This document shows, piece by piece, positions 1 to 64,000 of a stretch of 64,000 bases of DNA. The translations under genes and the position numbers were made by a program. The stretch is taken from contig NZ_BSRQ01000020.1 in NCBI RefSeq assembly GCF_030268685.1, positions 62,001-126,000 on the forward strand, read 5' to 3'. This DNA comes from Microtetraspora sp. NBRC 13810. Lineage in GTDB: Bacteria; Actinomycetota; Actinomycetes; Streptosporangiales; Streptosporangiaceae. Below the pieces are notes generated by a model. That model saw only the letters and a list, made by a program, of their open reading frames with translations, did no database searches and was not told the DNA's origin. Numbering within the stretch: the first letter of the stretch is position 1; each line of letters starts with the position of its first letter.

Positions 1-468
1 GGTGTCGACGACCGCCACATAGGCCGGGTCGTCGTCGGTGCCGATCGACTCGACCATCCGCCGGACGCGGGACACGGTCAACCCGAGGACGGCGGCCATG
101 CCGTACCCGCGGGGGTAGGCGTCACGCATCAACTCGCCGCGGCGGCGCACGGTCGTGAGGGCTTCGGCGAAGGTCAGGGCGCCGGCGGCGACCGCGGCGG
201 GGAACGCTCCGACGGAGTGCCCGGCCACGGCGTCCGGCGTCACGCCCGCGCCGGCGAGGGCGCGGGTCGCGGCGACTCCGGCGACGCAGAGCGCGACCTG
301 CGCGGTGACGGTCGATCGCAACGCCTGGGCGGTGTCGTTCCCGGACGAGCCGGGCAGGATCCGCTCGGCCTCGGCGAGGGTCGCGGCCACGGCGGGCTGA
401 TCGGGCAGGTCGTGGAGCATCCCGGGACGCTGGGTGCCCTGGCCGGGGTACAGGAAGGCGACTCTCAC
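1..468 (-). CDS. mdcH: Malonate decarboxylase epsilon subunit (malonyl-CoA:ACP transacylase), 3' part outside window
   Basis: Transfers malonyl from malonyl-CoA to the acyl carrier subunit to prime the decarboxylase. The N-terminus shows the FabD-type PGQGTQ motif near residue 8 and the active-site serine in GHSVGAF near residue 80. The GTG start overlaps the mdcG stop by four bases (GTGA), so translation is probably coupled. It is the last visible gene of the operon and is cut by the left window edge after about 156 codons. FabD-like proteins look similar, but the mdc context settles the call. Confidence 0.88.
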   Translation of the reverse strand, partial: MRVAFLYPGQGTQRPGMLHDLPDQPAVAATLAEAERILPGSSGNDTAQALRSTVTAQVALCVAGVAATRALAGAGVTPDAVAGHSVGAFPAAVAAGALTFAEALTTVRRRGELMRDAYPRGYGMAAVLGLTVSRVRRMVESIGTDDDPAYVAVVDT

Positions 469-1148
469 GGGACGTCCCACGGGTCGTCCACCAGTTCCGG
501 GCCGTGGGCGGTGCGGGCCAGGACGGGACCGCCGGTACGGGCCCATTCGGTGAGGCTGATCCCACCACGCGGAGTCTCCAGCTGGCAGTCGACCCTGCGG
601 GGGAGGGCGGCGAAGGCGGCCGTCAGGCGCGCGGCCAGGGCCCGCTCCCACCTGCGCGGCGCCCTGATCAGCAGGTCCAGGTCACTTCCGGGGTGGGTGA
701 CCGCCCGCCCGGTGGCGAGCTCGAAGCCGACGCCGCCGATCGGGCCCCAGACGGCGTCACCGTCCAGTTCGGCGGCCAGCAGCAGGGCGGCTGCGGACAG
801 GGCGGTGGACAGGGCGGTGGACAGGGCGGCGGGCAGCCGGGGAAGGCGGGGACGCTCCCGCCGCAGGTCCTCGGGTGGTACGCGGCGGGTCACCGCGCCG
901 GCGGGTACGAGGGTGGCATGACGTTGCCGTCGCGCGGGTCCGCGCACGCCGACCGGGATCAGGCCGGGCGGATGCGGCGCCCGCCGTACGACGCCCCAGG
1001 GGCAGGCGGCGAGCGACGCGGAGGCCCAGCCGGGGAGCACGGCGTCAGCCACCGCGCTCCCGGTGAGCCGCAGCAGGTCGTGCGGGAGCGTGGTCCCCGT
1101 AAAGGTCCCCGTAAAGGTGTCCGCCATGGTCCCCGTCGTCTGCGTCAT
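465..1148 (-). CDS. mdcG: Phosphoribosyl-dephospho-CoA transferase (malonate decarboxylase holo-ACP synthase)
   Basis: Attaches the 2'-(5''-phosphoribosyl)-3'-dephospho-CoA prosthetic group to the serine of MdcC. The 227-residue length suits the family, and the nucleotidyltransferase signature GSDLDLL lies at residues 154-160, followed by an RVDCQLETPRGG block. It begins 8 bp after mdcE and overlaps mdcH. Residues about 107-118 contain a small Leu-Ser-Thr-Ala repeat encoded by near-identical 12-bp units (about 794-832), a local slippage product. An internal ATG at 1127 is an alternative start, since the first seven residues are poorly conserved in character. Confidence 0.85.
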   Translation of the reverse strand: MTQTTGTMADTFTGTFTGTTLPHDLLRLTGSAVADAVLPGWASASLAACPWGVVRRAPHPPGLIPVGVRGPARRQRHATLVPAGAVTRRVPPEDLRRERPRLPRLPAALSTALSTALSAAALLLAAELDGDAVWGPIGGVGFELATGRAVTHPGSDLDLLIRAPRRWERALAARLTAAFAALPRRVDCQLETPRGGISLTEWARTGGPVLARTAHGPELVDDPWDVP

Positions 1149-1155
1149 GGAATGG

Positions 1156-1962
1156 TCACCACCATTGGGCGGCGAGCGACTCGTGGATACGGCGGGAGGC
1201 GGCCCGGGTCCGCCGGGCGCCGGGGGAGGTGAGCCGGTCGCTCAGGTCGCGGGGGCCGCGGCGGGCCCGCCGTACCGCGGCGGTGAGCGCCTCTTTGACC
1301 TTCCGGACGTCCCCGCCGGTCGGGTCGGCGGCGTTCTCGACCTTCAGGAGCTCGTCGCACATGCCGAGTCCCGCCCAGTCGGCGACGTCGTAGGACAGCG
1401 GGGGGACACGCCGTGCCAGCTCGTCCAGCTCGTCCACCGTCCGCAGGGTCACCCTCGCCGCGGCTTCCTTGTGCATGGCGTGGACGACCACGCCGGGGTC
1501 GTCGAGCGCCAGGATCTGGTTCGCCTGGTAGCCGTGTGCGAGCAGTCCGCCGGACAGCGCCGTTCCGACGACGAGCGTGATCACCGGGTGTCCGGCGGTG
1601 CGGGCGCGGACGTAGGCGTCCACGGCGGCGGCCAGCGCGTGATGCAGGCCGAGCAGCTCTTCGACGCGTCCGTACGCCTGGCTGGGGACGTCGACCACGG
1701 CGACGATCGCGCGGCGGCGGTCGTCGGGCAGCCGGGCGTCCTCGGCGACCGTGCCGGTCAGCGTCTCGGCGATCGCGAGCCCTTCGCGCAGGCCGACCTC
1801 GCCCGCACGGGCCCGGGGGTAGGGGCTGCGCGGGTCCGGCACGACGGCGAGCAGCCGGGCGGTCCCGTCGCCGAGGGTGGCGTCCGCCGTGATCACGGAG
1901 GGGACCACGTGGGTCACGTCGCCGCCGGCGAGCGCCCGGGTCCAGGTCTGACCGCGGCTCAT
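1156..1962 (-). CDS. mdcE: Malonate decarboxylase gamma subunit (carboxytransferase-like decarboxylase half)
   Basis: With MdcD it forms the decarboxylase that releases CO2 from malonyl-S-ACP and regenerates acetyl-S-ACP, with a biotin-independent acetyl-CoA-carboxylase carboxyltransferase fold. The 268-residue protein has the crotonase-like glycine-rich segments TLVVGTALSGG and GYQANQILALDD typical of the gamma subunit. The ATG at 1962 overlaps the mdcD stop (ATGA), which fixes the start; the reading frame stays open upstream but only as antisense of mdcD. It is followed after 7 bp by mdcG. Confidence 0.87.
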   Translation of the reverse strand: MSRGQTWTRALAGGDVTHVVPSVITADATLGDGTARLLAVVPDPRSPYPRARAGEVGLREGLAIAETLTGTVAEDARLPDDRRRAIVAVVDVPSQAYGRVEELLGLHHALAAAVDAYVRARTAGHPVITLVVGTALSGGLLAHGYQANQILALDDPGVVVHAMHKEAAARVTLRTVDELDELARRVPPLSYDVADWAGLGMCDELLKVENAADPTGGDVRKVKEALTAAVRRARRGPRDLSDRLTSPGARRTRAASRRIHESLAAQWW

Positions 1963-2855
1963 GTCCGGTCTCCCTCCGGTGGTGCGGCGTGCGCCCACAC
2001 GGCCGCGAGGCCGTCCGGCGCCGGCGGATCGGCGGGGTCGACGGCTTCGAGGCGTGCTCGCAGCTCGTCGATCCGCTGGGAGCGGTGCTCGCCGGGTACC
2101 CCGTGCCGGACGGCCTCCGCCACGGCGGAACGGATGGCGGTGACGTCGTCGAGGGCCAGCACGTCCGCCAGGCCGGTCCGGGTGCGTTGCGCGCCGCCGT
2201 CGATCGACCAGATCAGTGCGTGGTCGGAGGCGTCGAACTCGGCGACGCCGGCCTCGGACTCGATCACCTGCGGACCGTCCAGCCCCAGACGGCCCTCCTC
2301 CGTCATGATCAACGTGGTGCACAGCCCGGCGGCGATGCTCATGCCGCCGAAACAGCCCAGCGCCCCGGCGATGACGCCGATGACGGGCCGAAGGGCACGC
2401 AGCTCCAGCAACGCGGAGCACACCTCGGCGACCGTGGCCAGGCCCAGGTTCGCCTCCTGCAGGCGCACGCCGCCGGTCTCCAGGAGCAGGACCGCGGCGG
2501 TCGGGATGCCGTCCCGGTTGTCCCGGGCGGCCAGAGACAGCGCGGCGGCGATCTTCACCCCGGAGACCTCGCCGATGCCGCCGCCCTGGAATGCCTGCTC
2601 GACGGCGATCACGACCGCGGGGCCCCCGCCGAGCCTGCCCTTGACCACGACGACGCCGTCGTCGGACTGCGGGACGACGCCCTGCGGCTCCAGCCAGGGC
2701 GACTCGATGCGGTCGAAGGGGCCGCACAGCTCGCGGGCCGTGCCGTCGTCGAGCAGGGCCATGGCCCGCGCCCGGGCGTCCAGTTCGATGAAGCTGGTAC
2801 GGCGGAGCAGCGCGGCCCAGTGCGGGGGCGGGGGCTCCGGACTCGCCGACGTCAT
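1959..2855 (-). CDS. mdcD: Malonate decarboxylase beta subunit
   Basis: Catalytic partner of MdcE in decarboxylating malonyl-ACP. The 298-residue protein shows the carboxyltransferase-like run VKGRLGGGPAVVIAVEQAF, then GGGIGEVSGVK and IGVIAGALGCFGGM, all typical of this family. The ATG at 2855 is chosen because it overlaps the mdcC stop by ATGA and gives the usual family length; an upstream GTG or ATG would run back into mdcC. Translational coupling to both neighbours suggests equimolar synthesis of the core subunits. Confidence 0.88.
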   Translation of the reverse strand: MTSASPEPPPPHWAALLRRTSFIELDARARAMALLDDGTARELCGPFDRIESPWLEPQGVVPQSDDGVVVVKGRLGGGPAVVIAVEQAFQGGGIGEVSGVKIAAALSLAARDNRDGIPTAAVLLLETGGVRLQEANLGLATVAEVCSALLELRALRPVIGVIAGALGCFGGMSIAAGLCTTLIMTEEGRLGLDGPQVIESEAGVAEFDASDHALIWSIDGGAQRTRTGLADVLALDDVTAIRSAVAEAVRHGVPGEHRSQRIDELRARLEAVDPADPPAPDGLAAVWAHAAPPEGDRT

Positions 2856-3148
2856 GACCCGCCCTCCTCGACGGCCTGCCGCAGGCGCAGGGTGACCACG
2901 CCGGGCGTCGCTCCGAAGTCGTTGAGCTCGAAGTTCGCGGCGACACCGTGGCGGGCGAAGAACCGTTCCAGCACGACCCGCCACACGGTGTCGAAACCGT
3001 CGACGCTGGTGCGCACCCGCACCCGCACCCGGGCGGCGCCGGCCGCCGGGGTCATCAGGACCTCCAGATCACCCGAGCCGACCAGTCCGGCATGCGCGCG
3101 CCGGGCGGCCGGCCGGTCGGCGGGAAACTCGAAGTTCAGCGTCTGCAC
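2852..3148 (-). CDS. mdcC: Malonate decarboxylase acyl carrier protein (delta subunit)
   Basis: Small carrier that holds the acetyl/malonyl group on a phosphoribosyl-dephospho-CoA arm. The 98-residue protein has the modification motif VGSGDLEVLM near residues 24-33, whose serine is the attachment site in the family. The GTG start at 3148 sits seven bases after a clear GGAGG ribosome binding site and overlaps the end of mdcB by 13 bases. The longer open frame upstream lies antisense/out of frame within mdcB and is not needed. Confidence 0.87.
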   Translation of the reverse strand: MQTLNFEFPADRPAARRAHAGLVGSGDLEVLMTPAAGAARVRVRVRTSVDGFDTVWRVVLERFFARHGVAANFELNDFGATPGVVTLRLRQAVEEGGS

Positions 3149-4029
3149 GGAAGCACCTCCCGTCCGGTGTGCGGAGAGCGCCCCTGCCAGGGCACCGTGT
3201 CGAGGAAGAGCGCGGCGGCCAGCAGGTCGCCGCTCCCGCCCGGCGACAGCCGCCGGCTGCGGAGCCGCTCGTCCAGCTCCATGAGCGCGGCACGGCCGGA
3301 GACCGTGCCGGCGCCGCCCTCGGCCAGCACCCGCTCGGCGCCGTGCCGGACGACGCGCAGGCCCTCGAGGCCGCCACGGTGCAGGACACACGTGTCGTCC
3401 AGGAGGCTCATCACCTCAAGCAGGGCGTCCAGCCGGGCCACCTCCTCGGCGAGACCGGCCGCTCTGGCCCGGCGCAGCCGCGGTAGGGCGACCTCGATGA
3501 CATGCGGGAACGCCGCCTCGGCCTCGCTCCGCGCGCCACGCACGCCGTACCGCCGCCGGGCCCGCTCACCGTGGGAGACCGTGCCCGGCGGGATCCGCCG
3601 GTCGGGCAGGGCGGCCAGCAGGGCCGCGCCGCGGGCGGCCTCCCGCTCGCCGCCGGCCCGGCCGGCGGCGGCGACCAGCAGCCCGAGCGCCCACAACGCG
3701 CCGCGATGCGTGTTCACCCCTCGGGTGATCCGCAGCATCGTCCGGTCGCCCATGCGGCCGAGCCTGCCCAGTTCCTCACGCAGACCGATGCCGACCGCCA
3801 TCCGCTCCGCCGCGTCCGCGACGGAGCGGAACGTGGCACGCAGCGCCTCGGCGGAGGCCAGCAGGAGCGGCAGGTCCATGTCGTCGTGCGCGCCGCCGCC
3901 CCGGCGGTCGACCAGGCCGGGCTTGGGACTCAGCAGGGCCTCCCCGCGCAGCGCCCGCACCGCCCCGTCGGCCAGCACGGCCGCGGACGGCCGGGGCGTC
4001 CGTCCCGGGTCGCGCCCGGTGGCGGTCAT
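3136..4029 (-). CDS. mdcB: Triphosphoribosyl-dephospho-CoA synthase
   Basis: Makes 2'-(5''-triphosphoribosyl)-3'-dephospho-CoA from ATP and dephospho-CoA, the precursor that MdcG loads onto MdcC. It belongs to the CitG/MdcB family and carries the hallmark SPKPGLVDRRGGGAH followed by DMDL near residues 34-53, and a late SPGGSGDLLAA segment. The 297 residues match the family. It starts 6 bp after mdcA and overlaps mdcC. Presence of both MdcB and MdcG means the cofactor route for the carrier is complete. Confidence 0.87.
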   Translation of the reverse strand: MTATGRDPGRTPRPSAAVLADGAVRALRGEALLSPKPGLVDRRGGGAHDDMDLPLLLASAEALRATFRSVADAAERMAVGIGLREELGRLGRMGDRTMLRITRGVNTHRGALWALGLLVAAAGRAGGEREAARGAALLAALPDRRIPPGTVSHGERARRRYGVRGARSEAEAAFPHVIEVALPRLRRARAAGLAEEVARLDALLEVMSLLDDTCVLHRGGLEGLRVVRHGAERVLAEGGAGTVSGRAALMELDERLRSRRLSPGGSGDLLAAALFLDTVPWQGRSPHTGREVLPCRR

Positions 4030-4035
4030 CGGCGG

Positions 4036-5685
4036 TCACCAGGTCCGGAAGCGGGCGGGTGGGTCATACAGTCCTCCGGACCAGGCCACGAGATCTTCGA
4101 TGCTGCGGGCCGCCAGCAGGGAGCGCTTCGCCCTGCGCACGTCGACCCCGAGGTCCGCGGGCAGCGCGACCAGGCCGTCGCGGCGCAGCTCTTCGACGCG
4201 TCGCTCGTCGATGCGGCGGCCCACCGGGGTGGCGCCCGCGACCGCGGCCACCGCGTCACGCCGCTCGGCCGGCCCGGTGGCCTTGTAGAGGTAGGCCACC
4301 CCCTCCTCGGTCACCACGTGGCTGACGTCGTCGCCATAGATCATGATCGGCGGGATGGGCATCCCGGCGTCCTTGCCCACCTGGATCGCGTCGAGTTCCT
4401 CGACGAACGCGGGGACGCCGCCGCCGCGGAAGGTCTGCGTGATCTGCACGACGAGCTTGCGTCCCCGCGACGCGGGGGCCTCACCGGCCGGCAGGCCCAG
4501 CCAGGCGGGGGAGGGGTGCCTGCGGCCGTGCGGGTCGTGCCCCATGTTGGGCGCTCCGCCGAAACCGGTCAGCCGCCCCTCGGTGACCGTCGAGGAGTTG
4601 GCGCAGGCGTCGATCTGCAGCGACGACCCGATGAACAGGTCCACCGCGTACTGCCCGGCGAGCTGGCACAGCACCCGGTTCGACCGGAGCGAGCCGTCGC
4701 GGCCGGTGAAGAACACGTCGGGGCGGGCGGCGACGTAGCGTTCGGTGCCGGGCTCCCCGCCGAAACAGTGCACCGACTCGACCCAGCCGCTCTCGATGGC
4801 GGGGATGAGCGTCGGATGCGGGTTGAGCGTCCAGTGTCTGCAGATCTTCCCGCGCAGCCCCAGTTCCTCGCCGTAGGTGGGCAGCAGCAGCTCGATCGCG
4901 GCGGTGTCGAAGCCGATCCCGTGGTTCAATGTGGTCACGCCGTGGCGCTCGTACACCCCGCGCAGCGCCATCATGGCCATCAGGATCTCCACCTGGCCGA
5001 TGTGGCGGGGGTCGCGGGTGAACAGCGGCTCCAGCGCGAACGGCCGGGGGCTCGCCACGATCAGGTCCACCCAGTCCCGGGGAACGTCCACCCGGGGGAC
5101 CCTGTCCACGAGTTCGTTCACCTGGACCACGGTCACCCCGTCGGAGAAGGCCGTCGCCTCGGCGATGGTCGGGGTGTCCTCGGTGCTCGGGCCGGTGTAC
5201 AGGTTGCCGTCGCGGTCGGCCTGCTCGGCGCAGAGCAGCGCGACCTGCGGGGTGAGATCGACGAACATCCGCGCGTACAGCTCGACGTAGGTGTGGATCG
5301 CCCCGACCTCGACCTTGCCGTCGGCCAGCAACTGGGCCATGCGCACGCTCTGCGGGCCGGCGTAGGCGAAGTCGAGCCGGTGGGCGATGCCGCGTTCGAA
5401 CACGTCCAGGTGCTCCCGGAGGCTGATCGAGGAGATCAGCAGATGCAGGTGGTGCACCACGTCCGGATCGCATTCCGCCAGCGACCCGGCGAGGAAATCC
5501 GCCTGCTTCTGGTTGTCGCCCTCCAGCGCGACCCGATCGCCCGGACGCAGCAGCGCGTGCAGCGCCTCGCGCATCCGCCCGGCGTCCAGCACCCGGCCCG
5601 AGGCGAAGGGCCGGACCGCCTCCATCCGTTCCCGCTTCGCCGTCCGCCGCCGCGTCCAGTCCCGGGTGGCCTCTGTGAGTGCCAT
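4036..5685 (-). CDS. mdcA: Malonate decarboxylase alpha subunit (acetyl-ACP:malonate ACP transferase)
   Basis: Exchanges the acetyl group of acetyl-S-ACP for malonate, starting each decarboxylation cycle. The 549-residue length is typical and the sequence contains the conserved ALEGDNQKQADFLA, STVTEGRLTGFGGAPNMG and GDDVSHVVTEEGVAYL blocks. The ATG at 5685 follows a G-rich ribosome binding site; further upstream the same frame lacks family character. It is the promoter-proximal gene of the operon. The upstream region has a direct repeat of TTTTGGG on the transcribed strand, which could be a regulator site, but no mdcR regulator or malonate transporter gene lies within the window. Confidence 0.9.
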   Translation of the reverse strand: MALTEATRDWTRRRTAKRERMEAVRPFASGRVLDAGRMREALHALLRPGDRVALEGDNQKQADFLAGSLAECDPDVVHHLHLLISSISLREHLDVFERGIAHRLDFAYAGPQSVRMAQLLADGKVEVGAIHTYVELYARMFVDLTPQVALLCAEQADRDGNLYTGPSTEDTPTIAEATAFSDGVTVVQVNELVDRVPRVDVPRDWVDLIVASPRPFALEPLFTRDPRHIGQVEILMAMMALRGVYERHGVTTLNHGIGFDTAAIELLLPTYGEELGLRGKICRHWTLNPHPTLIPAIESGWVESVHCFGGEPGTERYVAARPDVFFTGRDGSLRSNRVLCQLAGQYAVDLFIGSSLQIDACANSSTVTEGRLTGFGGAPNMGHDPHGRRHPSPAWLGLPAGEAPASRGRKLVVQITQTFRGGGVPAFVEELDAIQVGKDAGMPIPPIMIYGDDVSHVVTEEGVAYLYKATGPAERRDAVAAVAGATPVGRRIDERRVEELRRDGLVALPADLGVDVRRAKRSLLAARSIEDLVAWSGGLYDPPARFRTW

Positions 5686-5775
5686 CGCTCGCCCCCCAGC
5701 CGTGCGTTGACCTGGGTCTGCTGCCTCCAAAGGCGTTGAACTAACCCAAAAGCAGCCCAAAACGGCACAGCCTGG

Positions 5776-5815
5776 GGCGAAGGTCGTTCCTCCGGTCGGA
5801 GGTCCGGCCTTCGCC
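5776..5815 (-). terminator. Hairpin downstream of the UDG-ART gene
   Basis: Outer arms GGCGAAGG (5776-5783) and CCTTCGCC (5808-5815) enclose inner arms CCTCC (5789-5793) and GGAGG (5798-5802), giving a two-tier stem 30 bp after the stop of the minus-strand fusion gene. No U-tract is obvious, which is common in actinomycetes. It would separate that gene from the mdc promoter. Confidence 0.6.
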
Positions 5816-5845
5816 GTGTCGCAGGCTTCGGTCACCGGCGGACGC

Positions 5846-7444
5846 TCACGCCACCAGGGGCTGCTCCTCCAGCTCGGTCAGCTGCACGGTGCACAGGCCG
5901 CCGCGCTCGGTCTTCACGTCAGTCACCTTGAGCTGGGTGCCGGGGGCGAGGATGAACTCCTCCTCGCCGGTGAACGCGGAGAAACCGCGGATGCCCACGG
6001 CCCGCACGGGGAGCACCTCGAACAGCGTCCGCTTGCCGCGGCGGCCGAGGAACGCCTGGGCTACGCCGAGCTCCGAGGTGCACGAGGACACGCCCCACCA
6101 AGTCACGGTCCGGCCCAGCGGGTACTGCGCCCGCAGGTCCATCGACACGCCGCGCCACAGCGGCTCCCTGCGGGCCGGCAGCCGGGACACGGCCGAGAAC
6201 AGCAGCCGCAGATACGGGAGGTACGGCACGATCCGGGTGCGGTCCGGGGTGCGCAGCGTGGCGTTGATCTGCCGGTAGAAAGCCGACTCGCAGGTGTAGA
6301 GATAGAGGGCGGCGACCTCGTCGGCGGACAGGCCCTCGGCCGCCCGCGTCTCGCCGAACCGGTGCGACTGCTCCACGTACCAGTCGAGACCGGACAGCAG
6401 CTTGGCCACCGGGGCGACGGCCTCGCGGAAGTCCATGAGCGGGGTGTCGAACACGCCGGTGATCGCCGGCAGCACCAGCCCCTCGTCCTTGACCCCGGCG
6501 AGCCGTTCGAGGTAGAGCTGGTGCAGCTCCATCGTGGACGCGATGAACGCCCCCATCCGATCGGCCGTGGCCGCGTCCGCCCCGCCGGTCAGCGCCGTGC
6601 GCGCGTTCCATCCCCTGCCCGGCAGCCAGTCGATCTCGTCGGCGCCGAGCGCGGCGAGGGCCGCGTTCACCGTGGCGAAGTGGTCCCCGTCGCAGAAGAT
6701 GTCGCCCTGTGCCGCGGGGTTGGGGTGGTCGATGTGCCGGACCTCCACGTCGGGGTACTTCCGCTGCAGCCTGACCACGACCTGCTTCAGGCCGCGGGCG
6801 TGCACCCCCCACCACGCGAACACCACGCCGCGGTCCTGCTCGTCGGCGTCCTGCTTGGCCTTGAGGATCTCCTCGACGAGCCTCTCGACGACCGGCCGCC
6901 AGAACGCGGTGTGCCGGTCGGTGGGCATCGCCCCGTCGCCGCTGGCGGTGAGCGCCGCGTTCAGCAGCAGCACGCCCTGGGTGAGCATCGCCTGGAACCA
7001 CTCCGGCGGCTGCACGGTGTCGTGCTCCTTCAGCAGGGCGCGGAGGTCGGCGATCGGCGTCTTCTTGGGGATGCCGTGCTTCCACATCGCCGCCGCCTTG
7101 ATGATGCAGCGGATGGTGATGACCTTGCCGAACTGGCGGTCCTCCCAGTCGTGGAAGGTGTTGTCGAACATGGCGATGCCGGTGGCGCTCTCCGCCCGCG
7201 GGTACGGGTTCTGGCCGAAGACGACGACCTTCCACTTGTGCGGCGGGTTGGGCTTGAGCGCCTGGAAGGTCAGCTCCCTGACGGGCACGATCTCCGGGCT
7301 GCGTTCCGGGCCGATGAACGTGGCCGCGGCCGGTTGCGCCTCGATGACCGGCTTCAGGAGCGGCAGCCACGGCTCGCCGCCGCCCTTGAAGAGGTCGGCG
7401 AGGGCCAGCGGGTCGGCCGGGGTGGGTGCGGTGCTGTCGCTCAT
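5846..7444 (-). CDS. Fusion protein: uracil-DNA-glycosylase-like domain plus ADP-ribosyltransferase domain
   Basis: A 532-residue protein with two recognisable domains. Residues about 1-275 resemble family-1 uracil-DNA glycosylase: GQNPYP at 77-82 (canonical GQDPYH), GVLLLNAALT at 157-166, VFAWWGVHA at 208-216 and the catalytic-loop-like HPNP at 240-243. Residues about 300-530 look like an R-S-E mono-ADP-ribosyltransferase: arginine in LWRGVS (429-434), the STS-like SSCTS (453-457) and the glutamate motif GEEEF (493-497). A plausible ribosome binding site (GGAG, 7 bp spacing) fixes the ATG at 7444. The gene is divergent from a macrodomain gene, suggesting a paired ADP-ribosylation writer and eraser or reader. 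Target and function are inference; a plain DNA-repair role is the main alternative. Confidence 0.8.
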   Translation of the reverse strand: MSDSTAPTPADPLALADLFKGGGEPWLPLLKPVIEAQPAAATFIGPERSPEIVPVRELTFQALKPNPPHKWKVVVFGQNPYPRAESATGIAMFDNTFHDWEDRQFGKVITIRCIIKAAAMWKHGIPKKTPIADLRALLKEHDTVQPPEWFQAMLTQGVLLLNAALTASGDGAMPTDRHTAFWRPVVERLVEEILKAKQDADEQDRGVVFAWWGVHARGLKQVVVRLQRKYPDVEVRHIDHPNPAAQGDIFCDGDHFATVNAALAALGADEIDWLPGRGWNARTALTGGADAATADRMGAFIASTMELHQLYLERLAGVKDEGLVLPAITGVFDTPLMDFREAVAPVAKLLSGLDWYVEQSHRFGETRAAEGLSADEVAALYLYTCESAFYRQINATLRTPDRTRIVPYLPYLRLLFSAVSRLPARREPLWRGVSMDLRAQYPLGRTVTWWGVSSCTSELGVAQAFLGRRGKRTLFEVLPVRAVGIRGFSAFTGEEEFILAPGTQLKVTDVKTERGGLCTVQLTELEEQPLVA

Positions 7445-7617
7445 CGTGGGCTCCGGGGTTTGTGAGCCGTGCCGGTGACGGCACGGGAGAGGTAAATGGG
7501 GGAATTGTGCCGTGTGAAGATCCCGGATGCGATGTCGAACAAGATCTGTTCTGTCGGTGCGGGGCGCTATCTTCGTGAACGTTCGGAAACACCCCCTCCC
7601 CATGACCGGAGTGAACC
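7445..7617. promoter_or_regulatory. Shared divergent promoter region of the UDG-ART and macrodomain genes
   Basis: 173 bp separate the two divergent start codons, and both genes have their own GGAG-type ribosome binding site at the edges. The segment is somewhat less GC-rich than its surroundings, which suits back-to-back promoters. I could not pick certain -10/-35 boxes or a clear operator by eye. The geometry implies that the two genes are regulated together. Confidence 0.45.
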
Positions 7618-8286
7618 ATGATCGACGAGCCGGTGAAGCCGCTGCTCAAGGTAGTGCTGGCGGACATCAACGCCGAGGTGGTGCAGGCGTGGCGGGCCGC
7701 GTTCGCCGACACCCCCGAGATCGAGATCTACCAGGGGTCGATCCTGGACCAGCAGGTCGATGCCTGGGTCAACCCGACCAACTCCCGGGGGCGGATGGAC
7801 GGCGGGGTCGACGCGGCCATCAAGCGCTACCTCGGGGCGGGGATCCAACTGCGCGTCCAGCGGGCGATCCGCGACCGGTTCGACGGGTCGCTGCCGGTGG
7901 GCAGCGCCGTGTGCGTGCCGTCGGGGGCGGTCAACCCGAAGTACCTGATCTCGACGCCGACGATGGAGCAGTCGGCGCAGAACGTGAGCGAGACGCTGAA
8001 CGTGGCTTTGGCGTGCGCCGCCGCGTTCCAGGCCGTGCACGCGCAGAACGACGAGGAGCCGGGCAGCATCAAGTCGGTGGCGCTGGTGGGCATGGGCGCG
8101 GCGACCGGCCGGGTGCCCGCGCGGGTCTGCGCCAACCTGATGTGGACCGGCTACACGCTGTTCAACGACCACCACTTCCGGGACTACGACGACCTGCGCA
8201 GCACGATCCGCGAGCAGCTCGACGACCTGGAGAGCAGCCCCGTGGAGCAGCGGGTGCGGATCAGGCCGCCGAGGTCCCGCCGCTGA
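7618..8286 (+). CDS. Macrodomain protein (ADP-ribose binding or hydrolysing)
   Basis: A 222-residue, single-domain macro protein. The nucleotide-binding loop reads WVNPTNSRGRMDGGVDAAI at about residues 57-75, and a second loop GMGAATGRVPARV near 160-172 replaces the usual GIGxGxxG-type phosphate loop. The LPVGSAVCVPSG block in between is typical of the bacterial/phage-like macro subgroup with the NPTNS or SPANS motif. The ATG follows a GGAG ribosome binding site. It is divergent from the ADP-ribosyltransferase fusion, so its probable job is to remove or bind the ADP-ribose mark that the partner makes (inference). Confidence 0.85.
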   Translation: MIDEPVKPLLKVVLADINAEVVQAWRAAFADTPEIEIYQGSILDQQVDAWVNPTNSRGRMDGGVDAAIKRYLGAGIQLRVQRAIRDRFDGSLPVGSAVCVPSGAVNPKYLISTPTMEQSAQNVSETLNVALACAAAFQAVHAQNDEEPGSIKSVALVGMGAATGRVPARVCANLMWTGYTLFNDHHFRDYDDLRSTIREQLDDLESSPVEQRVRIRPPRSRR

Positions 8287-8645
8287 CGGGGTTGACGCCG
8301 GGGCCACCCCTGCCGCGCACGCACCCGCCGTCGGGGCGGTGCGGGTGGTCGTGCAGCGCGAAGGTGAACACGAACGTGCCGTCGCCGCCCGGGTTGGAGG
8401 GTACGATCAGTACCCTATGATGGGCGGGGCGCCGTGCTGTCGCGGGACGGCCCGCCCCGCCGGCCCCTGCGGGTGTACGCACGGATTCGTGTATTCCCAG
8501 GTCAACGGCATGAGGCGGTAAGATGTGAACGCCGGAGAACGGCGGCGTCACGACTGCCGGATACCCGCTCGGCAGTGCGGAGGTGCGACCCGGCACACCG
8601 GTCGCGGGTTTTCGCGGCGGACCGCTCACGTTCGGGGTGGTGAGC
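8287..8645. other. Intergenic stretch with a GC-rich hairpin
   Basis: About 360 bp with no convincing gene between the macrodomain gene and the sensor kinase. It contains an 8-bp inverted repeat GGCGGGGC (8423-8430) and GCCCCGCC (8454-8461) that may act as a transcription terminator for the macrodomain gene. The rest presumably holds the kinase promoter; I see no strong motif. Confidence 0.35.
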
Positions 8646-10058
8646 ATGTGGACCAGGCTTCCGGCCATGTCGGCACGGTCCCTGTCCGGGCTCGGACCGG
8701 CTTCGGTCCGTGGCCGTATCACGATGCTGGTCACCTTCATCGCGATCCTGCTGCTGGTGCCCGCGGCGCTGGCGGGCGGACAGGTGGCCCGTACGGCAGT
8801 GAGCAACGGCATCTGGAGCTCCGGCCGCAGGCAGGCCACCCTCACCGCCGAGGCGGTACGCGCGCACACCCTCAGGAATCCGATCACCCCGGCGGTGGCC
8901 GGCATCGATCTCATCCAGGTGGTCGCCCCCGACCGGCGGGTCCTCGCCGCGTCCTCCGACGCCGGCGCCAGGACACCGCTGCTCGGGGTATGGCCCGACC
9001 CCCAGCAGCCGGAACGGGACGTGCAGGCGTGTACACCCCGCCGGCGGGCATGCGTGCGCATATCCGCGCTCCGGGTGTCCTCCGCACCCGGCTCGGAGGT
9101 CGTCTACGCCGGCCGCGCCGCGCCGGGAATGGCCTCCACCGCCATCCTGGACGGACTGTTCGCCGTCCAGGCGCTGCTGCTGATCGCGCTGGCCACATGG
9201 GCGGCCTGGACGGTGACCGGGCGGACGCTGGCGCCGGTGCAGGCCATCCGCGGCCGGCTGGCCGAGATCAACGGCAGTGACCTGAGCGCCCGCGTGCCCG
9301 AACCCGCGGGCGAGGACGAGATCGCCCAGCTGGCACGGACCGTCAACGCCACCCTGCACCGCCTGGAAGGAGCCAAGGCCGGGATGGAACACACGCTGGA
9401 ACAGCAGCGCCGCTTCACCGCCGACGCCTCCCACGAACTGCGCACCCCGCTGACCGGACTGCGCATCCAACTGGAGGAGGCCCTCATGCATCCGGACGAG
9501 GCCGCCCCGCTGGACGTGATCAAGGAGGCGCTGGACGACGTGGAGCGGCTGCAGGCCATCATCGCCGACCTGCTCCTCCTGGCCCGCATCGGCGTGGACA
9601 CCCCTCGCGGCCTGCAGCCCACCGACCTGGCCGAACTCGTACGGCACGAGCTCGCCCGGCGCGTGGGCGACTCTCGCCGCATCGTCTGCGAGCTGTGCCC
9701 GGACGTACGGGTGAACGTTCTTCCGGTCCAGATCTCCAGGCTGCTGACGAACCTCCTCGACAACGCCCAGCGCCACGCCGAAACCCTCGTCCGCGTCGAG
9801 GTACGGCGGGCCGGTCGGACCGCCGAGCTCACCGTCACCGACGACGGGCCCGGCATCCCGCCCGCCGACCGCGAGTGGGTCTTCCAGCGTTTCGCCCGCC
9901 TGGACACCGCCCGGGGCCGCGACCAGGGCGGCACCGGCCTGGGCCTGGCCATCGCCCGCGAGATCGCGCACGCCCACCACGGCACCCTGCGCGTCGGCGA
10001 GCCCGCCGAAGGCGGCCACGGCGCCCGCTTCGTCCTGCGCCTCCCCCTCACCACCTGA
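8646..10058 (+). CDS. Sensor histidine kinase (HAMP-HisKA-HATPase), orphan
   Basis: A membrane sensor kinase of 470 residues. A first transmembrane segment (MLVTFIAILLLVPAALAGG) is followed by an extracytoplasmic loop of roughly 100 residues with two cysteines, a second membrane segment (LLLIALATWAAW), a HAMP linker, the H-box FTADASHELRTPLTGLR with its phospho-accepting histidine, the N-box NLLDNAQRHAE, and ATP-binding DDGPGIPP and GGTGLGLAI. The ATG at 8646 follows a GGGGTGG stretch; GTG at 8640 is an alternative. No response regulator is adjacent, so its partner is encoded elsewhere or was lost. Confidence 0.88.
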   Translation: MWTRLPAMSARSLSGLGPASVRGRITMLVTFIAILLLVPAALAGGQVARTAVSNGIWSSGRRQATLTAEAVRAHTLRNPITPAVAGIDLIQVVAPDRRVLAASSDAGARTPLLGVWPDPQQPERDVQACTPRRRACVRISALRVSSAPGSEVVYAGRAAPGMASTAILDGLFAVQALLLIALATWAAWTVTGRTLAPVQAIRGRLAEINGSDLSARVPEPAGEDEIAQLARTVNATLHRLEGAKAGMEHTLEQQRRFTADASHELRTPLTGLRIQLEEALMHPDEAAPLDVIKEALDDVERLQAIIADLLLLARIGVDTPRGLQPTDLAELVRHELARRVGDSRRIVCELCPDVRVNVLPVQISRLLTNLLDNAQRHAETLVRVEVRRAGRTAELTVTDDGPGIPPADREWVFQRFARLDTARGRDQGGTGLGLAIAREIAHAHHGTLRVGEPAEGGHGARFVLRLPLTT

Positions 10059-10067
10059 ACCCCGGCT

Positions 10068-10181
10068 TTATCCCGGCTCGCCGAGTCCCAGGCGCTTCCG
10101 ACGTGCGGGCTCAACGGTTGTACAGCCTCCGCGCCCACAGGTATCCGGCCAGGGCTGACCGCGCTCCGCGGGGACGCTCAT
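10068..10181 (-). CDS. Small 37-residue ORF downstream of the P450, two cysteines
   Basis: A short frame begins with ATG at 10181, six bases after a strong AGGAGG ribosome binding site, and ends close to the convergent kinase stop. The peptide has the core TCGRGGCTT followed by a basic RRKRLGLG tail. It lies 44 bp downstream of the P450 stop on the same strand, so co-transcription is likely. It matches no family I know. It could be a small modified peptide, a decayed ferredoxin-like or regulatory leftover, or chance; the ribosome binding site is the main support. Confidence 0.4.
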   Translation of the reverse strand: MSVPAERGQPWPDTCGRGGCTTVEPARRKRLGLGEPG

Positions 10182-10225
10182 GGCGTCCTCCTGCGGGTGA
10201 TGTGCTCGTGGGCGATGGCGTTTCA

Positions 10226-11422
10226 CTACCAGGTGACCGGCAGGCTGTGCACGCCGTAGATCTTGACGGGGTCGCGCAGCGGCACCTCGTCGGCCGGTAC
10301 GGCAAGCCGCAGCGACGGGAAGCGGGCCAGCAGCGCCGGGAAGGCGACGCGCATCTCGACCCGGGCGAGCTGCTGACCGAGGCACTGGTGGACGCCGTGG
10401 CCGAAGGCCAGGTGCCCGGCGGCCGGGCGGCGGAGGTCCAGCACGTCGGGGTCGGCGAACCTGGCCGGGTCCCGGTTGGCGGCGTTGACCGCGATGACGA
10501 CCGTGTCGCCGGCCTTGAGCGGCGCGCCGCCGAGCTCCACGTCCTCCAGCACGCCGCGCATGCCGGTGGTGGCGATGGACAGGTAACGCAGCAGTTCCTC
10601 GACCGCGTTGCCGACCAGGTCCGGGTCGTCGCGCAGGGCGGCGAGTTGCGCGGGGTTCCGCAGCAGCGCGAAGGTCCCGAGTGCCAGCATGTTGGCCGTG
10701 GTGTCCAGGCCCGCGCCGAGCAGGAAGGCGGCCACGCCACCGAGCTCGTCCTCGGTCAGGTCGCTCGCGGTCAGGTCGCTGAGCAGGTCGTCGGTGGGGT
10801 CGGCGCGCTTGGCGCGGGCGAGGTCCCGCAGATATTCACCGAGCCGGGCGAAAGCCGCGAGCTGCGCTTCGGGGTCGTCGCCGTCGGAGAGGGACCGGGT
10901 GAAGCCCATGAAGTCCGCGCGCTCGTCGTACGGCACGCCGAGCAGCTCGCAGATCATCTGGGCCGGGACGGGGTGGGCGAAGACCTGGACCAGGTCGGCG
11001 GGCGGCCCCTGCTTCTCCATCTCGTCGAGCTGGGCCCGGGTGATCTCGGTGACCCGCTCGGTGAGCTGGTTCATCCTGCGGACGGTGAACCTGCCGGTCA
11101 GCATCCTGCGGAGGCGCATGTGCTCGGGCGCGTCCATGCCGGTCAGGTCGCCGATCGGCGCGGGCGGCATGTACGCGCCCATGAGCGGGTGGTACTGCGC
11201 CTCGTAGCGGGAGCTGAAGCGCCGGTCGGCGAGGATACTGCGGACCTCCTCGTAGCCGGTGACCAGCCAGACGCCCGGTGCGCCCTCGGGCGCGGCCAGG
11301 CGGGCGATCGGCAGCTCGGCCCGTAACGCGGTGAGCTCCGGGGAGGGGTCGAAGGGGCAGCCGGCGGGGCGGTCGAAGGACGGCGTGACCGGCGCGTGGT
11401 CGCGATAGTACGTGTTCGCCAT
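10226..11422 (-). CDS. Cytochrome P450 monooxygenase (bacterial class I)
   Basis: A soluble 398-residue P450, probably a specialised-metabolism or xenobiotic hydroxylase that takes electrons from ferredoxin. The I-helix oxygen-activation motif GAGLDTT, the K-helix EELLR (ExxR), and the heme loop FGHGVHQCLG with the thiolate cysteine are all intact. The N-terminal MANTYYRDHAPVTPSFD start is typical of CYP107/CYP105-like proteins. It is divergent from a HTH/MarR-like regulator over a 148-bp region with repeated GAACGCAA sites, which suggests control by that regulator. No ferredoxin gene is adjacent. Confidence 0.9.
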   Translation of the reverse strand: MANTYYRDHAPVTPSFDRPAGCPFDPSPELTALRAELPIARLAAPEGAPGVWLVTGYEEVRSILADRRFSSRYEAQYHPLMGAYMPPAPIGDLTGMDAPEHMRLRRMLTGRFTVRRMNQLTERVTEITRAQLDEMEKQGPPADLVQVFAHPVPAQMICELLGVPYDERADFMGFTRSLSDGDDPEAQLAAFARLGEYLRDLARAKRADPTDDLLSDLTASDLTEDELGGVAAFLLGAGLDTTANMLALGTFALLRNPAQLAALRDDPDLVGNAVEELLRYLSIATTGMRGVLEDVELGGAPLKAGDTVVIAVNAANRDPARFADPDVLDLRRPAAGHLAFGHGVHQCLGQQLARVEMRVAFPALLARFPSLRLAVPADEVPLRDPVKIYGVHSLPVTW

Positions 11423-11436
11423 ACCCTGAAAGCTAC

Positions 11437-11561
11437 GTTGCGTTCAGAACCGTCGTCAATCGTCGCTCGTACAAAAGTGCAGGTAGACGGGGAAATATTG
11501 ATGCAATGACGATGAACCCGAACGCAATGTTGTGTTGCAATGAGATGGCGGCGAACGCAAT
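11437..11561. promoter_or_regulatory. Operator region with three GAACGCAA-type sites between P450 and regulator
   Basis: The divergent intergenic region has the 9-mer GAACGCAAT at 11520-11528 and 11553-11561, and an inverted copy GTTGCGTTC at 11437-11445. The region is AT-richer than the genes on either side. The sites flank both likely promoters, so they may be where the divergently encoded regulator binds. Confidence 0.5.
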
Positions 11562-11570
11562 AATGGCGTC

Positions 11571-12254
11571 ATGCCAGGAGGAAGGTTGACCCAGCAGGAC
11601 CGTCAGCGCATCGCGGCGGGGCTCGCCGACGGTCTCTCCTACGCCGAGATCGCCCGGCGGCTCGCCCGGCCGACCTCGACGATCAGCCGGGAGATCAACC
11701 GCAACGGCGGACCGAGCGGTTACCGGCACGAGCAGGCGCACCGGGCGACGGAGCGGCGGGCGCGGCGCGGCACGCCCGCCTCCCCGTCCGGGGCCGGCGA
11801 GCCGGACGGCGCGGCGGGCGCGGTGGAAGACGGGGCCGTGACGATGGCCGTCAGGATGGGCCTGCCGAAGATGACGGCGCGCGTGCTCATCAGCCTGTGG
11901 CTGACCGACGACGGCAGGCTCACCGCGGCGGAGCTGGCCCGCAGGCTCAAGGTCAGCCCGGCGTCGGTCTCCATGGCCGTCGGCTACCTGGCGGACCAGG
12001 GGATGATCAGACGCGAGCGCGATCCGCAGCGGCGGCGCGACATCTACGTGATGGACGACGACGCGTGGTACCGCTCGACGGTGCACAGCTGCCGGCAGTC
12101 GCTGGAGGCGGCCGAGGTCACGAAGAAGGCGGCGGAGGTCTTCGGGCTCGACACGCCGGTGGGGCGCCGGCTGTTCGCGGGCGGGGCGTTCCTGGAGCGG
12201 ATCAGTCAGGACACGCTGGCCTCCGCCGAGCGCTGGCGCGACCTCCTGCCGTGA
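11571..12254 (+). CDS. Two-headed transcriptional regulator (IS30-type HTH plus MarR/GbsR-like winged helix)
   Basis: A 227-residue DNA-binding protein. Residues about 5-45 form a HTH_38/IS30-like helix-turn-helix (DGLSYAEIARRLARPTSTIS), then a low-complexity linker, then a MarR-like winged helix from about residue 90 (LTAAELARRLKVSPASVSM, followed by RERDPQRRRDIY). This layout occurs in actinomycete regulators beside efflux or oxidation genes. It is divergent from the P450 and is the obvious candidate for its control. The start follows an AGGAGGAAGG-like region that partly overlaps the first codons. Confidence 0.8.
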   Translation: MPGGRLTQQDRQRIAAGLADGLSYAEIARRLARPTSTISREINRNGGPSGYRHEQAHRATERRARRGTPASPSGAGEPDGAAGAVEDGAVTMAVRMGLPKMTARVLISLWLTDDGRLTAAELARRLKVSPASVSMAVGYLADQGMIRRERDPQRRRDIYVMDDDAWYRSTVHSCRQSLEAAEVTKKAAEVFGLDTPVGRRLFAGGAFLERISQDTLASAERWRDLLP

Positions 12255-12339
12255 CAGCGGATCGTCCGCCGGCCGGGCTCAGCCAGAGAGGTCGGACGAG
12301 CGCGAGCTGCCGCTGCTGCGGGCACTGATCGCCGGGCCC

Positions 12340-13101
12340 ATGCCGTCGTTCCTGTTCCCGGTGCCGCAGGAGCGGCTGCCTTCGCCTGCGACGGAGCTGG
12401 ATTTGCTGCTGGCCACGGAGGAGAGCTTCTTCCGGCGCGAGTACGGCGCGGTCGTGGGCATGCCGGCAGCGGAGGTTCCCGAGCCGGCGGCGGTGCTGCC
12501 GCGACTGGCGCAGGCGCTGCACCGCTGCCACGAGCTGCTGATCGCTCCGCTGTGGGGCCGGATGCGCGCGGTGCTGGACGCCGACGTCGCCAGGCGGGCG
12601 CTCACCCTGGTGGACGGCGGCGTGCAGGCGCTCTTCGCCGAGCTGCACCGGGATGTCGCCTGGGACGGCGGCCAGCTGGTGGTGCACGGCCGGCGCACCC
12701 CGCACGCCGTCTTCACGGTGGACACCGGCGGCCACGGCCTGGTCCTGCTGCCCAGCGTCTTCAACTGGCCGAACGTGGGCGTCGACAAGTCGCCGGTCGC
12801 CGCCGCGTCGATCCGCTATCCGGCGAGGGGCGTCGGCCTGCTCTGGGAGCCGCCCCCGCCCGCGCTCGCGGGCCTGGCCCCGGTGCTGGGCCGTACGCGG
12901 ACGGCGCTGCTGGACGCCTTGGCCGAACCCCTGACGACCCCGGCCCTGGCCACCCGCCTGGGCATCACCCCGAGCGCCGTGTCGCAGCACCTGGGCGCAC
13001 TGCGCGGCGCGGGCCTGGTGTCGACGCAGCGCGACGGCCGGACGGCGCTTCACCTGCGCACCGAACGAGCGGCCCACCTGCTGGGCACCTCAGCCCCCTG
13101 A
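12340..13101 (+). pseudogene. ArsR-type regulator lacking its N-terminal segment
   Basis: The C-terminus carries an ArsR-type winged helix (LATRLGITPSAVSQHLGALR) after a long effector-like domain of the actinomycete family of about 310-330 residues. Only 253 residues follow the ATG at 12340. Upstream in the same frame, codons 12304-12339 still encode LPLLRALIAGP, a block normally internal to this family, but the usual first 60 or so residues are absent and the frame runs into the preceding regulator. A 5' deletion is the simplest reading; the remaining protein might still be made and bind DNA. Confidence 0.6.
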
Positions 13102-13244
13102 CCGCCTGCCCCGCCGCCCCCCGTTACCTCCTGCGACTCCCCCGCGGTGACGGGGGAGACGCAGATCACATCCGCTCGTCCTCACATGCCGCCGGGCTGC
13201 TTCGTCGGTGTGGGTGTAGCCACCCGGAACGGCAAGGAGACACC

Positions 13245-13718
13245 GTGGACACCCGTTTCAACTACCATGGCAACCCGATCGGGGCGAAGTTCGTGAAGTA
13301 CGTCGCCTCCGCGGGCAGGGCCCTGCACGACTCGCCCCTGCCCGTCGCGACGCAGCAACTGGTGGCGCTCCGCGCCAGCCAGATCAACGGCTGCGGCTTC
13401 TGCGTCGACATGCACACCAAGGACGCCGCACAGGCGGGGGAGACCGCGCAGCGCCTCCACCTGGTCGCGGCCTGGCGGGAGGCGAAGATCTTCACCGACG
13501 CCGAGCGGGCCGCCCTGGAACTCGCCGAACAGGGCACCCGCATCGCCGACGCCGCCGGCGGTGTCCCCGACGAAGTCTGGGCGAACGCCGCCAAGCACTA
13601 CGACGAGGACCAGCTCGCCGCCCTGGTGTCCCTCATCGCCCTCATCAACTCCTTCAACCGCCTGAACGTCATCCTCCAGCAGCCCGCCGGCGACTACCAG
13701 CCCGGCCAGTGGAGATAG
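13245..13718 (+). CDS. Carboxymuconolactone decarboxylase/AhpD-like peroxidase-family protein
   Basis: A 157-residue protein of the AhpD/CMD family, small alpha-helical proteins that often act as alkyl-hydroperoxidase partners. The redox pair is in CGFCVDMHTKDA near residues 48-59, with the usual conserved histidine. The GTG start at 13245 follows AAGGAG with six-base spacing. The gene stands alone between broken genes; its frequent association with ArsR or sigma-factor regulators suggests the truncated regulator upstream might once have controlled it (inference). Confidence 0.85.
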   Translation: MDTRFNYHGNPIGAKFVKYVASAGRALHDSPLPVATQQLVALRASQINGCGFCVDMHTKDAAQAGETAQRLHLVAAWREAKIFTDAERAALELAEQGTRIADAAGGVPDEVWANAAKHYDEDQLAALVSLIALINSFNRLNVILQQPAGDYQPGQWR

Positions 13719-13852
13719 CAACGCCGACCCGCGTCAGACCGGGACGCGGGCGGCCCCCTCCCGCCTGACCCGGCGTAGCGCCCCCTGGTCAGCGGCTAAG
13801 AGGGTTCCCGCCGCCGGGCTCGTACGCGGCCCCGGGTCGGTATATTCGCGAA

Positions 13853-14014
13853 ATGCCCGACCTGATGGACCGGGTGCTGGTCGTCTGCGCGGCCGACAAC
13901 CTCGCCTCGATGAGGACGATCGAGCGCCACGGCGGCGTCCTCGAAGGCATCCGGGACACCCCGCTCGGCCCGGCACGGCGTTACTGGATCAAGATCGGCG
14001 CACCGGACGCGTGA
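13853..14014 (+). pseudogene. C-terminal fragment of a GNAT N-acetyltransferase
   Basis: A 53-codon frame encodes the end of a GNAT domain: VLVVCAADNLASMRTIERHG followed by VLEGIRDT and RRYWIKIG, which correspond to the last strands and the N-A-S acyl-CoA motif of the family. The preceding acetyl-CoA-binding half is missing. No strong ribosome binding site is present, so it is most likely a relic left by a deletion. Confidence 0.6.
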
Positions 14015-14202
14015 TCTTTGGGACGCCGACGGCTCGCACCGGCTCACGGAGATGGCGGGCGCCGCCGCTCCCGGCGGGTGAAATTCTCGGCCGCCGGGAG
14101 AGGTGATGCAGGGGGGGTGGCGTGGGTTCGCTCGGGTCCCGCACGCTGGCGGTGGCCCGGCACTCATCGCCCGCGGGCGGGCCATGGCCCCGGCGGGGAA
14201 CC

Positions 14203-15111
14203 TCAGAACGGCGGGAACACCAGGGCGTTTCCGCCGCCTCTGGGGCCTCCGCTGATCAGGGCGACCGCGGTGGCGCCGTCGTAGACCGAGCCGCCGCTGT
14301 CACCCGCGTTGGCCTGGACGCTGGTGAGCGCCAGGCCGTAGACCGGCCCCTCACCGTAGTTGGCGGTGACGTCGAGCCTGAGGACCGTGCCGCAGGTGGT
14401 GCCGGTCGTGGCGCCGGTCTTGCACAGGCTCTGGTTGATCGACGGCCTGCCGAACTGGGTGATCTGCTGGATGCTCCCGTCGGCCTGCCGGACGGCCGCC
14501 GCCAGTTGCCAGCCGGCGACCGGAGAGATCTCCGAGATGTCGCCTCCCGGATAGCGGAAATGGGTGATGTCACCCAGGCGGAGGCCGTCCAGGGACCAGG
14601 ACGTGCCGAACTTGTGGCAGTGCCCGGCGGTGAGGACACGCGGCTGCCCGTCCTTGCTGACGTTGAAGCCGGTCGAGCAATAGGCGTTGCCCGAGACGAT
14701 CCGCTGGCCGCCGTACACGGTCCCGGCCTGGCCGGTGGAGCCGGTCACCGGCGCCGTCGTGGTGGCGACGTAGGGCGTGACGGGCTCGTCCACGGTGAAG
14801 GTGCTCGTGAGGTTGGGGGCCCCGGCGGCCAGGAAGGACCGGGTCGTGAGGTCGAGGGGACCCTTCAGCACCGCGATGCGGATCTTGCCTTCGGCGGTGT
14901 CGATGTACCAGTACTGCGCACCGCCGGCCTTCCCCTGCTCGGCGAGCCGGTCGAGCTGCTTCTTCAGCGCCACCAGCGCGGGGGACGGGGAGGCCGCCTC
15001 CGGGGCGGCGGAGGCCTCGGCCGCGGAGAGCGCGTATCCGGACGTGACCGCCGCGAGGATCGTTACGAGGACGCCGGAGAGGAACCGGCGTGGGGGACGC
15101 CATGATCGCAT
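14203..15111 (-). CDS. Secreted S1-family serine protease (streptogrisin/alpha-lytic type)
   Basis: An exported chymotrypsin-like protease of 302 residues. A twin-arginine-poor Sec-type signal peptide (RRFLSGVLVTILAAVTSGYA) is followed by a propeptide-like region of about 90 residues and then the protease. The catalytic histidine is in VLTAGHC, an aspartate in YPGGDISEI is the likely triad acid, and the serine is in NAGDSGGSV near residue 273. The upstream region carries a 12-bp inverted repeat. The mature enzyme probably degrades extracellular protein; specificity cannot be read from the sequence. Confidence 0.87.
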   Translation of the reverse strand: MRSWRPPRRFLSGVLVTILAAVTSGYALSAAEASAAPEAASPSPALVALKKQLDRLAEQGKAGGAQYWYIDTAEGKIRIAVLKGPLDLTTRSFLAAGAPNLTSTFTVDEPVTPYVATTTAPVTGSTGQAGTVYGGQRIVSGNAYCSTGFNVSKDGQPRVLTAGHCHKFGTSWSLDGLRLGDITHFRYPGGDISEISPVAGWQLAAAVRQADGSIQQITQFGRPSINQSLCKTGATTGTTCGTVLRLDVTANYGEGPVYGLALTSVQANAGDSGGSVYDGATAVALISGGPRGGGNALVFPPF

Positions 15112-15136
15112 GGGGGGACTCCTGCAATCAGTAGGT

Positions 15137-15179
15137 ATGGTGACTGTAAGTTAACATCAATGACTGACAGTTACCATAC
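15137..15179. promoter_or_regulatory. Long inverted repeat upstream of the serine protease
   Basis: TATGGTGACTGT (15137-15148) and ACAGTTACCATA (15168-15179) form a 12-bp inverted repeat with one mismatch and a 19-bp spacer, only 26 bp before the protease start. Its position and length fit a repressor operator (MarR, PadR or TetR type) covering the promoter. The regulator is not evident next door. Confidence 0.55.
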
Positions 15180-15255
15180 GGCAAGGCCTGTTCTCATTCG
15201 GGCACAGGCCGCGACGCGTCCGGGCGTTGCGGTGTGGCGGTTCCGCGGCGCGCGT

Positions 15256-15747
15256 CTACCTGCTGAGGAGTCGCCGCAGCCAGCGCAGGCGGGCGGCGCG
15301 GGCGTCCTGGGAGAGGGGCGCCTGCGGGACCATGCCGTCGAAGCCGTGGAAGCCGCCCGGCCACACATGCAGCTAGGCGCTGCCGCCGGCCAGCCAGATG
15401 CGGGAGGCGTAGGCGACGCTCTCGTCGCGGAAGGTCTCGGCGGAGCCGACGTCGATGAACGCGGGCGGCAGGCCGGACAGGTCGGCGGCCCTGGCGGGGG
15501 CGGCGTAGGGGGAGACGTCCGGTCCGCCCGCCGGGCCGGGGACCGTCCGTTCCACCACCTCGAAGGCGCCCCCACGCCTGAGCATGTCGTCGGTCACGGA
15601 CGGGAGGCTGACTCCCAGCTCCCGGATCCGCGGGAGCATGTCCGGCGTCAAGGTGGGCGGCCTGCTCTCGGCCATCACGGCCAGAGCCGCGGCCAGCTCC
15701 GGGTCGAAGGGCGGCGGGGTCGCTTCTGCGGGCGGGGTCGTGCTCAT
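15256..15747 (-). pseudogene. Alpha/beta-hydrolase (esterase) pseudogene with internal deletion and amber stop
   Basis: The frame begins like an acetyl-esterase/lipase-type hydrolase and ends with its C-terminal block LPPAFIDVGSAETFRDE and, after a TAG at 15370-15372 or so, the histidine motif LHVWPGGFHGFDG. The central part with the HGGG oxyanion motif and GDSAGG nucleophile is missing: the text jumps from TVPGPAGGPDV to SPYAAPARAADL. The TAG replaces the glutamate or similar codon usually found before LHVWPGG. Both lesions remove activity, so this is a relic. Confidence 0.75.
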
Positions 15748-15955
15748 GGGTTCCTGTCTCGTGGAGTCGTGCTCGGCGGGTGGTCCGGTTCACCATGGTG
15801 CGGAACGCCGTGACGGGGATCCAGCGCCATCCGGCGGACATGATCCGCCACGCGGCGGCCACGACGACCTGGGATCGACACACCCGGGGGAGGGCCGCGC
15901 TCGGTAGGCGGCGGCCCCTGCTCCGGCGGCGCCTCCTCGACGGTACGTGACCGGA

Positions 15956-16777
15956 CTAGCGTGACGGCGTCCCCGTGCGCACCACGGTGGTCTCGCCGGG
16001 GCGCAGGGTCCGCAGGCGGCCGGTCAGGTGTCGGCGGGCGAAGGCGCCGGGGATGGTCTCCGGGCCCTGGGTGAGGTGATGCCAGCCTTCCAGGTGGATG
16101 GGGATGACCGTGGGCGCGGCGAGGATCTCGGCGGCGTGGGCGGCCTGGTCGCTGCTGAGGGTGAGGTAGGCGTCCATGAGCGGGCTGCGGCCGCGGCCGG
16201 CGAACAGGATCGCGACGTCGATCGGGCCCGCGTGGTCGGCGACGTCGCGCACGACGGCGAGTGAGGCGTTGTCGCCGCTGACGTAGACGGTCGGCACCCC
16301 TGCGCCGGACAGGACGAACCCTCGTACCTCGCCGGTGAGGTGCTCGGTGCCGGCCGGGCCGTGCTGTGCCGGTACGCCGGTGACGCGCAGCAGTTCGCCG
16401 TCCGGGCGGGGCAGGGTGACGCTGCGCCACACGGGCAGCTCCCGGGTGGCGCCGCCGAGCCGTTCCTGGGCGGAGGCCGTACTGAGCACCAGCGGCACCC
16501 GGTCGAGGAACCGGCGTCCGGCGTCGTCCAGGTTGTCCGGATGCTGGTCGTGGGACAGCAGCACCGCGTCCACCCGGCCGACCGTCTCCGCCGGGACCGC
16601 GGGCCCGGTCGTCTTCACCAGGACGCGTTCGCCGACCGGGTGGTCGCCGGGCGGATCGAAGGTGGGATCGGTGAGCAGCCGCAGCCCGCCGATCTCGATC
16701 AGCACGGTAGGCCCGCCGACCAACTGGACGGTGATCGGCGCCACCGTGCGCGTGCCGGGTGATGATGACGTGCTCAT
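15956..16777 (-). CDS. MBL-fold metallo-hydrolase
   Basis: A 273-residue metallo-beta-lactamase-fold protein of the UlaG/RomA-like sort. The metal-binding signature is SHDQHPDNLDD near residues 75-85, with later AQHGP, SGDN and PIHLEGWHH histidines and aspartates in the expected order. Such proteins hydrolyse lactones, phosphodiesters or lipid amides; the substrate is not apparent here. It stands alone, with about 200 bp on its downstream side holding no clear gene before the esterase relic. Confidence 0.8.
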   Translation of the reverse strand: MSTSSSPGTRTVAPITVQLVGGPTVLIEIGGLRLLTDPTFDPPGDHPVGERVLVKTTGPAVPAETVGRVDAVLLSHDQHPDNLDDAGRRFLDRVPLVLSTASAQERLGGATRELPVWRSVTLPRPDGELLRVTGVPAQHGPAGTEHLTGEVRGFVLSGAGVPTVYVSGDNASLAVVRDVADHAGPIDVAILFAGRGRSPLMDAYLTLSSDQAAHAAEILAAPTVIPIHLEGWHHLTQGPETIPGAFARRHLTGRLRTLRPGETTVVRTGTPSR

Positions 16778-16980
16778 ACCTCGATGATGCGCCCCGCGCC
16801 CGGATCACCGTGAAGCCGGACCGTCCGCCGCGTCACCTCCGGGCGGCTCACGCGGGGTGAAGCGGTCGGCAGCGGTTCCGTGCCCGCGTCGAGCCGGTGC
16901 CTTCCGGGCGATGTCCGGCCCGGGCGGGGGCCGCTGTCGAGCGATCAACGGCGGTGGTAACGTCCGATACAGGGGGAAAT

Positions 16981-19032
16981 ATGGACACTTTGTCCATCAA
17001 TACGATCCGTGGCCTGTGTATGGACGCGATCCAGCGGGCCGAGTCGGGGCATCCGGGCACGCCGATGGACATCGCGCCGGTCGCCTACACGCTGTGGCAA
17101 CGGTTCCTGCGGTTCGACCCTTCGCATCCGATCTGGCCGAACCGCGATCGCTTCGTCCTCTCCGAGGGCCACGCCTCGGCGTTGCTGTGGTCGCTCCTGC
17201 ACCTGACGGGTGTGCGCGCCGTCGACTCCGACTACGAGGTGCTCGGCCGGCCCGCGGTCACCATGGACGACCTGAAGACGTTCCGCCGGCTGGACTCGCA
17301 CGCTCCGGGCCATCCGGAATACCGCTGGACGAGCGGGGTGGAGGCGACCACGGGACCGCTCGGCCAGGGCGTGGCGATGTCGGTGGGCATGGCGATGGCC
17401 GGCCGGTGGCTCGCGGCGCGGTACAACCGGGACGGTTTCCCGCTCTTCGACTTCGACGTCTACGCGCTGGCGGGGGACGGCTGCATGATGGAGGGGATCT
17501 CCTCGGAGGCCGCCTCCCTCGCCGGACACCAGCGGCTGTCCAACCTGTGCTGGATCTACGACTCCAACCGGGTCACCATCGAAGGGCACACCGACATCAC
17601 CTTCACCGAGGACCTGGCGGCACGCTTCATCGCCTATGGCTGGAACGTGACGACCGTCGCGGACGCGAACGACGTCGCCCAGGCCACCAGGGCGCTGCAC
17701 TCGTTCAGATCGGAGCACCAGCGGCCCACGCTGATCGTCGTCCACAGCCACATCGGCTACGGCTCCCCGCTGGAGGACCTGCCGAAGGTGCACGGCGAGC
17801 CCCTGGGCGCCGAGGCGGTCAGGGCGACCAAACGTTTTCTGGGCATGCCGGAAGACGCCGACTTCCTCGTCCCGGACGGGGTGTACGACTGGTTCGCGGA
17901 GGGGATCGGCCGGCGGGGCGCGAACGCCCGAGCCGACTGGGAGGTGCGCTTCAAGGAGTACGCGGGCGTCCACCCGGCGCTGGCCGACGAGATCGAGCGT
18001 ATGCTGCGCCGGGAGTTGCCGGACGGCTGGGAGGGCGCCCTGCCCGTGTTCCCGGCCGATCCCGAGGGCATGGCGACCCGCGCGTCGTCCGGACAGGTGC
18101 TCAACGCGCTGGCGGAGGCCGTGCCGTGGCTGCTGGGGGGTTCGGCGGATCTCGCGCCGTCGACCAAGACCCGCCTCGTCTTCGACGGCGCCGGAGACTT
18201 CGAGTCCGGCGACCGCAGCGGACGTAACCTGCACTTCGGGGTCCGGGAACACGCCGCGGCCGCGATCGCCAACGGCATGGCGCTGACCAAGCTCCGCTCG
18301 TACTGGTCGGGATTCCTGATCTTCTCCGACTACGCCCGGGGTGCGATCCGGCTGTCCGCGCTGATGGAACTCCCGGTCGTGCACATCTTCACCCACGACT
18401 CCATCGGGGTCGGTGAGGACGGGCCCACACATCAGCCGGTGGAGCAGTTGGCGTCGCTCCGGGCCATGCCCGGGCTGCTGGTCTTCCGGCCGGCCGACGC
18501 CAACGAGGTCGCCGAGACGTGGCGGATCATCGCCGGACTCCATCGGGAGCCGGCCGCCCTGGCCCTGTCCAGGCAGCCGCTTCCGACACTGGACCGATCA
18601 CGGCTCGGCGACGCCGAGGGGGTCGCGAAGGGCGCCTACGTGCTCGCGGACCCGCCGGACGGGCCGATCGACGTCATCCTGCTCGCCACCGGCTCGGAGG
18701 TGGCGCTGGCGCTCGACGTGCGGGAGGAACTGGCAGGGGAGGGCATCGGCACCCGGGTGGTGAGCATGCCGTGCTGGGAGCTGTTCGATCGGCAACCGCG
18801 TGAGTACCGGGATCGGGTACTGCCGCCGGAGGTGACCGCCCGGGTGAGCATCGAGCAGGCGTCGACGCTGGGCTGGGAGCGGTACGTGGGGCCCGGGGGC
18901 GCCACCGTCGGCATGCACACCTTCGGTGCGTCGGCGCCGCTCAGGCAACTGCTCACGAAGTTCGGCTTCACCCCGGAGAAGGTGTCCCTGATAGCTCGCG
19001 AGCTGGTGAGGACGCGGAAGAAGGCCGGGTGA
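16981..19032 (+). CDS. tkt: Transketolase
   Basis: Thiamine-diphosphate enzyme of the non-oxidative pentose phosphate pathway, moving two-carbon ketol units between sugar phosphates. The 683-residue protein has the ThDP-binding GDGCMMEG near residue 160 with the downstream N-R-V-T segment, SGHPGTPM near the N-terminus, FGVREHA, and DSIGVGEDGPTHQPVEQ in the pyrimidine domain. The ATG at 16981 is preceded by an AGGGGGAAAT ribosome binding site. It lies 55 bp upstream of a 6-phosphogluconate dehydrogenase gene, forming a compact pentose-phosphate pair. A second housekeeping copy probably exists elsewhere in the genome (inference). Confidence 0.93.
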   Translation: MDTLSINTIRGLCMDAIQRAESGHPGTPMDIAPVAYTLWQRFLRFDPSHPIWPNRDRFVLSEGHASALLWSLLHLTGVRAVDSDYEVLGRPAVTMDDLKTFRRLDSHAPGHPEYRWTSGVEATTGPLGQGVAMSVGMAMAGRWLAARYNRDGFPLFDFDVYALAGDGCMMEGISSEAASLAGHQRLSNLCWIYDSNRVTIEGHTDITFTEDLAARFIAYGWNVTTVADANDVAQATRALHSFRSEHQRPTLIVVHSHIGYGSPLEDLPKVHGEPLGAEAVRATKRFLGMPEDADFLVPDGVYDWFAEGIGRRGANARADWEVRFKEYAGVHPALADEIERMLRRELPDGWEGALPVFPADPEGMATRASSGQVLNALAEAVPWLLGGSADLAPSTKTRLVFDGAGDFESGDRSGRNLHFGVREHAAAAIANGMALTKLRSYWSGFLIFSDYARGAIRLSALMELPVVHIFTHDSIGVGEDGPTHQPVEQLASLRAMPGLLVFRPADANEVAETWRIIAGLHREPAALALSRQPLPTLDRSRLGDAEGVAKGAYVLADPPDGPIDVILLATGSEVALALDVREELAGEGIGTRVVSMPCWELFDRQPREYRDRVLPPEVTARVSIEQASTLGWERYVGPGGATVGMHTFGASAPLRQLLTKFGFTPEKVSLIARELVRTRKKAG

Positions 19033-19087
19033 AGCCGACCCGGGCATCGCACGAACCCGGCCGGAGCCGGAGACAACTGGGGGAACC

Positions 19088-20116
19088 ATGGCAACGGACA
19101 AACCCATGCAACTGGGCATGGTGGGCCTGGGGCGGATGGGCGCCAACCTCGTTCGCCGGCTGATGCGGGACGGGCATGACTGCGTCGTGTACGACGTCAG
19201 CGAAAGCGCCGTCCACGATCTCCAGGAGGAGGGCGCGACCGGCGCCAGATCGCTGCCCGACCTCGTGGGCAGGCTCGCCCGGCCCAGGGCCGTGTGGCTC
19301 ATGCTTCCCGCCGGTGTCGTCGAATCCACGCTCGACCAGCTGGCGGAGGTGCTCGACCCCGGCGACGTGGTGATCGACGGCGGCAACTCCTACTACCGCG
19401 ACGACATCACCCGCGCCCGCCGGCTCGCCGCCCGGCGGCTTCACTACATCGACTGCGGCACCTCCGGCGGAGTGTGGGGGCTCGAACGCGGCTACTGCCT
19501 GATGATCGGCGGCGAGGACGAGATCGTCGGACGGCTCGACCCGATCTTCGCGACCATCGCTCCCGGCATCGGGACCGTGGAGCCGACGCCTGGACGGTCC
19601 CGCGACGGCACCGCCCCGTCCGGCTATCTGCACTGCGGCCCCAACGGAGCCGGGCACTTCGTGAAGATGGTGCACAACGGTGTGGAGTACGGAATGATGG
19701 CCTCGATCGCCGAGGGCATGTCCATCATCAGGCATGCGAACGCGGGCAGGGACAAGCGCACGGTCGACGCCGAGACCGCCCCGCTTCGCGACCCGGAGGC
19801 ATACCAGTACGACATCGACGTCGCCGAAGTCGCCGAGGTGTGGCGCCGCGGCTCGGTGGTGTCCTCGTGGCTGGTCGATCTGCTGGCCGGCGCGCTGGCC
19901 CGCTCCCCGGACCTCGACGATTTCCGCGGGCGCGTCTCCGACTCCGGCGAAGGGCGCTGGACCCTGATCGCCGCGATCGAGGAAAGCGTGCCCGCCCCGA
20001 CCATCAACGCGGCACTGTTCGAACGGTTCTCCTCACGCGGGCTCGGCCACTACGCCGATGCGGCACTCTCGGCCATGCGGTCCGAGTTCGGCGGCCACGC
20101 CGAGAAGGAGTCGTGA
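19088..20116 (+). CDS. gnd: 6-phosphogluconate dehydrogenase, decarboxylating (short GndA/YqeC type)
   Basis: Converts 6-phosphogluconate to ribulose 5-phosphate with release of CO2 and reduction of NAD(P)+. At 342 residues it belongs to the short form rather than the 470-residue form. Visible are the dinucleotide-binding GLGRMGANLVRRL, the substrate block VIDGGNSYYRDD, CGTSGGVWG and the catalytic NGAGHFVKMVHNGVEYG near residue 190. It begins 55 bp after transketolase behind a GGGGGAACC ribosome binding site, so the two are probably one transcript. Confidence 0.92.
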   Translation: MATDKPMQLGMVGLGRMGANLVRRLMRDGHDCVVYDVSESAVHDLQEEGATGARSLPDLVGRLARPRAVWLMLPAGVVESTLDQLAEVLDPGDVVIDGGNSYYRDDITRARRLAARRLHYIDCGTSGGVWGLERGYCLMIGGEDEIVGRLDPIFATIAPGIGTVEPTPGRSRDGTAPSGYLHCGPNGAGHFVKMVHNGVEYGMMASIAEGMSIIRHANAGRDKRTVDAETAPLRDPEAYQYDIDVAEVAEVWRRGSVVSSWLVDLLAGALARSPDLDDFRGRVSDSGEGRWTLIAAIEESVPAPTINAALFERFSSRGLGHYADAALSAMRSEFGGHAEKES

Positions 20117-20160
20117 TGCGCCACCACACGTCCGCCCGCCGGGTACGGCCGGCGAGCGGG

Positions 20161-21054
20161 TCAGGGAAGGCACCGCACGCCGAGCTCGATGGCGCCGGTG
20201 ATGCCGGAGTGGTCGCCGAGCGAAGGACCGACCACGTAGTCGTCCATGGCGGACCGGTCGGTCAGCGCCGGTATGGCCGGATAGCCGGCGGCGAGGTCGA
20301 ACGCGCGCGCCCGGATTCGGGCCATCAGCCCGGCGCGCTTGGCGACGCCGCCGCCGATGATGATCCGCTCGGGCGACAGCGTGTAGGTCAGGTTCATGAC
20401 GGCGTGGGCGAGGTATTCGGCCTCCAGCTCCCACACCGCCGGCTCGTCCAGGTTCTCGGGACGCTGTCCCCACCGACGGCGCATTGCCTCGCCCGAGGCG
20501 AGCCCTTCCAGACAGTCACCGTGAAAGGGGCAACTGCCTGCGAACACGTCCCGGCTGCGATCGTGCGGGACGCGGATGTGGCCGAACTCCGGATGCAGGA
20601 GACCGTGCAGCAGCCGGCCGTTCGCCACGGTTCCCAGGCCGATGCCGGTGCCGACCGTCATGTAGGCGACCGTTTCCAGCCCTTGCCCGGCTCCGCGCCG
20701 CCACTCGCCCAGTGCGGCGGCGTTCACGTCGGTGTCCAGGCCGACAGGGACGTGCAGCGCGGTGCGCAGCGGGGAGACGACGTCGGTGTGGGCCCAGCCG
20801 GGCTTGGGCGTGGCCATGATGTGGCCGTACGTCGGTGAGCCCGCGCGCAGGTCCACGGGGCCGAAACTGCCCACGCCGATCGCGGCGAGCGTGCGGTGGT
20901 CCCGGAAGAAGCGCACGGCGGCTGCGATGGTCGTCCGCGGTGTGGTCGTCGGTATCACGCCGGTCGCGACAACGTGTCCGTGGGCGTCGGCGACGGCGCA
21001 CACCCATTTGGTCCCGCCCGCCTCGATCCCGCCGTAGAGCGGCGTCGTGCTCAT
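20161..21054 (-). CDS. ROK-family sugar kinase (fructokinase-like)
   Basis: A 297-residue ATP-dependent hexose kinase of the ROK family. The N-terminal phosphate loop reads GGIEAGGTKWVCAV, as in fructokinases, followed by LDTDVNAAALGEWRRGAG and VGTGIGLG. The zinc-binding cysteine cluster of ROK proteins is partly seen as GSCPFHGDCLEGL. The start at 21054 lies 5 bp after the transporter permease stop, so it is the last gene of the sugar uptake operon and probably phosphorylates the incoming sugar. Fructose, mannose or glucose are all possible substrates. Confidence 0.85.
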   Translation of the reverse strand: MSTTPLYGGIEAGGTKWVCAVADAHGHVVATGVIPTTTPRTTIAAAVRFFRDHRTLAAIGVGSFGPVDLRAGSPTYGHIMATPKPGWAHTDVVSPLRTALHVPVGLDTDVNAAALGEWRRGAGQGLETVAYMTVGTGIGLGTVANGRLLHGLLHPEFGHIRVPHDRSRDVFAGSCPFHGDCLEGLASGEAMRRRWGQRPENLDEPAVWELEAEYLAHAVMNLTYTLSPERIIIGGGVAKRAGLMARIRARAFDLAAGYPAIPALTDRSAMDDYVVGPSLGDHSGITGAIELGVRCLP

Positions 21055-21059
21055 CGCCG

Positions 21060-21884
21060 TCAGCCCTTCAGGGAGCCCTGGAGCAGGGCCTTGACGAAGT
21101 GGCGCTGGAAGATGAGGAAGATCACGAGCGTGGGGGTCAGGATCAGCAGCGATCCGGCGCACAGCAGCGGGATGTCGGTGCCCCACTGGCCCTGGAAGGC
21201 GCCCAGGGCGCCGGACATGGTGCGCTTGGCCGGGTCGTCGACGAGGACGATGGCCAGCAGGAACTGGTTCCAGGTCCAGAGAAACAGCAGGATGCCCAGG
21301 GACGAGATCGCCGGCATGGCGAGGGGGATGTGGATGCGCCGGAACAGCTGCCACACGTTGGCGCCGTCCATCCGTGCGCTCTCGGACAGCTCCGCCGGCA
21401 TGTTGACGAAGTGGGCGCGCATCCAGAAGACGCCGAACGGCATGAACAGGCCGATGAGCGGCAGGATGATGGCCCAGCGCGTGTTCAGCAGCCCCATGTC
21501 GCGGATCTGGTAGTACAGCGGCGTGATGATGCCCTCGAAGGGGAGGGTGAGCCCGAGCACGAACAGCAGGAAGACGACGCGGGCGCCGATCACGCGCAGG
21601 TGGCCGATGGCGAAGCCGGCCATCGTGCTCAGCAGGATCGAGATCGGGACCACGCCCAGCACGATGAGGACGCTGGACTTCAGCAGCTCGCCCATGTTCG
21701 CGGCCTCGAAGGCCCGCAGGAAGTTGCCCCACTGTGGGGAGTCGGGCCAGGCCAGTCCGGCCGGGTAGGTTTTCGATGGGTGCAGGGCAGTGACGAACAG
21801 GCTGAGGAACGGCAGGAGCGTGACCGCCATCAGGAGGATGAGCAGCAGCCTGCCGATCCATGCCTCCCGCCGCGAGGTGATCAT
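21060..21884 (-). CDS. Carbohydrate ABC transporter permease (MalG type)
   Basis: An inner-membrane permease of 274 residues with about six transmembrane segments. The cytoplasmic EAA loop near residues 180-200 (SESARMDGANVWQLFRRI) docks the ATPase. The ATG at 21884 overlaps the stop of the upstream permease by ATGA, which decides the start. No ATP-binding gene is in the operon, as is normal for actinomycete sugar importers that share the MsiK ATPase. Confidence 0.9.
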   Translation of the reverse strand: MITSRREAWIGRLLLILLMAVTLLPFLSLFVTALHPSKTYPAGLAWPDSPQWGNFLRAFEAANMGELLKSSVLIVLGVVPISILLSTMAGFAIGHLRVIGARVVFLLFVLGLTLPFEGIITPLYYQIRDMGLLNTRWAIILPLIGLFMPFGVFWMRAHFVNMPAELSESARMDGANVWQLFRRIHIPLAMPAISSLGILLFLWTWNQFLLAIVLVDDPAKRTMSGALGAFQGQWGTDIPLLCAGSLLILTPTLVIFLIFQRHFVKALLQGSLKG

Positions 21885-22807
21885 CGGTTGGCGTCCTTTG
21901 CGAACCACTGGATGGGAAGGGCACAGGCGATCACGAGGACCATGAGCACCACGGCCAGGGCCGAGGCCGTGCCCACCTGGCGTTCGAAGAAGGCCAGGTA
22001 GAAGATCTGCAGGCCGGGCACCATGGTGGTGTTGCCGGGGCCTCCCTGGGTGGCGATGTAGATGATGTCGAAGCTGGCCAGGGCCGCGGTGACGGTCACG
22101 GTGACGCAGACCGCGATCTCCTGCCGCAGGCTGGGGACCGTGATGGAGGCGAACTCCCGCCACGCGCCGGCGCCATCCAGCCGGGCGGCCTCGTACAGCG
22201 CCGGGTCTATCTTGCTCATGCCGGCCAGGAGCAGCAGCGTGCACAGGCCGAGGAGCACCCAGGCGCCGATCATGCCGACCGCCGGCAGGGCGGTGGCGAA
22301 GTCGCCCAGCCAGGCCCGGGTCACCCCGCCGAGGCCGACGAGCCTGAGCAGCTGGTTGATCACTCCGGTGGAGGCCAGCAGCCAGCTCCAGGCGATGCCG
22401 GCGGCCACCAGCGGGATGACCTGTGGCAGGAAGAGCACGGTTCGCGCTACGAGGGCGAGCCGGCTGGCGGCGATGCGCCGGATGGTCGCGGCGATCGCCA
22501 GGCCCAGTACGACCGGGATCACGCTGAAGAACACGATCAGTTCGAACGCGTTGATCAGCGAGTTGAACAGGTCCGGATCGGTGAACACCTTGCCGTAGTT
22601 GGCCACGCCCACCCACGTGGACGGCCCGATGCCGTTCCACTCGTACATCGAGTACTGGAACGTCAAGGCGATCGGGCGCAGGACGAACACCGCGTAGAAC
22701 GCGAGCGCCGGGATGACGAACAGCCAGCCGGCCAGGCCGCGCGCGCCGCGCAGCTTGGTCGCGGCCGGCCGCCGGTGCGCGGGCTGCGTGGCGAAAGGCC
22801 GGGCCAT
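21881..22807 (-). CDS. Carbohydrate ABC transporter permease (MalF type)
   Basis: A 308-residue membrane permease with about six hydrophobic helices. The EAA-loop sequence YEAARLDGAGAWREFASIT lies near residue 215. It begins 8 bp after the binding-protein stop; an AAGGGA ribosome binding site is slightly distant. It pairs with the MalG-type permease to form the translocation pore for the sugar delivered by the lipoprotein encoded just upstream. Confidence 0.9.
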   Translation of the reverse strand: MARPFATQPAHRRPAATKLRGARGLAGWLFVIPALAFYAVFVLRPIALTFQYSMYEWNGIGPSTWVGVANYGKVFTDPDLFNSLINAFELIVFFSVIPVVLGLAIAATIRRIAASRLALVARTVLFLPQVIPLVAAGIAWSWLLASTGVINQLLRLVGLGGVTRAWLGDFATALPAVGMIGAWVLLGLCTLLLLAGMSKIDPALYEAARLDGAGAWREFASITVPSLRQEIAVCVTVTVTAALASFDIIYIATQGGPGNTTMVPGLQIFYLAFFERQVGTASALAVVLMVLVIACALPIQWFAKDANR

Positions 22808-22815
22808 CAACGCAC

Positions 22816-24183
22816 TCAGTTCCCTTCGAGCTGGCCGGCGTAGTCGGCCTGAACCGTCTTCAGCAGCTCTTGCGCCGTCTCCTGCCCGGCCACCAGCTTC
22901 TGCAGACCCGGGGTCCAGCTCTTGGCGTAGATGGCGCCGGTGGCGTTGGCGATGAAGTCCATGGCGCCGTCGTCCTTGGCGACATCCGCCCCGGCTGCCA
23001 GGGTGCCGGCGGTGACCTTGTCCGATGCCACGGCCGGCATGTAGGCGTCGGCCGGTCCCATCGGATGTGATCCGCCGACCTCGACGCCGATCTCGCGGGC
23101 CCGCTTGTCGGTGGCCACCCAGTTGAGGAAGAAGGCGGCGCAGTCGGCGTTCTTGGCGTTCGCGGCGATCCCGAAGGCGAGGGGTGCCGACATGGCGGTG
23201 TACTTGCCGCCCTGCTGCACCGGCGGCATCAGGGAGAAGCCGACGTTGCCCGGCATCTGCTTGTCGAGGTTGCCCGACTCCCAGTCGCCGTTGAACATGA
23301 ACAGGCCCTGGCCGTCGATGAAGCGGCTCATCATGGTGGCGTAGTCGACCGCGTTGACGTCCTTCTGGAAGTACCCTGCCTTGATCCACCGCTCCAGGTG
23401 CTGGGCGGCCTGCAGGTTCGACGGGGTGTCGATGGTGGCGCCCGGCTTCTGGAAGATCCAGTCGTTGATCGGCCCTGTCGGCCCGTAGGAGGCCATGAGA
23501 TTCTGCAGCGGGAACGCCAGGCCGCCGGTGGCTCCGCCGTTGAACTGCAGGATGGGCGTGATGCCCGCGCTCTTGGCCTTCCCCAGCGCTTGGTCGAGCT
23601 CCGCCAGCGTGGTGGGCGGCGCGGCCATGCCGATCTGCGCGGCGAGCTTCTTGTTGTAGAAGACGCCGGTGATGCTGAAGTTGAGCCCGAGGGCGTACAG
23701 GGATCCCTCACCGCGCGGGCGGCCACCCGGGCCCAGCCGCAGCTGTTCGAGCTGCGAGGCCGGCCACTTGTCCCAGCCGAAGGCCTGCGCGTAGCCGTCG
23801 AGGTTCTTCAGCAGGTTGTCCTTGACCAGCTCCGAGACCTGGGGCAGACGCATCAGGTCGGGCGGGTTGTCCGCCAGCACCCGCGGGGCGTTCTGGGTGA
23901 TCACCGCGAACTGGTCCTCGCGGATGTTCCATGTGACGTTCGGGTGCTGCTTGGTGAACTCGGTGGTCAGCGCCTTGGCTATCGGGAAGCCGGTTTCGAA
24001 GTAGCCGTTCATCGTGATCGGCGCCGAGCCGCAGGTAGGAGCCGCCGACACCGACGACGTGGCGGTGCCGCCGGCTGCGGGCTGCGGGCTGTTGTTGCCG
24101 GGAGCCGCGCAGGCGGCGGCCAGCGTCCCCATGGCGATCACAAGCGCGACCCCGGCCCTGCCAGGGGGAACGTGACGAGCCAT
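22816..24183 (-). CDS. Extracellular sugar-binding lipoprotein
   Basis: Family-1 solute-binding protein of 455 residues that captures sugar outside the membrane. A hydrophobic signal ends in a lipobox (TLAAACAAPG) whose cysteine near residue 25 would be lipidated. The body has typical features such as FYNKKLAAQIGM and an aromatic-rich GDWESGN region. The ATG at 24183 is chosen over that at 24189 because the AGAGGAG ribosome binding site gives six-base spacing to it. It is the first gene of the operon, divergent from the LacI regulator. Confidence 0.9.
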   Translation of the reverse strand: MARHVPPGRAGVALVIAMGTLAAACAAPGNNSPQPAAGGTATSSVSAAPTCGSAPITMNGYFETGFPIAKALTTEFTKQHPNVTWNIREDQFAVITQNAPRVLADNPPDLMRLPQVSELVKDNLLKNLDGYAQAFGWDKWPASQLEQLRLGPGGRPRGEGSLYALGLNFSITGVFYNKKLAAQIGMAAPPTTLAELDQALGKAKSAGITPILQFNGGATGGLAFPLQNLMASYGPTGPINDWIFQKPGATIDTPSNLQAAQHLERWIKAGYFQKDVNAVDYATMMSRFIDGQGLFMFNGDWESGNLDKQMPGNVGFSLMPPVQQGGKYTAMSAPLAFGIAANAKNADCAAFFLNWVATDKRAREIGVEVGGSHPMGPADAYMPAVASDKVTAGTLAAGADVAKDDGAMDFIANATGAIYAKSWTPGLQKLVAGQETAQELLKTVQADYAGQLEGN

Positions 24184-24240
24184 GTGCATCTCCTCTGCTG
24201 TGTGGGACAATCGGCACCCGGCTGATGTCCCGACTTCGTT

Positions 24241-24256
24241 GCTAAATCGGGTTAGC
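24241..24256. promoter_or_regulatory. LacI-type operator palindrome
   Basis: GCTAA (24241-24245), a six-base centre and TTAGC (24252-24256) form an inverted repeat within the 146-bp divergent region between the binding-protein gene and the LacI gene. Position and AT-core fit a LacI-family operator controlling both genes. Confidence 0.6.
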
Positions 24257-24329
24257 GCCCGTAGTCTCACCACGCGCGTCGCACGATGTCAACCCCCTGT
24301 AACACACTCTTGACGATCGGAGATTCTGG

Positions 24330-25397
24330 GTGAGCCGACGACGGGTCACGCTGGCCGATGTGGCCAAGGCCGCAGGTGTCTCGCGCCCGACCGCCTCGCT
24401 GGTGCTGTCAGGCCGCGGCCGGGAGCTGCGCATCTCCCAGGACGTCGAGCAGCGTGTTCTGAGAGCCGCCAAGGAGTTGCAGTACCGGCCCAACATCGTC
24501 TCCGTGGGCCTGCGTACGGGCACCTCCCGGACGATCGGCTTCGTCTCCGACACCGTCGCCACCTCACGGCTGGCCGGTGACATGATCAAGGGAGCGCTGG
24601 AGGCCGCCCGCGACCGCGGCTTCATGCTGTTCATCGGCGAGACCGAAGGCGACGCCGAACTCGAACGCCTCCTGCTTCAGGCCATGTACGACCGCCAGGT
24701 CGACGGGCTCATCCTGGCCTCGATGTTCACCCGCACCATCAAGCTGCCCAAGGCCATCACGGCCGCCCCCGCCGTACTGCTCAACGCGCTGCCCAAGCAG
24801 CCCACCACCCTGCCCGCCGTCCTGCCCGACGAGGTCGAGGCCGGCCGCCGCGCGGCCCGCGTCCTGCTCGACGCCGGCCACCGCGACGGTATCTACCTGA
24901 TCGGCGTCGGCCCGGGCCTGCGCGACGTGCCCTCCGACAGCCTCGCCGCGGTGGAGCGGCTCGTCGGCATCCGTGAGGCGCTCGGCGAGGTGGGCGTCAA
25001 GGTGGCGGGCGCCCGCACCTGCCCCGACTGGCAGCCGGAGTACGGCCTCGCGGCGACGCGCGACCTCCTGCGAAGCGCCCAGCCGCGCGCACTGATCTGC
25101 TTCAACGACCGGATCGCGATGGGCGCCTACCAGGCGCTCGACGACTTCGGGCTCAAGGTGCCCGCGGATGTCTCCGTCGTCTCCTTCGACGACCATCCCA
25201 TCGCCTCGTGGATGCGACCCCAGTTGACCACCGTGGCGCTGCCCCACTACGAACTGGGCCGCAAGGCTGTGGACGTGCTGTTCACCGAGATCGACCGCGA
25301 TCGCCCGGACAGCGACCGGGTGGGCGAGGTGTATCGGGTTTCGATGCCCGTCCGCACCCGTGAATCCGTCGCACCGTCCGCGAAGTCGCTCGGCTGA
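24330..25397 (+). CDS. LacI-family transcriptional regulator
   Basis: A 355-residue repressor. The N-terminal helix-turn-helix VTLADVAKAAGVSRPTASLV and the hinge (LQYRPNIVSVGLRTG) are classical, followed by a periplasmic-binding-like sugar-sensing domain ending in VSVVSFDDHPIASW. The GTG start at 24330 follows CGGAG. It is divergent from the sugar transporter-ROK operon and the palindrome in between is its likely operator, so the sugar or its phosphate probably relieves repression. Confidence 0.9.
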   Translation: MSRRRVTLADVAKAAGVSRPTASLVLSGRGRELRISQDVEQRVLRAAKELQYRPNIVSVGLRTGTSRTIGFVSDTVATSRLAGDMIKGALEAARDRGFMLFIGETEGDAELERLLLQAMYDRQVDGLILASMFTRTIKLPKAITAAPAVLLNALPKQPTTLPAVLPDEVEAGRRAARVLLDAGHRDGIYLIGVGPGLRDVPSDSLAAVERLVGIREALGEVGVKVAGARTCPDWQPEYGLAATRDLLRSAQPRALICFNDRIAMGAYQALDDFGLKVPADVSVVSFDDHPIASWMRPQLTTVALPHYELGRKAVDVLFTEIDRDRPDSDRVGEVYRVSMPVRTRESVAPSAKSLG

Positions 25398-25615
25398 AGG
25401 TGGCGCCCAAGGTGCCGGCCGCGAGCGGGAGCGGGCGAAGTTCCACCGGGTCGAGAGCGGCGAGAGTGACCTGTACCCGCGGCTGACTCCGGTGATGATC
25501 ACGTCCTGAGCGACACCCGAGCCGCAGCCTTCACCGTGGTCCAGTGCGAAGATCCACACTCCGGTACATGCTGTCGTGCCGGGGGTCGTGGATCGACAAC
25601 GAGAGGCCCCGCTGC

Positions 25616-26086
25616 CTAGCCTTTTTCGAGGCGGACGACCTCTTCCAGGACTATGCGCATGCCGGTGATCCGATCCCGGCCGAGGTGCTGTGCCCACCGC
25701 CGCTCGATGTCCCCGAGGATGCGAGCGGCGGCAACCTGTGCCTCCATTCCCCGTTCGGTCAGTCGGATGATCTTGGCACGATGGTCGTCCGGATCGGTCG
25801 TCCGCTCGACGTAGCCGTGCCGCTCGAGCTCGGTGACCACCTCACCGAGCGCCTGCTTGGAGAGCCCTGAGCGTTCGGCGAGCCCGGTCAGCCGCGAGCC
25901 CTCGGCGTCGATGAACCGGAAAACGGCGCCGTGGCTGTAACGGATCCCCTCGAACCCCTCCTCGTCGAGCCGCCGGTGCAGCTCCGCGAGCGTGACGTCC
26001 TTGGCCTGCGTGAACAGGGCGGGAAGCGGGATCTCGCTCACACCTTGGTCGCCCTGCCTTCCGGCGCGCGTCGTCATCCTGGGCAC
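25616..26086 (-). CDS. MarR-family transcriptional regulator
   Basis: A 156-residue winged-helix protein with recognition region LTGLAERSGLSKQALGEVV and the wing DPDDHRAKIIRLTE, both standard for MarR proteins. It is divergent from an FAD-linked oxidoreductase, and two overlapping palindromes lie in the 126 bp between them. MarR proteins of this kind usually repress themselves and the neighbour until a phenolic or oxidant ligand binds. Some 200 bp on its downstream side contain no clear gene. Confidence 0.88.
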   Translation of the reverse strand: MPRMTTRAGRQGDQGVSEIPLPALFTQAKDVTLAELHRRLDEEGFEGIRYSHGAVFRFIDAEGSRLTGLAERSGLSKQALGEVVTELERHGYVERTTDPDDHRAKIIRLTERGMEAQVAAARILGDIERRWAQHLGRDRITGMRIVLEEVVRLEKG

Positions 26087-26122
26087 CCCCTTCCGTCGTG
26101 ATTCGTCAGGCGACTTGACAAT

Positions 26123-26160
26123 ACCGTACCGGCAGATAGTACGGTCACCTTACTATCTGC
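26123..26160. promoter_or_regulatory. Overlapping palindromic operators between MarR and oxidoreductase genes
   Basis: A perfect 10-bp inverted repeat GCAGATAGTA (26132-26141) and TACTATCTGC (26151-26160) overlaps a second one, ACCGTAC (26123-26129) and GTACGGT (26139-26145). A TTGACA at 26115-26120 could be a -35 box for the plus-strand gene, placing the operators over the promoter. This is a convincing MarR-type binding region. Confidence 0.7.
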
Positions 26161-26212
26161 GGCCGCTCCGGCTGGTCGCGTATCAATACCGGCAACCCCA
26201 TAGGGAATGATC

Positions 26213-27628
26213 ATGACCAGTTCGGACCCACAACGCTTCCAGCCCGCCGGCATCGACCCGGCCGAGGTCAAGGCCCTGGCTGAGCGGGTGAGAGGCCCGG
26301 TGCTCACACCCGAAGACGAGGGCTACGACACCGAGCGGGCCGGGTACCAGCTCGCTCGTCAGCATCGGCCCGACCTCGTGGTCGGCGCGACCGGAACCGC
26401 GGACGTGCGGGCCGTGGTGGAGTTCGCGAGAAGCCACGCGCTCCCGGTGGCCGTGCAGGGCACCGGACATGCGTCAGCCGGCATCGCCGGTGAGGGCGGA
26501 GTGCTGATCAACACCACTCGGATGACGGGTGTCCGGGTGAACCTCGAGGCGAAGACGGCCTGGGTGGCAGCCGGCACCCGCTGGGACGAAGTGATCCACG
26601 AGACCGCGCCTGCCGGGCTGGCGCCGCTGTCAGGCTCCTATCCGGGCCTCGCCGTGGTGTCCTACACCCTGGCCGGCGGACTCAGTCTGCTCTCCCGGCG
26701 CTACGGCTACGCCGCCGATCACGTGCGCAGCATCGACGTCGTCACAGCGGACGGCCGGCTGCGGCATGTCACCGAGGAGTCCTACCCGGACCTGTTCTGG
26801 GGACTACGTGGCGGCCGGGACAACTTCGGTGTGGTGACCGGCATCGAGATCGGCCTCGTGCCGATCACCACCCTTTACGGCGGATCACTGCAGTTCCCCG
26901 GCGAACTGGCCGCCGAGGTGTTCGACACCTACCTACGCTGGACGGCCACCGTGCCCGATGAGATGAGCTCATCGATCATGCAGATGTCCTACCCGGACAT
27001 CCCCGCGTTCCCGGAGGCATTACGCGGCCGACAGGCCGTCCATGTCCGCATCGCCTACGCCGCGGACGTGCTCGATGCCGCCGAGAGCCTGGTCGAGCCG
27101 TTGCGGGCACTCGGCCCGATGGGCGACACCCTCGGCGTACTGCCCTACCCGGAAGCCGGGTCCATCTACGCCGATCCGCCCTTTCCCGGATTCATCGAGG
27201 CCGGTACCACCCTGCTCGGCGAGCTCGACACCACGGCGGTACGCACCATCCTCGATCTGGCCCCACCCCACGCGCCGGTGCCGCACATCTTCGAACTGCG
27301 TCACCTCGGCGGCCGACTCGCCCTCCCGCCGGCCGTCGCCAACGCCGTGGGCCACCGGGACGCGCGATACCTGTTCAACGTGGTCTCCCGGCTGGAACGG
27401 GCCGACATCACCGAAATCCGGCCGGCACACAAACGCATGCTCGAAGCGCTCGCCCCGTGGAGCACCGGCGGCCGTCTCCTGAACTTCATGAACGGCGAGG
27501 ACGCCGCCAAGGAGGTGCGCTCGGCTTACGAGCCCGAGGACTACCGGCGCCTCACCGAAATCAAGGCTGTCTACGATCCTGACAACACTTTCCGGCTCAA
27601 TCACAACATCCCACCCGCCAAGCCGTAG
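26213..27628 (+). CDS. FAD-linked oxidoreductase (berberine-bridge-enzyme-like)
   Basis: A flavoprotein of 471 residues with an FAD-binding PCMH domain followed by a substrate domain and the BBE C-terminus. The flavin-attachment histidine is likely in VAVQGTGHASAG near residue 86. The second covalent-cysteine site of bicovalent members reads GSYPGLAVVSYTLAGG and has no cysteine, so at most a single covalent flavin link is expected. The ATG at 26213 is preferred over 26207 because the AGGGA ribosome binding site lies seven bases upstream. Regulated by the divergent MarR (inference); substrate unknown. Confidence 0.87.
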   Translation: MTSSDPQRFQPAGIDPAEVKALAERVRGPVLTPEDEGYDTERAGYQLARQHRPDLVVGATGTADVRAVVEFARSHALPVAVQGTGHASAGIAGEGGVLINTTRMTGVRVNLEAKTAWVAAGTRWDEVIHETAPAGLAPLSGSYPGLAVVSYTLAGGLSLLSRRYGYAADHVRSIDVVTADGRLRHVTEESYPDLFWGLRGGRDNFGVVTGIEIGLVPITTLYGGSLQFPGELAAEVFDTYLRWTATVPDEMSSSIMQMSYPDIPAFPEALRGRQAVHVRIAYAADVLDAAESLVEPLRALGPMGDTLGVLPYPEAGSIYADPPFPGFIEAGTTLLGELDTTAVRTILDLAPPHAPVPHIFELRHLGGRLALPPAVANAVGHRDARYLFNVVSRLERADITEIRPAHKRMLEALAPWSTGGRLLNFMNGEDAAKEVRSAYEPEDYRRLTEIKAVYDPDNTFRLNHNIPPAKP

Positions 27629-27900
27629 ACCCCACATCGGCCTGCACTCGCCTGCCCTGGTTCCGGGGTCGAGGAACGACGGGACAACCCTGAACTGTTC
27701 GAGCAGGACCGAATTCAATTCCTGTGCGGCCGGGGCATTTACCATTCCTGCCTCCGGCCCCGGAGCTCTCCTCCAAGTGGTGCGGGAGTTGGCCAGCGGG
27801 GGTTGCCCCAGACTGACGGCGGGGGCTTTGAGCCTTCGGGCAGACCGACGCCTCGTCAACACCTGGTGAGCCGGCACACGGCACTCCACAGACGACGGCC

Positions 27901-28916
27901 CTACAGCGGCCACGCGGGAGGTATGTACGGCAAGGGCGTGGAGCGGGCGGCGGTGTCGGCCGGTGACGGAGCCGGGCAGAAGCGGCCCCGGCCGGGCAGT
28001 GTCCCGGTGGCGAGGAAGGCGACCAGCGCCGCGTCGGCGCAGCTGCCGAGCCCGATGACGCCGTGGCCGCCCTGGTCGACCGTGATCATGACGGCCCGCC
28101 GTCCGAGCGTCTCGCGCAGGCCGCGTGCGCCTGCCAGGGGCGTGGAGGGGTCGCGGGTGTTCTGCACAATCAGGACATTGCGCGGCCCGTGACCGGTGAC
28201 CGTCACCGGCGGGTCGACGGGCCGGGTCGGCCAGGCCGCGCATGGCCACAGGTTCGAGGGCATGCCCGCCGTCACCGGCCACGCCTTTCGGTCGGCCGTC
28301 ACCTGCCGGGCGTGCAACGCCAGGCTGCGTGGCCAGGCGGCGTCGTCGCAGATCACCGCGTAGAGGGCGGCGAGGTGGTTGTCCGCCGGTATCTGCGCTG
28401 TCGTCCATGCCCCCGCCGGCAGAGCCCAGCCGGTTGAGACGCGTCAGGATGGCGGCGTCCATGGGGGATCCCGAGACGGCGGCCGTGAGCTGCTGCCAGA
28501 ACTCGGCGATGGCGGGGAAGTGGCCGTCGTAGTAGAGCCCCACTCGGGTGATCTCGCGCAGTGCGTTGCCGTCGAGCACGAGGCCTCCCTCGACCGGCAG
28601 GGGCTCCCGGTCCAGGGCCGCGATCAGCCGATCGAACGTGCGCCTGACCTCCTCCGGCGTCGTGGGCGCGGTAGTCCAGCGGCACCCGCAGAGTCGCGCA
28701 CTGCTGGCGAGGATCGCGCGGGACGCCGGATTCCACCGGCGGGCACTCGCCCCAGACCGGGGCCGCTCTCTCGGCCGGCCAGGCGGCTTCGGCCACCGCC
28801 TCCGGCGTGCCGATCCGGGCCTCGGCCGACGTGGTCGCGCCTGCCGTCGTGGTGGTCACCATCGCCGTGGCGATGAACATGGACAGCGTTGATTGCAGAC
28901 TTAATCGCACTGACAC
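27901..28916 (-). pseudogene. Secreted alpha/beta hydrolase (tripeptidyl-aminopeptidase-like) pseudogene
   Basis: The gene starts with a signal peptide from a GTG near 28916 and the family hallmark QQCATLRVPLDYR. It then jumps, in a different frame, to PTTPEEVRRTFDRLIAALD, skipping the roughly 180 residues with the nucleophile GxSYG. Near 28400 a further single-base shift separates LTRLNRLGSA from GAWTTAQIPADNHLAALY. The C-terminal TAP-like part with NTRDPSTPLAGARGL and GGHGVIG is intact down to 27901. At least one large deletion and two frame changes make it non-functional. Confidence 0.8.
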
Positions 28917-29174
28917 TCCTTCTTGAAAGGAACAGATGCTTTCTTGATGACAGGCAAATCGGCACTGCCGGGTACGCGAGCCCGTTGCTCAGAATGGTTC
29001 GTGGGGCACTTCGGTCGAAGATGTGGCGCGACCGGCCGTCGGGCCGGGCCCATTCGCGTAAGCCATGCCGGCGATGACAGATGCTCTTTCCGAGCACGCA
29101 CACGTACAAGATCGCTACTGGCGGGGATGCTTCCCCGGCCGTCCGATCGGTGTTCAGCTGCTTCGGATGATGTT
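28917..29174. other. Non-coding stretch between hydrolase relic and XRE gene
   Basis: About 260 bp with lower GC than the surroundings and no supported gene on either strand. It would contain the former promoter of the hydrolase relic and the 3' end of the XRE operon transcript. Confidence 0.3.
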
Positions 29175-29369
29175 CTACTGCTCGTCGAGAAAGACTTCTT
29201 CGATCGTCAGGTCGAACACCTTGGCGAGGCGGAAGGCGACGGGAAGGCTCGGGTCGAACTTGCCTTTTTCGATCGCGTTGATCGTCTGCCTCGACACGCT
29301 GATCCGCTGAGCCAGATCAGCCTGTGTCCAATCGCGTTCGGCCCGGAGCTCCGTAATACGGTTCTTCAT
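29175..29369 (-). CDS. Small XRE-family DNA-binding protein
   Basis: A 64-residue helix-turn-helix protein that is little more than the domain itself: WTQADLAQRISVSRQTINAI followed by EKGKFDPSLPVAFRLA. It belongs to the YgzD-like minimal Cro/CI regulators. The ATG overlaps the stop of the upstream membrane-protein gene (ATGA), so the pair is translationally coupled. It probably autoregulates the operon through the inverted repeat at 29816-29857. Confidence 0.88.
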   Translation of the reverse strand: MKNRITELRAERDWTQADLAQRISVSRQTINAIEKGKFDPSLPVAFRLAKVFDLTIEEVFLDEQ

Positions 29370-29785
29370 CGGTATCTGATCATGCCAGCCGCAAAGGCGA
29401 TCAGGAAGACGACTCCCAGGAGCGCGGGCAGGACTGCGGTGTTGACGTCGAAAGTGATGAGGCCGGCGGCATCCGCGACGACATAGGCGAATCCGCCGAC
29501 CCACCCTGCTCCGAAGGAGATGGCCAGCGCCTCCTGCATGACCTTGCGCTGCAACTCATCGATTCTCTGAAGAAAGCGAGTGAAGGCGACGATCCATCCG
29601 ATGCCGACGGCCAGGTTGACGGCGACCGCGGCCCAGCTTGCCACCGGTTGCTGAGAGCCCCACAAGAGTTCGGGACCGAACTTGGCTGAGGCGAGGGTCG
29701 CCGTCCAGGCGAGTGTCCAGAGTGCGAGCCGGACGGTTGCCTTGGTCGACTCCCGGTAGTCCCCGGTCGGGATGTGTGCTTGCAC
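29366..29785 (-). CDS. Small integral membrane protein paired with an XRE regulator
   Basis: A 139-residue protein with about four hydrophobic segments (for example WAAVAVNLAVGIGWIVAF and TAVLPALLGVVFLIAFAAG) and a short charged loop. The GTG start at 29785 follows AGGAGGG. Membrane protein plus minimal XRE gene is a recurrent bacterial pair in which the regulator controls the membrane partner. The biochemical role is unknown. Confidence 0.78.
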   Translation of the reverse strand: MQAHIPTGDYRESTKATVRLALWTLAWTATLASAKFGPELLWGSQQPVASWAAVAVNLAVGIGWIVAFTRFLQRIDELQRKVMQEALAISFGAGWVGGFAYVVADAAGLITFDVNTAVLPALLGVVFLIAFAAGMIRYR

Positions 29786-29815
29786 GGGGGGCCCTCCTGT
29801 GGCGAGAAGTCAAGG

Positions 29816-29857
29816 ACACTTGACACGGTAGGAGGAGGCCGCCGTGATGTCAAGTGT
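29816..29857 (-). promoter_or_regulatory. Promoter with flanking 10-bp inverted repeat for the membrane-protein/XRE operon
   Basis: ACACTTGACA (29816-29825) and TGTCAAGTGT (29848-29857) are perfect inverted repeats, 22 bp apart. Read on the minus strand, TTGACA in the distal arm is followed after 17 bp by TACCGT, a reasonable sigma-70-type promoter, and the second arm lies just downstream. A dimeric repressor on both arms would block the promoter. Confidence 0.65.
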
Positions 29858-30109
29858 GCTTTACATCGGCCGGTTCGACCCCTGGTCGGGGCGCCATGGG
29901 ACGGTCATCAGTTCCGCCCGACAATGTGCGGCCCGGGCGACGCTGCTTCCGGTCATCGCTGTCAACCAGAAGCCGACGTGATCGATCTGCGGCAACCCCG
30001 CAGCCGGGCAGCATGACGGCCGCCTACGGCATGCTCCAAGTCATCGTCGCGCTCACCCAGAACGGGCCGTAAACACCAGGGGATGGCCCGCGCCGGCGCG
30101 GGTCACCGC

Positions 30110-30343
30110 TCAGAGCGGCCCATCTGACGGTTGCCCCTCAGCGGCCGGCCCCGGCCTGACGTCGAGCTGTTTGCTCATGTCGAGCTCGAACTTGCCGTAC
30201 AGGTTCAGATGGGAGAACAGAGCCGACAGGGCACGCCGGTCGGCGTCGGTGAGCTTCTTGCGCCACTTCGGCTCGGCGAGGACGGGGCAGGTGGCCAGGT
30301 GCTGCCCGTACGGCACGGTGAGCACTTGTAGCCCTTTCCCCAC
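30110..30343 (-). pseudogene. Possible C-terminal remnant of a Tn3-family transposase
   Basis: The frame encodes LTDADRRALSALFSHLNLYG followed by KFELDMSKQLDV, which resembles the end of some Tn3-family transposases (LxPLFWxHVNPYGRFELDM type). Nothing upstream on this strand continues the transposase, and no terminal inverted repeats were recognised. It would be a relic of an old insertion. Similarity is judged by eye only, so the call is tentative. Confidence 0.4.
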
Positions 30344-30452
30344 ACCTCGGTGACGTCGTCGAGGCGGAGGAAGGCCAGTTCGCTGCGGTGCCCGACAACG
30401 CCGGCGATCATCGCGAGGTCAACTACGACACCGACGAGCGCGAGCCGCCTCG

Positions 30453-31097
30453 TCAGATGCCCAGCGCGGCGAGGTGGCGGGAGGGACGATGACGTCGCCA
30501 GGCGACGGCCAGGAAGGCGATCAGTCCGAGGACGGGCAGGGTGCAAAGGGCCCAGCTCAGTGCCAGCGGTGGGCCGGGCTGGTCGAGGACCGTGACGTTG
30601 TCCAGAGTGCCTGTTCCCTGTCCCTGGGGTCCGTTGATGGCGAAGGTGAAGCTCCACTTTCCGGCCGTGGACAGCGATTGGATGTCCAAGCCCCAGACGT
30701 CGCGTTTGCGTGGATGGCGAGACAGCGGACCCGCCTCGCGCCTGCCTCCTTTCATGCCGGGGCCGGTCATGCTGAGGGTGCCGGATTTGCCGGTCAGTCC
30801 CCCGTCAGGGGCGAAGGTGAAGTCCAGCGACTGCATGGCGCGCAGCGGCCACGTGGAGAAGCCCACGGTCAGGTGGTACGGGCCGGCCTGCACCTGCTCG
30901 GTGTGCACGACCTCGACCGGCGCGTACGCCTGCTCTGGCTCCGCCGGCGCGTAAGCCTTGGCGGACGGGGCCGAGACCGGGATCACAACTGCCATGATGC
31001 ACACGGCGAGAAGCAGGCTGCGGGCGCGGTGCTTCGGCGCGTGGCGCGTGGCGCGGGCCGGTCGCGGCCGTGGCAGCAGGTACGTTCGGACGTGCAT
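30453..31097 (-). CDS. Secreted, membrane-anchored protein with YtkA/CopC-like beta domain (hypothetical)
   Basis: A 214-residue protein with an arginine-rich N-terminus and a signal segment (RSLLLAVCIMAVVIPVSAPS), an extracytoplasmic beta-rich domain, and one C-terminal membrane helix (SWALCTLPVLGLIAFLAVAW) followed by a basic tail. The domain pattern HLTVGFSTWPLRAMQSLDF recalls YtkA/FixH-type domains, some of which handle metals. The start is 4 bp after the stop of the preceding membrane-protein gene, so it is the last gene of a four-gene operon. Function unknown. Confidence 0.72.
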   Translation of the reverse strand: MHVRTYLLPRPRPARATRHAPKHRARSLLLAVCIMAVVIPVSAPSAKAYAPAEPEQAYAPVEVVHTEQVQAGPYHLTVGFSTWPLRAMQSLDFTFAPDGGLTGKSGTLSMTGPGMKGGRREAGPLSRHPRKRDVWGLDIQSLSTAGKWSFTFAINGPQGQGTGTLDNVTVLDQPGPPLALSWALCTLPVLGLIAFLAVAWRRHRPSRHLAALGI

Positions 31098-31101
31098 CCG
31101 G

Positions 31102-32271
31102 TCAGCGACCTTCCTGGTCGGCGGCGGGGGTGTTGAGGCGCAGCAGGACGGCGAAGCGGGCGGCGAGGTAGCCGGCCAGGGCACCGAACGCCAGCCCAAC
31201 GAGCACGTCGATCAGCACCGTGGTCGCCGATGTGGTGGCCTGGCCCATCGGCCCTCTCCCCGCCCCTGCGCGCAGCATCGACGTCTGCACGAGCATGGAC
31301 AGGCTCACCACCACGCCGCCGGCGGCACCGACGAGCTGCGGCAGCCAGCGGGCCGACCAGCCCCGCCCACGCCCCAGCCAGAGCAGCCCCTCGATCACCA
31401 GGGCCGCGGCGAGCATGAACATCGGTATGCCGGCCGGAAGCTGAGGCGCCATGTCCATGAGGTTGTCCCGCAGAGGCAGCCCGACGTAGTCGGCGTATGC
31501 CCTCGAGGCCCACGGCGAGAACCACCAGAGAAACAGCTGCATGGCGCCGAGGACGACCGCGATGGACAGGGCCACCTGTCGGTGCCGCAGGGTGATCGCT
31601 CCCATGAGCACGAAGCAGACGGCGAAGAAGACGGTGCCCGCGAGCTTGGGGTCGAGAGGAAGAGGCACTCTCTGGAAGGCGTACGTGGTGATCGGGGTGA
31701 ACGTCATCAGCACGGGGATGCTGACGATGAGCCCGATCCGCCCCCGGCGCTGCGCGCGGGCGGCGGCGAAGACGATGACGCTGCCGACCATGGTCAGGCT
31801 GATGGAGATGAACAGGGCGACGTGCGGCGGGGAGTCCAGTACGGCGTCGAAGCCGTACAGGGAGTGCCACCACAGGTCGAGTAGGCCGTAGAGCAGGAAT
31901 AACGCGCCGCCGGTCCCGGCGACGAGGTATCCCAGGGGCGCGGTGAACGTGCCGCCGAGAACCCGGACCGGACTGCCGCCGGCGGCGGGGTCGGCGGGGC
32001 GCCCGGCCCGTTGGGCGAAGGTGGCGCGCAGCACCATCACCAGGCTGGCGATGCCGGCGATGGCGCTGCCGGAGTACAGGATCAGGTGGGGCAGGGTGAA
32101 GAAGGTGTCCGGGCCGACCTCGATGTGCCACTGCACATCCCAGCTGAGGCCCACCGTGGACATCAGCGTTCCGGCCAGCACGGTGTACGCGCCGACCACG
32201 CCGGTCGCCGGCCGGTCGGACGGAGAGGGCCCGCCTCGGCCGGTCGGCGCGGATACGGGAACAGGATTCAT
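31102..32271 (-). CDS. Polytopic membrane protein with conserved-looking histidine pairs (hypothetical)
   Basis: A 389-residue protein with roughly nine or ten hydrophobic helices. Near the N-terminus it has GLSWDVQWHIEVG, then TFFTLPHLILYSG, and later DLWWHSLYGFD and DSPPHVALF: four histidine-containing motifs at membrane edges, as in metal- or heme-binding oxidase-like proteins. No known transporter signature is seen. It is the third gene of the operon whose neighbours are exported YtkA/FixH-like proteins. A metal-related or oxidase-related role is a guess from that layout. Confidence 0.7.
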   Translation of the reverse strand: MNPVPVSAPTGRGGPSPSDRPATGVVGAYTVLAGTLMSTVGLSWDVQWHIEVGPDTFFTLPHLILYSGSAIAGIASLVMVLRATFAQRAGRPADPAAGGSPVRVLGGTFTAPLGYLVAGTGGALFLLYGLLDLWWHSLYGFDAVLDSPPHVALFISISLTMVGSVIVFAAARAQRRGRIGLIVSIPVLMTFTPITTYAFQRVPLPLDPKLAGTVFFAVCFVLMGAITLRHRQVALSIAVVLGAMQLFLWWFSPWASRAYADYVGLPLRDNLMDMAPQLPAGIPMFMLAAALVIEGLLWLGRGRGWSARWLPQLVGAAGGVVVSLSMLVQTSMLRAGAGRGPMGQATTSATTVLIDVLVGLAFGALAGYLAARFAVLLRLNTPAADQEGR

Positions 32272-32304
32272 CGGACATGCCTTTCTCGGAATGGGTGTGC
32301 GCGA

Positions 32305-32763
32305 CTAAGGGGAAACCGTGAGCGGGAAGACGAGCCGGTCGCGACGGCCGTCGCCGTCCACGGCGACGAGGAACTCCCACCGGCCGGGCATCATCAGCGG
32401 AAGGCCGGCCACGTGGTAGCTGTTGTCGGAGACGCGTATGGCTGGGAGGTCGGGTACCGCGTGGCCTGCGGTGGGCAGCACTGCGGAGACCGTGACGACC
32501 GGTGATGACCGGACGGCCGCGTTACGCGCCACGACCCGGACATCGACCGCGGTGACTCCGGTGACGGGCGCGGAAACCGTCAGGGTCACCACATCGTGGG
32601 CGGTGCCGCCTGTGAGGGTCACCGCGCCCCGCGGGACGGAGTCGGACGCGGGCCGCGTCCCACCTGACCACGGCGCCCACAGGGCATGAACCGACAGTGC
32701 GGTGAGCAGGATCGCCGCCACGAGCACCGCGGCTACCAGGAACCGCCGACCGGATGGGCTCAC
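32305..32763 (-). CDS. FixH/YtkA-like membrane-anchored protein (hypothetical)
   Basis: A 152-residue protein with an N-terminal membrane anchor (FLVAAVLVAAILLTALSVHA) and a single extracytoplasmic beta-sandwich-like domain ending in GRWEFLVAVDGDGRRD, the style of FixH/YtkA domains. The GTG start at 32763 overlaps the stop of the preceding large gene (GTGA). About 33 bp separate it from the polytopic membrane gene. Such domains occur in copper and cytochrome-oxidase assembly proteins, but no cysteine or methionine metal motif is clear here. Confidence 0.7.
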   Translation of the reverse strand: MSPSGRRFLVAAVLVAAILLTALSVHALWAPWSGGTRPASDSVPRGAVTLTGGTAHDVVTLTVSAPVTGVTAVDVRVVARNAAVRSSPVVTVSAVLPTAGHAVPDLPAIRVSDNSYHVAGLPLMMPGRWEFLVAVDGDGRRDRLVFPLTVSP

Positions 32764-34436
32764 GGAGTCTTCTCCGTGCCGGTGACGTGGAGCAGGTAGG
32801 GGACGGTCAGGAGCGTGTTGTCGCGCTCGGCCTGGATCCACACCCGGTAATAGCCGGCGGCCGGGAAGGTGTAGACGAAGGCGACGTCGGGGCCGTAGGC
32901 GGCGACGGTCTCATCGGCGATGCCATCGCCATTGACGGAGGTCAGCCCGCTCATCGAATGCAGCTCCGAGGAGGAGGCCGACGATGTCGGCGACGAGTGC
33001 GGCCCTCTGTGCGGCCCCCTGTGCGGCGTCTCCTGCGTGCCGCTCTCCTCGTGAGCGCTGTCCGGCATCGCGCCCATGGAGTGGGAATGGGCCCACAGCT
33101 GGGCCTTCTGCGTCTGCGCCCCCACCGCTGCCGTGGGCGAGAGCGGACCGACGACGATCAGGTGGCCGACCATGCCGAGCCAGGGCTGCAGGGTCGCCGT
33201 GTCCCCCACGCGGGCGGTCAGGACAGTGGCCTTGCCCGCCACCAGCGACGACGCGGACAGTCGCACCTCGACCCCGGCCACGGTCCGCGAACCGGTCCCT
33301 GCCTGCGCCGGAGCGTCGCCGGCCGTGGTCCGCGCGCCGGAGCTGGACACCGCGTCGAGGCCGGTGGCGGAGCGCAGTTGTTGGACGCCGCCGCCCCGGC
33401 GGGCGAACTCGGCGGAGACCGCGTAATGGCCTGCCTCGGGCAGCGACAACGGGACCTCGAATGCGCCGGGTCCGGTCCGTACGGGGTGCAAGTGCCACAA
33501 TTGTCCCGAAGGGCCGATGGCCAGCAGGTGCATCAGTGCGCCGTCGTGGACGACAACGTCGTCCAGGGGCAGGCCGGTGGCAGCGTCCGACAGTTTCAGC
33601 TGCAGCTCGGCGATCTCACCCGCCCGGTCCGTGGAGGACGACAGCAGCAGTGTGGCGGGCGGGCGCGAGTAGTCGCCGGTCTGCTGCCCGACGGAGGCGT
33701 AGGGATCATTGACGCCGTCGATCGTGGCGTCCACCTGGCCGCCCTGAGACGGCGGCAGCGGCAGCTGGGACGACAGCAGCGCCCCGGTGACCGCCACGGT
33801 CAGACAGGCCACGAGCCCGCCGCCCGGCACCAGTGTCCACCAGCCGCGCCGCGCCCGTACGGCGACCACGACGGTGACGAGGATGAGCGCCCCAGCGCCG
33901 GAGAAGCCCAGGTAGGCCGCGCTCTCCGCGGGCGAGGTGGTCTGCTTCGGCACGATGAACGGAATCGTCGCGGTCCGCTGCCCGTCGCTGAGCGACAACT
34001 CCCACGGGCCGGCCTGGGTGACGTCCAGCACCGCGGAGTAGGTTCCCGGCCGGCTCCCCAGTGTGACCACGGCGGTGTCGACGACCGTGCCGGTCGCCGA
34101 GGCCACGGACGCGGAGGAGGAGACCCCGGTGGGTACTGCCGCCAGGTTGAGGGCACCGGCGGGCGTGCCCGCGTGGGTGAACACATCCACGTGCAGCGGT
34201 CCGGGCACCCCGGTGACCCGTCGCAGGATGACGGTCAGCTCCCGGTCGCCGAGCGTCTGGGCGACGTGCAGGTCGCCGCCGCCGTTGGAGTCCGCCCCGG
34301 CCTGTGGGCTCATGGCGAGTATCAGGGCCACGGCGGTCAGCACGACGGCGAGCGCGGCGCCGAGGCGGTGCCGGGGATCAGGAGCCGTGCGCGGAAACGT
34401 GTCGCACTCCCTCGTAGGAGCGGCGGAATCGTTCAT
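32760..34436 (-). CDS. Large secreted/membrane protein with histidine-rich segment (hypothetical)
   Basis: A 558-residue exported protein and the first gene of a four-gene operon. A signal sequence ends near residue 48, a beta-rich domain follows (to about 165), then two membrane helices near 175-225, and a large extracytoplasmic part with LMHLLAIGPSGQLWHLHP and a second domain. Between about residues 455 and 510 is a stretch rich in His, Ser and Pro (AHSHSMGAMPDSAHEE, then PHRGPHRGPH), a likely metal-binding linker. The last domain ends with YRVWIQAERDN, a FixH-like signature. Copper handling is a reasonable but unproven idea. Confidence 0.7.
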   Translation of the reverse strand: MNDSAAPTRECDTFPRTAPDPRHRLGAALAVVLTAVALILAMSPQAGADSNGGGDLHVAQTLGDRELTVILRRVTGVPGPLHVDVFTHAGTPAGALNLAAVPTGVSSSASVASATGTVVDTAVVTLGSRPGTYSAVLDVTQAGPWELSLSDGQRTATIPFIVPKQTTSPAESAAYLGFSGAGALILVTVVVAVRARRGWWTLVPGGGLVACLTVAVTGALLSSQLPLPPSQGGQVDATIDGVNDPYASVGQQTGDYSRPPATLLLSSSTDRAGEIAELQLKLSDAATGLPLDDVVVHDGALMHLLAIGPSGQLWHLHPVRTGPGAFEVPLSLPEAGHYAVSAEFARRGGGVQQLRSATGLDAVSSSGARTTAGDAPAQAGTGSRTVAGVEVRLSASSLVAGKATVLTARVGDTATLQPWLGMVGHLIVVGPLSPTAAVGAQTQKAQLWAHSHSMGAMPDSAHEESGTQETPHRGPHRGPHSSPTSSASSSELHSMSGLTSVNGDGIADETVAAYGPDVAFVYTFPAAGYYRVWIQAERDNTLLTVPYLLHVTGTEKTP

Positions 34437-34548
34437 CGTGCGGGCAGCCTAGGCAGGCCGCCCGCCGCTGTCGTCACGGCGCCAGGGGACAAGGGTCCCC
34501 CGGACGGGGGACTCCGCCCCCACCGCCGACCGGGCATCATGGGAGGTC

Positions 34549-35763
34549 GTGAACGAGAAAGGGGTGCCGGTGCCCGACAGGGAGGGACGTGACGGGCTCC
34601 GCGACGTCAATGGGCCGCTGACCCGTCAGGCGATCGTGATCGCCGCGGTCACCTTGGTGGTGGACGCCCTCACTTTCGCCCACTCCACCGGTTCCCCCGC
34701 ATTTCCGGCGGGATGGCGCTGGGCCATGCTGGCGGCGATCATCGTGGTGGACGCCGGCCTGGCCGGCGCACCGCGGCTGTCGGGAGTGGTGGCCGTCGCT
34801 CAGGCGGCGGTCCGGGTAGCGGGCACGTTGTCATGCCCCGAGACCGCGCTGCCGCCCGCGCTGAACAGCGCGGGCATGCTCATCTCCGCCTACCGGGCGG
34901 GTGCCTGGCTGGACCGGTGGCCGGCGGTGGTGTCCCTGCTCTTCCTGGTGGCGGGGACCCTCGCGAGTCCGATCCTCAGCGAGGCGAACTTCGCGCCAGA
35001 GCTCCTCCTGCTCGCTCCGACGGCCAGCGCACTGCTGCCCTGGCTCGTCGGTCGGTACACCACCGCCCGACGCGCCTACATCGCCGAGCTGGAACAGCGC
35101 TCCGAGCGGGAGAAGTCGGAGGCGCGGCAGGCCCTGGCCGCGGCCATCGCAGAGGAGCGCACCGGCATCGCCCGCGACCTGCACGACGTGATCTCCCACC
35201 ACGTGAGCGCCATCGGCGTCCACGCCGGGGTGGCCCGGTTGCGGGCGGCGGCGGGCGCTTCCGACCTGGCGGACTCGCTGACCGCCGTGGAGACGTCCAG
35301 CCGGGCGGCGATGCTCGACCTGCGGCGACTGCTGGACGTCCTGCACGGCCACCCGTCGGGAGAGGACAGCCAGCCCGGGCTGGACAACCTCCCCGAACTC
35401 CTCGACAGCCTCCACGCCGTCGGCCTGCGGGCGCGGGTGACCGTCCACGGCGTCCCGTCTCCGCTACCGGAGTCACTGGACATCGCCGTATACCGGGTGG
35501 TGCAGGAGATGCTCACCAACGCCCTGCGGCACGGCGCCGACGGTGCCGCGGAGGTCGAACTGCGCCACGCTCCCTCCAGCCTCACCGTGACCACCTCCAA
35601 CCTCCTCGGCACGCGGGCGCGCGCCTGGCCAGACTCGCCGCACCGGGGGCTGCAGGGGATCCGCAGCCGTGCCGCCGTGTTCTCGGGCTCCACCAGCTAC
35701 GGACCCGCACCCGACGGCAAGACCTGGATCACTACCGCGACGTTCCCCGTGAGCCCCTCATGA
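34549..35763 (+). CDS. Sensor histidine kinase (HisKA_3, NarL-type system)
   Basis: A 404-residue membrane kinase. Several hydrophobic helices in the first 170 residues are followed by the dimerisation/phosphoacceptor motif ERTGIARDLHDVISHHVSAI, with the histidine of DLHDVISHH, and an ATPase domain with ALRHGADG and HRGLQGIRSRAAV. The GTG start at 34549 is 112 bp from the divergent histidine-rich operon. The ATGA overlap with the regulator gene confirms a two-component pair. It is the natural candidate for controlling the divergent operon. Confidence 0.88.
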   Translation: MNEKGVPVPDREGRDGLRDVNGPLTRQAIVIAAVTLVVDALTFAHSTGSPAFPAGWRWAMLAAIIVVDAGLAGAPRLSGVVAVAQAAVRVAGTLSCPETALPPALNSAGMLISAYRAGAWLDRWPAVVSLLFLVAGTLASPILSEANFAPELLLLAPTASALLPWLVGRYTTARRAYIAELEQRSEREKSEARQALAAAIAEERTGIARDLHDVISHHVSAIGVHAGVARLRAAAGASDLADSLTAVETSSRAAMLDLRRLLDVLHGHPSGEDSQPGLDNLPELLDSLHAVGLRARVTVHGVPSPLPESLDIAVYRVVQEMLTNALRHGADGAAEVELRHAPSSLTVTTSNLLGTRARAWPDSPHRGLQGIRSRAAVFSGSTSYGPAPDGKTWITTATFPVSPS

Positions 35764-36491
35764 CCTTGCGCGTCCTGATCGCCGATGACCACGCAATGTT
35801 CCGCTCCGGTCTGCGCGCCGTCCTGGGCACCCAGCCCGACCTCACCTGCGTAGGCGAGGCGTCGGATGGCCGGGCCGCGGTGAGCGAGGTGCTCCGACTG
35901 CGTCCCGACGTCGCAATCATCGACATCCGCATGCCCCGGCTCGACGGCCTGCACGCCACGGAGGAGATCCTCGCAGACCCGGCCAACGCCACCAAGGTCA
36001 TCCTGCTGACCACCTACGACCACGACACGTACGTCCACCGCGCCCTTCGGGCAGGAGCCAGCGGATTCCTGCTGAAGAGCCTCCCGCCGGAGGAACTGAT
36101 CGCGGCAGTCCGGGTGGCCGCCCGCGGCGACGCCCTCATCGACCCCTCAGTGACACGCCGCCTCAGCACCCGTCTCGCCAACGGCATTGCCCCTTCTCCG
36201 CCCCCGACCGACCTGGATCTCCTCACCGCGCGGGAACGCGAGGTACTGCTGCTGCTCGCCGGGGCGCACAGCAACGCCGAGATCGCCGACCGTCTCGGGA
36301 TCGGCGATGAGACCGTCAAGACGCACGTGTCGCGCATCCTGACCAAGCTGAATCTGCGGGACCGGGTGCACGCGGTCGCCTACGCCCACCTCAATGGCCT
36401 CATCGGCCAGGCCCCTGCTCATTCCGATCCCGGAGAGGACCAGGCCGCCCGGGGCAGGCGCGGCAGAGAGAAAACCCGCCACGATCCTTGA
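35760..36491 (+). CDS. NarL/LuxR-family response regulator
   Basis: A 243-residue regulator: receiver domain with LIADDHAMFRSGLRAVLG, phospho-accepting aspartate in VAIIDIRMPRLDG near residue 55, the lysine in FLLKSLPPEE, and a C-terminal LuxR helix-turn-helix (LTAREREVLLLLAGAHSNAE, then VKTHVSRILTKL). It overlaps the kinase gene by ATGA. A charged tail of about 30 residues follows the DNA-binding domain. Confidence 0.92.
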   Translation: MTLRVLIADDHAMFRSGLRAVLGTQPDLTCVGEASDGRAAVSEVLRLRPDVAIIDIRMPRLDGLHATEEILADPANATKVILLTTYDHDTYVHRALRAGASGFLLKSLPPEELIAAVRVAARGDALIDPSVTRRLSTRLANGIAPSPPPTDLDLLTAREREVLLLLAGAHSNAEIADRLGIGDETVKTHVSRILTKLNLRDRVHAVAYAHLNGLIGQAPAHSDPGEDQAARGRRGREKTRHDP

Positions 36492-36876
36492 TCCCGGACG
36501 GGACCGCATCCGTCCGCCAACGTCTCCTCCGGCGGGACGGGCGGGCACACCGGCGCCGGAGCGGGGGAGCGGTGGGCTGGACCTGATCGGGCTGCCTCAT
36601 CTCGGCAGGGGAGGAGTCCGGCACACGCCGATGCCCTGCGGCGTGGGGGAGCCGGCCTGTTCCGGCGCGGCGGCGTGCGGGACCGCATGTGGGCGCTGTG
36701 CCGCTTCGCAGATGTCAGGAATTTACTTTGTAAAGGCGCCAGGGCGGTCCGAAAATAGATCCCGCAGCCCACAATCTTCCACCGAGAGGGGACGAGCGCG
36801 CCCATGGCCTTCTGTTGACCAGACCGGTCAGGAATCGAGAAGCGCGGTCCGGCCGGCCGGAACTAGCGTGACCGGC
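36492..36876. other. Intergenic region with AraC-tail relic and an orphan palindrome
   Basis: No gene is supported in these 385 bp. A perfect palindrome TTTAC-TTT-GTAAA lies at 36722-36734. Codons 36818-36871 read TRPVRNREARSGRPELA plus a stop directly before the glyoxalase gene, almost identical to the end of the AraC-type regulator at 40105; 27 bp (36817-36843) match 40133-40159 exactly in inverted orientation. So this is the left-over 3' end of a second araC copy. Confidence 0.7.
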
Positions 36877-37287
36877 ATGGACATCACCATCCACCAAACC
36901 TTCCTCCCTCACCACGACGCCGAAGCCTCCCTCGCCTTCTACCGCGACACCCTCGGCTTCGAAGTCCGCAACGATGTCGGATACAACGGCATGCGCTGGA
37001 TCACCGTCGGTCCTCCCGGCCAGCCCGGCACCTCCATCGTGCTGCACCCCCCGGCCGCCGACCCCGGCATCACCGACGACGAACGCCGTACCATCGCCGA
37101 GATGATGGCCAAAGGTACCTACGCCGGCATCAACCTCGCCACCAAAGACCTCGACACCACCTTCACCCAGCTCCAGGCCGGCGACGCCGAAGTCGTCCAG
37201 GAACCCACCCAGCAACCCTACGGAATCCGCGACTGCGCCTTCCGTGACCCCGCGGGCAACATGATCCGCATCCAAGAACTCCGCTGA
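36877..37287 (+). CDS. VOC-family (glyoxalase/bleomycin-resistance-like) protein
   Basis: A 136-residue vicinal-oxygen-chelate protein with the paired beta-alpha-beta-beta-beta pattern: ASLAFYRDTLGFEVRNDV at the start and IRDCAFRDPAGNMIRIQEL at the end. Proteins of this group bind or detoxify small electrophiles or antibiotics. The ATG at 36877 follows directly after a relic of an AraC-type regulator gene, which normally precedes this gene in an araC-voc pair; the intact regulator now lies 3 kb away in opposite orientation. Confidence 0.85.
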   Translation: MDITIHQTFLPHHDAEASLAFYRDTLGFEVRNDVGYNGMRWITVGPPGQPGTSIVLHPPAADPGITDDERRTIAEMMAKGTYAGINLATKDLDTTFTQLQAGDAEVVQEPTQQPYGIRDCAFRDPAGNMIRIQELR

Positions 37288-37338
37288 ACCACCCGGACGG
37301 CAGCGGACTCGAAGAACGTCGCCCGGCACCTCCGCCGA

Positions 37339-37378
37339 GAGCCCGGCGCCATCGCCTTACGGGGCGGGCGCCGGGCTC
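37339..37378. terminator. Bidirectional hairpin between VOC and UvrA-like genes
   Basis: A perfect 12-bp inverted repeat, GAGCCCGGCGCC (37339-37350) and GGCGCCGGGCTC (37367-37378), sits between two convergent genes. Strength and location fit a terminator serving both strands. Confidence 0.75.
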
Positions 37379-37428
37379 GGGGGAGTGGTGGAGGCCGAGT
37401 GGGACGAGAGAAGTCGCCGGGGTCTCGG

Positions 37429-39822
<2,394 letters not shown>

Positions 39823-40036
39823 GGTGTCTCCATCTGTTACGTGGGGGCCGCTTTGGCGGTTTTTGTCGGCGTCGCCTGGCTTGATCTACGTGTTTGAGTG
39901 GTTTGTCCGTCGCGGCCGGGCATCTCGTCACCTCGCGCCAGGATCGGGTGCGGCGCGGGGGGATGCGGAACCGGCGGTGTTGCGTGGCCGCGTGCGCGGG
40001 TCGAAGCGGCGGACCGGTGGGTGATTCTCGGGTGGT

Positions 40037-40099
40037 TCAGGCGAGGGAGGCTTCGGGGTCGTGGTGGGGGAGGAGGGTTCGGTGGATGGTGGTGTCCAT
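40037..40099 (-). pseudogene. N-terminal relic of a VOC-family gene
   Basis: Immediately after the AraC-type gene on the same strand, 20 codons plus stop read MDTTIHRTLLPHHDPEASLA, closely matching the first 20 residues of the VOC protein at 36877. The bases after the stop (TGAACCACCCG) match those after the intact VOC stop, so an internal deletion removed almost the whole gene. Confidence 0.8.
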
Positions 40100-40104
40100 T
40101 TGGG

Positions 40105-40557
<453 letters not shown>

Positions 40558-40648
40558 CTGCGAGATGGTGCCATGTCGCGCCGGATTTTCCTAGCGCCGG
40601 GGTCGCATCTCACATGGGTTCGCGCAGGGCGAATGCCAGTCATCATGC

Positions 40649-40664
40649 CATCAACGGTATCGTT
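40649..40664 (+). promoter_or_regulatory. Palindrome upstream of the MerR-type gene
   Basis: TCAACG (40649-40654) and CGTTGA (40659-40664) form a perfect inverted repeat with a 4-bp centre, about 40 bp before the chosen start. MerR-family proteins bind such dyads between promoter boxes of their own genes, so it may be the autoregulatory site. Confidence 0.5.
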
Positions 40665-40704
40665 GAACTGCCGGTTGAAACTTTTCCGCGATAGGGTCGG
40701 GCCC

Positions 40705-41430
40705 ATGGGGCGGAACCTTCAAAGCGGTGAGCGGCTCAGGCCGGTTGACCTGGCGCGTGGGCATGGTCTGTCCACGCAGGCGATCAGGAATTACGAGGAG
40801 GCGGGGATTCTTCCGGCCGCCGGTCGCACGTCTCATGGTTACCGCACGTACACTCCGCTGCACGCGGTGGCTCTGCGTGCGTTCCTGGCGCTGGTGCCCG
40901 GCCATGGTCACCAGGTGGCGGCGTCGATCATGCGGGCGGTGAACGGGGGCGGGGTCGAGGAGGCGTTCCGTCTCATCGACGAGAGCCATGCCCAGCTTCT
41001 TGACGACCGCCGGACTCTCCAGGCCGTGGAGAACGCCCTCCGCGATCTGGAGTCGACCGCGGAGTCCGTCGCGGTGTCCGGGCTGGGTGGCACGTTCATC
41101 GGGCCGCTGGCGGGGAAGCTCGGGATCCGGCCCGCGACGTTGCGTAAATGGGAGCGGGCCGGGCTGGTGCGGCCGGGTCGGGATCCGCGGACCGGGTATC
41201 GCGTCTACGACGAGGCCGATGTGCGGGATGCCCGGCTGGCTCACCAGCTCAGGCGGGGCGGTTATCTGCTGGAGCAGATCGCCCCGCTGCTCGACCAGGT
41301 GCGGGCCGCCGGCGGGCTGGCGCCGCTGGAGGCCGCCTTGCACGACTGGCGGGGGCGGTTGTCCGCTCGTGGGCGGGTGATGCTGGCCGGGGCCGCCGAG
41401 TTGGATGCGTACCTTCGCGAGCGTGGGTAG
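40705..41430 (+). CDS. MerR-family regulator with two HTH domains (TioE type)
   Basis: A 241-residue protein with an N-terminal MerR helix-turn-helix (RPVDLARGHGLSTQAIRNYE, then GYRTYTPLHAVALRAF) and a second one near residue 130 (GIRPATLRKWERAGLV, then GYRVYDEADV). This duplicated layout is the TioE family known beside antibiotic biosynthesis and resistance genes. The ATG at 40705 gives the canonical MGRNLQSGERLRP start; an earlier in-frame ATG adds residues without family character. It stands alone next to a terminator. Confidence 0.86.
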   Translation: MGRNLQSGERLRPVDLARGHGLSTQAIRNYEEAGILPAAGRTSHGYRTYTPLHAVALRAFLALVPGHGHQVAASIMRAVNGGGVEEAFRLIDESHAQLLDDRRTLQAVENALRDLESTAESVAVSGLGGTFIGPLAGKLGIRPATLRKWERAGLVRPGRDPRTGYRVYDEADVRDARLAHQLRRGGYLLEQIAPLLDQVRAAGGLAPLEAALHDWRGRLSARGRVMLAGAAELDAYLRERG

Positions 41431-41490
41431 GGGTCATCCGTCCGGTTCGCCGTTCGTCAGGGTCGGTGTGACGGGTTGGTTGACGGGTGT

Positions 41491-41523
41491 CAGGCGCCAG
41501 GCCGTACGAGCCACTGGCGCCTG
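41491..41523. terminator. Bidirectional hairpin between MerR and quinone oxidoreductase genes
   Basis: Perfect 9-bp arms CAGGCGCCA (41491-41499) and TGGCGCCTG (41515-41523) lie in the 162 bp between two convergent genes, a fitting place for a terminator of both transcripts. Confidence 0.7.
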
Positions 41524-41592
41524 CACCACGGCGACGTCGGCGACCGGAACTCACTGCCTGCCCAGGGGCATGCACCAGGTGTGATCCGAGGG

Positions 41593-42561
41593 TTATGGCG
41601 TGAGGACCGTCTTGCCGATGGTGGAGCGTTCTTCGAACGCTTTATGTGCGCCGGCGGCCTGGGCCAGCGGAAGGGCGGCGCCGATGATCGGCTTGAGTTC
41701 GCCGGTTCGGGCCAGATCGAACGCGCGGTTGAGCAGGCGGGCCAGGTGTTCTGGTGGCAGCACTACGGACGCGAAGCCTATGACGGATAGGCCTCGTTGG
41801 TAGACATCGAGTGGGTCGAACTGCGGCGCCTGGCCGCTTGTCGTCCCGTAGACCACCATCCGGCCGGTGCCGGGCGTCAGAAGGTCGAAGGCGCTCTTGG
41901 AAACCGGGCCGCCTGTGGTTTCCAGCACCACCCGGAGATCACCGTCCGCCGCCTCCCGCACGCGATCGCACCAATCCGGTGTGCTGTAGTCGATCGCCGC
42001 ATCCGCGCCGAGTTGCTTGGCCACGTCCAGCTTCTGTTCGCCTCGGGCGACGGCGATCACCCTCGCGCCGGCGTGTTTGGCCAGTTGTACCAGCAGACTG
42101 CCGACGCCGCCCGCGGCGGCCTCGACCAGCACCGTCTCTCCTGGCCGGAGGGCGGCCGCCTCGGCCACCCCGACCGCGGTCGTCCCCTGGCCGAGCAGGG
42201 CCAGGGCTGTGTGGTCGTCCAGTGTGCCGGGCCGCGACAGGGCCGCCGCCGGAAGGACGGCCTTCTCGGCGTAGCCGCCGCCTGCGGTGGCGCCGATTAC
42301 CTGCCGGCCGATCTGTGCGGGGTCGACGTCCGGGCCGACGGCGATCACCGTGCCCGCCACTTCGAAACCCGGCGAGTACGGCAGGGGGAGGTCGGCGAGC
42401 ACCGATCGCATCAGGCCGGCTCGTATCTGGATGTCGGCGAAGCCGATCCCGGCCGCGGTCACCCGCACCAGGATCTCGCCGGGGCCGGGCTCTGGGTCGG
42501 GAACCTCGTCCACACGCAGAACGTCGGGTGGACCGTAGTCATGAAACCGAACAGCACGCAT
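41593..42561 (-). CDS. Zinc-independent quinone oxidoreductase-like MDR protein
   Basis: A 322-residue medium-chain dehydrogenase/reductase that probably reduces quinones or enones with NADPH. It shows the N-terminal GroES-like half (MRAVRFHDYGPPDVLRVDEV) and the nucleotide-binding AAAGGVGSLLVQLAKHAGA near residue 145; zinc-ligand cysteines are absent, as in QOR-type members. It is divergent from a HxlR-family regulator over a region with repeated AAGGTATC boxes, a common regulator-reductase pairing for electrophile stress. Confidence 0.88.
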   Translation of the reverse strand: MRAVRFHDYGPPDVLRVDEVPDPEPGPGEILVRVTAAGIGFADIQIRAGLMRSVLADLPLPYSPGFEVAGTVIAVGPDVDPAQIGRQVIGATAGGGYAEKAVLPAAALSRPGTLDDHTALALLGQGTTAVGVAEAAALRPGETVLVEAAAGGVGSLLVQLAKHAGARVIAVARGEQKLDVAKQLGADAAIDYSTPDWCDRVREAADGDLRVVLETTGGPVSKSAFDLLTPGTGRMVVYGTTSGQAPQFDPLDVYQRGLSVIGFASVVLPPEHLARLLNRAFDLARTGELKPIIGAALPLAQAAGAHKAFEERSTIGKTVLTP

Positions 42562-42614
42562 TGATGGTCCTTCGCATCGGGGAGATGTGAGGCGGCGGAT
42601 GCGCCGTCACCGCG

Positions 42615-42651
42615 AAGGTATCGATGAGATACTGGTTACTTCAAAGGTATC
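42615..42651. promoter_or_regulatory. HxlR-type operator boxes
   Basis: AAGGTATC occurs at 42615-42622 and again at 42644-42651, and GTATC (42618-42622) pairs with GATAC (42628-42632) as an inverted repeat. The boxes lie in the divergent region of the quinone oxidoreductase and HxlR genes, where the regulator would bind. Confidence 0.6.
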
Positions 42652-42659
42652 TAACTACC

Positions 42660-43049
42660 GTGAGGGTACTAGTGGAACCGCTCGCCCCGGACATGTTCGA
42701 CCCGGCCTGCCCGAGCAGCATCATGCCGATCCGGATCGGCGACAAATGGTCCGCGATGATCATCCAATGCCTCGAACAGGGGCCACGACGGTTTTCTGAG
42801 ATCCGGATCCCGCTCCGGCATGCCACCCCCAAAGTGCTCACGCAGACTCTTCGCGCCCTCGAACGCGACGGGATGATCACTCGCACGGTCTATGCCGAGG
42901 TCCCGCCACGAGTGGAGTACGAGCTGACCCCGCTGGGGCGCACCCTGCTCGACCTCATCGCCGCCTGCCGGCACTGGGCAGAGGAGAACATGCCCACCAT
43001 CCTCGCGGCCCGTGATGCCTACGAGGACACCATCACCGACGCCGGCTGA
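42660..43049 (+). CDS. HxlR-family transcriptional regulator
   Basis: A winged-helix regulator of about 129 residues: IRIGDKWSAMIIQCLEQGPR is the first family block and HATPKVLTQTLRALERDGMI the recognition helix, followed by the wing VPPRVEYELTPLG. The GTG at 42660 is preferred to an ATG at 42624 because the operator boxes would otherwise be inside the gene, though the earlier start has an acceptable ribosome binding site. It probably represses the divergent oxidoreductase. Its 3' end overlaps the SGNH relic on the other strand by 31 bp. Confidence 0.85.
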   Translation: MRVLVEPLAPDMFDPACPSSIMPIRIGDKWSAMIIQCLEQGPRRFSEIRIPLRHATPKVLTQTLRALERDGMITRTVYAEVPPRVEYELTPLGRTLLDLIAACRHWAEENMPTILAARDAYEDTITDAG

Positions 43050-43303
43050 TCGGAGGTTGTGTCGGAGCCGGTGTCGATCGCGGCCGCGGTGGTGTGGGCC
43101 GCCAGGTGGGTCCGGGCGACGGTGAGGGTTTGCGTGCCGTAGAGGTTGCTGAGCCGGATCCGCAGGCGGTCCGCGCCGCCGTGGACGCGTACGACCTGGC
43201 GGAGGGTCTGGTCGGCGAAGCCGCGCGGCTCGTGGATGAGGGTCATGGGCTCGTACGGGCTGACCGGTGCCGATCGGAAGGCCGCGGTCCATGTGTGGGT
43301 CAT
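43019..43303 (-). pseudogene. N-terminal fragment of a SGNH/GDSL hydrolase-like protein
   Basis: A 94-codon frame begins with ATGA overlap to the SDR stop and encodes FADQTLRQVVRVHGGADRLRIRLSNLYGTQTL, here given as FADQTLRQVVRV and LRIRLSNLYG, the N-terminal beta domain that precedes the catalytic SGNH part in secreted GDSL esterases. The catalytic GDS block and everything after are missing, and the frame ends inside the convergent HxlR gene. It is most likely a truncated relic of the third gene of the operon. Confidence 0.6.
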
Positions 43304-44106
43304 GAGGTCAGTTCTCCCTGGGGGTGCAGGAGGCGGTGGGTGAGGTCGTGCAGGCGGGTGGCGGCGCCGGGGTCGAAGTCGGGGCCGTTCAGGTTGATCG
43401 GGTCGAAGCGCATGAAGGCGCTCAGTGGCGCCGTGGGCGGGGCGTCGATGGGGGCGATGATCGGTTTGATGCCTTCGTGGACCGGCCGGCCGTGCTTCTT
43501 GAGCGCGGCGACGTGGGCGGCGGTGGCCGGGTCGTACTGGCCGGCGAAGGAGGTGGCGACCGGGCCGGGATTGATCAGCACGTACCGGGTGCGTCCGGCG
43601 GGCTGCCGGGCGGCGTATGCGACCGCGAGCAGGTCGTTGGCCCGTCCGGCCTGCATCTGGGCGGCGACTCCGTCGTAGCCGCGTTCGAGCATGAGGTCGT
43701 TCCAGTGGATGCGGCCCATGGGGACGCCGGGGCCGGACACGTTGACGATGACCTTGGGTGCGGTCAGGCCGTGGCTGAGCTGGAACCGGCTCAGGTAGTC
43801 CAGGGCGAAAACGCCCTCGAATCCCTCGGTGGTGACGAACCGGCTGGAGCGGAAGTAGCGGGCGCACAGTACGAGTGCGTCCACGACGGGGTAGCGGTCG
43901 TTGATCTCCTGGACGACTCTTCTGTTCTCGCTGACCAGGCTCAGGTCCGCGGGGATGAAGTGGGCTCGGGGCAGCGTGGCGGCCTTGGCCGCGTCGCGGC
44001 CGATGACGACCACGGTGTCGCCTCGGTCGAGGTAGGTGGCGGCCAGGGCGCGGCCCATGCCGTCGGTGCCGCCGGTGATCACGATGGTTTTCGTGGTGCT
44101 GGTCAT
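43300..44106 (-). CDS. Short-chain dehydrogenase/reductase-like protein
   Basis: A 268-residue Rossmann-fold protein with the NAD(P)-binding ITGGTDGMGRALAATY at the start and a VIVNVSGPG segment for the catalytic serine strand. The usual YxxxK is not clear: the expected place reads GYDGVAAQMQAGRAN, with glutamine and arginine where lysine is expected, so it may be an atypical or inactive member. The ATG overlaps the MFS gene stop (ATGA) and the stop overlaps the next frame, so it is the middle gene of a TetR-controlled operon. Confidence 0.82.
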   Translation of the reverse strand: MTSTTKTIVITGGTDGMGRALAATYLDRGDTVVVIGRDAAKAATLPRAHFIPADLSLVSENRRVVQEINDRYPVVDALVLCARYFRSSRFVTTEGFEGVFALDYLSRFQLSHGLTAPKVIVNVSGPGVPMGRIHWNDLMLERGYDGVAAQMQAGRANDLLAVAYAARQPAGRTRYVLINPGPVATSFAGQYDPATAAHVAALKKHGRPVHEGIKPIIAPIDAPPTAPLSAFMRFDPINLNGPDFDPGAATRLHDLTHRLLHPQGELTS

Positions 44107-45539
44107 GAGGACGCCTTGGGGGAGGTGACGGGTTCGGGGTGGGCGGGCGCGGGTTGCGTACGGCCCGGCAGCAGCGGGATCACGGCCATCACGGCCGCGA
44201 TGAGCACGGCGACGAGCCAGAAGACGCCGTGGAAGCCGGTGATCACTTCACCGGAGGTCTGCAGGATGAGGGTGACCAGGGCGATGCCGAGCGCGGCGCC
44301 GAGCTGGTTGAGCATGTAGAGGACGGAGCTGCCCTGTGCTACGAGCGGGCCTGGCAGGCTGCGGTAGAGCGAGCCCATCGTCGGGGCGCTGAAGCATCCC
44401 ATGCCCAGGCCGATGGTCAGTGCCGCCAGTACGGGCCACGCCTGGCTGGTGTCGGCGTCGATCTGGGTGAAGGCCAGGGCGCTGAGGCCGGCCAGGAGCG
44501 CGCCGCCGAGGGCCAGGCCGCGGGCGCCGATCCGGTCCGACAGCTGTCCGGCCAGGGGCATGGCGATCGCGCCGCCCAGGCCCGCCGGGGCCATCAGCAG
44601 TCCGGCGGCGAGTACGCCGTGGCCGTGTGCCTGCTGGTAGTACAGCGGGAGCGCGAACAGGGTGGCGAAGTTGGCGAGGCCGCCCAGTCCCATGATGGTG
44701 ACGCTGGCGGTGAAGCCTCGGCTGGTGAACAGCCGCATGTCGATCAGGGGTGGCGTGCGCCGGGAGCCGAGCGCGTGCAGGACGTAGCCGGTGATCAGTG
44801 CGATGCCGGCGGCGAGGGGCAGTAGCGCCTGCCAGGCGGTGAACGTCGCGTACTCGGCGGTCTGTGACAGGGCCAGGACGAGTGCGGCGAACCCCGGCGC
44901 GAGCAGGGCCAGCCCCAGGACGTCGAGGCCGACCGGCGGCCGTTGCCCGGGTGGGGGGTCGGCGGGCAGCACGCGCACGGCGAGCAGGTAGGCGACAAGG
45001 CCGGCGGGCACGCTCAGCAGGAACATCCACCGCCACGAAAGGCCGCTCAGCACGGCGCCGCCCGCGACCGGACCCAGGACCGGGCCCAGCGACAGCACCA
45101 CGCCCATCAGGCCCATGACGCGTCCCGCGCGGGCCGGTCCGGCGGCGCGGGCCAGCAGGATCAGCACCAGCGGGTCGAGCACTCCGGCGCCGATGCCCTG
45201 CAGGGTGCGGAAGGCGATCAGGCTGCCGACGTTCCAGGCCAGCCCGGCGGCCAGCGATCCCGTCACGAACAGTGCCAGGCCCGCCAGCCACAGCCGTCGG
45301 CTGCCGTATCTGTCGACCGCCCAGGTGGTGAACGGGATGGTGGCGGTGACGGCGAGCAGGAAGCCGGTGGAGGCCCAGCCGATCGTGCTGAGCGAGGCGT
45401 CGAGCGCGTTCGCGAGGGTGTTCGTGGCGACGGCGGCCATCGTGCTGTTGAGGATGCCGAGCAGGCCGCCGAGCAGGACGACGGCGATCAGGGTCAGCAG
45501 CGGGCGGTCCAGACGGTCGCCCGACTCTGTTGAACTCAT
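44103..45539 (-). CDS. MFS drug exporter (DHA2, EmrB/QacA type)
   Basis: A 478-residue efflux protein with about fourteen membrane helices. The family motifs TTWAVDRYGSRRLWLAG and VMGLMGVVLSLGPVLGP (motif C region) are present. It probably exports drugs or toxic metabolites by proton antiport. Divergent from a TetR-family gene with two GGTTCA dyads in between, one of which overlaps its start codon; this is a typical TetR-controlled exporter. Confidence 0.9.
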   Translation of the reverse strand: MSSTESGDRLDRPLLTLIAVVLLGGLLGILNSTMAAVATNTLANALDASLSTIGWASTGFLLAVTATIPFTTWAVDRYGSRRLWLAGLALFVTGSLAAGLAWNVGSLIAFRTLQGIGAGVLDPLVLILLARAAGPARAGRVMGLMGVVLSLGPVLGPVAGGAVLSGLSWRWMFLLSVPAGLVAYLLAVRVLPADPPPGQRPPVGLDVLGLALLAPGFAALVLALSQTAEYATFTAWQALLPLAAGIALITGYVLHALGSRRTPPLIDMRLFTSRGFTASVTIMGLGGLANFATLFALPLYYQQAHGHGVLAAGLLMAPAGLGGAIAMPLAGQLSDRIGARGLALGGALLAGLSALAFTQIDADTSQAWPVLAALTIGLGMGCFSAPTMGSLYRSLPGPLVAQGSSVLYMLNQLGAALGIALVTLILQTSGEVITGFHGVFWLVAVLIAAVMAVIPLLPGRTQPAPAHPEPVTSPKASS

Positions 45540-45599
45540 GGGTTCAATTTAGCTATCTCATCGATCCATTCGCAACCTAAGGGTTCAGGCCACTGAACC
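45530..45599. promoter_or_regulatory. Two TetR-type operator dyads between exporter and regulator
   Basis: GGTTCAG (45582-45588) with CTGAACC (45593-45599), and TTGAAC (45530-45535) with GTTCAA (45542-45547), share the GGTTCA half-site. The second covers the exporter start codon, the first lies just before the TetR gene. The AT-richer 78-bp spacer holds both promoters. Confidence 0.7.
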
Positions 45600-45617
45600 A
45601 ACGAGTACAATCGTGGC

Positions 45618-46265
45618 ATGGCTACCGCACGGGGACGCATCGACAAACGGCAGGCGATCCTGGACGGCGCGTTCACGGTGTTCGCCCGCCAGGGCTACGC
45701 CCAGGCCTGCGTACAGGAGATCGCCAATGAGGCCGGCGTGGCCAAGCCCACGGTGTACAACCACCTCACCGACAAGGCGACCCTTTTCCGGCACGCGATG
45801 CAGGCTGCGGCTCGGAGCGTGCTGGAGCAGCGACTCGCCGCGCTCCAGCCACTCACCGAGCCGGGCCCCGACCTCCGCGCCGGCCTGGAGGAGGTCGGGG
45901 CCCGCCTGATACGCCTGCACGCCGACGACCGCTCCTGCGCGCTGCGGCGCCTGCTTTACGCGGAGATCACCCACTTCCCCGACATCCTCGGCCTCGTCGT
46001 CGAGAGCGGACCGCAGCGCCTGAGCCAGGCGCTCGCCGACCGGCTGGCCCGGCTCACCCTCGCCGGCCGCCTGAACGCCACCGACCCGGACCAGGCCGCC
46101 GAACACTTCCTGGCGCTGCTCATCGGCCCGCTGGAGACACGCTCCCAGATGGGCACCCGCCAGATCGGCGACGCCGAACTGGACGAGATCGCCCGCGCCG
46201 CCGTCCGCACATTCCTGCACGCCTTCGGCGCCGAGGGCGTAAGCGGGCGGCATCCTGCTGGATGA
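45618..46265 (+). CDS. TetR/AcrR-family transcriptional regulator
   Basis: A 215-residue repressor with N-terminal helix-turn-helix (VQEIANEAGVAKPTVYNHLT) and a C-terminal TetR_C-like ligand domain containing RRLLYAEITHFPDILGLVVE. It is divergent from the MFS exporter, and paired GGTTCA dyads in between are likely its operators. Release by a drug-like ligand would switch on export. Confidence 0.9.
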   Translation: MATARGRIDKRQAILDGAFTVFARQGYAQACVQEIANEAGVAKPTVYNHLTDKATLFRHAMQAAARSVLEQRLAALQPLTEPGPDLRAGLEEVGARLIRLHADDRSCALRRLLYAEITHFPDILGLVVESGPQRLSQALADRLARLTLAGRLNATDPDQAAEHFLALLIGPLETRSQMGTRQIGDAELDEIARAAVRTFLHAFGAEGVSGRHPAG

Positions 46266-46303
46266 CGTGTCGCGGATCAGGGCCGATCATGACCACGGCA
46301 CCC

Positions 46304-47614
46304 CTACTTGATCGCCGCCAGGTCCAGGACGTACATCTCGTTCTTGATCTGGTAGGTCATCAAGCGGTCGAGGCCGCTGTCGGGGGTCACCATGGTTCCC
46401 TTCGCGTCCGGCCGTATGCCGAGATCGGCGGACCTGCCGGTGTCGGCATCGTAAAGCGTCAGGACGATCTGGGTTCCCGGTCCGCTCAGAGTGACCTTGA
46501 AGAAGCGCTCGAAGGCGGCGTCGTCGCCCGGCTGGAAGCTGTTCGGCAGCTTGCGCTCCTGGGAGCCGTCGCGGTCGCGGACGAACCTACGCAGGACGGT
46601 CTGGGTCCGCATCGTGTCCGGGCACCGGCGAGTGCCGCACCTGATCTCCTTGCCGGAGCGGTCGCGGGGGCGTTCGACCTTGACGGTCTTGTAGCGCACT
46701 GCCACGCCCGCGCACCGGTCGACACCGCACCTGACCTCCTCGTCGGCCTTGACCGCGGCGTCGCGCCGCTCACCGGTCTCGACGTTGAGCAGCTCGCGGA
46801 AGATGGCTTTTCCGTGGTGGACGCCCACCCACGGCCACTGCAGGATGTGGTGCCGCTCGGCGCCCTTCACCGGCTGCGGCGAACCTCCACTCAGGGGCAC
46901 CCGGTAAACCCCGCCCTTCTCGTAGGCGAAGACCACGTCCGAGCCCGTCACCGTCAGCCCGTCGATGTGCCCCTGCTTCATGACGTTTCCGAGGGGAACG
47001 TCGGTCACCGGGCGAGGCTGGCCGCCGGTGGCCGGCACCGTCCAGATCCGGGCGACCCGCGGGCTGCCCGCATCCTTGTAGGACGCCCACCAGACGATGT
47101 TGCCGCCACCGGCGGCGACGCCTTCGGCGACGATCGCCGATCCCTTCGTCGGGGGGATCTCGGCGACCTGCCTGGGCCGGCCGGTGTCCAGGTCGTACCT
47201 CCACAGGAACTGGCGCTTTCCGTCGGAGGCGCCCGTCATGACCAGCAGCGTGTGATCGTCGAGGAGGAGCTGCGGGTAGTACGCGCGGCCGTCGGGCAGC
47301 TTGGCCGGGATCTTGCGTACGGCCTGCGGCCACACCTTCTCGACGGGCGGCGGGATCTTGTCCGCCGGCGGCTTGGCCTCGCCGGTCGCGCTGACGGCGG
47401 GGTGCGACTCGGCCGACGAGCCCAGGGTGCTCACCACCGCGCCCGTCCCACCCGCCAGCAGGACCACGGCCGCGGCCGCGCACAAGGCGGTGGTCCGCGC
47501 CCGCCGCCGGCGATGACGTGCCTTGACCGTCGCGGCCAGCTCGGCCGGTGCCTGCGGCACGAGATGTGCCGCCCCGGAAAGGACGCGGCTCAGCTTGTCT
47601 TCCAGATCGTTCAT
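46304..47614 (-). CDS. Membrane-anchored sensor/anti-sigma-like protein with beta-propeller-like domain
   Basis: A 436-residue protein coupled (ATGA) to the upstream sigma-factor gene. A cytoplasmic N-terminal segment of about 35 residues ends in RHRRRRAR, then comes one membrane helix (TTALCAAAAVVLLAGGTGAVV) and a long outside domain with repeated W/Y-D motifs (FLWRYDLDTGRPRQV, IWTVPATGGQP, VYRVPLSGGSP) resembling a propeller. Two cysteine pairs occur near residues 295-325 (RCGVDRCAG and RCGTRRCPD). It may hold the sigma factor until an outside signal arrives; this partner role is inferred from the operon. Confidence 0.72.
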   Translation of the reverse strand: MNDLEDKLSRVLSGAAHLVPQAPAELAATVKARHRRRRARTTALCAAAAVVLLAGGTGAVVSTLGSSAESHPAVSATGEAKPPADKIPPPVEKVWPQAVRKIPAKLPDGRAYYPQLLLDDHTLLVMTGASDGKRQFLWRYDLDTGRPRQVAEIPPTKGSAIVAEGVAAGGGNIVWWASYKDAGSPRVARIWTVPATGGQPRPVTDVPLGNVMKQGHIDGLTVTGSDVVFAYEKGGVYRVPLSGGSPQPVKGAERHHILQWPWVGVHHGKAIFRELLNVETGERRDAAVKADEEVRCGVDRCAGVAVRYKTVKVERPRDRSGKEIRCGTRRCPDTMRTQTVLRRFVRDRDGSQERKLPNSFQPGDDAAFERFFKVTLSGPGTQIVLTLYDADTGRSADLGIRPDAKGTMVTPDSGLDRLMTYQIKNEMYVLDLAAIK

Positions 47615-48111
47615 CGCATGCTCCCGTGGGTCGCCGGCGCGGAGGAGAGGGAGGAACGCAGCTTGTCCAGGCCCCGGGAGGCCTGGCTACGCACGGTTCC
47701 GGGAGAGATGCCGAGCACCTTGGCGATCTCGGCGTCGCTGAGCTGCTCGTAGTAGCGCAGCACCAGCACGGCACGCTGTCTGCGGGGCAGCGCGGCCAGT
47801 TCCTCCCAGAGGCCCTGCTCCTCGTCGAGAGGGAAGACTGCGTGGTGAACGCGTTCCGGCGGCTCTCCGGTGAGGCGTTCACGCCTGTGCCGCCGCCAGA
47901 CGCTGATGTGTAACCGTGCCATCGTGGTTCGGGCGTAGCTGTGCGGGTTGTCCTTGCGTCTCACCCTCGGCCAGGCGCCGCACAGCCGTACCAGAGCTTC
48001 CTGGACCAGGTCGGCGGCGTCATGAAGGTTTCCGGTCAGGACGTATCCGTAGCGGAGCAGCGCGTCCCTCTGCTCTGCCACGAAGTCGTCGAAGCCGGGT
48101 TCGTCATCCAC
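47611..48111 (-). CDS. SigE-family ECF RNA polymerase sigma factor
   Basis: A 166-residue ECF sigma factor of the actinomycete SigE-like group: region 2 with YGYVLTGNLHDAADLVQEAL and region 4 with LPRRQRAVLVLRYYEQLSD followed by IAKVLGISPGTVRSQASRGL. It is the first gene of a two-gene operon with a membrane-anchored probable regulator, overlapping by ATGA. Its target genes are not visible here. Confidence 0.92.
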   Translation of the reverse strand: MDDEPGFDDFVAEQRDALLRYGYVLTGNLHDAADLVQEALVRLCGAWPRVRRKDNPHSYARTTMARLHISVWRRHRRERLTGEPPERVHHAVFPLDEEQGLWEELAALPRRQRAVLVLRYYEQLSDAEIAKVLGISPGTVRSQASRGLDKLRSSLSSAPATHGSMR

Positions 48112-48268
48112 GTGTAGTCCCTTCAGTAGTCACGTCCCAGACGGCTGAAGGGACGAAGACGTTGCATCGCCCGGCGGATGTTTTCGGGGAGGATCGGTCC
48201 GGATCGGCGCCAGAGAGACGATGTTGACGACGACCAGGCGCTGAAGGCTGTGAATCGCGTCGTGACGG

Positions 48269-49471
48269 TTACGCGCACTGCCACAAGAACGTGACTGCAT
48301 CACGGTGCTGGGGGCACTGCACGATGAAGCCGACACCGTTGTCGCCCCACATGTGTGCGACGCCATGGTGGGAGTCGATCTGCAGGACCGGCTGTGTCAT
48401 GCGGTGGCCGCCATGGGGGCAGCGTGGGTAGTCGGGGTCCTGTACCCAGTTCGGCCAGCCGCCGAGCTTGTCGCCCTGGCGGTTCAGTGTGAAGACGACC
48501 GCACGTTCTTCGGGGAGCAGCGCCGATTCGTCGGCCTCGCGACAGGGGTAGTCCTTGACCGCGCGGGCCCAGCCGGTGATCGGCCGCTCCGGCAGCACGT
48601 GCGCGCCTTTCGGTTTCGTCGCGTCGGTGACCGCGTCGGCCGGGTCGACGATCCGCACCCGGTGGCCGCTGGAGAAGGGGTGGGAGGGGTTGCAGGCGGT
48701 GCAGTGGAACAACTGCAGAAGGCCCACGCCGAAGACCTCGCGTGCGGCTTTCGGCGTGCGGGAAAGGTCGACCTGGACGAAGAAGGTGAGCGGCGCTCGG
48801 CAGTCCCCACAGGCCGGCCAGCCCTCGTTCGAACGCAGCGACGGCAACCCGAACCGCGACGCGTCGCCGGTCGCGGCTGTGCCGCCAAGCTGCGGGGCCC
48901 AGGTGCTACGGGCGCCGGCGGCGAGTTTTTGTCTTGTCGCCTTGGCGATCGCCGCGGGCGTCCGCGCGGTCGCGCCGGCGGCCTGCAGCATCCGCACGAT
49001 TTCAGTCTGGCCGCGATCGCGTGCCGCGGCGATCGCATTCCGCCCCCGCTTGTCGCGGCGCTGCAGGTCGACGCCGGCGAGCAGGTCACGCACGATCGAG
49101 ACGCGGCCCCGGTCGGCAGCGAGCACGATCGGTGGCGCGTCGTAGTGGTTTTCCGGCGAGTCACGGTCGACACCGGCGGCGATCAACGATGGCACGACCT
49201 CCGGAACGTCGAAGGCGATGCACTGCCCGAGCGCGAGCACGAGCTTGTGATCCTCGATCCCGCCATACTCGGCAATCGCCCGGGCGACCGCGCCGTTCTC
49301 CTTCTGCACCGCGCTGACCAGGGCGTCGCCGCGCTCCTGAGGAGTCGCTGCCGGCAGCAGATCCCGCACACGCGTCACGAAGCCCCGGCGCGCCGCCTGA
49401 TCAAGGTTGAGCTCTTCGGGCCCCAGGACTTCGGCGCCTCGCTCTCGAAGCCGGAGAGGTTCATGGGCCAT
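48269..49471 (-). CDS. Ankyrin-repeat-like protein with DUF1963-like C-terminal domain (hypothetical)
   Basis: A 400-residue protein. The first half has ankyrin-like helices (for example APPIVLAADRGRVSIVRDLL and GRNAIAAARDRGQTEIVRML); the second half, from about residue 215, has CGDCRAPLTFFVQVDLSRTP and LFHCTACNPSHPFSSGH, with paired cysteines and the layout of YwqG/DUF1963-type domains. The ATG at 49471 is used; a GTG at 49489 adds six residues. No partner is adjacent. Ankyrin plus DUF1963-like domains suggest a binding protein, perhaps in contact-dependent or immunity settings, but nothing here proves it. Confidence 0.6.
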   Translation of the reverse strand: MAHEPLRLRERGAEVLGPEELNLDQAARRGFVTRVRDLLPAATPQERGDALVSAVQKENGAVARAIAEYGGIEDHKLVLALGQCIAFDVPEVVPSLIAAGVDRDSPENHYDAPPIVLAADRGRVSIVRDLLAGVDLQRRDKRGRNAIAAARDRGQTEIVRMLQAAGATARTPAAIAKATRQKLAAGARSTWAPQLGGTAATGDASRFGLPSLRSNEGWPACGDCRAPLTFFVQVDLSRTPKAAREVFGVGLLQLFHCTACNPSHPFSSGHRVRIVDPADAVTDATKPKGAHVLPERPITGWARAVKDYPCREADESALLPEERAVVFTLNRQGDKLGGWPNWVQDPDYPRCPHGGHRMTQPVLQIDSHHGVAHMWGDNGVGFIVQCPQHRDAVTFLWQCA

Positions 49472-49567
49472 GAACGTACAACCTGCCACCGCATTGAAAT
49501 GTCGCGTCGATGCCCGCGGCGCGCTTCCCCTGCGCGAATCCGAGGTCGCGCATGCACGCCGAGACGA

Positions 49568-49870
49568 TCAGGTGCGGCGATCTCCACGGGGGTAGGGGTC
49601 GAGCGGCATGGGTACGGGGTCGGCCGAGGTGACGTTGATCATGGTTCCCAGCGGAGGCTCGGGGAGGGGCGGTGCCGGCACGCTGTGGGAGGCGGATGGG
49701 CGGGGGGTCCTGAGGGCGGTGGTGGGGGCGGGTGTCCCGGTGGCCTCGGCGAAGGACGCGCGGGCGTTCTCCTGGCCGGGGCGCGCGGCCAGGATGACGA
49801 TGAAGATGAAGGCCAAGGTCGCCACAGCGGTCACGACGACGATGGCCGCTTCCTTGCCGGTTCCGCCCAT
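49568..49870 (-). CDS. Small membrane-anchored hypothetical protein
   Basis: A 100-residue protein with one N-terminal membrane helix (AAIVVVTAVATLAFIFIVIL) and an extracytoplasmic tail rich in Pro, Thr, Ser and Ala. The ATG at 49870 has a GGGAGA ribosome binding site five bases upstream. No homologue is recognised. Some 310 bp beyond its start hold no gene apart from the terminator of the repeat protein at the far end. Confidence 0.5.
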   Translation of the reverse strand: MGGTGKEAAIVVVTAVATLAFIFIVILAARPGQENARASFAEATGTPAPTTALRTPRPSASHSVPAPPLPEPPLGTMINVTSADPVPMPLDPYPRGDRRT

Positions 49871-50184
49871 CTGCTCTCCCGTTCCGATCGACTCCCGTGA
49901 TCACAGTATTAGCCATGCCGGGGGGACGGGTGACGGAGGTGGTCATCGCGGGGGTTGCCGCCCGAGGTGGCGACCGGGCCGGGATTCCGTGCTCTGATGT
50001 AATGCGTGGACGCGGGTATTGAACGGCATGCCTGACAGCCCTTGTCATCCCATCGGCGTCGTTCGATGGGACCCGGACGGCGACTCATTCCCTTGTCCCG
50101 CATTAATGGAATGTGTGTCGCTTCCTTTCTTCGGTTCGAGTCCGGGGAAATAGAGTTGGGACTGTTATTGCGGGTTTTGAGTGC

Positions 50185-50225
50185 GTCCCGGTGGGGGCGG
50201 TCGCGGTTTCCGCTCCCACCGGGAC
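50185..50225 (-). terminator. Strong hairpin downstream of the four-repeat secreted protein
   Basis: GTCCCGGTGGG (50185-50195) and CCCACCGGGAC (50215-50225) form an 11-bp perfect stem that extends inward with one G-T pair and two more pairs. It begins 15 bp after the minus-strand stop codon, a good terminator position. Confidence 0.75.
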
Positions 50226-50239
50226 GGGGGCATTGTGGC

Positions 50240-51139
50240 TCAGCCCGGCGGGAGCTGGCCGTTCTTCGCGACCGGTACGGCGAGCTGGGCCGCGCCGGAG
50301 AGGGTCGCCTGCTCCACCGGCAGGCTGCCGAGCACCGGGTTGAGGTGCCGCAGCGTCAGGGTCACGGGCCTGATGGCCTGGGTGACGATGTCGTACTTTT
50401 CGAGGTCGATCCATTGCACGATGTTCAGCACCTCGGCCGGGATGCGGTCGCCGGACTTCTGTACGGGCACGCAGAGCTGGCGGGCGTTGGTGACCTCAAC
50501 GGTGCTGGTGGGGATCTGGCCGACCAGTACCGGGTTGAGCTGCTGGAGGCTCAGCCGCCGGTTCATCGCGGTGTTCGGCGTGATGGCGTAACACTTGAGG
50601 TCGATGTGCGCGATGAGCGACAGCACCTCCGCGGGCGGGACCACGTTGTTCTTGGCGACCGGGACGCACAGTTGCTGCGCCACGTTCATGGCGATCTCCT
50701 GCCGTGGCAGGTCCTGCAGCACCGGGTTGAGGTGGCTGAGCACGAGCCTCGTGTCCGCCGAGGCGCCTCTGATCTGGTAACACGCCAGGTCGACGAACCT
50801 GACGAAGTCGAGGACGCCGGGCGGTGGGATCACGTTGTTCTTGGCGACCGGGACGCACAGTTGCTCGCGCGGGCCGAGGGTGACCTGTTCGGTCGGCAGG
50901 CTTCTGAGCACGGGGTTGAGGTGCCGCAGCGTGAGCGTGACGGCCGGCGGCTGGTATGAGCTGGTCTTGAAGCACTCAAGGTCGAGGTTCGACACCAGGG
51001 CCTGGGGAGTGGGCAATGCCAGAGCGGTGGCGGGTGGTACGGCGAGGAACGCCACGGCGAGCATCCCGACGGCGGCGGACAACAGGCGGCGGACCGTGAG
51101 TTTCGCGCGCCGGGGTTTTCCGGTGACGGGTCTGTTCAT
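50240..51139 (-). CDS. Secreted protein with four tandem ~63-residue repeats (DUF7450-like)
   Basis: A 299-residue exported protein. A signal peptide (SAAVGMLAVAFLAVPPATA) is followed by four copies of one unit, each running from a VDLxCY-type strand through HLNPVL to QLCVPVAKNN and IPP. Repeats begin near residues 50, 115, 175 and 240. Repeats 1-3 each have two cysteines (in LECF/ACY/KCY and LCVPV) that probably form a disulfide; in repeat 4 both are replaced (LEKY and LAVPV). The ATG at 51139 follows GGAGG. Repeats of this type resemble DUF7450-like extracellular domains; a surface or matrix role is a guess. Confidence 0.7.
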   Translation of the reverse strand: MNRPVTGKPRRAKLTVRRLLSAAVGMLAVAFLAVPPATALALPTPQALVSNLDLECFKTSSYQPPAVTLTLRHLNPVLRSLPTEQVTLGPREQLCVPVAKNNVIPPPGVLDFVRFVDLACYQIRGASADTRLVLSHLNPVLQDLPRQEIAMNVAQQLCVPVAKNNVVPPAEVLSLIAHIDLKCYAITPNTAMNRRLSLQQLNPVLVGQIPTSTVEVTNARQLCVPVQKSGDRIPAEVLNIVQWIDLEKYDIVTQAIRPVTLTLRHLNPVLGSLPVEQATLSGAAQLAVPVAKNGQLPPG

Positions 51140-51585
51140 TGCGCCTCCATTGGGCGGGATCGTGCTTCGTGCCCTTGAGTGTCTGCCGTCATCCTCCTCC
51201 TGACAATGTCCGTGACCGCTTTTTGCCGCGCATGGAATTCGGCCGATGATTGGCAAGGCTCGCTGATTTGTGCCGGGTATGGCGTATCGCCCGGTTCGGG
51301 GACATCACTGTAGACAGAAAAGCGTTGTTATGTCTCACCGGTCTCACCGTGCCGGCGGGTGGGGCGGTACGAAAGCTCATTTCCTGGTTGTTTTATCCGG
51401 GTCATGCGCCGGGGGTATTACCGTGTGGCATGGTAAACAGCCTGGGCGCCGGCTGATCAGGGCCGGGCCGGGGACGCCGGGGACGCCGAGGACGCCGAGG
51501 ACGCCGAGGACGCCGGGGACGCCGAGGACGCCGAGGACGCCGAGGACGCCGGGGACGCCGAGGACAAGGCCGCGGCGGTCGCTCG
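51140..51585. repeat. Gene-free region with a 9-bp tandem repeat array
   Basis: No gene is supported in these 446 bp. At 51472-51561 the unit GGACGCCG(A/G) is repeated ten times. The last base follows the order G A A A G A A A G A, so there is a higher-order period of four units (36 bp). The array begins right after the SRPBCC gene stop on the minus strand and could be read as a Leu-Gly-Val-Pro-rich run, but no start and ribosome binding site supports that. Confidence 0.85.
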
Positions 51586-52035
51586 TCATGGTTCGTCGCG
51601 CCGCAGGTCGGCGCCGAGCGCGTCGAGCCAGTCGCCGGTGCCCTGTCGCCGCCAGTCGGGGTCTTCCCGGCCGTCGAGGAATGTGCCGTGCTCGGTGAGG
51701 GTGAGCAGCGTCGCGCCGTCGGCGGGGGTGAACTCCACGGTGGTCAGCGAGACGGTGGCGAGTTCGGCGCCGTCGTACAGGGTGGAGGTGTAGATGATGC
51801 GGTGGCCGGTGACGATGTCCCGGTACCAGGACTCGAAGGTCAGGACCTTGTCGGTGCCGTCGGGCCTGGCGCGGTTGGTCTCGCGGCCGCCGACGCGGAA
51901 GTCGAGTTCGTGTTCCCCGCCGGGGGTGGCGAACCAGCGGGCCTTGGCGGCGGGGTCGGCCCAGGCGGCGAACACTCTGGCGGGCGGCGCCTGGTAGGTG
52001 CGTTCGAGGGTGAAGGTGGCGTGGGTGACGGTCAT
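51586..52035 (-). CDS. SRPBCC/AHSA1-type START-fold protein
   Basis: A 149-residue small-ligand-binding protein: LERTYQAPPARVFAAWADPA at the start, WFATPGGEHELDFRVGG in the middle and FLDGREDPDWRRQGTGDWLD near the end are standard for Aha1-like START proteins. The ATG overlaps the ArsR gene stop (ATGA). ArsR-SRPBCC pairs are frequent in actinomycetes and often respond to or bind small molecules. Confidence 0.9.
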   Translation of the reverse strand: MTVTHATFTLERTYQAPPARVFAAWADPAAKARWFATPGGEHELDFRVGGRETNRARPDGTDKVLTFESWYRDIVTGHRIIYTSTLYDGAELATVSLTTVEFTPADGATLLTLTEHGTFLDGREDPDWRRQGTGDWLDALGADLRRDEP

Positions 52036-52379
52036 GGGGTGCTCCCGTGTTCTGGTGGTTGTTCTGCGAGGAGGTCGTCGAGCCGGTCGAGGCGTTGCTC
52101 CCAGGAGGTGCGCTGGCGCACGATCCACTCCTCGGCCGTGCGCAGCACCTGGGGCTCGATCCGGCAGGTGCGGACCCTGCCCACCTTTTCCGTTCTGATC
52201 AGGCCGCAGGCTTCCAGCACCTGGAGGTGCTGCATCACGGCCGGAAGCGACATGGCCAGGGGGTGGGCGAGCTGGCCCACCGAGGCCGGGCCGCGTACCA
52301 GCCGGGCCACGATGTCGCGGCGGGTCTGGTCGGCCAGCGCCTGGAACACGCGGTCCAACGACCCAGAATGGTTAGGCAT
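52032..52379 (-). CDS. ArsR-family transcriptional regulator
   Basis: A 115-residue winged-helix repressor: RVFQALADQTRRDIVARLVR, then SVGQLAHPLAMSLPAVMQHL (recognition helix) and wing RTEKVGRVRTCRIEP. No metal-binding cysteine cluster is visible, so an organic ligand or protein partner is more likely. It is followed by a coupled SRPBCC gene. The ATG at 52379 sits next to an 11-bp inverted repeat, its probable operator. Confidence 0.88.
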   Translation of the reverse strand: MPNHSGSLDRVFQALADQTRRDIVARLVRGPASVGQLAHPLAMSLPAVMQHLQVLEACGLIRTEKVGRVRTCRIEPQVLRTAEEWIVRQRTSWEQRLDRLDDLLAEQPPEHGSTP

Positions 52380-52381
52380 GT

Positions 52382-52417
52382 ACTTAACTATCGACGCCCA
52401 GGGGCAGATAGTCAAGT
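52382..52417 (-). promoter_or_regulatory. Operator-like inverted repeat before the ArsR gene
   Basis: ACTTAACTATC (52382-52392) and GATAGTCAAGT (52407-52417) are inverted repeats with one mismatch and a 14-bp centre, located just upstream of the ArsR start. The size and AT-richness match ArsR operators, indicating autorepression. Confidence 0.65.
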
Positions 52418-52474
52418 GGTTGCTTAAGTGTTCATCTCGGAACCATGGGGGAACGCCTCACCCCGGACCGTTGA

Positions 52475-53185
52475 TCACTTTGCCGGCGGGGTGGTGACCA
52501 GGCCGCCTTCGTAGGCGGCGATGACGAGCTGGGCCCGGTCGCGGGCGGGCAGTTTGGCCAGGAGGCGGCCGATGTGGGTCTTGACCGTGCCGACGGTGAG
52601 GTGCAGGTGCCCGGCGATCTCGGCATTGGACATTCCCCTGCCGACGAGGGTGAGCACGTCGCGTTCGCGCTGGGTGATGCCGGAGAGGTCGCGCCCGGCC
52701 GGGGCGGAGTGCGGACCTCGCAGGAACTCGCCGATCAGCCGGCGGGTCACGGTGGGCGCCAGCAGTGCCTCGCCGGAGGCGACGACCCGGATGGCGGCCA
52801 GGAGCTCGGCCGCCGTGGCGTTCTTGATCAGGAAGCCGCTTGCGCCGGCCCGCAGCGCCGCGTACACGTACTCGTCCACGTCGAACGTGGTGAGGATCAG
52901 CACGCGGACGCCCGCGGAGTCGGCGCAGATGCGTCTGGTCGCCTCGATGCCGTCCATGTCGGGCATGCGCACGTCCATGAGGACGACGTCGGGCCGGCAC
53001 CGGCGGGCCAGGAGCACCGCTTCCGCGCCGGTGCCCGCCTCGCCCACGGTGGCCATGCCCGGAGTGGTGTCGATGAGCACCTTGAGGCTGTCGCGGACCA
53101 GCACCTGGTCCTCGGCGAGCAGGACCCGGACGGGCGGCGCCGGGTTGTGCGGCGCGGCGTCGATGCTCACGTCGCCGGTGCTCAC
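52475..53185 (-). CDS. NarL/LuxR-family response regulator
   Basis: A 236-residue regulator with receiver domain (LLAEDQVLVRDSLKVLI, aspartate in VVLMDVRMPDMDG, lysine in FLIKNATAAE) and LuxR helix-turn-helix (ITQRERDVLTLVGRGMSNAE and VKTHIGRLLAKL). The GTG at 53185 overlaps the kinase stop by GTGA. It forms a two-component system with the kinase upstream. Confidence 0.92.
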   Translation of the reverse strand: MSTGDVSIDAAPHNPAPPVRVLLAEDQVLVRDSLKVLIDTTPGMATVGEAGTGAEAVLLARRCRPDVVLMDVRMPDMDGIEATRRICADSAGVRVLILTTFDVDEYVYAALRAGASGFLIKNATAAELLAAIRVVASGEALLAPTVTRRLIGEFLRGPHSAPAGRDLSGITQRERDVLTLVGRGMSNAEIAGHLHLTVGTVKTHIGRLLAKLPARDRAQLVIAAYEGGLVTTPPAK

Positions 53186-54420
53186 GTCACGGACCCGTTC
53201 CGGTCGTAGGGCAGCCGGGCCGACACCCGGAAGCCCCCTTCGGCCCGGTGCCCCGCGCTGAACGTGCCTCCGTACATCCTGGCCCGCTCGCGCATACCGA
53301 TCAGGCCGTGTCCCCCGTGTCCCCCGTGTCCCCCGTGTCCCCCGTGTCCCCCGTGGTGCGCCCGGGGTGGGCGGCCGTGGCGGGGACCGTCGTCGACGAT
53401 CTCGATACGGGCTTCCCGGTTGTCGACGTCCACGGTGACCGAGCAGCGGGTGGGGGCCGCGTGGGTGATGACGTTGGTCAGAGCCTGTTGCACGATCCGG
53501 TACACCGACAACGCGACCGCGGGGGGTATCGCGGCCTCCTCGCGGACGGTCAGGTCCACCTCGACTCCGGCCGCGCGGGCGTGGGCGGCCAGTTCGGGCA
53601 GGTCCGCCATACCGGGAACGGGCGTGTGGGCCTGCTGGGGATCGTCGTCGGAGCGCAGGAGGCCGAGCACGCGGTGGATCTCGGTGAGCGTGCTTCGGCT
53701 GGTCTGCTCGATGACGGACAGCGCGGCGCGTACCTCCTGCGGGCGGGCGTCGGCGACGTGGTTGGCGACGGTGGCCTTGACGGCGATCAGGCTCATGCTG
53801 TGGCCGATGACGTCGTGCAGCTCCCGGGCGATGCGCCTGCGTTCGTCGGCCACCGCGGCCTCCGAGAGGTGGTGCAGGTGGCGAGCGGTCTTGTCCCGCT
53901 TCCATCGGACAGTCGTTCCGACGGCCCATCCGGTGGTCAGGAGCACGCCGATCGCCCCGATCTCGACCGGCCAGTACGGCGGCATCTCGCTGGGCGCGGG
54001 CGCGGGCCTGAAGTCCGGGAGCACCTGCGCGTAGAAGATCAGGACCGCTGTCACGGCGGCGGACAGGCAGGCTGCCAGGCCCGCCGCCGACCAGGCGACC
54101 GAGGTGGTGGAGGCGGCCAGGTACAGGACGAGCACGGTCGGTGCGAAAGTCAGCCAGATCACGCCCGGTGCGACGGCTCCGGCCAGGGTCGCCAGCACGC
54201 CCGCGGCGCACGCCAGGCCGAGCATGGTCCGCGGCAGGCGCCGCCGGAGCACGATCGGAAAGCTCACGACGACCGCGACCGGCCAGGCCGACCAGGTCGG
54301 CCACCACGACGACGGCCCCGGCGGATCGACGATGGCGTACCCGATGGTCAGCGCCACGACGGCCGCCACCGCCACGTCGACGGCGCCCTTTCCGCCGAGC
54401 CGCCATCCAGCCCACTCCAT
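53182..54420 (-). CDS. Sensor histidine kinase (HisKA_3) with Gly-Gly-His expansion
   Basis: A membrane kinase of about 412 residues. Several membrane helices are followed by ERRRIARELHDVIGHSMSLI, with the phosphoacceptor histidine, and an ATPase domain. In the ATP-lid region, after DDGPRHGRPPRAHH, there is a run of five Gly-Gly-His units before GLIGMRERARM; homologues have only a short glycine stretch here. The DNA has five exact copies of TGTCCCCCG at 53309-53353. The ATG at 54420 is used; a GTG at 54441 is possible. Confidence 0.85.
   Translation of the reverse strand: MEWAGWRLGGKGAVDVAVAAVVALTIGYAIVDPPGPSSWWPTWSAWPVAVVVSFPIVLRRRLPRTMLGLACAAGVLATLAGAVAPGVIWLTFAPTVLVLYLAASTTSVAWSAAGLAACLSAAVTAVLIFYAQVLPDFRPAPAPSEMPPYWPVEIGAIGVLLTTGWAVGTTVRWKRDKTARHLHHLSEAAVADERRRIARELHDVIGHSMSLIAVKATVANHVADARPQEVRAALSVIEQTSRSTLTEIHRVLGLLRSDDDPQQAHTPVPGMADLPELAAHARAAGVEVDLTVREEAAIPPAVALSVYRIVQQALTNVITHAAPTRCSVTVDVDNREARIEIVDDGPRHGRPPRAHHGGHGGHGGHGGHGGHGLIGMRERARMYGGTFSAGHRAEGGFRVSARLPYDRNGSVT
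53309..53353. repeat. Five-copy 9-bp tandem repeat inside the kinase gene
   Basis: TGTCCCCCG is repeated five times without change. In the minus-strand reading frame each copy adds one Gly-Gly-His triplet, so copy-number changes keep the frame. Exact repeats suggest recent slippage. Confidence 0.9.
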
Positions 54421-54559
54421 GACGGGAAGGTATCGCCTCACCGATCGTCCGGCATCTGTCCACGGTAGGACATCCGCCTGCGGCTGCGGTCAGGTGCCGT
54501 GCCGGGGCCTCGCTCACGTCAGACGGGGGACGAACCTCACAGCCGTCTCTCGCCGGAGA

Positions 54560-55003
54560 TCAACCGGCGAAGCAACTGTGGTACGCCTGGACGAGCCACC
54601 GGCCGTCGTGTCGTGAGAGCGTCCAGGTCGCCAGTTCCCACCGGTCGGCGGCGGGGCTCGTCTCACCGGGGGACAGCGTGGCGCTCCTGGTGACCACGAT
54701 GGCCACGTCCGCGCCGAGGAACCGCACGCTCTGAGGCGTGTGGACGCGCCGCGACCCCTTCAGCGGTCCGGCGAACGCGTCGCCCATGCTCGAACGGATG
54801 TCCTCCCTGCCCCGCAGGCGGGCTCCAGGCAGGATCACCGTGGCGTCTTCGCCGTACCGGTCGGCGAAGGCGTCGGCGTCGCCGTCCGACCAGGCGGTGG
54901 ACGTCGAGTCGAACACGGCGAGTACGGCGCGCTCCTCGGCCGCGGCCGATGCGGTGCAGCCCGTTCCGGATGTCGTCGCGGGTTGACGGATTTCAGGGTT
55001 CAT
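54560..55003 (-). CDS. SnoaL-like/DUF4440 NTF2-fold protein
   Basis: A 147-residue protein of the NTF2 fold: VLAVFDSTSTAWSDGDADAF, then YGEDATVILPGARLRGREDI and the C-terminal LSRHDGRWLVQAYHSCF, standard for SgcJ/EcaC-like DUF4440 proteins. The ATG at 55003 follows GGAGG with six-base spacing. Members are enzymes or small-molecule binding proteins; the role is unknown here. It lies near the DGPF-ECF42 module but in opposite orientation. Confidence 0.82.
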   Translation of the reverse strand: MNPEIRQPATTSGTGCTASAAAEERAVLAVFDSTSTAWSDGDADAFADRYGEDATVILPGARLRGREDIRSSMGDAFAGPLKGSRRVHTPQSVRFLGADVAIVVTRSATLSPGETSPAADRWELATWTLSRHDGRWLVQAYHSCFAG

Positions 55004-55250
55004 GTGATCCTCCACAGTTTCGCGGGCCGCTGTCGGCGGTCCCGCTGAACCGACGCGGCACCCGTGCCGGTTTGGACACGGGGGGCTGGAAAACTTCGCG
55101 GAGGGGGATTCGCCTTCGGTACGGCCGGCGGCTTGGCCGGGGCCGGCAGGACGTACGCTCGGATGACGGCCGGGCCGTCCGAATCGCGTGTGGTGCTGCG
55201 TCGTACTGATGACGCCGCGGCCTGCGGCGAATCCGAGTGAGGAAGATCCG

Positions 55251-55625
55251 ATGCCGGACTACATGGTGTTGCTGTACACGCCGGAGCGCGATGAGGACGA
55301 GCGGCCGGAGGAGCGATGGGCCGACATGCCGCTCTGGCTCGAACTGACCGAGAGCCTTCGCGGTGCCGGGCTGCTCGTGGCCCACGGTCCCCTGTATCCG
55401 GTGTCCGCCGCCACAACCGTCCGGGTGCGTGCGGGGAGGACCGAGCTCACCGACGGGCCGTTCGCGACGACCAAGGAGATCCTCGCGGGCTACTACGTCC
55501 TGAGGTGCGCCGACCTCGACGAGGCGCTGCGCCATGCGGCGCGGATGCCCACCGCGCTGCGCGGCTCGGTGGAGGTGCGGCCGATCATGGATGTGAGCGA
55601 GATCCCGGCTTCCGGCCGGGCATGA
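55251..55625 (+). CDS. YCII-related DGPF-domain protein
   Basis: A 124-residue protein of the YciI/DGPF family with the name-giving TDGPFATTKEILAGYYVL near residues 70-87. These are genetically tied to ECF42 sigma factors and may tune them. The ATG at 55251 follows GAGGAAG. It overlaps the sigma-factor gene by ATGA, so the pair is translated together. Confidence 0.9.
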   Translation: MPDYMVLLYTPERDEDERPEERWADMPLWLELTESLRGAGLLVAHGPLYPVSAATTVRVRAGRTELTDGPFATTKEILAGYYVLRCADLDEALRHAARMPTALRGSVEVRPIMDVSEIPASGRA

Positions 55626-56992
55626 CCGTGACCGGGTCGAACGGGCGGGGGGCGGGCTCGGCCGACGCGGCGCCTGACAGGGAGGCCGGCAGAGAGGCCG
55701 GCAGGGAGGCTAACAGAGAGGCCGGCGCGGTGGCCGTAGCGGTGGCCGCGCGGGTCTTCCGCGAGGAGCGGGCCGCCGTGCTGGCCACGCTGATCAGGTA
55801 TGCGGGCGATTTCCAGCTCGCCGAGGACTCGTTGCAGGACGCCTTCGAAGCGGCGCTGTCGACTTGGCCGCGGGACGGGGTTCCCGGTAATCCGGGGGCG
55901 TGGATCACGGTGGCGGCGCGGCGGCGGGCGATCGACCGGCTGCGCCGTGACCAGGCGGTCGCCGGCCGTGCCGAGCGTCTGGCCGCGTTGCTGCGCCTCG
56001 AAGGGCAGGAGCATCCTTCGGCGGGTGAGGCGGGTGCGATCGAGGACGACCGGTTGCGGCTGATCTTCACGTGCTGTCATCCGGCGCTGGACATGCCGGC
56101 CCGGGTGGCGTTGACGTTGCGCACGATCGGCGGCCTGACGACCGGGGAGATCGCCCGGGCCTTCCTGGTCGCGGAGCCGACGATGGGCAAGCGCATCGTC
56201 CGCGCCAAGCGCAAGATCGCGGACGCCCGCATTCCGTACCGGGTGCCCCCGGCGGAGGAGTTCCCCGATCGGGTGCGCGGTGTCCTCGGTGTCGTGTATC
56301 TGATCTTCAACGAGGGTTACTCCGCCGGCGAGGGTGACCGTCTGGTGCGGGGCGAGTTGTGTGACGAGGCCATCCGCCTGGGACGGCTGCTGTGCGACCT
56401 GATGCCCGGTGAGCCCGAGGCGTGGGGGTTGCTGAGCCTGATGTCGCTGCACGACGCCCGGCGCGCCGCCCGCGTCGACGGACACGGAGGTTACGTCGCC
56501 CTGCCCGAGCAGGACCGTTCCCGGTGGGACCGGCGCCGGATCGGCGAGGGGACGCGCGCGCTTGAGCGCGCGGTCCGGCTCGGCCGCCCCGGCCCCTACC
56601 AGCTTCAGGCCGCGATCGCCGCACTCCACCTCCAGGCGTCCGGCGACGATCCGGCGCACTGGGCGCGGATCGCGGACCTGTACGCCGCGCTCGGCGAGCT
56701 CGCGCCCTCGCCCGTGGTCGAACTCAACCGGGTGGCGGCGGTCGGGTTCGCTTATGGCGCCGGCGCCGGTCTGGAGGGGCTCGGACCGTTGCTGGGCGAT
56801 CCCGCGCTCGAGTCGTACCAGCCGCTGCACGCCACGCACGCCGAACTGCTCCGGCGCGCCGGCGACGTGCCGGGGGCCGTGCGCGCCTACGAGCGGGCCA
56901 TCGAGCTTTCCGGGAACGCGGTGGAGCGCGCCGAGCTTCGGCGGCGGCTGGAGGCGTTGGACCCGGGCGGGAGTCGATCGTCGCCGGGCTAG
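55622..56992 (+). CDS. ECF42-type RNA polymerase sigma factor with C-terminal TPR-like extension
   Basis: A 456-residue sigma factor: region 2 (FREERAAVLATLIRYAGDFQ, AEDSLQDAFEAAL), region 4 (MPARVALTLRTIGGLTTGE, EPTMGKRIVRAKRKI) and the long SnoaL-free C-terminal domain with helical repeats (YSAGEGDRLVRGELCDEAIR, EPEAWGLLSLMSLHDAR) typical of ECF42. A Arg-Glu-Ala-Gly-rich N-terminal stretch comes from near-repeats of 12 bp at about 55678-55730. Co-translated with the DGPF protein. Its stop codon overlaps that of the convergent gene by three bases. Confidence 0.9.
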   Translation: MTVTGSNGRGAGSADAAPDREAGREAGREANREAGAVAVAVAARVFREERAAVLATLIRYAGDFQLAEDSLQDAFEAALSTWPRDGVPGNPGAWITVAARRRAIDRLRRDQAVAGRAERLAALLRLEGQEHPSAGEAGAIEDDRLRLIFTCCHPALDMPARVALTLRTIGGLTTGEIARAFLVAEPTMGKRIVRAKRKIADARIPYRVPPAEEFPDRVRGVLGVVYLIFNEGYSAGEGDRLVRGELCDEAIRLGRLLCDLMPGEPEAWGLLSLMSLHDARRAARVDGHGGYVALPEQDRSRWDRRRIGEGTRALERAVRLGRPGPYQLQAAIAALHLQASGDDPAHWARIADLYAALGELAPSPVVELNRVAAVGFAYGAGAGLEGLGPLLGDPALESYQPLHATHAELLRRAGDVPGAVRAYERAIELSGNAVERAELRRRLEALDPGGSRSSPG

Positions 56993-58218
56993 ATGTTACG
57001 CGCGGTGACGCTGCCGTCGACCTGGAGGTCGCCGGAGACTCTCAGGGCGGGGGCGTCCATCTCGTCGCGGGAGGAGATCTTGTCGTAGGCGGTCAGGTTG
57101 GCCGTGTAGAGGTCTTCGAATTGGCAGGTTCCGCTGACGATGCCGCTGATGTAGACGTTCGCTCCGTCGTAGGACGTCTGGATCTTCGGTCCGTAGGTGT
57201 CGGAGGAGACGAGGAGGTCGTTGAGGGCCGAGAGCAGCCCGTGGGCGGTGACCGCCCCGTTTGCGGTGACCGCCCCGTTTGCGGTGACCGCCCCGTTGGC
57301 GGTGAGGTCCCCTTCGGCGGTGACCGTCCCTCTGGCGCTGAAGTTCCCTTCGGCGCTGAGCTCGCCTCCGGTGGTGAGGTCGCCGTTGACGCCGGCGTCG
57401 CCCAGGACGGTGAGGCCGTTGAGGACGGGGTTGTCGATGGTGACGGTGATGGTGGCGTACCGGTAGATGGGTTCGAAGCCGTTGGCCGGCTGTGCCGCGC
57501 CCGAGGTGAGGGTCGCGACGAGGGTGAAGGTGGTGTCGTTGCTGACGCTTCCCGCCGAGACGAGGTAGGAGGTGTCGGTGCCTTCGTACAGGATCGTTCC
57601 GTCGCCGTTGTAGAGCTGGAAGAAGGTGCCGTTGCTTTCCCAGGTGAGGTAGATCTGCGCGCCGCTGGAGAATTTCGTCCGCGGAACGGTGGGCCGGTCC
57701 GGGTCGCCGGCCATGAAGTTGTACAGGTAGAAGGTCTGCGTTTCGACGGCCAAGTTCAGCGAGCCTTTCTTGAGTGTGAAGCGGGATGTGTCGTCGTCGG
57801 TGCCGGATCTTTCGCCGACGGTGCAGGTGAGCGTGCCGGTCGTGGTGCCGAGTGTGCCGTCGACGCCGAAGTTGAGCGGATAGTCGACGAGGTTGTCGTC
57901 GTCCTCGACGGTGCGGAACGCTACCTGGTAGTACGTGGGTTGTTTCCCGTCGAGGTCGTCGTCGCTGCTGGGATAGGTGCTGCCGATTTCCCATGTGGTG
58001 CTGCTGCACGACCAGTCCGGCGGCTCGCTGAAGTAGGCGCCTTCGGCTGCCGCTCCGGGGCCGGGGACGGCGATCTTGATCGTGTCGCAGTAGGCCGTCT
58101 GGTCGCCGGGGAAGACGGCGATGGTGATGCGGCCCAGGCTGGGAGTGCCGGAACTGCTGGCCTGCAGGGGGCTGGGGCTGGTCGAAAGACGGTAGTCGAG
58201 GAGCATGGGGTCGGTCAT
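56989..58218 (-). CDS. Repeat-rich, tail-fibre-like hypothetical protein
   Basis: A 409-residue acidic protein with no clear signal peptide. The middle shows beta-sandwich-like segments; from about residue 280 there are short repeats of the form GDL-TA-GAVTAN-GAVTAN-GAVTAH, as in trimeric beta-helical fibres or spike tips, encoded in part by three nearly exact 18-bp copies at 57245-57298. The C-terminus has DAPALRVSGDLQVDGSVTA. It is the last gene of the operon at the right window end. Phage-tail or injection-system fibre is the best structural guess; no function is established. Confidence 0.55.
   Translation of the reverse strand: MTDPMLLDYRLSTSPSPLQASSSGTPSLGRITIAVFPGDQTAYCDTIKIAVPGPGAAAEGAYFSEPPDWSCSSTTWEIGSTYPSSDDDLDGKQPTYYQVAFRTVEDDDNLVDYPLNFGVDGTLGTTTGTLTCTVGERSGTDDDTSRFTLKKGSLNLAVETQTFYLYNFMAGDPDRPTVPRTKFSSGAQIYLTWESNGTFFQLYNGDGTILYEGTDTSYLVSAGSVSNDTTFTLVATLTSGAAQPANGFEPIYRYATITVTIDNPVLNGLTVLGDAGVNGDLTTGGELSAEGNFSARGTVTAEGDLTANGAVTANGAVTANGAVTAHGLLSALNDLLVSSDTYGPKIQTSYDGANVYISGIVSGTCQFEDLYTANLTAYDKISSRDEMDAPALRVSGDLQVDGSVTARNI
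57245..57298. repeat. Three-copy 18-bp tandem repeat in the fibre-like gene
   Basis: The unit GCGGTGACCGCCCCGTTT occurs three times in a row (last copy ends in TTG). It encodes the repeated Ala-Asn-Gly-Ala-Val-Thr hexapeptides and is followed by less exact copies. Confidence 0.9.
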
Positions 58219-58237
58219 GCGTGGCGGCACCTCGCAG

Positions 58238-61200
58238 TCAGCTGGGGTCGGTGTGTTCTTCCAGGTCGGCGGTGAACCGCAGCAGGCCGTCCTGGAGCGT
58301 TGTGGGGGCGTCCGGAAACTGGGCGTTGGGCAGCGCCGGGGTGAGCGGGTACGACGTCCACGGGGCGTTCCCCGGCGCCGGGAGCAGCCACGACCAGCCG
58401 CCTTGTTTCTCGCTCGGCCGCGGGAAGGCGATGGACTGCGGGTACCGGGTGGTGACGACGGGGCCGAAGCGGAAGAGGGCTTCGATGCGGGCGAGTGCCT
58501 TCTCCACATGACCGGACGGCACGCTGATCTCGGCGGCCGGCGTGATCCCGGTGATGGCGTGCACGCCGGCCCGCGGGTCCATCAGCAGGAGGACTCGGGT
58601 CGGCGCCGGGTCGCCGAAGGTCAGTTGCAGGTAGTTGGCGGCCGACGGGGTGGCGCAGGGGCCGAGAGGGCCGATCTGGGTGACGTAGTCCTGCTGTCCG
58701 TCCGGGGTGGCCACGCTGTTGAAGGAGTCGTACCGGTACCCGCCCTGTGAGTCCGTGCCGAAGTAGCCGATGAGACCGTCGTCGCGGGCGAGTTGGTCGC
58801 CCAGCCGGACCGCGAACTCGTCGCCGGTGAAACTCGGAGGGGGCGGGCTGAGTGTCGCCGCCCAGCCCGTGTCGAAGATCGGTGCGCCGTCGAGGCGCAG
58901 CCGTAGCTGTGCCGGCACGAGTGCCAGCGGCCGGCCGATGAGGACGGAGAGGTTCTGGTCGGCGCGGGTGCCCAGCGGGTCGCTGGTCCACAGGGTCGAG
59001 TCGATGACGTCGAGGAAGGCGGTGAAACCGGCCTCCGGCGCGAGCCGCGGCGAGCGGATCAGGCCGGCGACGACGGGCGCGAGTGCCGCGACCTGGTCGA
59101 GCGTGGTGACGCCGCCGTCCGGTGGCGGCTCCCACTGCCCGAGGCGGCCGTCCTGGGTGACGAGCAGCCGGTAGGTGCCCAGCAGCCGCCCGGTGGGGTC
59201 GTAGAGCAGCAGGCTGTGGTCGAGGTGGTTGGGCAGCACCCAGCCGCCTACGGGGTTGAGTTCGGCGTCGGTGCCGACGACGCGGCTGCCGGTCATGCCG
59301 TCGAGGAGGTCGAAGTCCAGCCGGGCCGGTTGCAGGGGGCGTGGCGGTAGCTGGGCGACCGACGCGATGGACGGGAGCAGGGAGGTCTCGGTGGCGAGCG
59401 CGTCGTCGATGACGAGCGGGAAGTTCCGGTAGTCGTGCAGCCCGCCGCCTTCGGGGTCGGGGTTGACGACGTCGAGGACGCGGCCGAACTTGTCGTACAG
59501 GAAGAGCTGCCGGAGGTAGATCTGCCCTTGCCGGGTCTCCTGGAAGGGCGCGCTGGCGCCCTGGGGAAGATAGGGGGCGGTGGTGACGCGACCGCGGTAC
59601 CGGGCGGGCAGGCCGTCCGCGGTGGCCGCGTCGGGGTATCCGGCGAGTTCGGCGATCTGCGGGAAGCCGGGGTCGCCGGGTGTGGGGCGGCGGAAGGCGC
59701 GGGTGTCGCGTGCGGCGAGGCGTTCGTTGAAGCCGGTCAGCTCCTGGGCGAGGAATCCCCAGTCGCCGATCGCCGTCAGCCAGTCCTCCAGTTGCGCGCG
59801 CTGGTCGGCGGTGCCGTGGTCGGCGACGAACTTCTTCAGCCGGGAGGCGAACAGCTCCCGGGGATGCGGGCCCAGACCCGAGATGCCCCTGATCTCGACC
59901 GTGGCCGGGTCCACGACCGCTTCGCCGGGGGTGAAACGGTAGTCCGTGCCGTCGAAGGTCCAGCAGCGCTGCGTGCCCACGGCGTACGGGATGGGCACGT
60001 AGTATGCCCGCCACTCCATGAACAGCGGCTGCCAGGGCTGCTGCCAGGGGACGAGGCCGAGTGCCGGCAGGGTGCCGGTGTAGTCGGCGGGCCGGTGCGC
60101 GGTGAGGGTGGCGGTGACCTCGTCGGCGGGCAGGCCGGTGGCGGCGGCCAGGGCTGGGGCGTTGCCCGGGTCGAGCAGGAAGTACTCGGCGAGGAGTTCG
60201 CCGGCGGTCTCCGGTAGCGCGGCCTGGATGGGGACGCCGGGCATGGGACCCTGTCCGGGCGTCGCGGTGATCGGCGTGTCGCGCACCGTGACACTGCTGA
60301 TCAGCGTGGACAGGTCGTCGGTGACCGGCCGGACGAGGAGCGGCTCGTCGGAGACGGTGGCGTCGGGCGGGGGCGTGATCCCCGACAGGGTGATGACGGG
60401 GTTGTTGCTCTGCCAGTACGGAGGCTGGGGGAGTGCTTTGAGCGTCGCCCCCGGTGCCAGGCCCTTCGCCTGGGCGAAGGCGTCGATCCCGGCGAGCAGC
60501 GCGTCCTGCGGGTCGGCGTGGGAGGTGTCCGGCTGGGGCACCTTGGCCGCCTGGTCGCGGGCCTCGGTGGTCTTGCGGCGCACCGTCTGGGCGAGGGAAC
60601 CGTCCCTGCCGGGGTCGAGTTCGTCCTCCATCTGCTGCTGCTCCGGCGCGTCGTCCGGGGGCATGAGCGATTGTGCGCAGATGCCGTTCTTGAGCCACAG
60701 CGCGTTCAGCCGCCACTGGAGCGAGGCCAGTTCGCCGAGTTGCGCGTCGAGCCGGCGCTGGTCGTCGTTGAGGGTGTCGAGCCAGTCCGGCGTGGTGACG
60801 GGCTGGGGTGTGTCACCCGTCGTGGCGGAGGGCGTCACCGTCCAGGAGTAGCCTCCGGAGGAGGCGCCGAACCACGCGTTGTGGATACTGCGGCGTACCC
60901 GCTCGTCCCCGCCCTTCTCCTCGGCCAGCGGCAGCAGGTCGTACAGGAAGGCGCGCAGGAGTTGCATGTCGGCGGCGGTGGGCGTGGCGGTGGTGCCGTC
61001 CAGTGCGCGGCCGGCGAGTGCCACGAAGGCGTCCTCGGTGGTGTTGGCGATGGCGGCGTCGAGTTTGCCGTTGTCCCGGATCTGCCGCAGCGGGTCGGTG
61101 GCGGGCGCCGCGGAGGCGCCCGGGTCCCAGGTGACGGTCAGCGCGTGGCCGGCGTAGAGGCTGCGCGTGGCCGGTTCGACGGCGGCGTCGTGGTCGGCGT

Positions 61201-62005
61201 CGCCGGTCAGCCGCGGATCCTGCCAGTCCAGGTGGGCGAGGAGGCCGGCGTAGGAGGTGTCCTGCGGCGGCGCGGCGAGGATGTCGGCGTCGGGGCGGGA
61301 GTACCAGCCGATGACGTGGTAGCCGAGGGTGGTCGCGGCGGTGAGGTCGGCGAGGTCGTCGACGAAGGAGAAGATGTTGCTGTTGTGCGGGGTGTAGCTG
61401 GGGAAGTACGGGTTGGCGGCGCCGATGGCGGTCAGGTACAGCGGGTCGCCGGCCGCGCGTTCGGTCCAGGACTGGGCGTCCTGGATGGGGAAGGCGAGCC
61501 CGATGGGCACCTGGTAGGAGCCGGGTTCCGGGTTTCTCGGCCGGGCTGCGCTGCGGTAGGGGTCGGTGCTGGCCTGCCAGGCGTTCACGGTGTCCGCGGC
61601 GATGACGAAGTCGCTGGAGTGTGAGTCGTCGTGGCCGTGCTGCCGGGCGTACGTACTGTGCGGGCAGTCGCTCTCGATCACCCACGCTTTCACCTGGCGG
61701 CTGGTCGTCCCGCTGAAACGGGTGAGCAGCCATCGGTTGGGGACCGGTGGGAACCGTACTTCTCCGGTCTGCGGGTCCTGGACGCCGTGGCGCAGGCCGC
61801 GGGGCAGCGTCCAGTGCAGGTGGACTCCGGTGTCGGTGAACCGTGGGGCTTCGACCTGCCGGTCGCCCTCGTCCGGTTCGGGGGTGCCGTAGCCCTGGAG
61901 GGCCGTGTAGCTCTGTGTCCAGATGCGGAAGGCGTTCTCGCCCTTGACGGCCGTGGTGATCACCAGCGCGTCCAGGGTGACGGGGACGACGAGGGTGGGG
62001 CGCAT
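58238..62005 (-). CDS. Very large hypothetical protein (1255 residues) of the right-end operon
   Basis: A soluble-looking protein without signal peptide or membrane segments. Near the N-terminus are TDTGVHLHWTLPRGLRHG and PPVPNRWLLTRFSG, motifs that look like a conserved family core; later YLRQLFLYDKFGRVLDVVNP and WVLPNHLDHSLLLYDPTGRL. The ATG at 62005 is 2 bp after the preceding gene's stop; the open frame that continues to 63523 upstream only covers that gene in another phase. I do not recognise the function. The coupling with a fibre-like protein suggests a structural or injection-apparatus component (inference). Confidence 0.62.
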   Translation of the reverse strand: MRPTLVVPVTLDALVITTAVKGENAFRIWTQSYTALQGYGTPEPDEGDRQVEAPRFTDTGVHLHWTLPRGLRHGVQDPQTGEVRFPPVPNRWLLTRFSGTTSRQVKAWVIESDCPHSTYARQHGHDDSHSSDFVIAADTVNAWQASTDPYRSAARPRNPEPGSYQVPIGLAFPIQDAQSWTERAAGDPLYLTAIGAANPYFPSYTPHNSNIFSFVDDLADLTAATTLGYHVIGWYSRPDADILAAPPQDTSYAGLLAHLDWQDPRLTGDADHDAAVEPATRSLYAGHALTVTWDPGASAAPATDPLRQIRDNGKLDAAIANTTEDAFVALAGRALDGTTATPTAADMQLLRAFLYDLLPLAEEKGGDERVRRSIHNAWFGASSGGYSWTVTPSATTGDTPQPVTTPDWLDTLNDDQRRLDAQLGELASLQWRLNALWLKNGICAQSLMPPDDAPEQQQMEDELDPGRDGSLAQTVRRKTTEARDQAAKVPQPDTSHADPQDALLAGIDAFAQAKGLAPGATLKALPQPPYWQSNNPVITLSGITPPPDATVSDEPLLVRPVTDDLSTLISSVTVRDTPITATPGQGPMPGVPIQAALPETAGELLAEYFLLDPGNAPALAAATGLPADEVTATLTAHRPADYTGTLPALGLVPWQQPWQPLFMEWRAYYVPIPYAVGTQRCWTFDGTDYRFTPGEAVVDPATVEIRGISGLGPHPRELFASRLKKFVADHGTADQRAQLEDWLTAIGDWGFLAQELTGFNERLAARDTRAFRRPTPGDPGFPQIAELAGYPDAATADGLPARYRGRVTTAPYLPQGASAPFQETRQGQIYLRQLFLYDKFGRVLDVVNPDPEGGGLHDYRNFPLVIDDALATETSLLPSIASVAQLPPRPLQPARLDFDLLDGMTGSRVVGTDAELNPVGGWVLPNHLDHSLLLYDPTGRLLGTYRLLVTQDGRLGQWEPPPDGGVTTLDQVAALAPVVAGLIRSPRLAPEAGFTAFLDVIDSTLWTSDPLGTRADQNLSVLIGRPLALVPAQLRLRLDGAPIFDTGWAATLSPPPPSFTGDEFAVRLGDQLARDDGLIGYFGTDSQGGYRYDSFNSVATPDGQQDYVTQIGPLGPCATPSAANYLQLTFGDPAPTRVLLLMDPRAGVHAITGITPAAEISVPSGHVEKALARIEALFRFGPVVTTRYPQSIAFPRPSEKQGGWSWLLPAPGNAPWTSYPLTPALPNAQFPDAPTTLQDGLLRFTADLEEHTDPS

Positions 62006-62007
62006 GC

Positions 62008-64000
62008 TCACTTCTCTTCCGTCTGGTCCGCGGGGCCGTTGAAGCAGATCGCCTCGGGCACCCTGACCATCTGCAAGGCCAGGTCGGCGGGTCCCAGGGG
62101 GCCGACAGGGGTGCCGTGCGCGGTGTCGAGGGCCTGGCCGAGTGCGGGGACGAGCGAACCGAGGTCGAGGACGAGGCCGGTGCCGGTCCGCAGGTGGTCC
62201 AGGACGCGGAACGTCACGTAGGGGAACGGGTCTCCCAGCGTGGGCGGCAGCAGGTGGCGCAGCGGGATGAGGCCGTCGTCGTCGACGCCGAACCGGAAGC
62301 CTTCGTGCGGTTCCCGTAGCTCGACCGTGTCGGGGATCCCGTCGAACAGGCACAGCAGCACCGTCGGGGAGAGGTGGTCCATCCGCAGCACCGGCAGCAG
62401 TTGGCCGGTGGGGTCGTAGCCTCGGACGACCAGGTTCGGCCAGCCGGAGACGATCGCGGAGCGGAGCAGGAAACCCGAGATCCGCCCTGGTGCCGCCGTC
62501 GCGCGGGACCCGCCGCGGGTGGGGCGGGGGCGGGTGATGCCGCGTTGGGTGTCGCGGTGGGCGGCGGCCTCCTGGGCGGCGGCGGCGCGGACGGCGTCGC
62601 CCATGATCTGGTCCTGGAGGGTGTCGCGGCTGGACTGCGCGCCGATGCTGAGGGCGCCGGAGACCAGCGCGTCCAGCCAGTTCGGGTCGAGGTGGAAGAA
62701 GCGCAGCGACTCCGGTGGCAGCATCCGCTCGTCGGCGACCAGTTGGGTGAACGGTACGCCGTTGAGCAGCAGCCGCTGCCCCAGCCAGTTCGCGACCGGG
62801 GCCAGGTCGTCCTTGAGGGGGGCCTCGCCGAGCGCGTCGGTGATGGCGGACCGGGTCTGCGCGGAGTCGAGGAAGTCCGCGAGGGCTTTCGCCTGGTCGC
62901 CGGGTGGCGCGGCGGGGGCGGGTGGTGACCAGGTCCCGGTGGCGTCGGGTGGTGGTGCGCCGAGGACGGTCAGCAGGTGGCCGTCGAGCATGGCGCCGAA
63001 CGCCGCGCGGGCGGTTGCCGCCGCCGGCCCGCCGCCCGCCGGGAGGTGTGTGCTGGTCGCCTGATGGTAGAGGGCGTCGACCAGGGTCCGGCCCCCGCGT
63101 TTCAGGGCCGTGAGGTGCTGGGCGAAGGCGGAGTCCGCCAGGGCGAGTGCCCGGCCGGTCTCGAAGGCGGCTGCCAGCGACAGGTCGAAGGTTCCCCATG
63201 CCGGGTCGTAGCCGATGAGTTCGTCCGCCGACGTGGCGCCGGCCGCCTGGGGGGTGGTGGCGGGCACGACCGGGGTGAGCGGTCCGCGGTACCAGCCGTA
63301 GGTGGTCTCGCCGGAGCGGGTCACGTAGGGCAGGGGGACGTAGCCGTCGTCGAGCCGCCGGGCGACCTGCCGCCGGGGGTCGGCGGTGTCGTCCGTGTCC
63401 GGGTAGGGGGAGGTCAGTCTGAGCCACATCTCCTCGCGCGGCGCCGTCTCGGTGGAGTGCGGGCGGCGGGTCAGACCTTCGGCGAGTTCGCGGAAGTCGG
63501 CCTGGGGGTCGGCGTGACACCACAGGGACCAGCTGTACAGGGAGAGCAGCGCGACCGAGGTGTGGCCGGTGAAGTCGGGGTTGTCCACCAGGATCTTCTG
63601 GTGGCCTTCGAGGGAGACGAGGTGCACGATGTTCTTGGCGCCGGTCGCGGAGTCGGGTGGGGCGGCGGCCGGGAAGCGGCCCGCGACGATCACGGAGAAC
63701 AGTCCGTCCTCGTCGATGCCGAGGATGGGCCGGTCGCCGGTGTTGGCGCCGCGGCAGTGCGCCAGGAACCTCAGCTCCTCCAGCCGGGGCGCCACCGCCT
63801 GGAAGTCCTCGGCGGTGACCTGGATGTAGCGGCAGGGCGTGTCCTGGTCGATGTCGGCTTCCAGGGTCATGCCGGGTTTGAGGACGGCTGGGTCCGGGGT
63901 GAGGAAGTCCCGTACGGTGGCGGAGATCGTCCGGGTCGGGTCGGTGGCGGCCCCGGTGAGCTGGTCGTCGGTGAGGACCAGCAGCGCCAGCCAGGGGGTG
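62008..64000 (-). CDS. Large hypothetical protein, 5' end beyond window
   Basis: The frame is open to the right window edge, so the true start lies outside; at least 663 codons are seen. The visible part starts with TPWLALLVLTDDQL and contains FLAHCRGANTGDRPIL, GLFSVIVAGRFP and NIVHLVSLEGHQKILVDN, and ends EAICFNGPADQTEEK. It has no signal peptide in the visible part. The downstream 1255-residue gene begins 2 bp after its stop. Function not recognised; see the linked large gene. Confidence 0.62.
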   Translation of the reverse strand, partial: TPWLALLVLTDDQLTGAATDPTRTISATVRDFLTPDPAVLKPGMTLEADIDQDTPCRYIQVTAEDFQAVAPRLEELRFLAHCRGANTGDRPILGIDEDGLFSVIVAGRFPAAAPPDSATGAKNIVHLVSLEGHQKILVDNPDFTGHTSVALLSLYSWSLWCHADPQADFRELAEGLTRRPHSTETAPREEMWLRLTSPYPDTDDTADPRRQVARRLDDGYVPLPYVTRSGETTYGWYRGPLTPVVPATTPQAAGATSADELIGYDPAWGTFDLSLAAAFETGRALALADSAFAQHLTALKRGGRTLVDALYHQATSTHLPAGGGPAAATARAAFGAMLDGHLLTVLGAPPPDATGTWSPPAPAAPPGDQAKALADFLDSAQTRSAITDALGEAPLKDDLAPVANWLGQRLLLNGVPFTQLVADERMLPPESLRFFHLDPNWLDALVSGALSIGAQSSRDTLQDQIMGDAVRAAAAQEAAAHRDTQRGITRPRPTRGGSRATAAPGRISGFLLRSAIVSGWPNLVVRGYDPTGQLLPVLRMDHLSPTVLLCLFDGIPDTVELREPHEGFRFGVDDDGLIPLRHLLPPTLGDPFPYVTFRVLDHLRTGTGLVLDLGSLVPALGQALDTAHGTPVGPLGPADLALQMVRVPEAICFNGPADQTEEK

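What the first reader, a model, noticed from the sequence alone, without database searches (positions are those of the whole stretch)
5846..8286. Divergent pair: uracil-glycosylase/ADP-ribosyltransferase fusion and macrodomain protein
The minus-strand protein joins a family-1 UDG-like domain (GQNPYP, GVLLLNAALT, HPNP) to an R-S-E ADP-ribosyltransferase domain (LWRGVS, SSCTS, GEEEF). Its divergent neighbour is a macrodomain protein. In known DarT-DarG systems an ADP-ribosyltransferase marks DNA and a macrodomain protein removes the mark. Here the DNA-recognition fold is built into the transferase, so a DNA-linked target such as uracil- or lesion-containing or phage DNA is an attractive idea. 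I know of no described system with this exact fusion; novelty needs a database check.
Basis: partly seen in the sequence, partly recalled or inferred. Interest (0 to 1): 0.92.

Follow-up and report, generated by a model that had tools for sequence, protein, structure and literature searches.

The report
DNA-damage-induced ADP-ribosylation gene pair
A two-gene cassette that moves between soil actinobacteria pairs an enzyme that looks built to find unusual bases in DNA and attach ADP-ribose nearby with a partner predicted to undo that mark, and it carries the promoter signature of the cell's DNA-damage alarm; I found no described system with this combination.

Summary
The minus-strand protein (5846-7444) fuses a Ung-superfamily domain to an R-S-E ADP-ribosyltransferase (ART). 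The divergent neighbour (7618-8286) is a macrodomain.

The pair is a real, self-contained unit. In 343 genomes of the family, every intact macrodomain of this subfamily (30) sits beside a UDG-ART. In 80 loci across Streptosporangiaceae, Micromonosporaceae, Streptomycetaceae and Nocardia, 78 carry both genes and the other two end at a contig edge. DNA homology stops at the two gene ends, and flanking genes differ almost everywhere. Some Streptomyces have an operon; others fuse all three domains in one chain. The one UDG-ART without a macrodomain is degenerating.

New here: the macrodomain promoter carries the RecA-NDp/PafBC DNA-damage motif (window 7552-7573, the only match in 64 kb). It is present in 86 of 96 loci at exactly the canonical spacing and in none at other spacings.

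The DarT analogy is only functional. The ART resembles arginine-specific enzymes (Vis, Tre1; ARTT loop xxFxxExE), not DarT. The UDG domain has lost the catalytic Asp (GQDPY to GQNPY) and the intercalating Leu, which suggests a lesion reader.

Best reading: a damage-induced, reversible ADP-ribosylation module with toxin-antitoxin-like dependence. Target and toxicity are untested.

The parts
5846..7444 (-). UDG-ART fusion gene, 532 aa (start MSDST)
   Evidence: 99 distinct homologues
6605..7405 (-). Ung-superfamily domain, residues 14-280
   Evidence: profile search: nearest solved structure 5x3g 8e-15, then bacterial Ung
7199..7216 (-). UDG motif A GQNPYP (Asp64 of E. coli Ung replaced by Asn79; Asn in 99/99)
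6959..6970 (-). UDG uracil-pocket segment LLLN (Asn162, 99/99)
6716..6727 (-). UDG motif B HPNP, followed by Ala244 (His240 99/99; intercalating Leu191 replaced by Ala, 98/99)
   Evidence: motif definitions in PMC10359453
5867..6361 (-). R-S-E ADP-ribosyltransferase domain, residues 362-526
   Evidence: PF01129 4.5e-11; Foldseek Vis 3e-11, Tre1 2e-9
6152..6154 (-). ART catalytic Arg431 (R of R-S-E), 99/99
6077..6088 (-). ART S-S-C-T segment, residues 453-456 (S of R-S-E), 99/99
5957..5980 (-). ARTT loop SAFTGEEE, residues 489-496: aromatic Phe491, Glu494, catalytic Glu496, all 99/99
   Evidence: motif X-X-aromatic-X-X-E/Q-X-E in PMC7827354
7618..8286 (+). macrodomain gene, 222 aa
   Evidence: PF01661 1.5e-14; model and Foldseek
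7780..7812 (+). macrodomain ligand loop N55 to D65 (NSRGRMDGGVD); N55, G62, G63, D65 in 96/96
7552..7573 (+). RecA-NDp / PafBC-type DNA-damage promoter TGTCGGTG-N8-TATCTT, 44 nt before the macrodomain ATG
   Evidence: only match in the window, 0.01 expected; conserved in 86/96 loci
7467..7486 (.). perfect 8-bp inverted repeat CCGTGCCG-GTGA-CGGCACGG just upstream of the UDG-ART start; possible operator or RNA hairpin, conserved in only a few relatives
   Evidence: 4 of 69 intergenic regions against 0.36 expected

Best explanation
A horizontally moving two-gene module for DNA-damage-induced, reversible ADP-ribosylation. Shown: the two genes form one evolutionary unit, and the macrodomain gene belongs to the PafBC (RecA-NDp) damage regulon by promoter sequence; in operon and fused forms that promoter precedes both proteins, and a third of divergent loci also have the motif before the UDG-ART. 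Inferred: the UDG-like domain, with its uracil-pocket Asn and His but without the catalytic Asp and the intercalating Leu, reads uracil or another lesion instead of repairing it. It thereby tethers the C-terminal R-S-E transferase to damaged DNA. The transferase modifies a nearby acceptor, most likely an arginine on a DNA-bound protein given its E-x-E ARTT loop, less likely DNA itself. The macrodomain removes or masks the product, or binds the transferase, and keeps it harmless, so losing the macrodomain selects against an active transferase. PafBC senses single-stranded DNA, so a lesion made or stabilised by the transferase would raise the macrodomain level: a self-limiting feedback loop.
For: Strict pairing: 30/30 intact macrodomains in 343 genomes, none alone; 78/78 assessable loci of 80. 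Homology between loci ends 3-6 nt beyond the UDG-ART stop and at the macrodomain end; no flanking gene is shared by more than 2 of 24 loci. Three arrangements, divergent, operon (macrodomain first) and a single fused chain, with the fused clade nested in operon loci (annotated example WP_251091506.1). Gene distances co-vary (Mantel r 0.71, 0 of 2000 permutations). Both genes are under purifying selection (median dN/dS 0.16 and 0.18). The UDG-ART lacking a macrodomain breaks 24 of 245 near-invariant sites against a median of 1 and maximum of 5, and has no promoter motif. Promoter: strict motif 69/96, relaxed 86/96 with an 8-nt spacer and 0 with any other spacer; 17/17 co-directional loci have it, and 25/79 divergent loci also have it before the UDG-ART. 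In this genome the same motif precedes recA, uvrB, a UvrD-type helicase, two LigD-type genes and others, and pafB-pafC-tatA-tatC is present. SCO6735, a Streptomyces macrodomain hydrolase acting on ADP-ribosylated DNA, has the same promoter type and is UV-inducible (PMC5087735; PMC9411070).
Against: No biochemistry: toxicity, transferase or hydrolase activity, DNA binding and damage induction are all untested. Known hydrolases of arginine-linked ADP-ribose are ARH-type, while active macrodomains act on Asp/Glu esters, phosphate ends or DNA (PMC7050489), so an E-x-E transferase with a macrodomain partner is a chemical mismatch unless the target is not arginine or the macrodomain only binds. In most divergent loci, including this window, only the macrodomain has the damage promoter. 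Nocardia crassostreae (L187) has an intact UDG-ART beside a macrodomain with an in-frame TAG. An Asn in motif A does not exclude glycosylase activity: Mug/TDG enzymes use GINPG (PMC10359453).
Confidence: 0.6

Rival explanations
1. DarTG-like toxin-antitoxin for phage defence: the UDG-like domain recognises uracil-containing or modified phage DNA, the ART modifies DNA or a replication protein to stop infection, and the macrodomain is the antitoxin.
For: Strict two-gene linkage, patchy spread (35 of 343 family genomes), macrodomain first in operons, decay of the unpaired transferase, transfer as a bare cassette. In two genomes the UDG-ART is broken while the macrodomain is intact (G302, G308).
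Against: Flanking genes are mostly ordinary metabolism: the recurrent PADLOC matches appear to come from ABC transporters and other common folds. No PADLOC model fits the transferase; none in phage records or viral contigs. The promoter belongs to the DNA-repair regulon.
Confidence: 0.2
2. DNA-base ADP-ribosylation repaired by the macrodomain: the UDG half flips a base into reach and the ART modifies the base, the sugar or the abasic site itself.
For: UDG fold retains the base-pocket Asn162 and His240 in 99/99; macrodomain in the damage regulon; SCO6735 and DarG show that macrodomains can clean ADP-ribosylated DNA.
Against: ARTT loop is E-x-E with Phe; guanine-modifying ScARP uses Trp and Gln (PMC7827354). 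Nearest structures are protein-arginine ARTs. Leu191 is absent, which argues against classical base flipping.
Confidence: 0.15
3. Secreted or injected polymorphic toxin with an immunity macrodomain.
For: PF01129 domains in other actinobacteria here sit at the C-terminus of large secreted-toxin-like proteins.
Against: No delivery domain or repeats in UDG-ART; the N-terminus is a DNA-repair fold; damage-regulon promoter; immunity to arginine ARTs is usually ARH-type (general knowledge).
Confidence: 0.03
4. An active glycosylase specialised for damaged DNA whose ART tail only regulates it (for example by auto-modification), so that the ADP-ribose chemistry is secondary.
For: UDG domain is as conserved as the ART; Asn stands in the corresponding motif of Mug/TDG-type enzymes.
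Against: The obligate partner is a macrodomain, which points to the ADP-ribose product as the hazardous or signalling species; catalytic Asp replaced in 99/99.
Confidence: 0.1

Closest known systems
DarT-DarG (DNA ADP-ribosylation toxin-antitoxin)
   Same: Transferase plus macrodomain as a linked gene pair; DNA-damage connection
   Different: No DarT match; ART is R-S-E, PF01129; DNA-recognition fold is a separate UDG-like domain; macrodomain matches only the first quarter of the DarG model (E 0.012) and lacks its C-terminal part; divergent or fused layout
SCO6735 of Streptomyces coelicolor
   Same: Actinobacterial macrodomain under a RecA-NDp promoter; UV-induced; erases ADP-ribose from DNA (PMC5087735, PMC9411070)
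   Different: Not described with a linked transferase; its structure was not recovered as a relative of this macrodomain
SirTM-macrodomain operons
   Same: Stress-linked writer and eraser encoded together
   Different: Sirtuin-type writer, oxidative stress, lipoyl-linked target (PMC7050489)
Vis and Tre1 (arginine ADP-ribosyltransferases)
   Same: Closest solved ART structures, R-S-E with E-x-E ARTT loop
   Different: Secreted or injected toxins; no UDG domain; Tre1 immunity is not a macrodomain (from memory)
BdiUng-type and family-1 uracil-DNA glycosylases (5x3g, 3tr7)
   Same: Same fold, GQxPYPRPES segment, LLLN and His of motif B; that 5x3g is the BdiUng type is from memory
   Different: Motif A Asp to Asn, motif B Leu to Ala, fused to an ART
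PARP1 / PARG in eukaryotes
   Same: Analogy only: damage-reading domain joined to an ART, with a macrodomain eraser

Membership tests
R-S-E (cholera-like) ART superfamily | R, S-x-S/T, and E/Q-x-E motifs in an ART fold | tested here: met
   R431, S453-S454-C-T456, E494-x-E496 in 99/99; Foldseek; PF01129 above cut-off
Family-1 uracil-DNA glycosylase (active Ung) | Motif A GQDPY with catalytic Asp | tested here: not met
   GQNPY in 99/99
Family-1 uracil-DNA glycosylase (active Ung) | Motif B HPSPLS with intercalating Leu | tested here: not met
   H-x-N-P-A-A; Ala in 98/99
UDG superfamily (fold) | Significant profile similarity to solved UDGs with conserved pocket residues | tested here: met
   (8e-15)
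Macrodomain family | Macro fold with ADP-ribose-loop Asn and GG-x-D | tested here: met
Active macrodomain hydrolase | ADP-ribosyl hydrolase activity | not testable with these tools
   N55 and D65 occupy MacroD-like positions by eye; the His of the MacroD dyad is Lys69 here
DarTG | DarT-family transferase | tested here: not met
   no DarT hit in Pfam or PADLOC
DarTG | DarG with macrodomain plus C-terminal toxin-binding region | tested here: not met
   222 aa; NF048014 matched 1-79 of 338 at E 0.012
Toxin-antitoxin module | Two genes strictly linked and transferred as one unit | tested here: met
Toxin-antitoxin module | Toxicity neutralised by the partner | not testable with these tools
   indirect only: decay of the unpaired copy
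PafBC / RecA-NDp regulon | TGTCRGTG-N8-TANNNT promoter, PafBC present | tested here: met
   motif form from memory of Gamulin 2004, validated by the recA and uvrB hits
PafBC / RecA-NDp regulon | Measured induction by DNA damage | not testable with these tools
   none

The most novel reading that the evidence does not exclude
A bacterial counterpart of PARP signalling: a lesion-reading, catalytically silent glycosylase domain delivers a protein ADP-ribosyltransferase to damaged DNA and a macrodomain erases the mark, all under the PafBC damage response and carried as a mobile cassette.
Probability: 0.3. Interest if true: 0.93.

Novelty: new variant of a known kind. Interest (0 to 1): 0.83.

Why it matters
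Reversible ADP-ribosylation tied to DNA damage is well known in eukaryotes but has few bacterial examples, and the endogenous transferase that damage-induced actinobacterial macrodomains such as SCO6735 might counter is unknown. This module couples a lesion-recognition fold, a transferase and a macrodomain in one transferable unit, sometimes one polypeptide, and links it to a defined damage regulator, so the question can be tested directly in laboratory Streptomyces.

Tried and rejected
Viral contig scans with UDG-ART and with the macrodomain found no relatives, and phage records hold only plain UDGs, so phage origin or carriage was dropped. SOS (LexA) boxes in the intergenic region: 0 of 79. 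Defence-island context: PADLOC on 104 flanking proteins gave only weak or generic matches. Intermediate relatives linking UDG-ART to ordinary UDGs were sought across the phylum and not found: scores fall from over 900 bits to under 40. A conserved operator inverted repeat before UDG-ART proved limited to 4 of 69 loci. The apparent solo UDG-ARTs L162 and L163 are contig-end artefacts. Four paper searches for a UDG-ART fusion found no description; subscription journals are not held.

Full report
The observation. The window is high-GC actinobacterial DNA. The minus-strand gene at 5846-7444 encodes 532 residues and the plus-strand gene at 7618-8286 encodes 222. Pfam assigns the C-terminal part of the first protein to PF01129 ART (4.5e-11) and the second protein to PF01661 Macro (1.5e-14). 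The N-terminal part is not named by Pfam but matches NCBIfam Ung (6.5e-17, below the equivalog cut-off) and solved uracil-DNA glycosylases. Predicted models agree: the macrodomain model (pLDDT 85.9) matches macrodomains and the ART model (pLDDT 74.8) matches R-S-E ARTs, best Vis and Tre1.

The pair is one unit. In 343 genomes of the same family, 35 hold UDG-ART sequence, some of it decayed. All 30 fetched loci have the macrodomain next to it. Searching the same genomes with the macrodomain gives exactly 30 close matches, all beside UDG-ART; the next best are generic macrodomains near 43 bits. A scan of about 85,000 species genomes found 210 related stretches and kept the best 80, from Streptosporangiaceae, Micromonosporaceae, Streptomycetaceae and Nocardia. 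Of these, 78 carry the macrodomain and the other two stop at a contig end. Pairwise DNA comparison shows that homology ends a few bases past each outer stop codon, and flanking genes are almost never shared. The arrangement changes: divergent in most, macrodomain-first operon in some, a single macrodomain-UDG-ART chain in others. In the tree the fused clade lies inside operon loci. Distances of the two proteins co-vary and both genes are under purifying selection.

A natural experiment. One genome (G210) has a second UDG-ART without a macrodomain. It breaks 24 of 245 sites that are near-invariant in the others, against a median of 1 and a maximum of 5 for the rest, and it lacks the promoter motif. 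The same genome has an intact cassette elsewhere. Two genomes keep the macrodomain beside a broken UDG-ART (G302, G308). This fits an active transferase that needs the macrodomain. One case does not fit: Nocardia crassostreae has an in-frame TAG in the macrodomain, which may be real or a sequencing error.

Regulation. Upstream of the macrodomain lies TGTCGGTG-N8-TATCTT (7552-7573). This is the RecA-NDp form recognised with PafBC, a LexA/RecA-independent activator of DNA-repair genes in actinobacteria (PMC6789036 and PMC8223512). The exact consensus is from memory of Gamulin et al. 2004, so I validated it here. It is the only match in the window (0.01 expected). In the whole 9-Mb genome there are 22 matches against 4 for the reversed control; judged from the protein sequences, they lie before recA, uvrB, a UvrD-type helicase, two LigD-type genes, a DnaQ-UvrC-type nuclease and others. 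The genome has pafB-pafC-tatA-tatC, again named from the sequences. Across 96 loci the motif stands before the macrodomain in 69 strictly and 86 in relaxed form, all at spacer 8 and none at spacers 4-7 or 9-12. All 17 co-directional loci have it, and 25 of 79 divergent loci also have one before UDG-ART. No SOS box was found. Streptomyces coelicolor SCO6735, a macrodomain hydrolase, is a precedent for this promoter and is UV-inducible. PafBC is activated by single-stranded DNA (PMC11804915).

What the domains imply. In the UDG domain the catalytic Asp of GQDPY is Asn in 99/99 and the intercalating Leu of motif B is Ala in 98/99, while the pocket Asn and His are kept (motif roles from PMC10359453). 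That suggests binding without efficient excision, though Mug/TDG enzymes use Asn in the corresponding motif, so it is an inference. In the ART domain the ARTT loop SAFTGEEE fits X-X-aromatic-X-X-E-X-E; Glu at the sixth place goes with arginine, Gln with asparagine or guanine (PMC7827354). The nearest structures are arginine-modifying enzymes. Active macrodomains are known on acidic residues, phosphates and DNA, and ARH enzymes on arginine (PMC7050489). This tension is unresolved: either the target is not arginine, or this macrodomain is a new kind of arginine eraser, or it neutralises by binding.

Conclusion. The shown facts are the fold assignments, the inseparable mobile pair, its fusions, the dependence suggested by decay, and the damage-regulon promoter. 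The inferred steps are lesion reading, the target, and erasure. A damage-induced reversible ADP-ribosylation module explains the most; a phage-defence toxin-antitoxin remains possible but has no neighbourhood support. It works like DarTG in outline but is not a member: the tested features of DarT and DarG are not met. Searches of the open literature found no description of this fusion, which does not exclude one in subscription journals.

Noticed in passing
loci L199-L220 of the window's genome: The RecA-NDp pattern picks out a compact DNA-repair regulon in this actinomycete, including two LigD-type primase/ligase-like genes, a DnaQ-UvrC-type nuclease, an AlkZ-like protein, a ClgR-like regulator and several unnamed genes that may be new damage-response genes.
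   Followed up: partly
phage records H65-H83 (L197, L198); PHROG 2613: The strongest family match of the macrodomain outside the cassette is a phage family of unknown function (PHROG 2613, 2e-40); related macrodomains lie in large Sinorhizobium phages and between side-tail-fibre and fibre-assembly genes of Gifsy-1-like prophages. Why phages keep them there is unexplained.
   Followed up: partly
L187 (Nocardia crassostreae), macrodomain: In-frame TAG replaces Trp50, otherwise invariant in the macrodomain, while the UDG-ART is intact: sequencing error, readthrough or a real loss.
   Followed up: no
L084 (G210:C8:929867-931426): Second, macrodomain-less UDG-ART copy with an open frame but many broken conserved sites; the same genome has an intact cassette elsewhere.
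   Followed up: yes
window 7467-7486 and about 7517-7548: Perfect inverted repeat CCGTGCCG-GTGA-CGGCACGG before UDG-ART and two AAGATC repeats in the intergenic region; possible autoregulatory operator.
   Followed up: partly
window 465-5835 (-): Malonate decarboxylase cluster (MdcG, CitG-like MdcB, carboxyl transferase, alpha subunit) ends directly beside the cassette.
   Followed up: partly
L193 and L196: The only other PF01129 ARTs in 296 phylum genomes are C-terminal domains of large secreted-toxin-like proteins.
   Followed up: no
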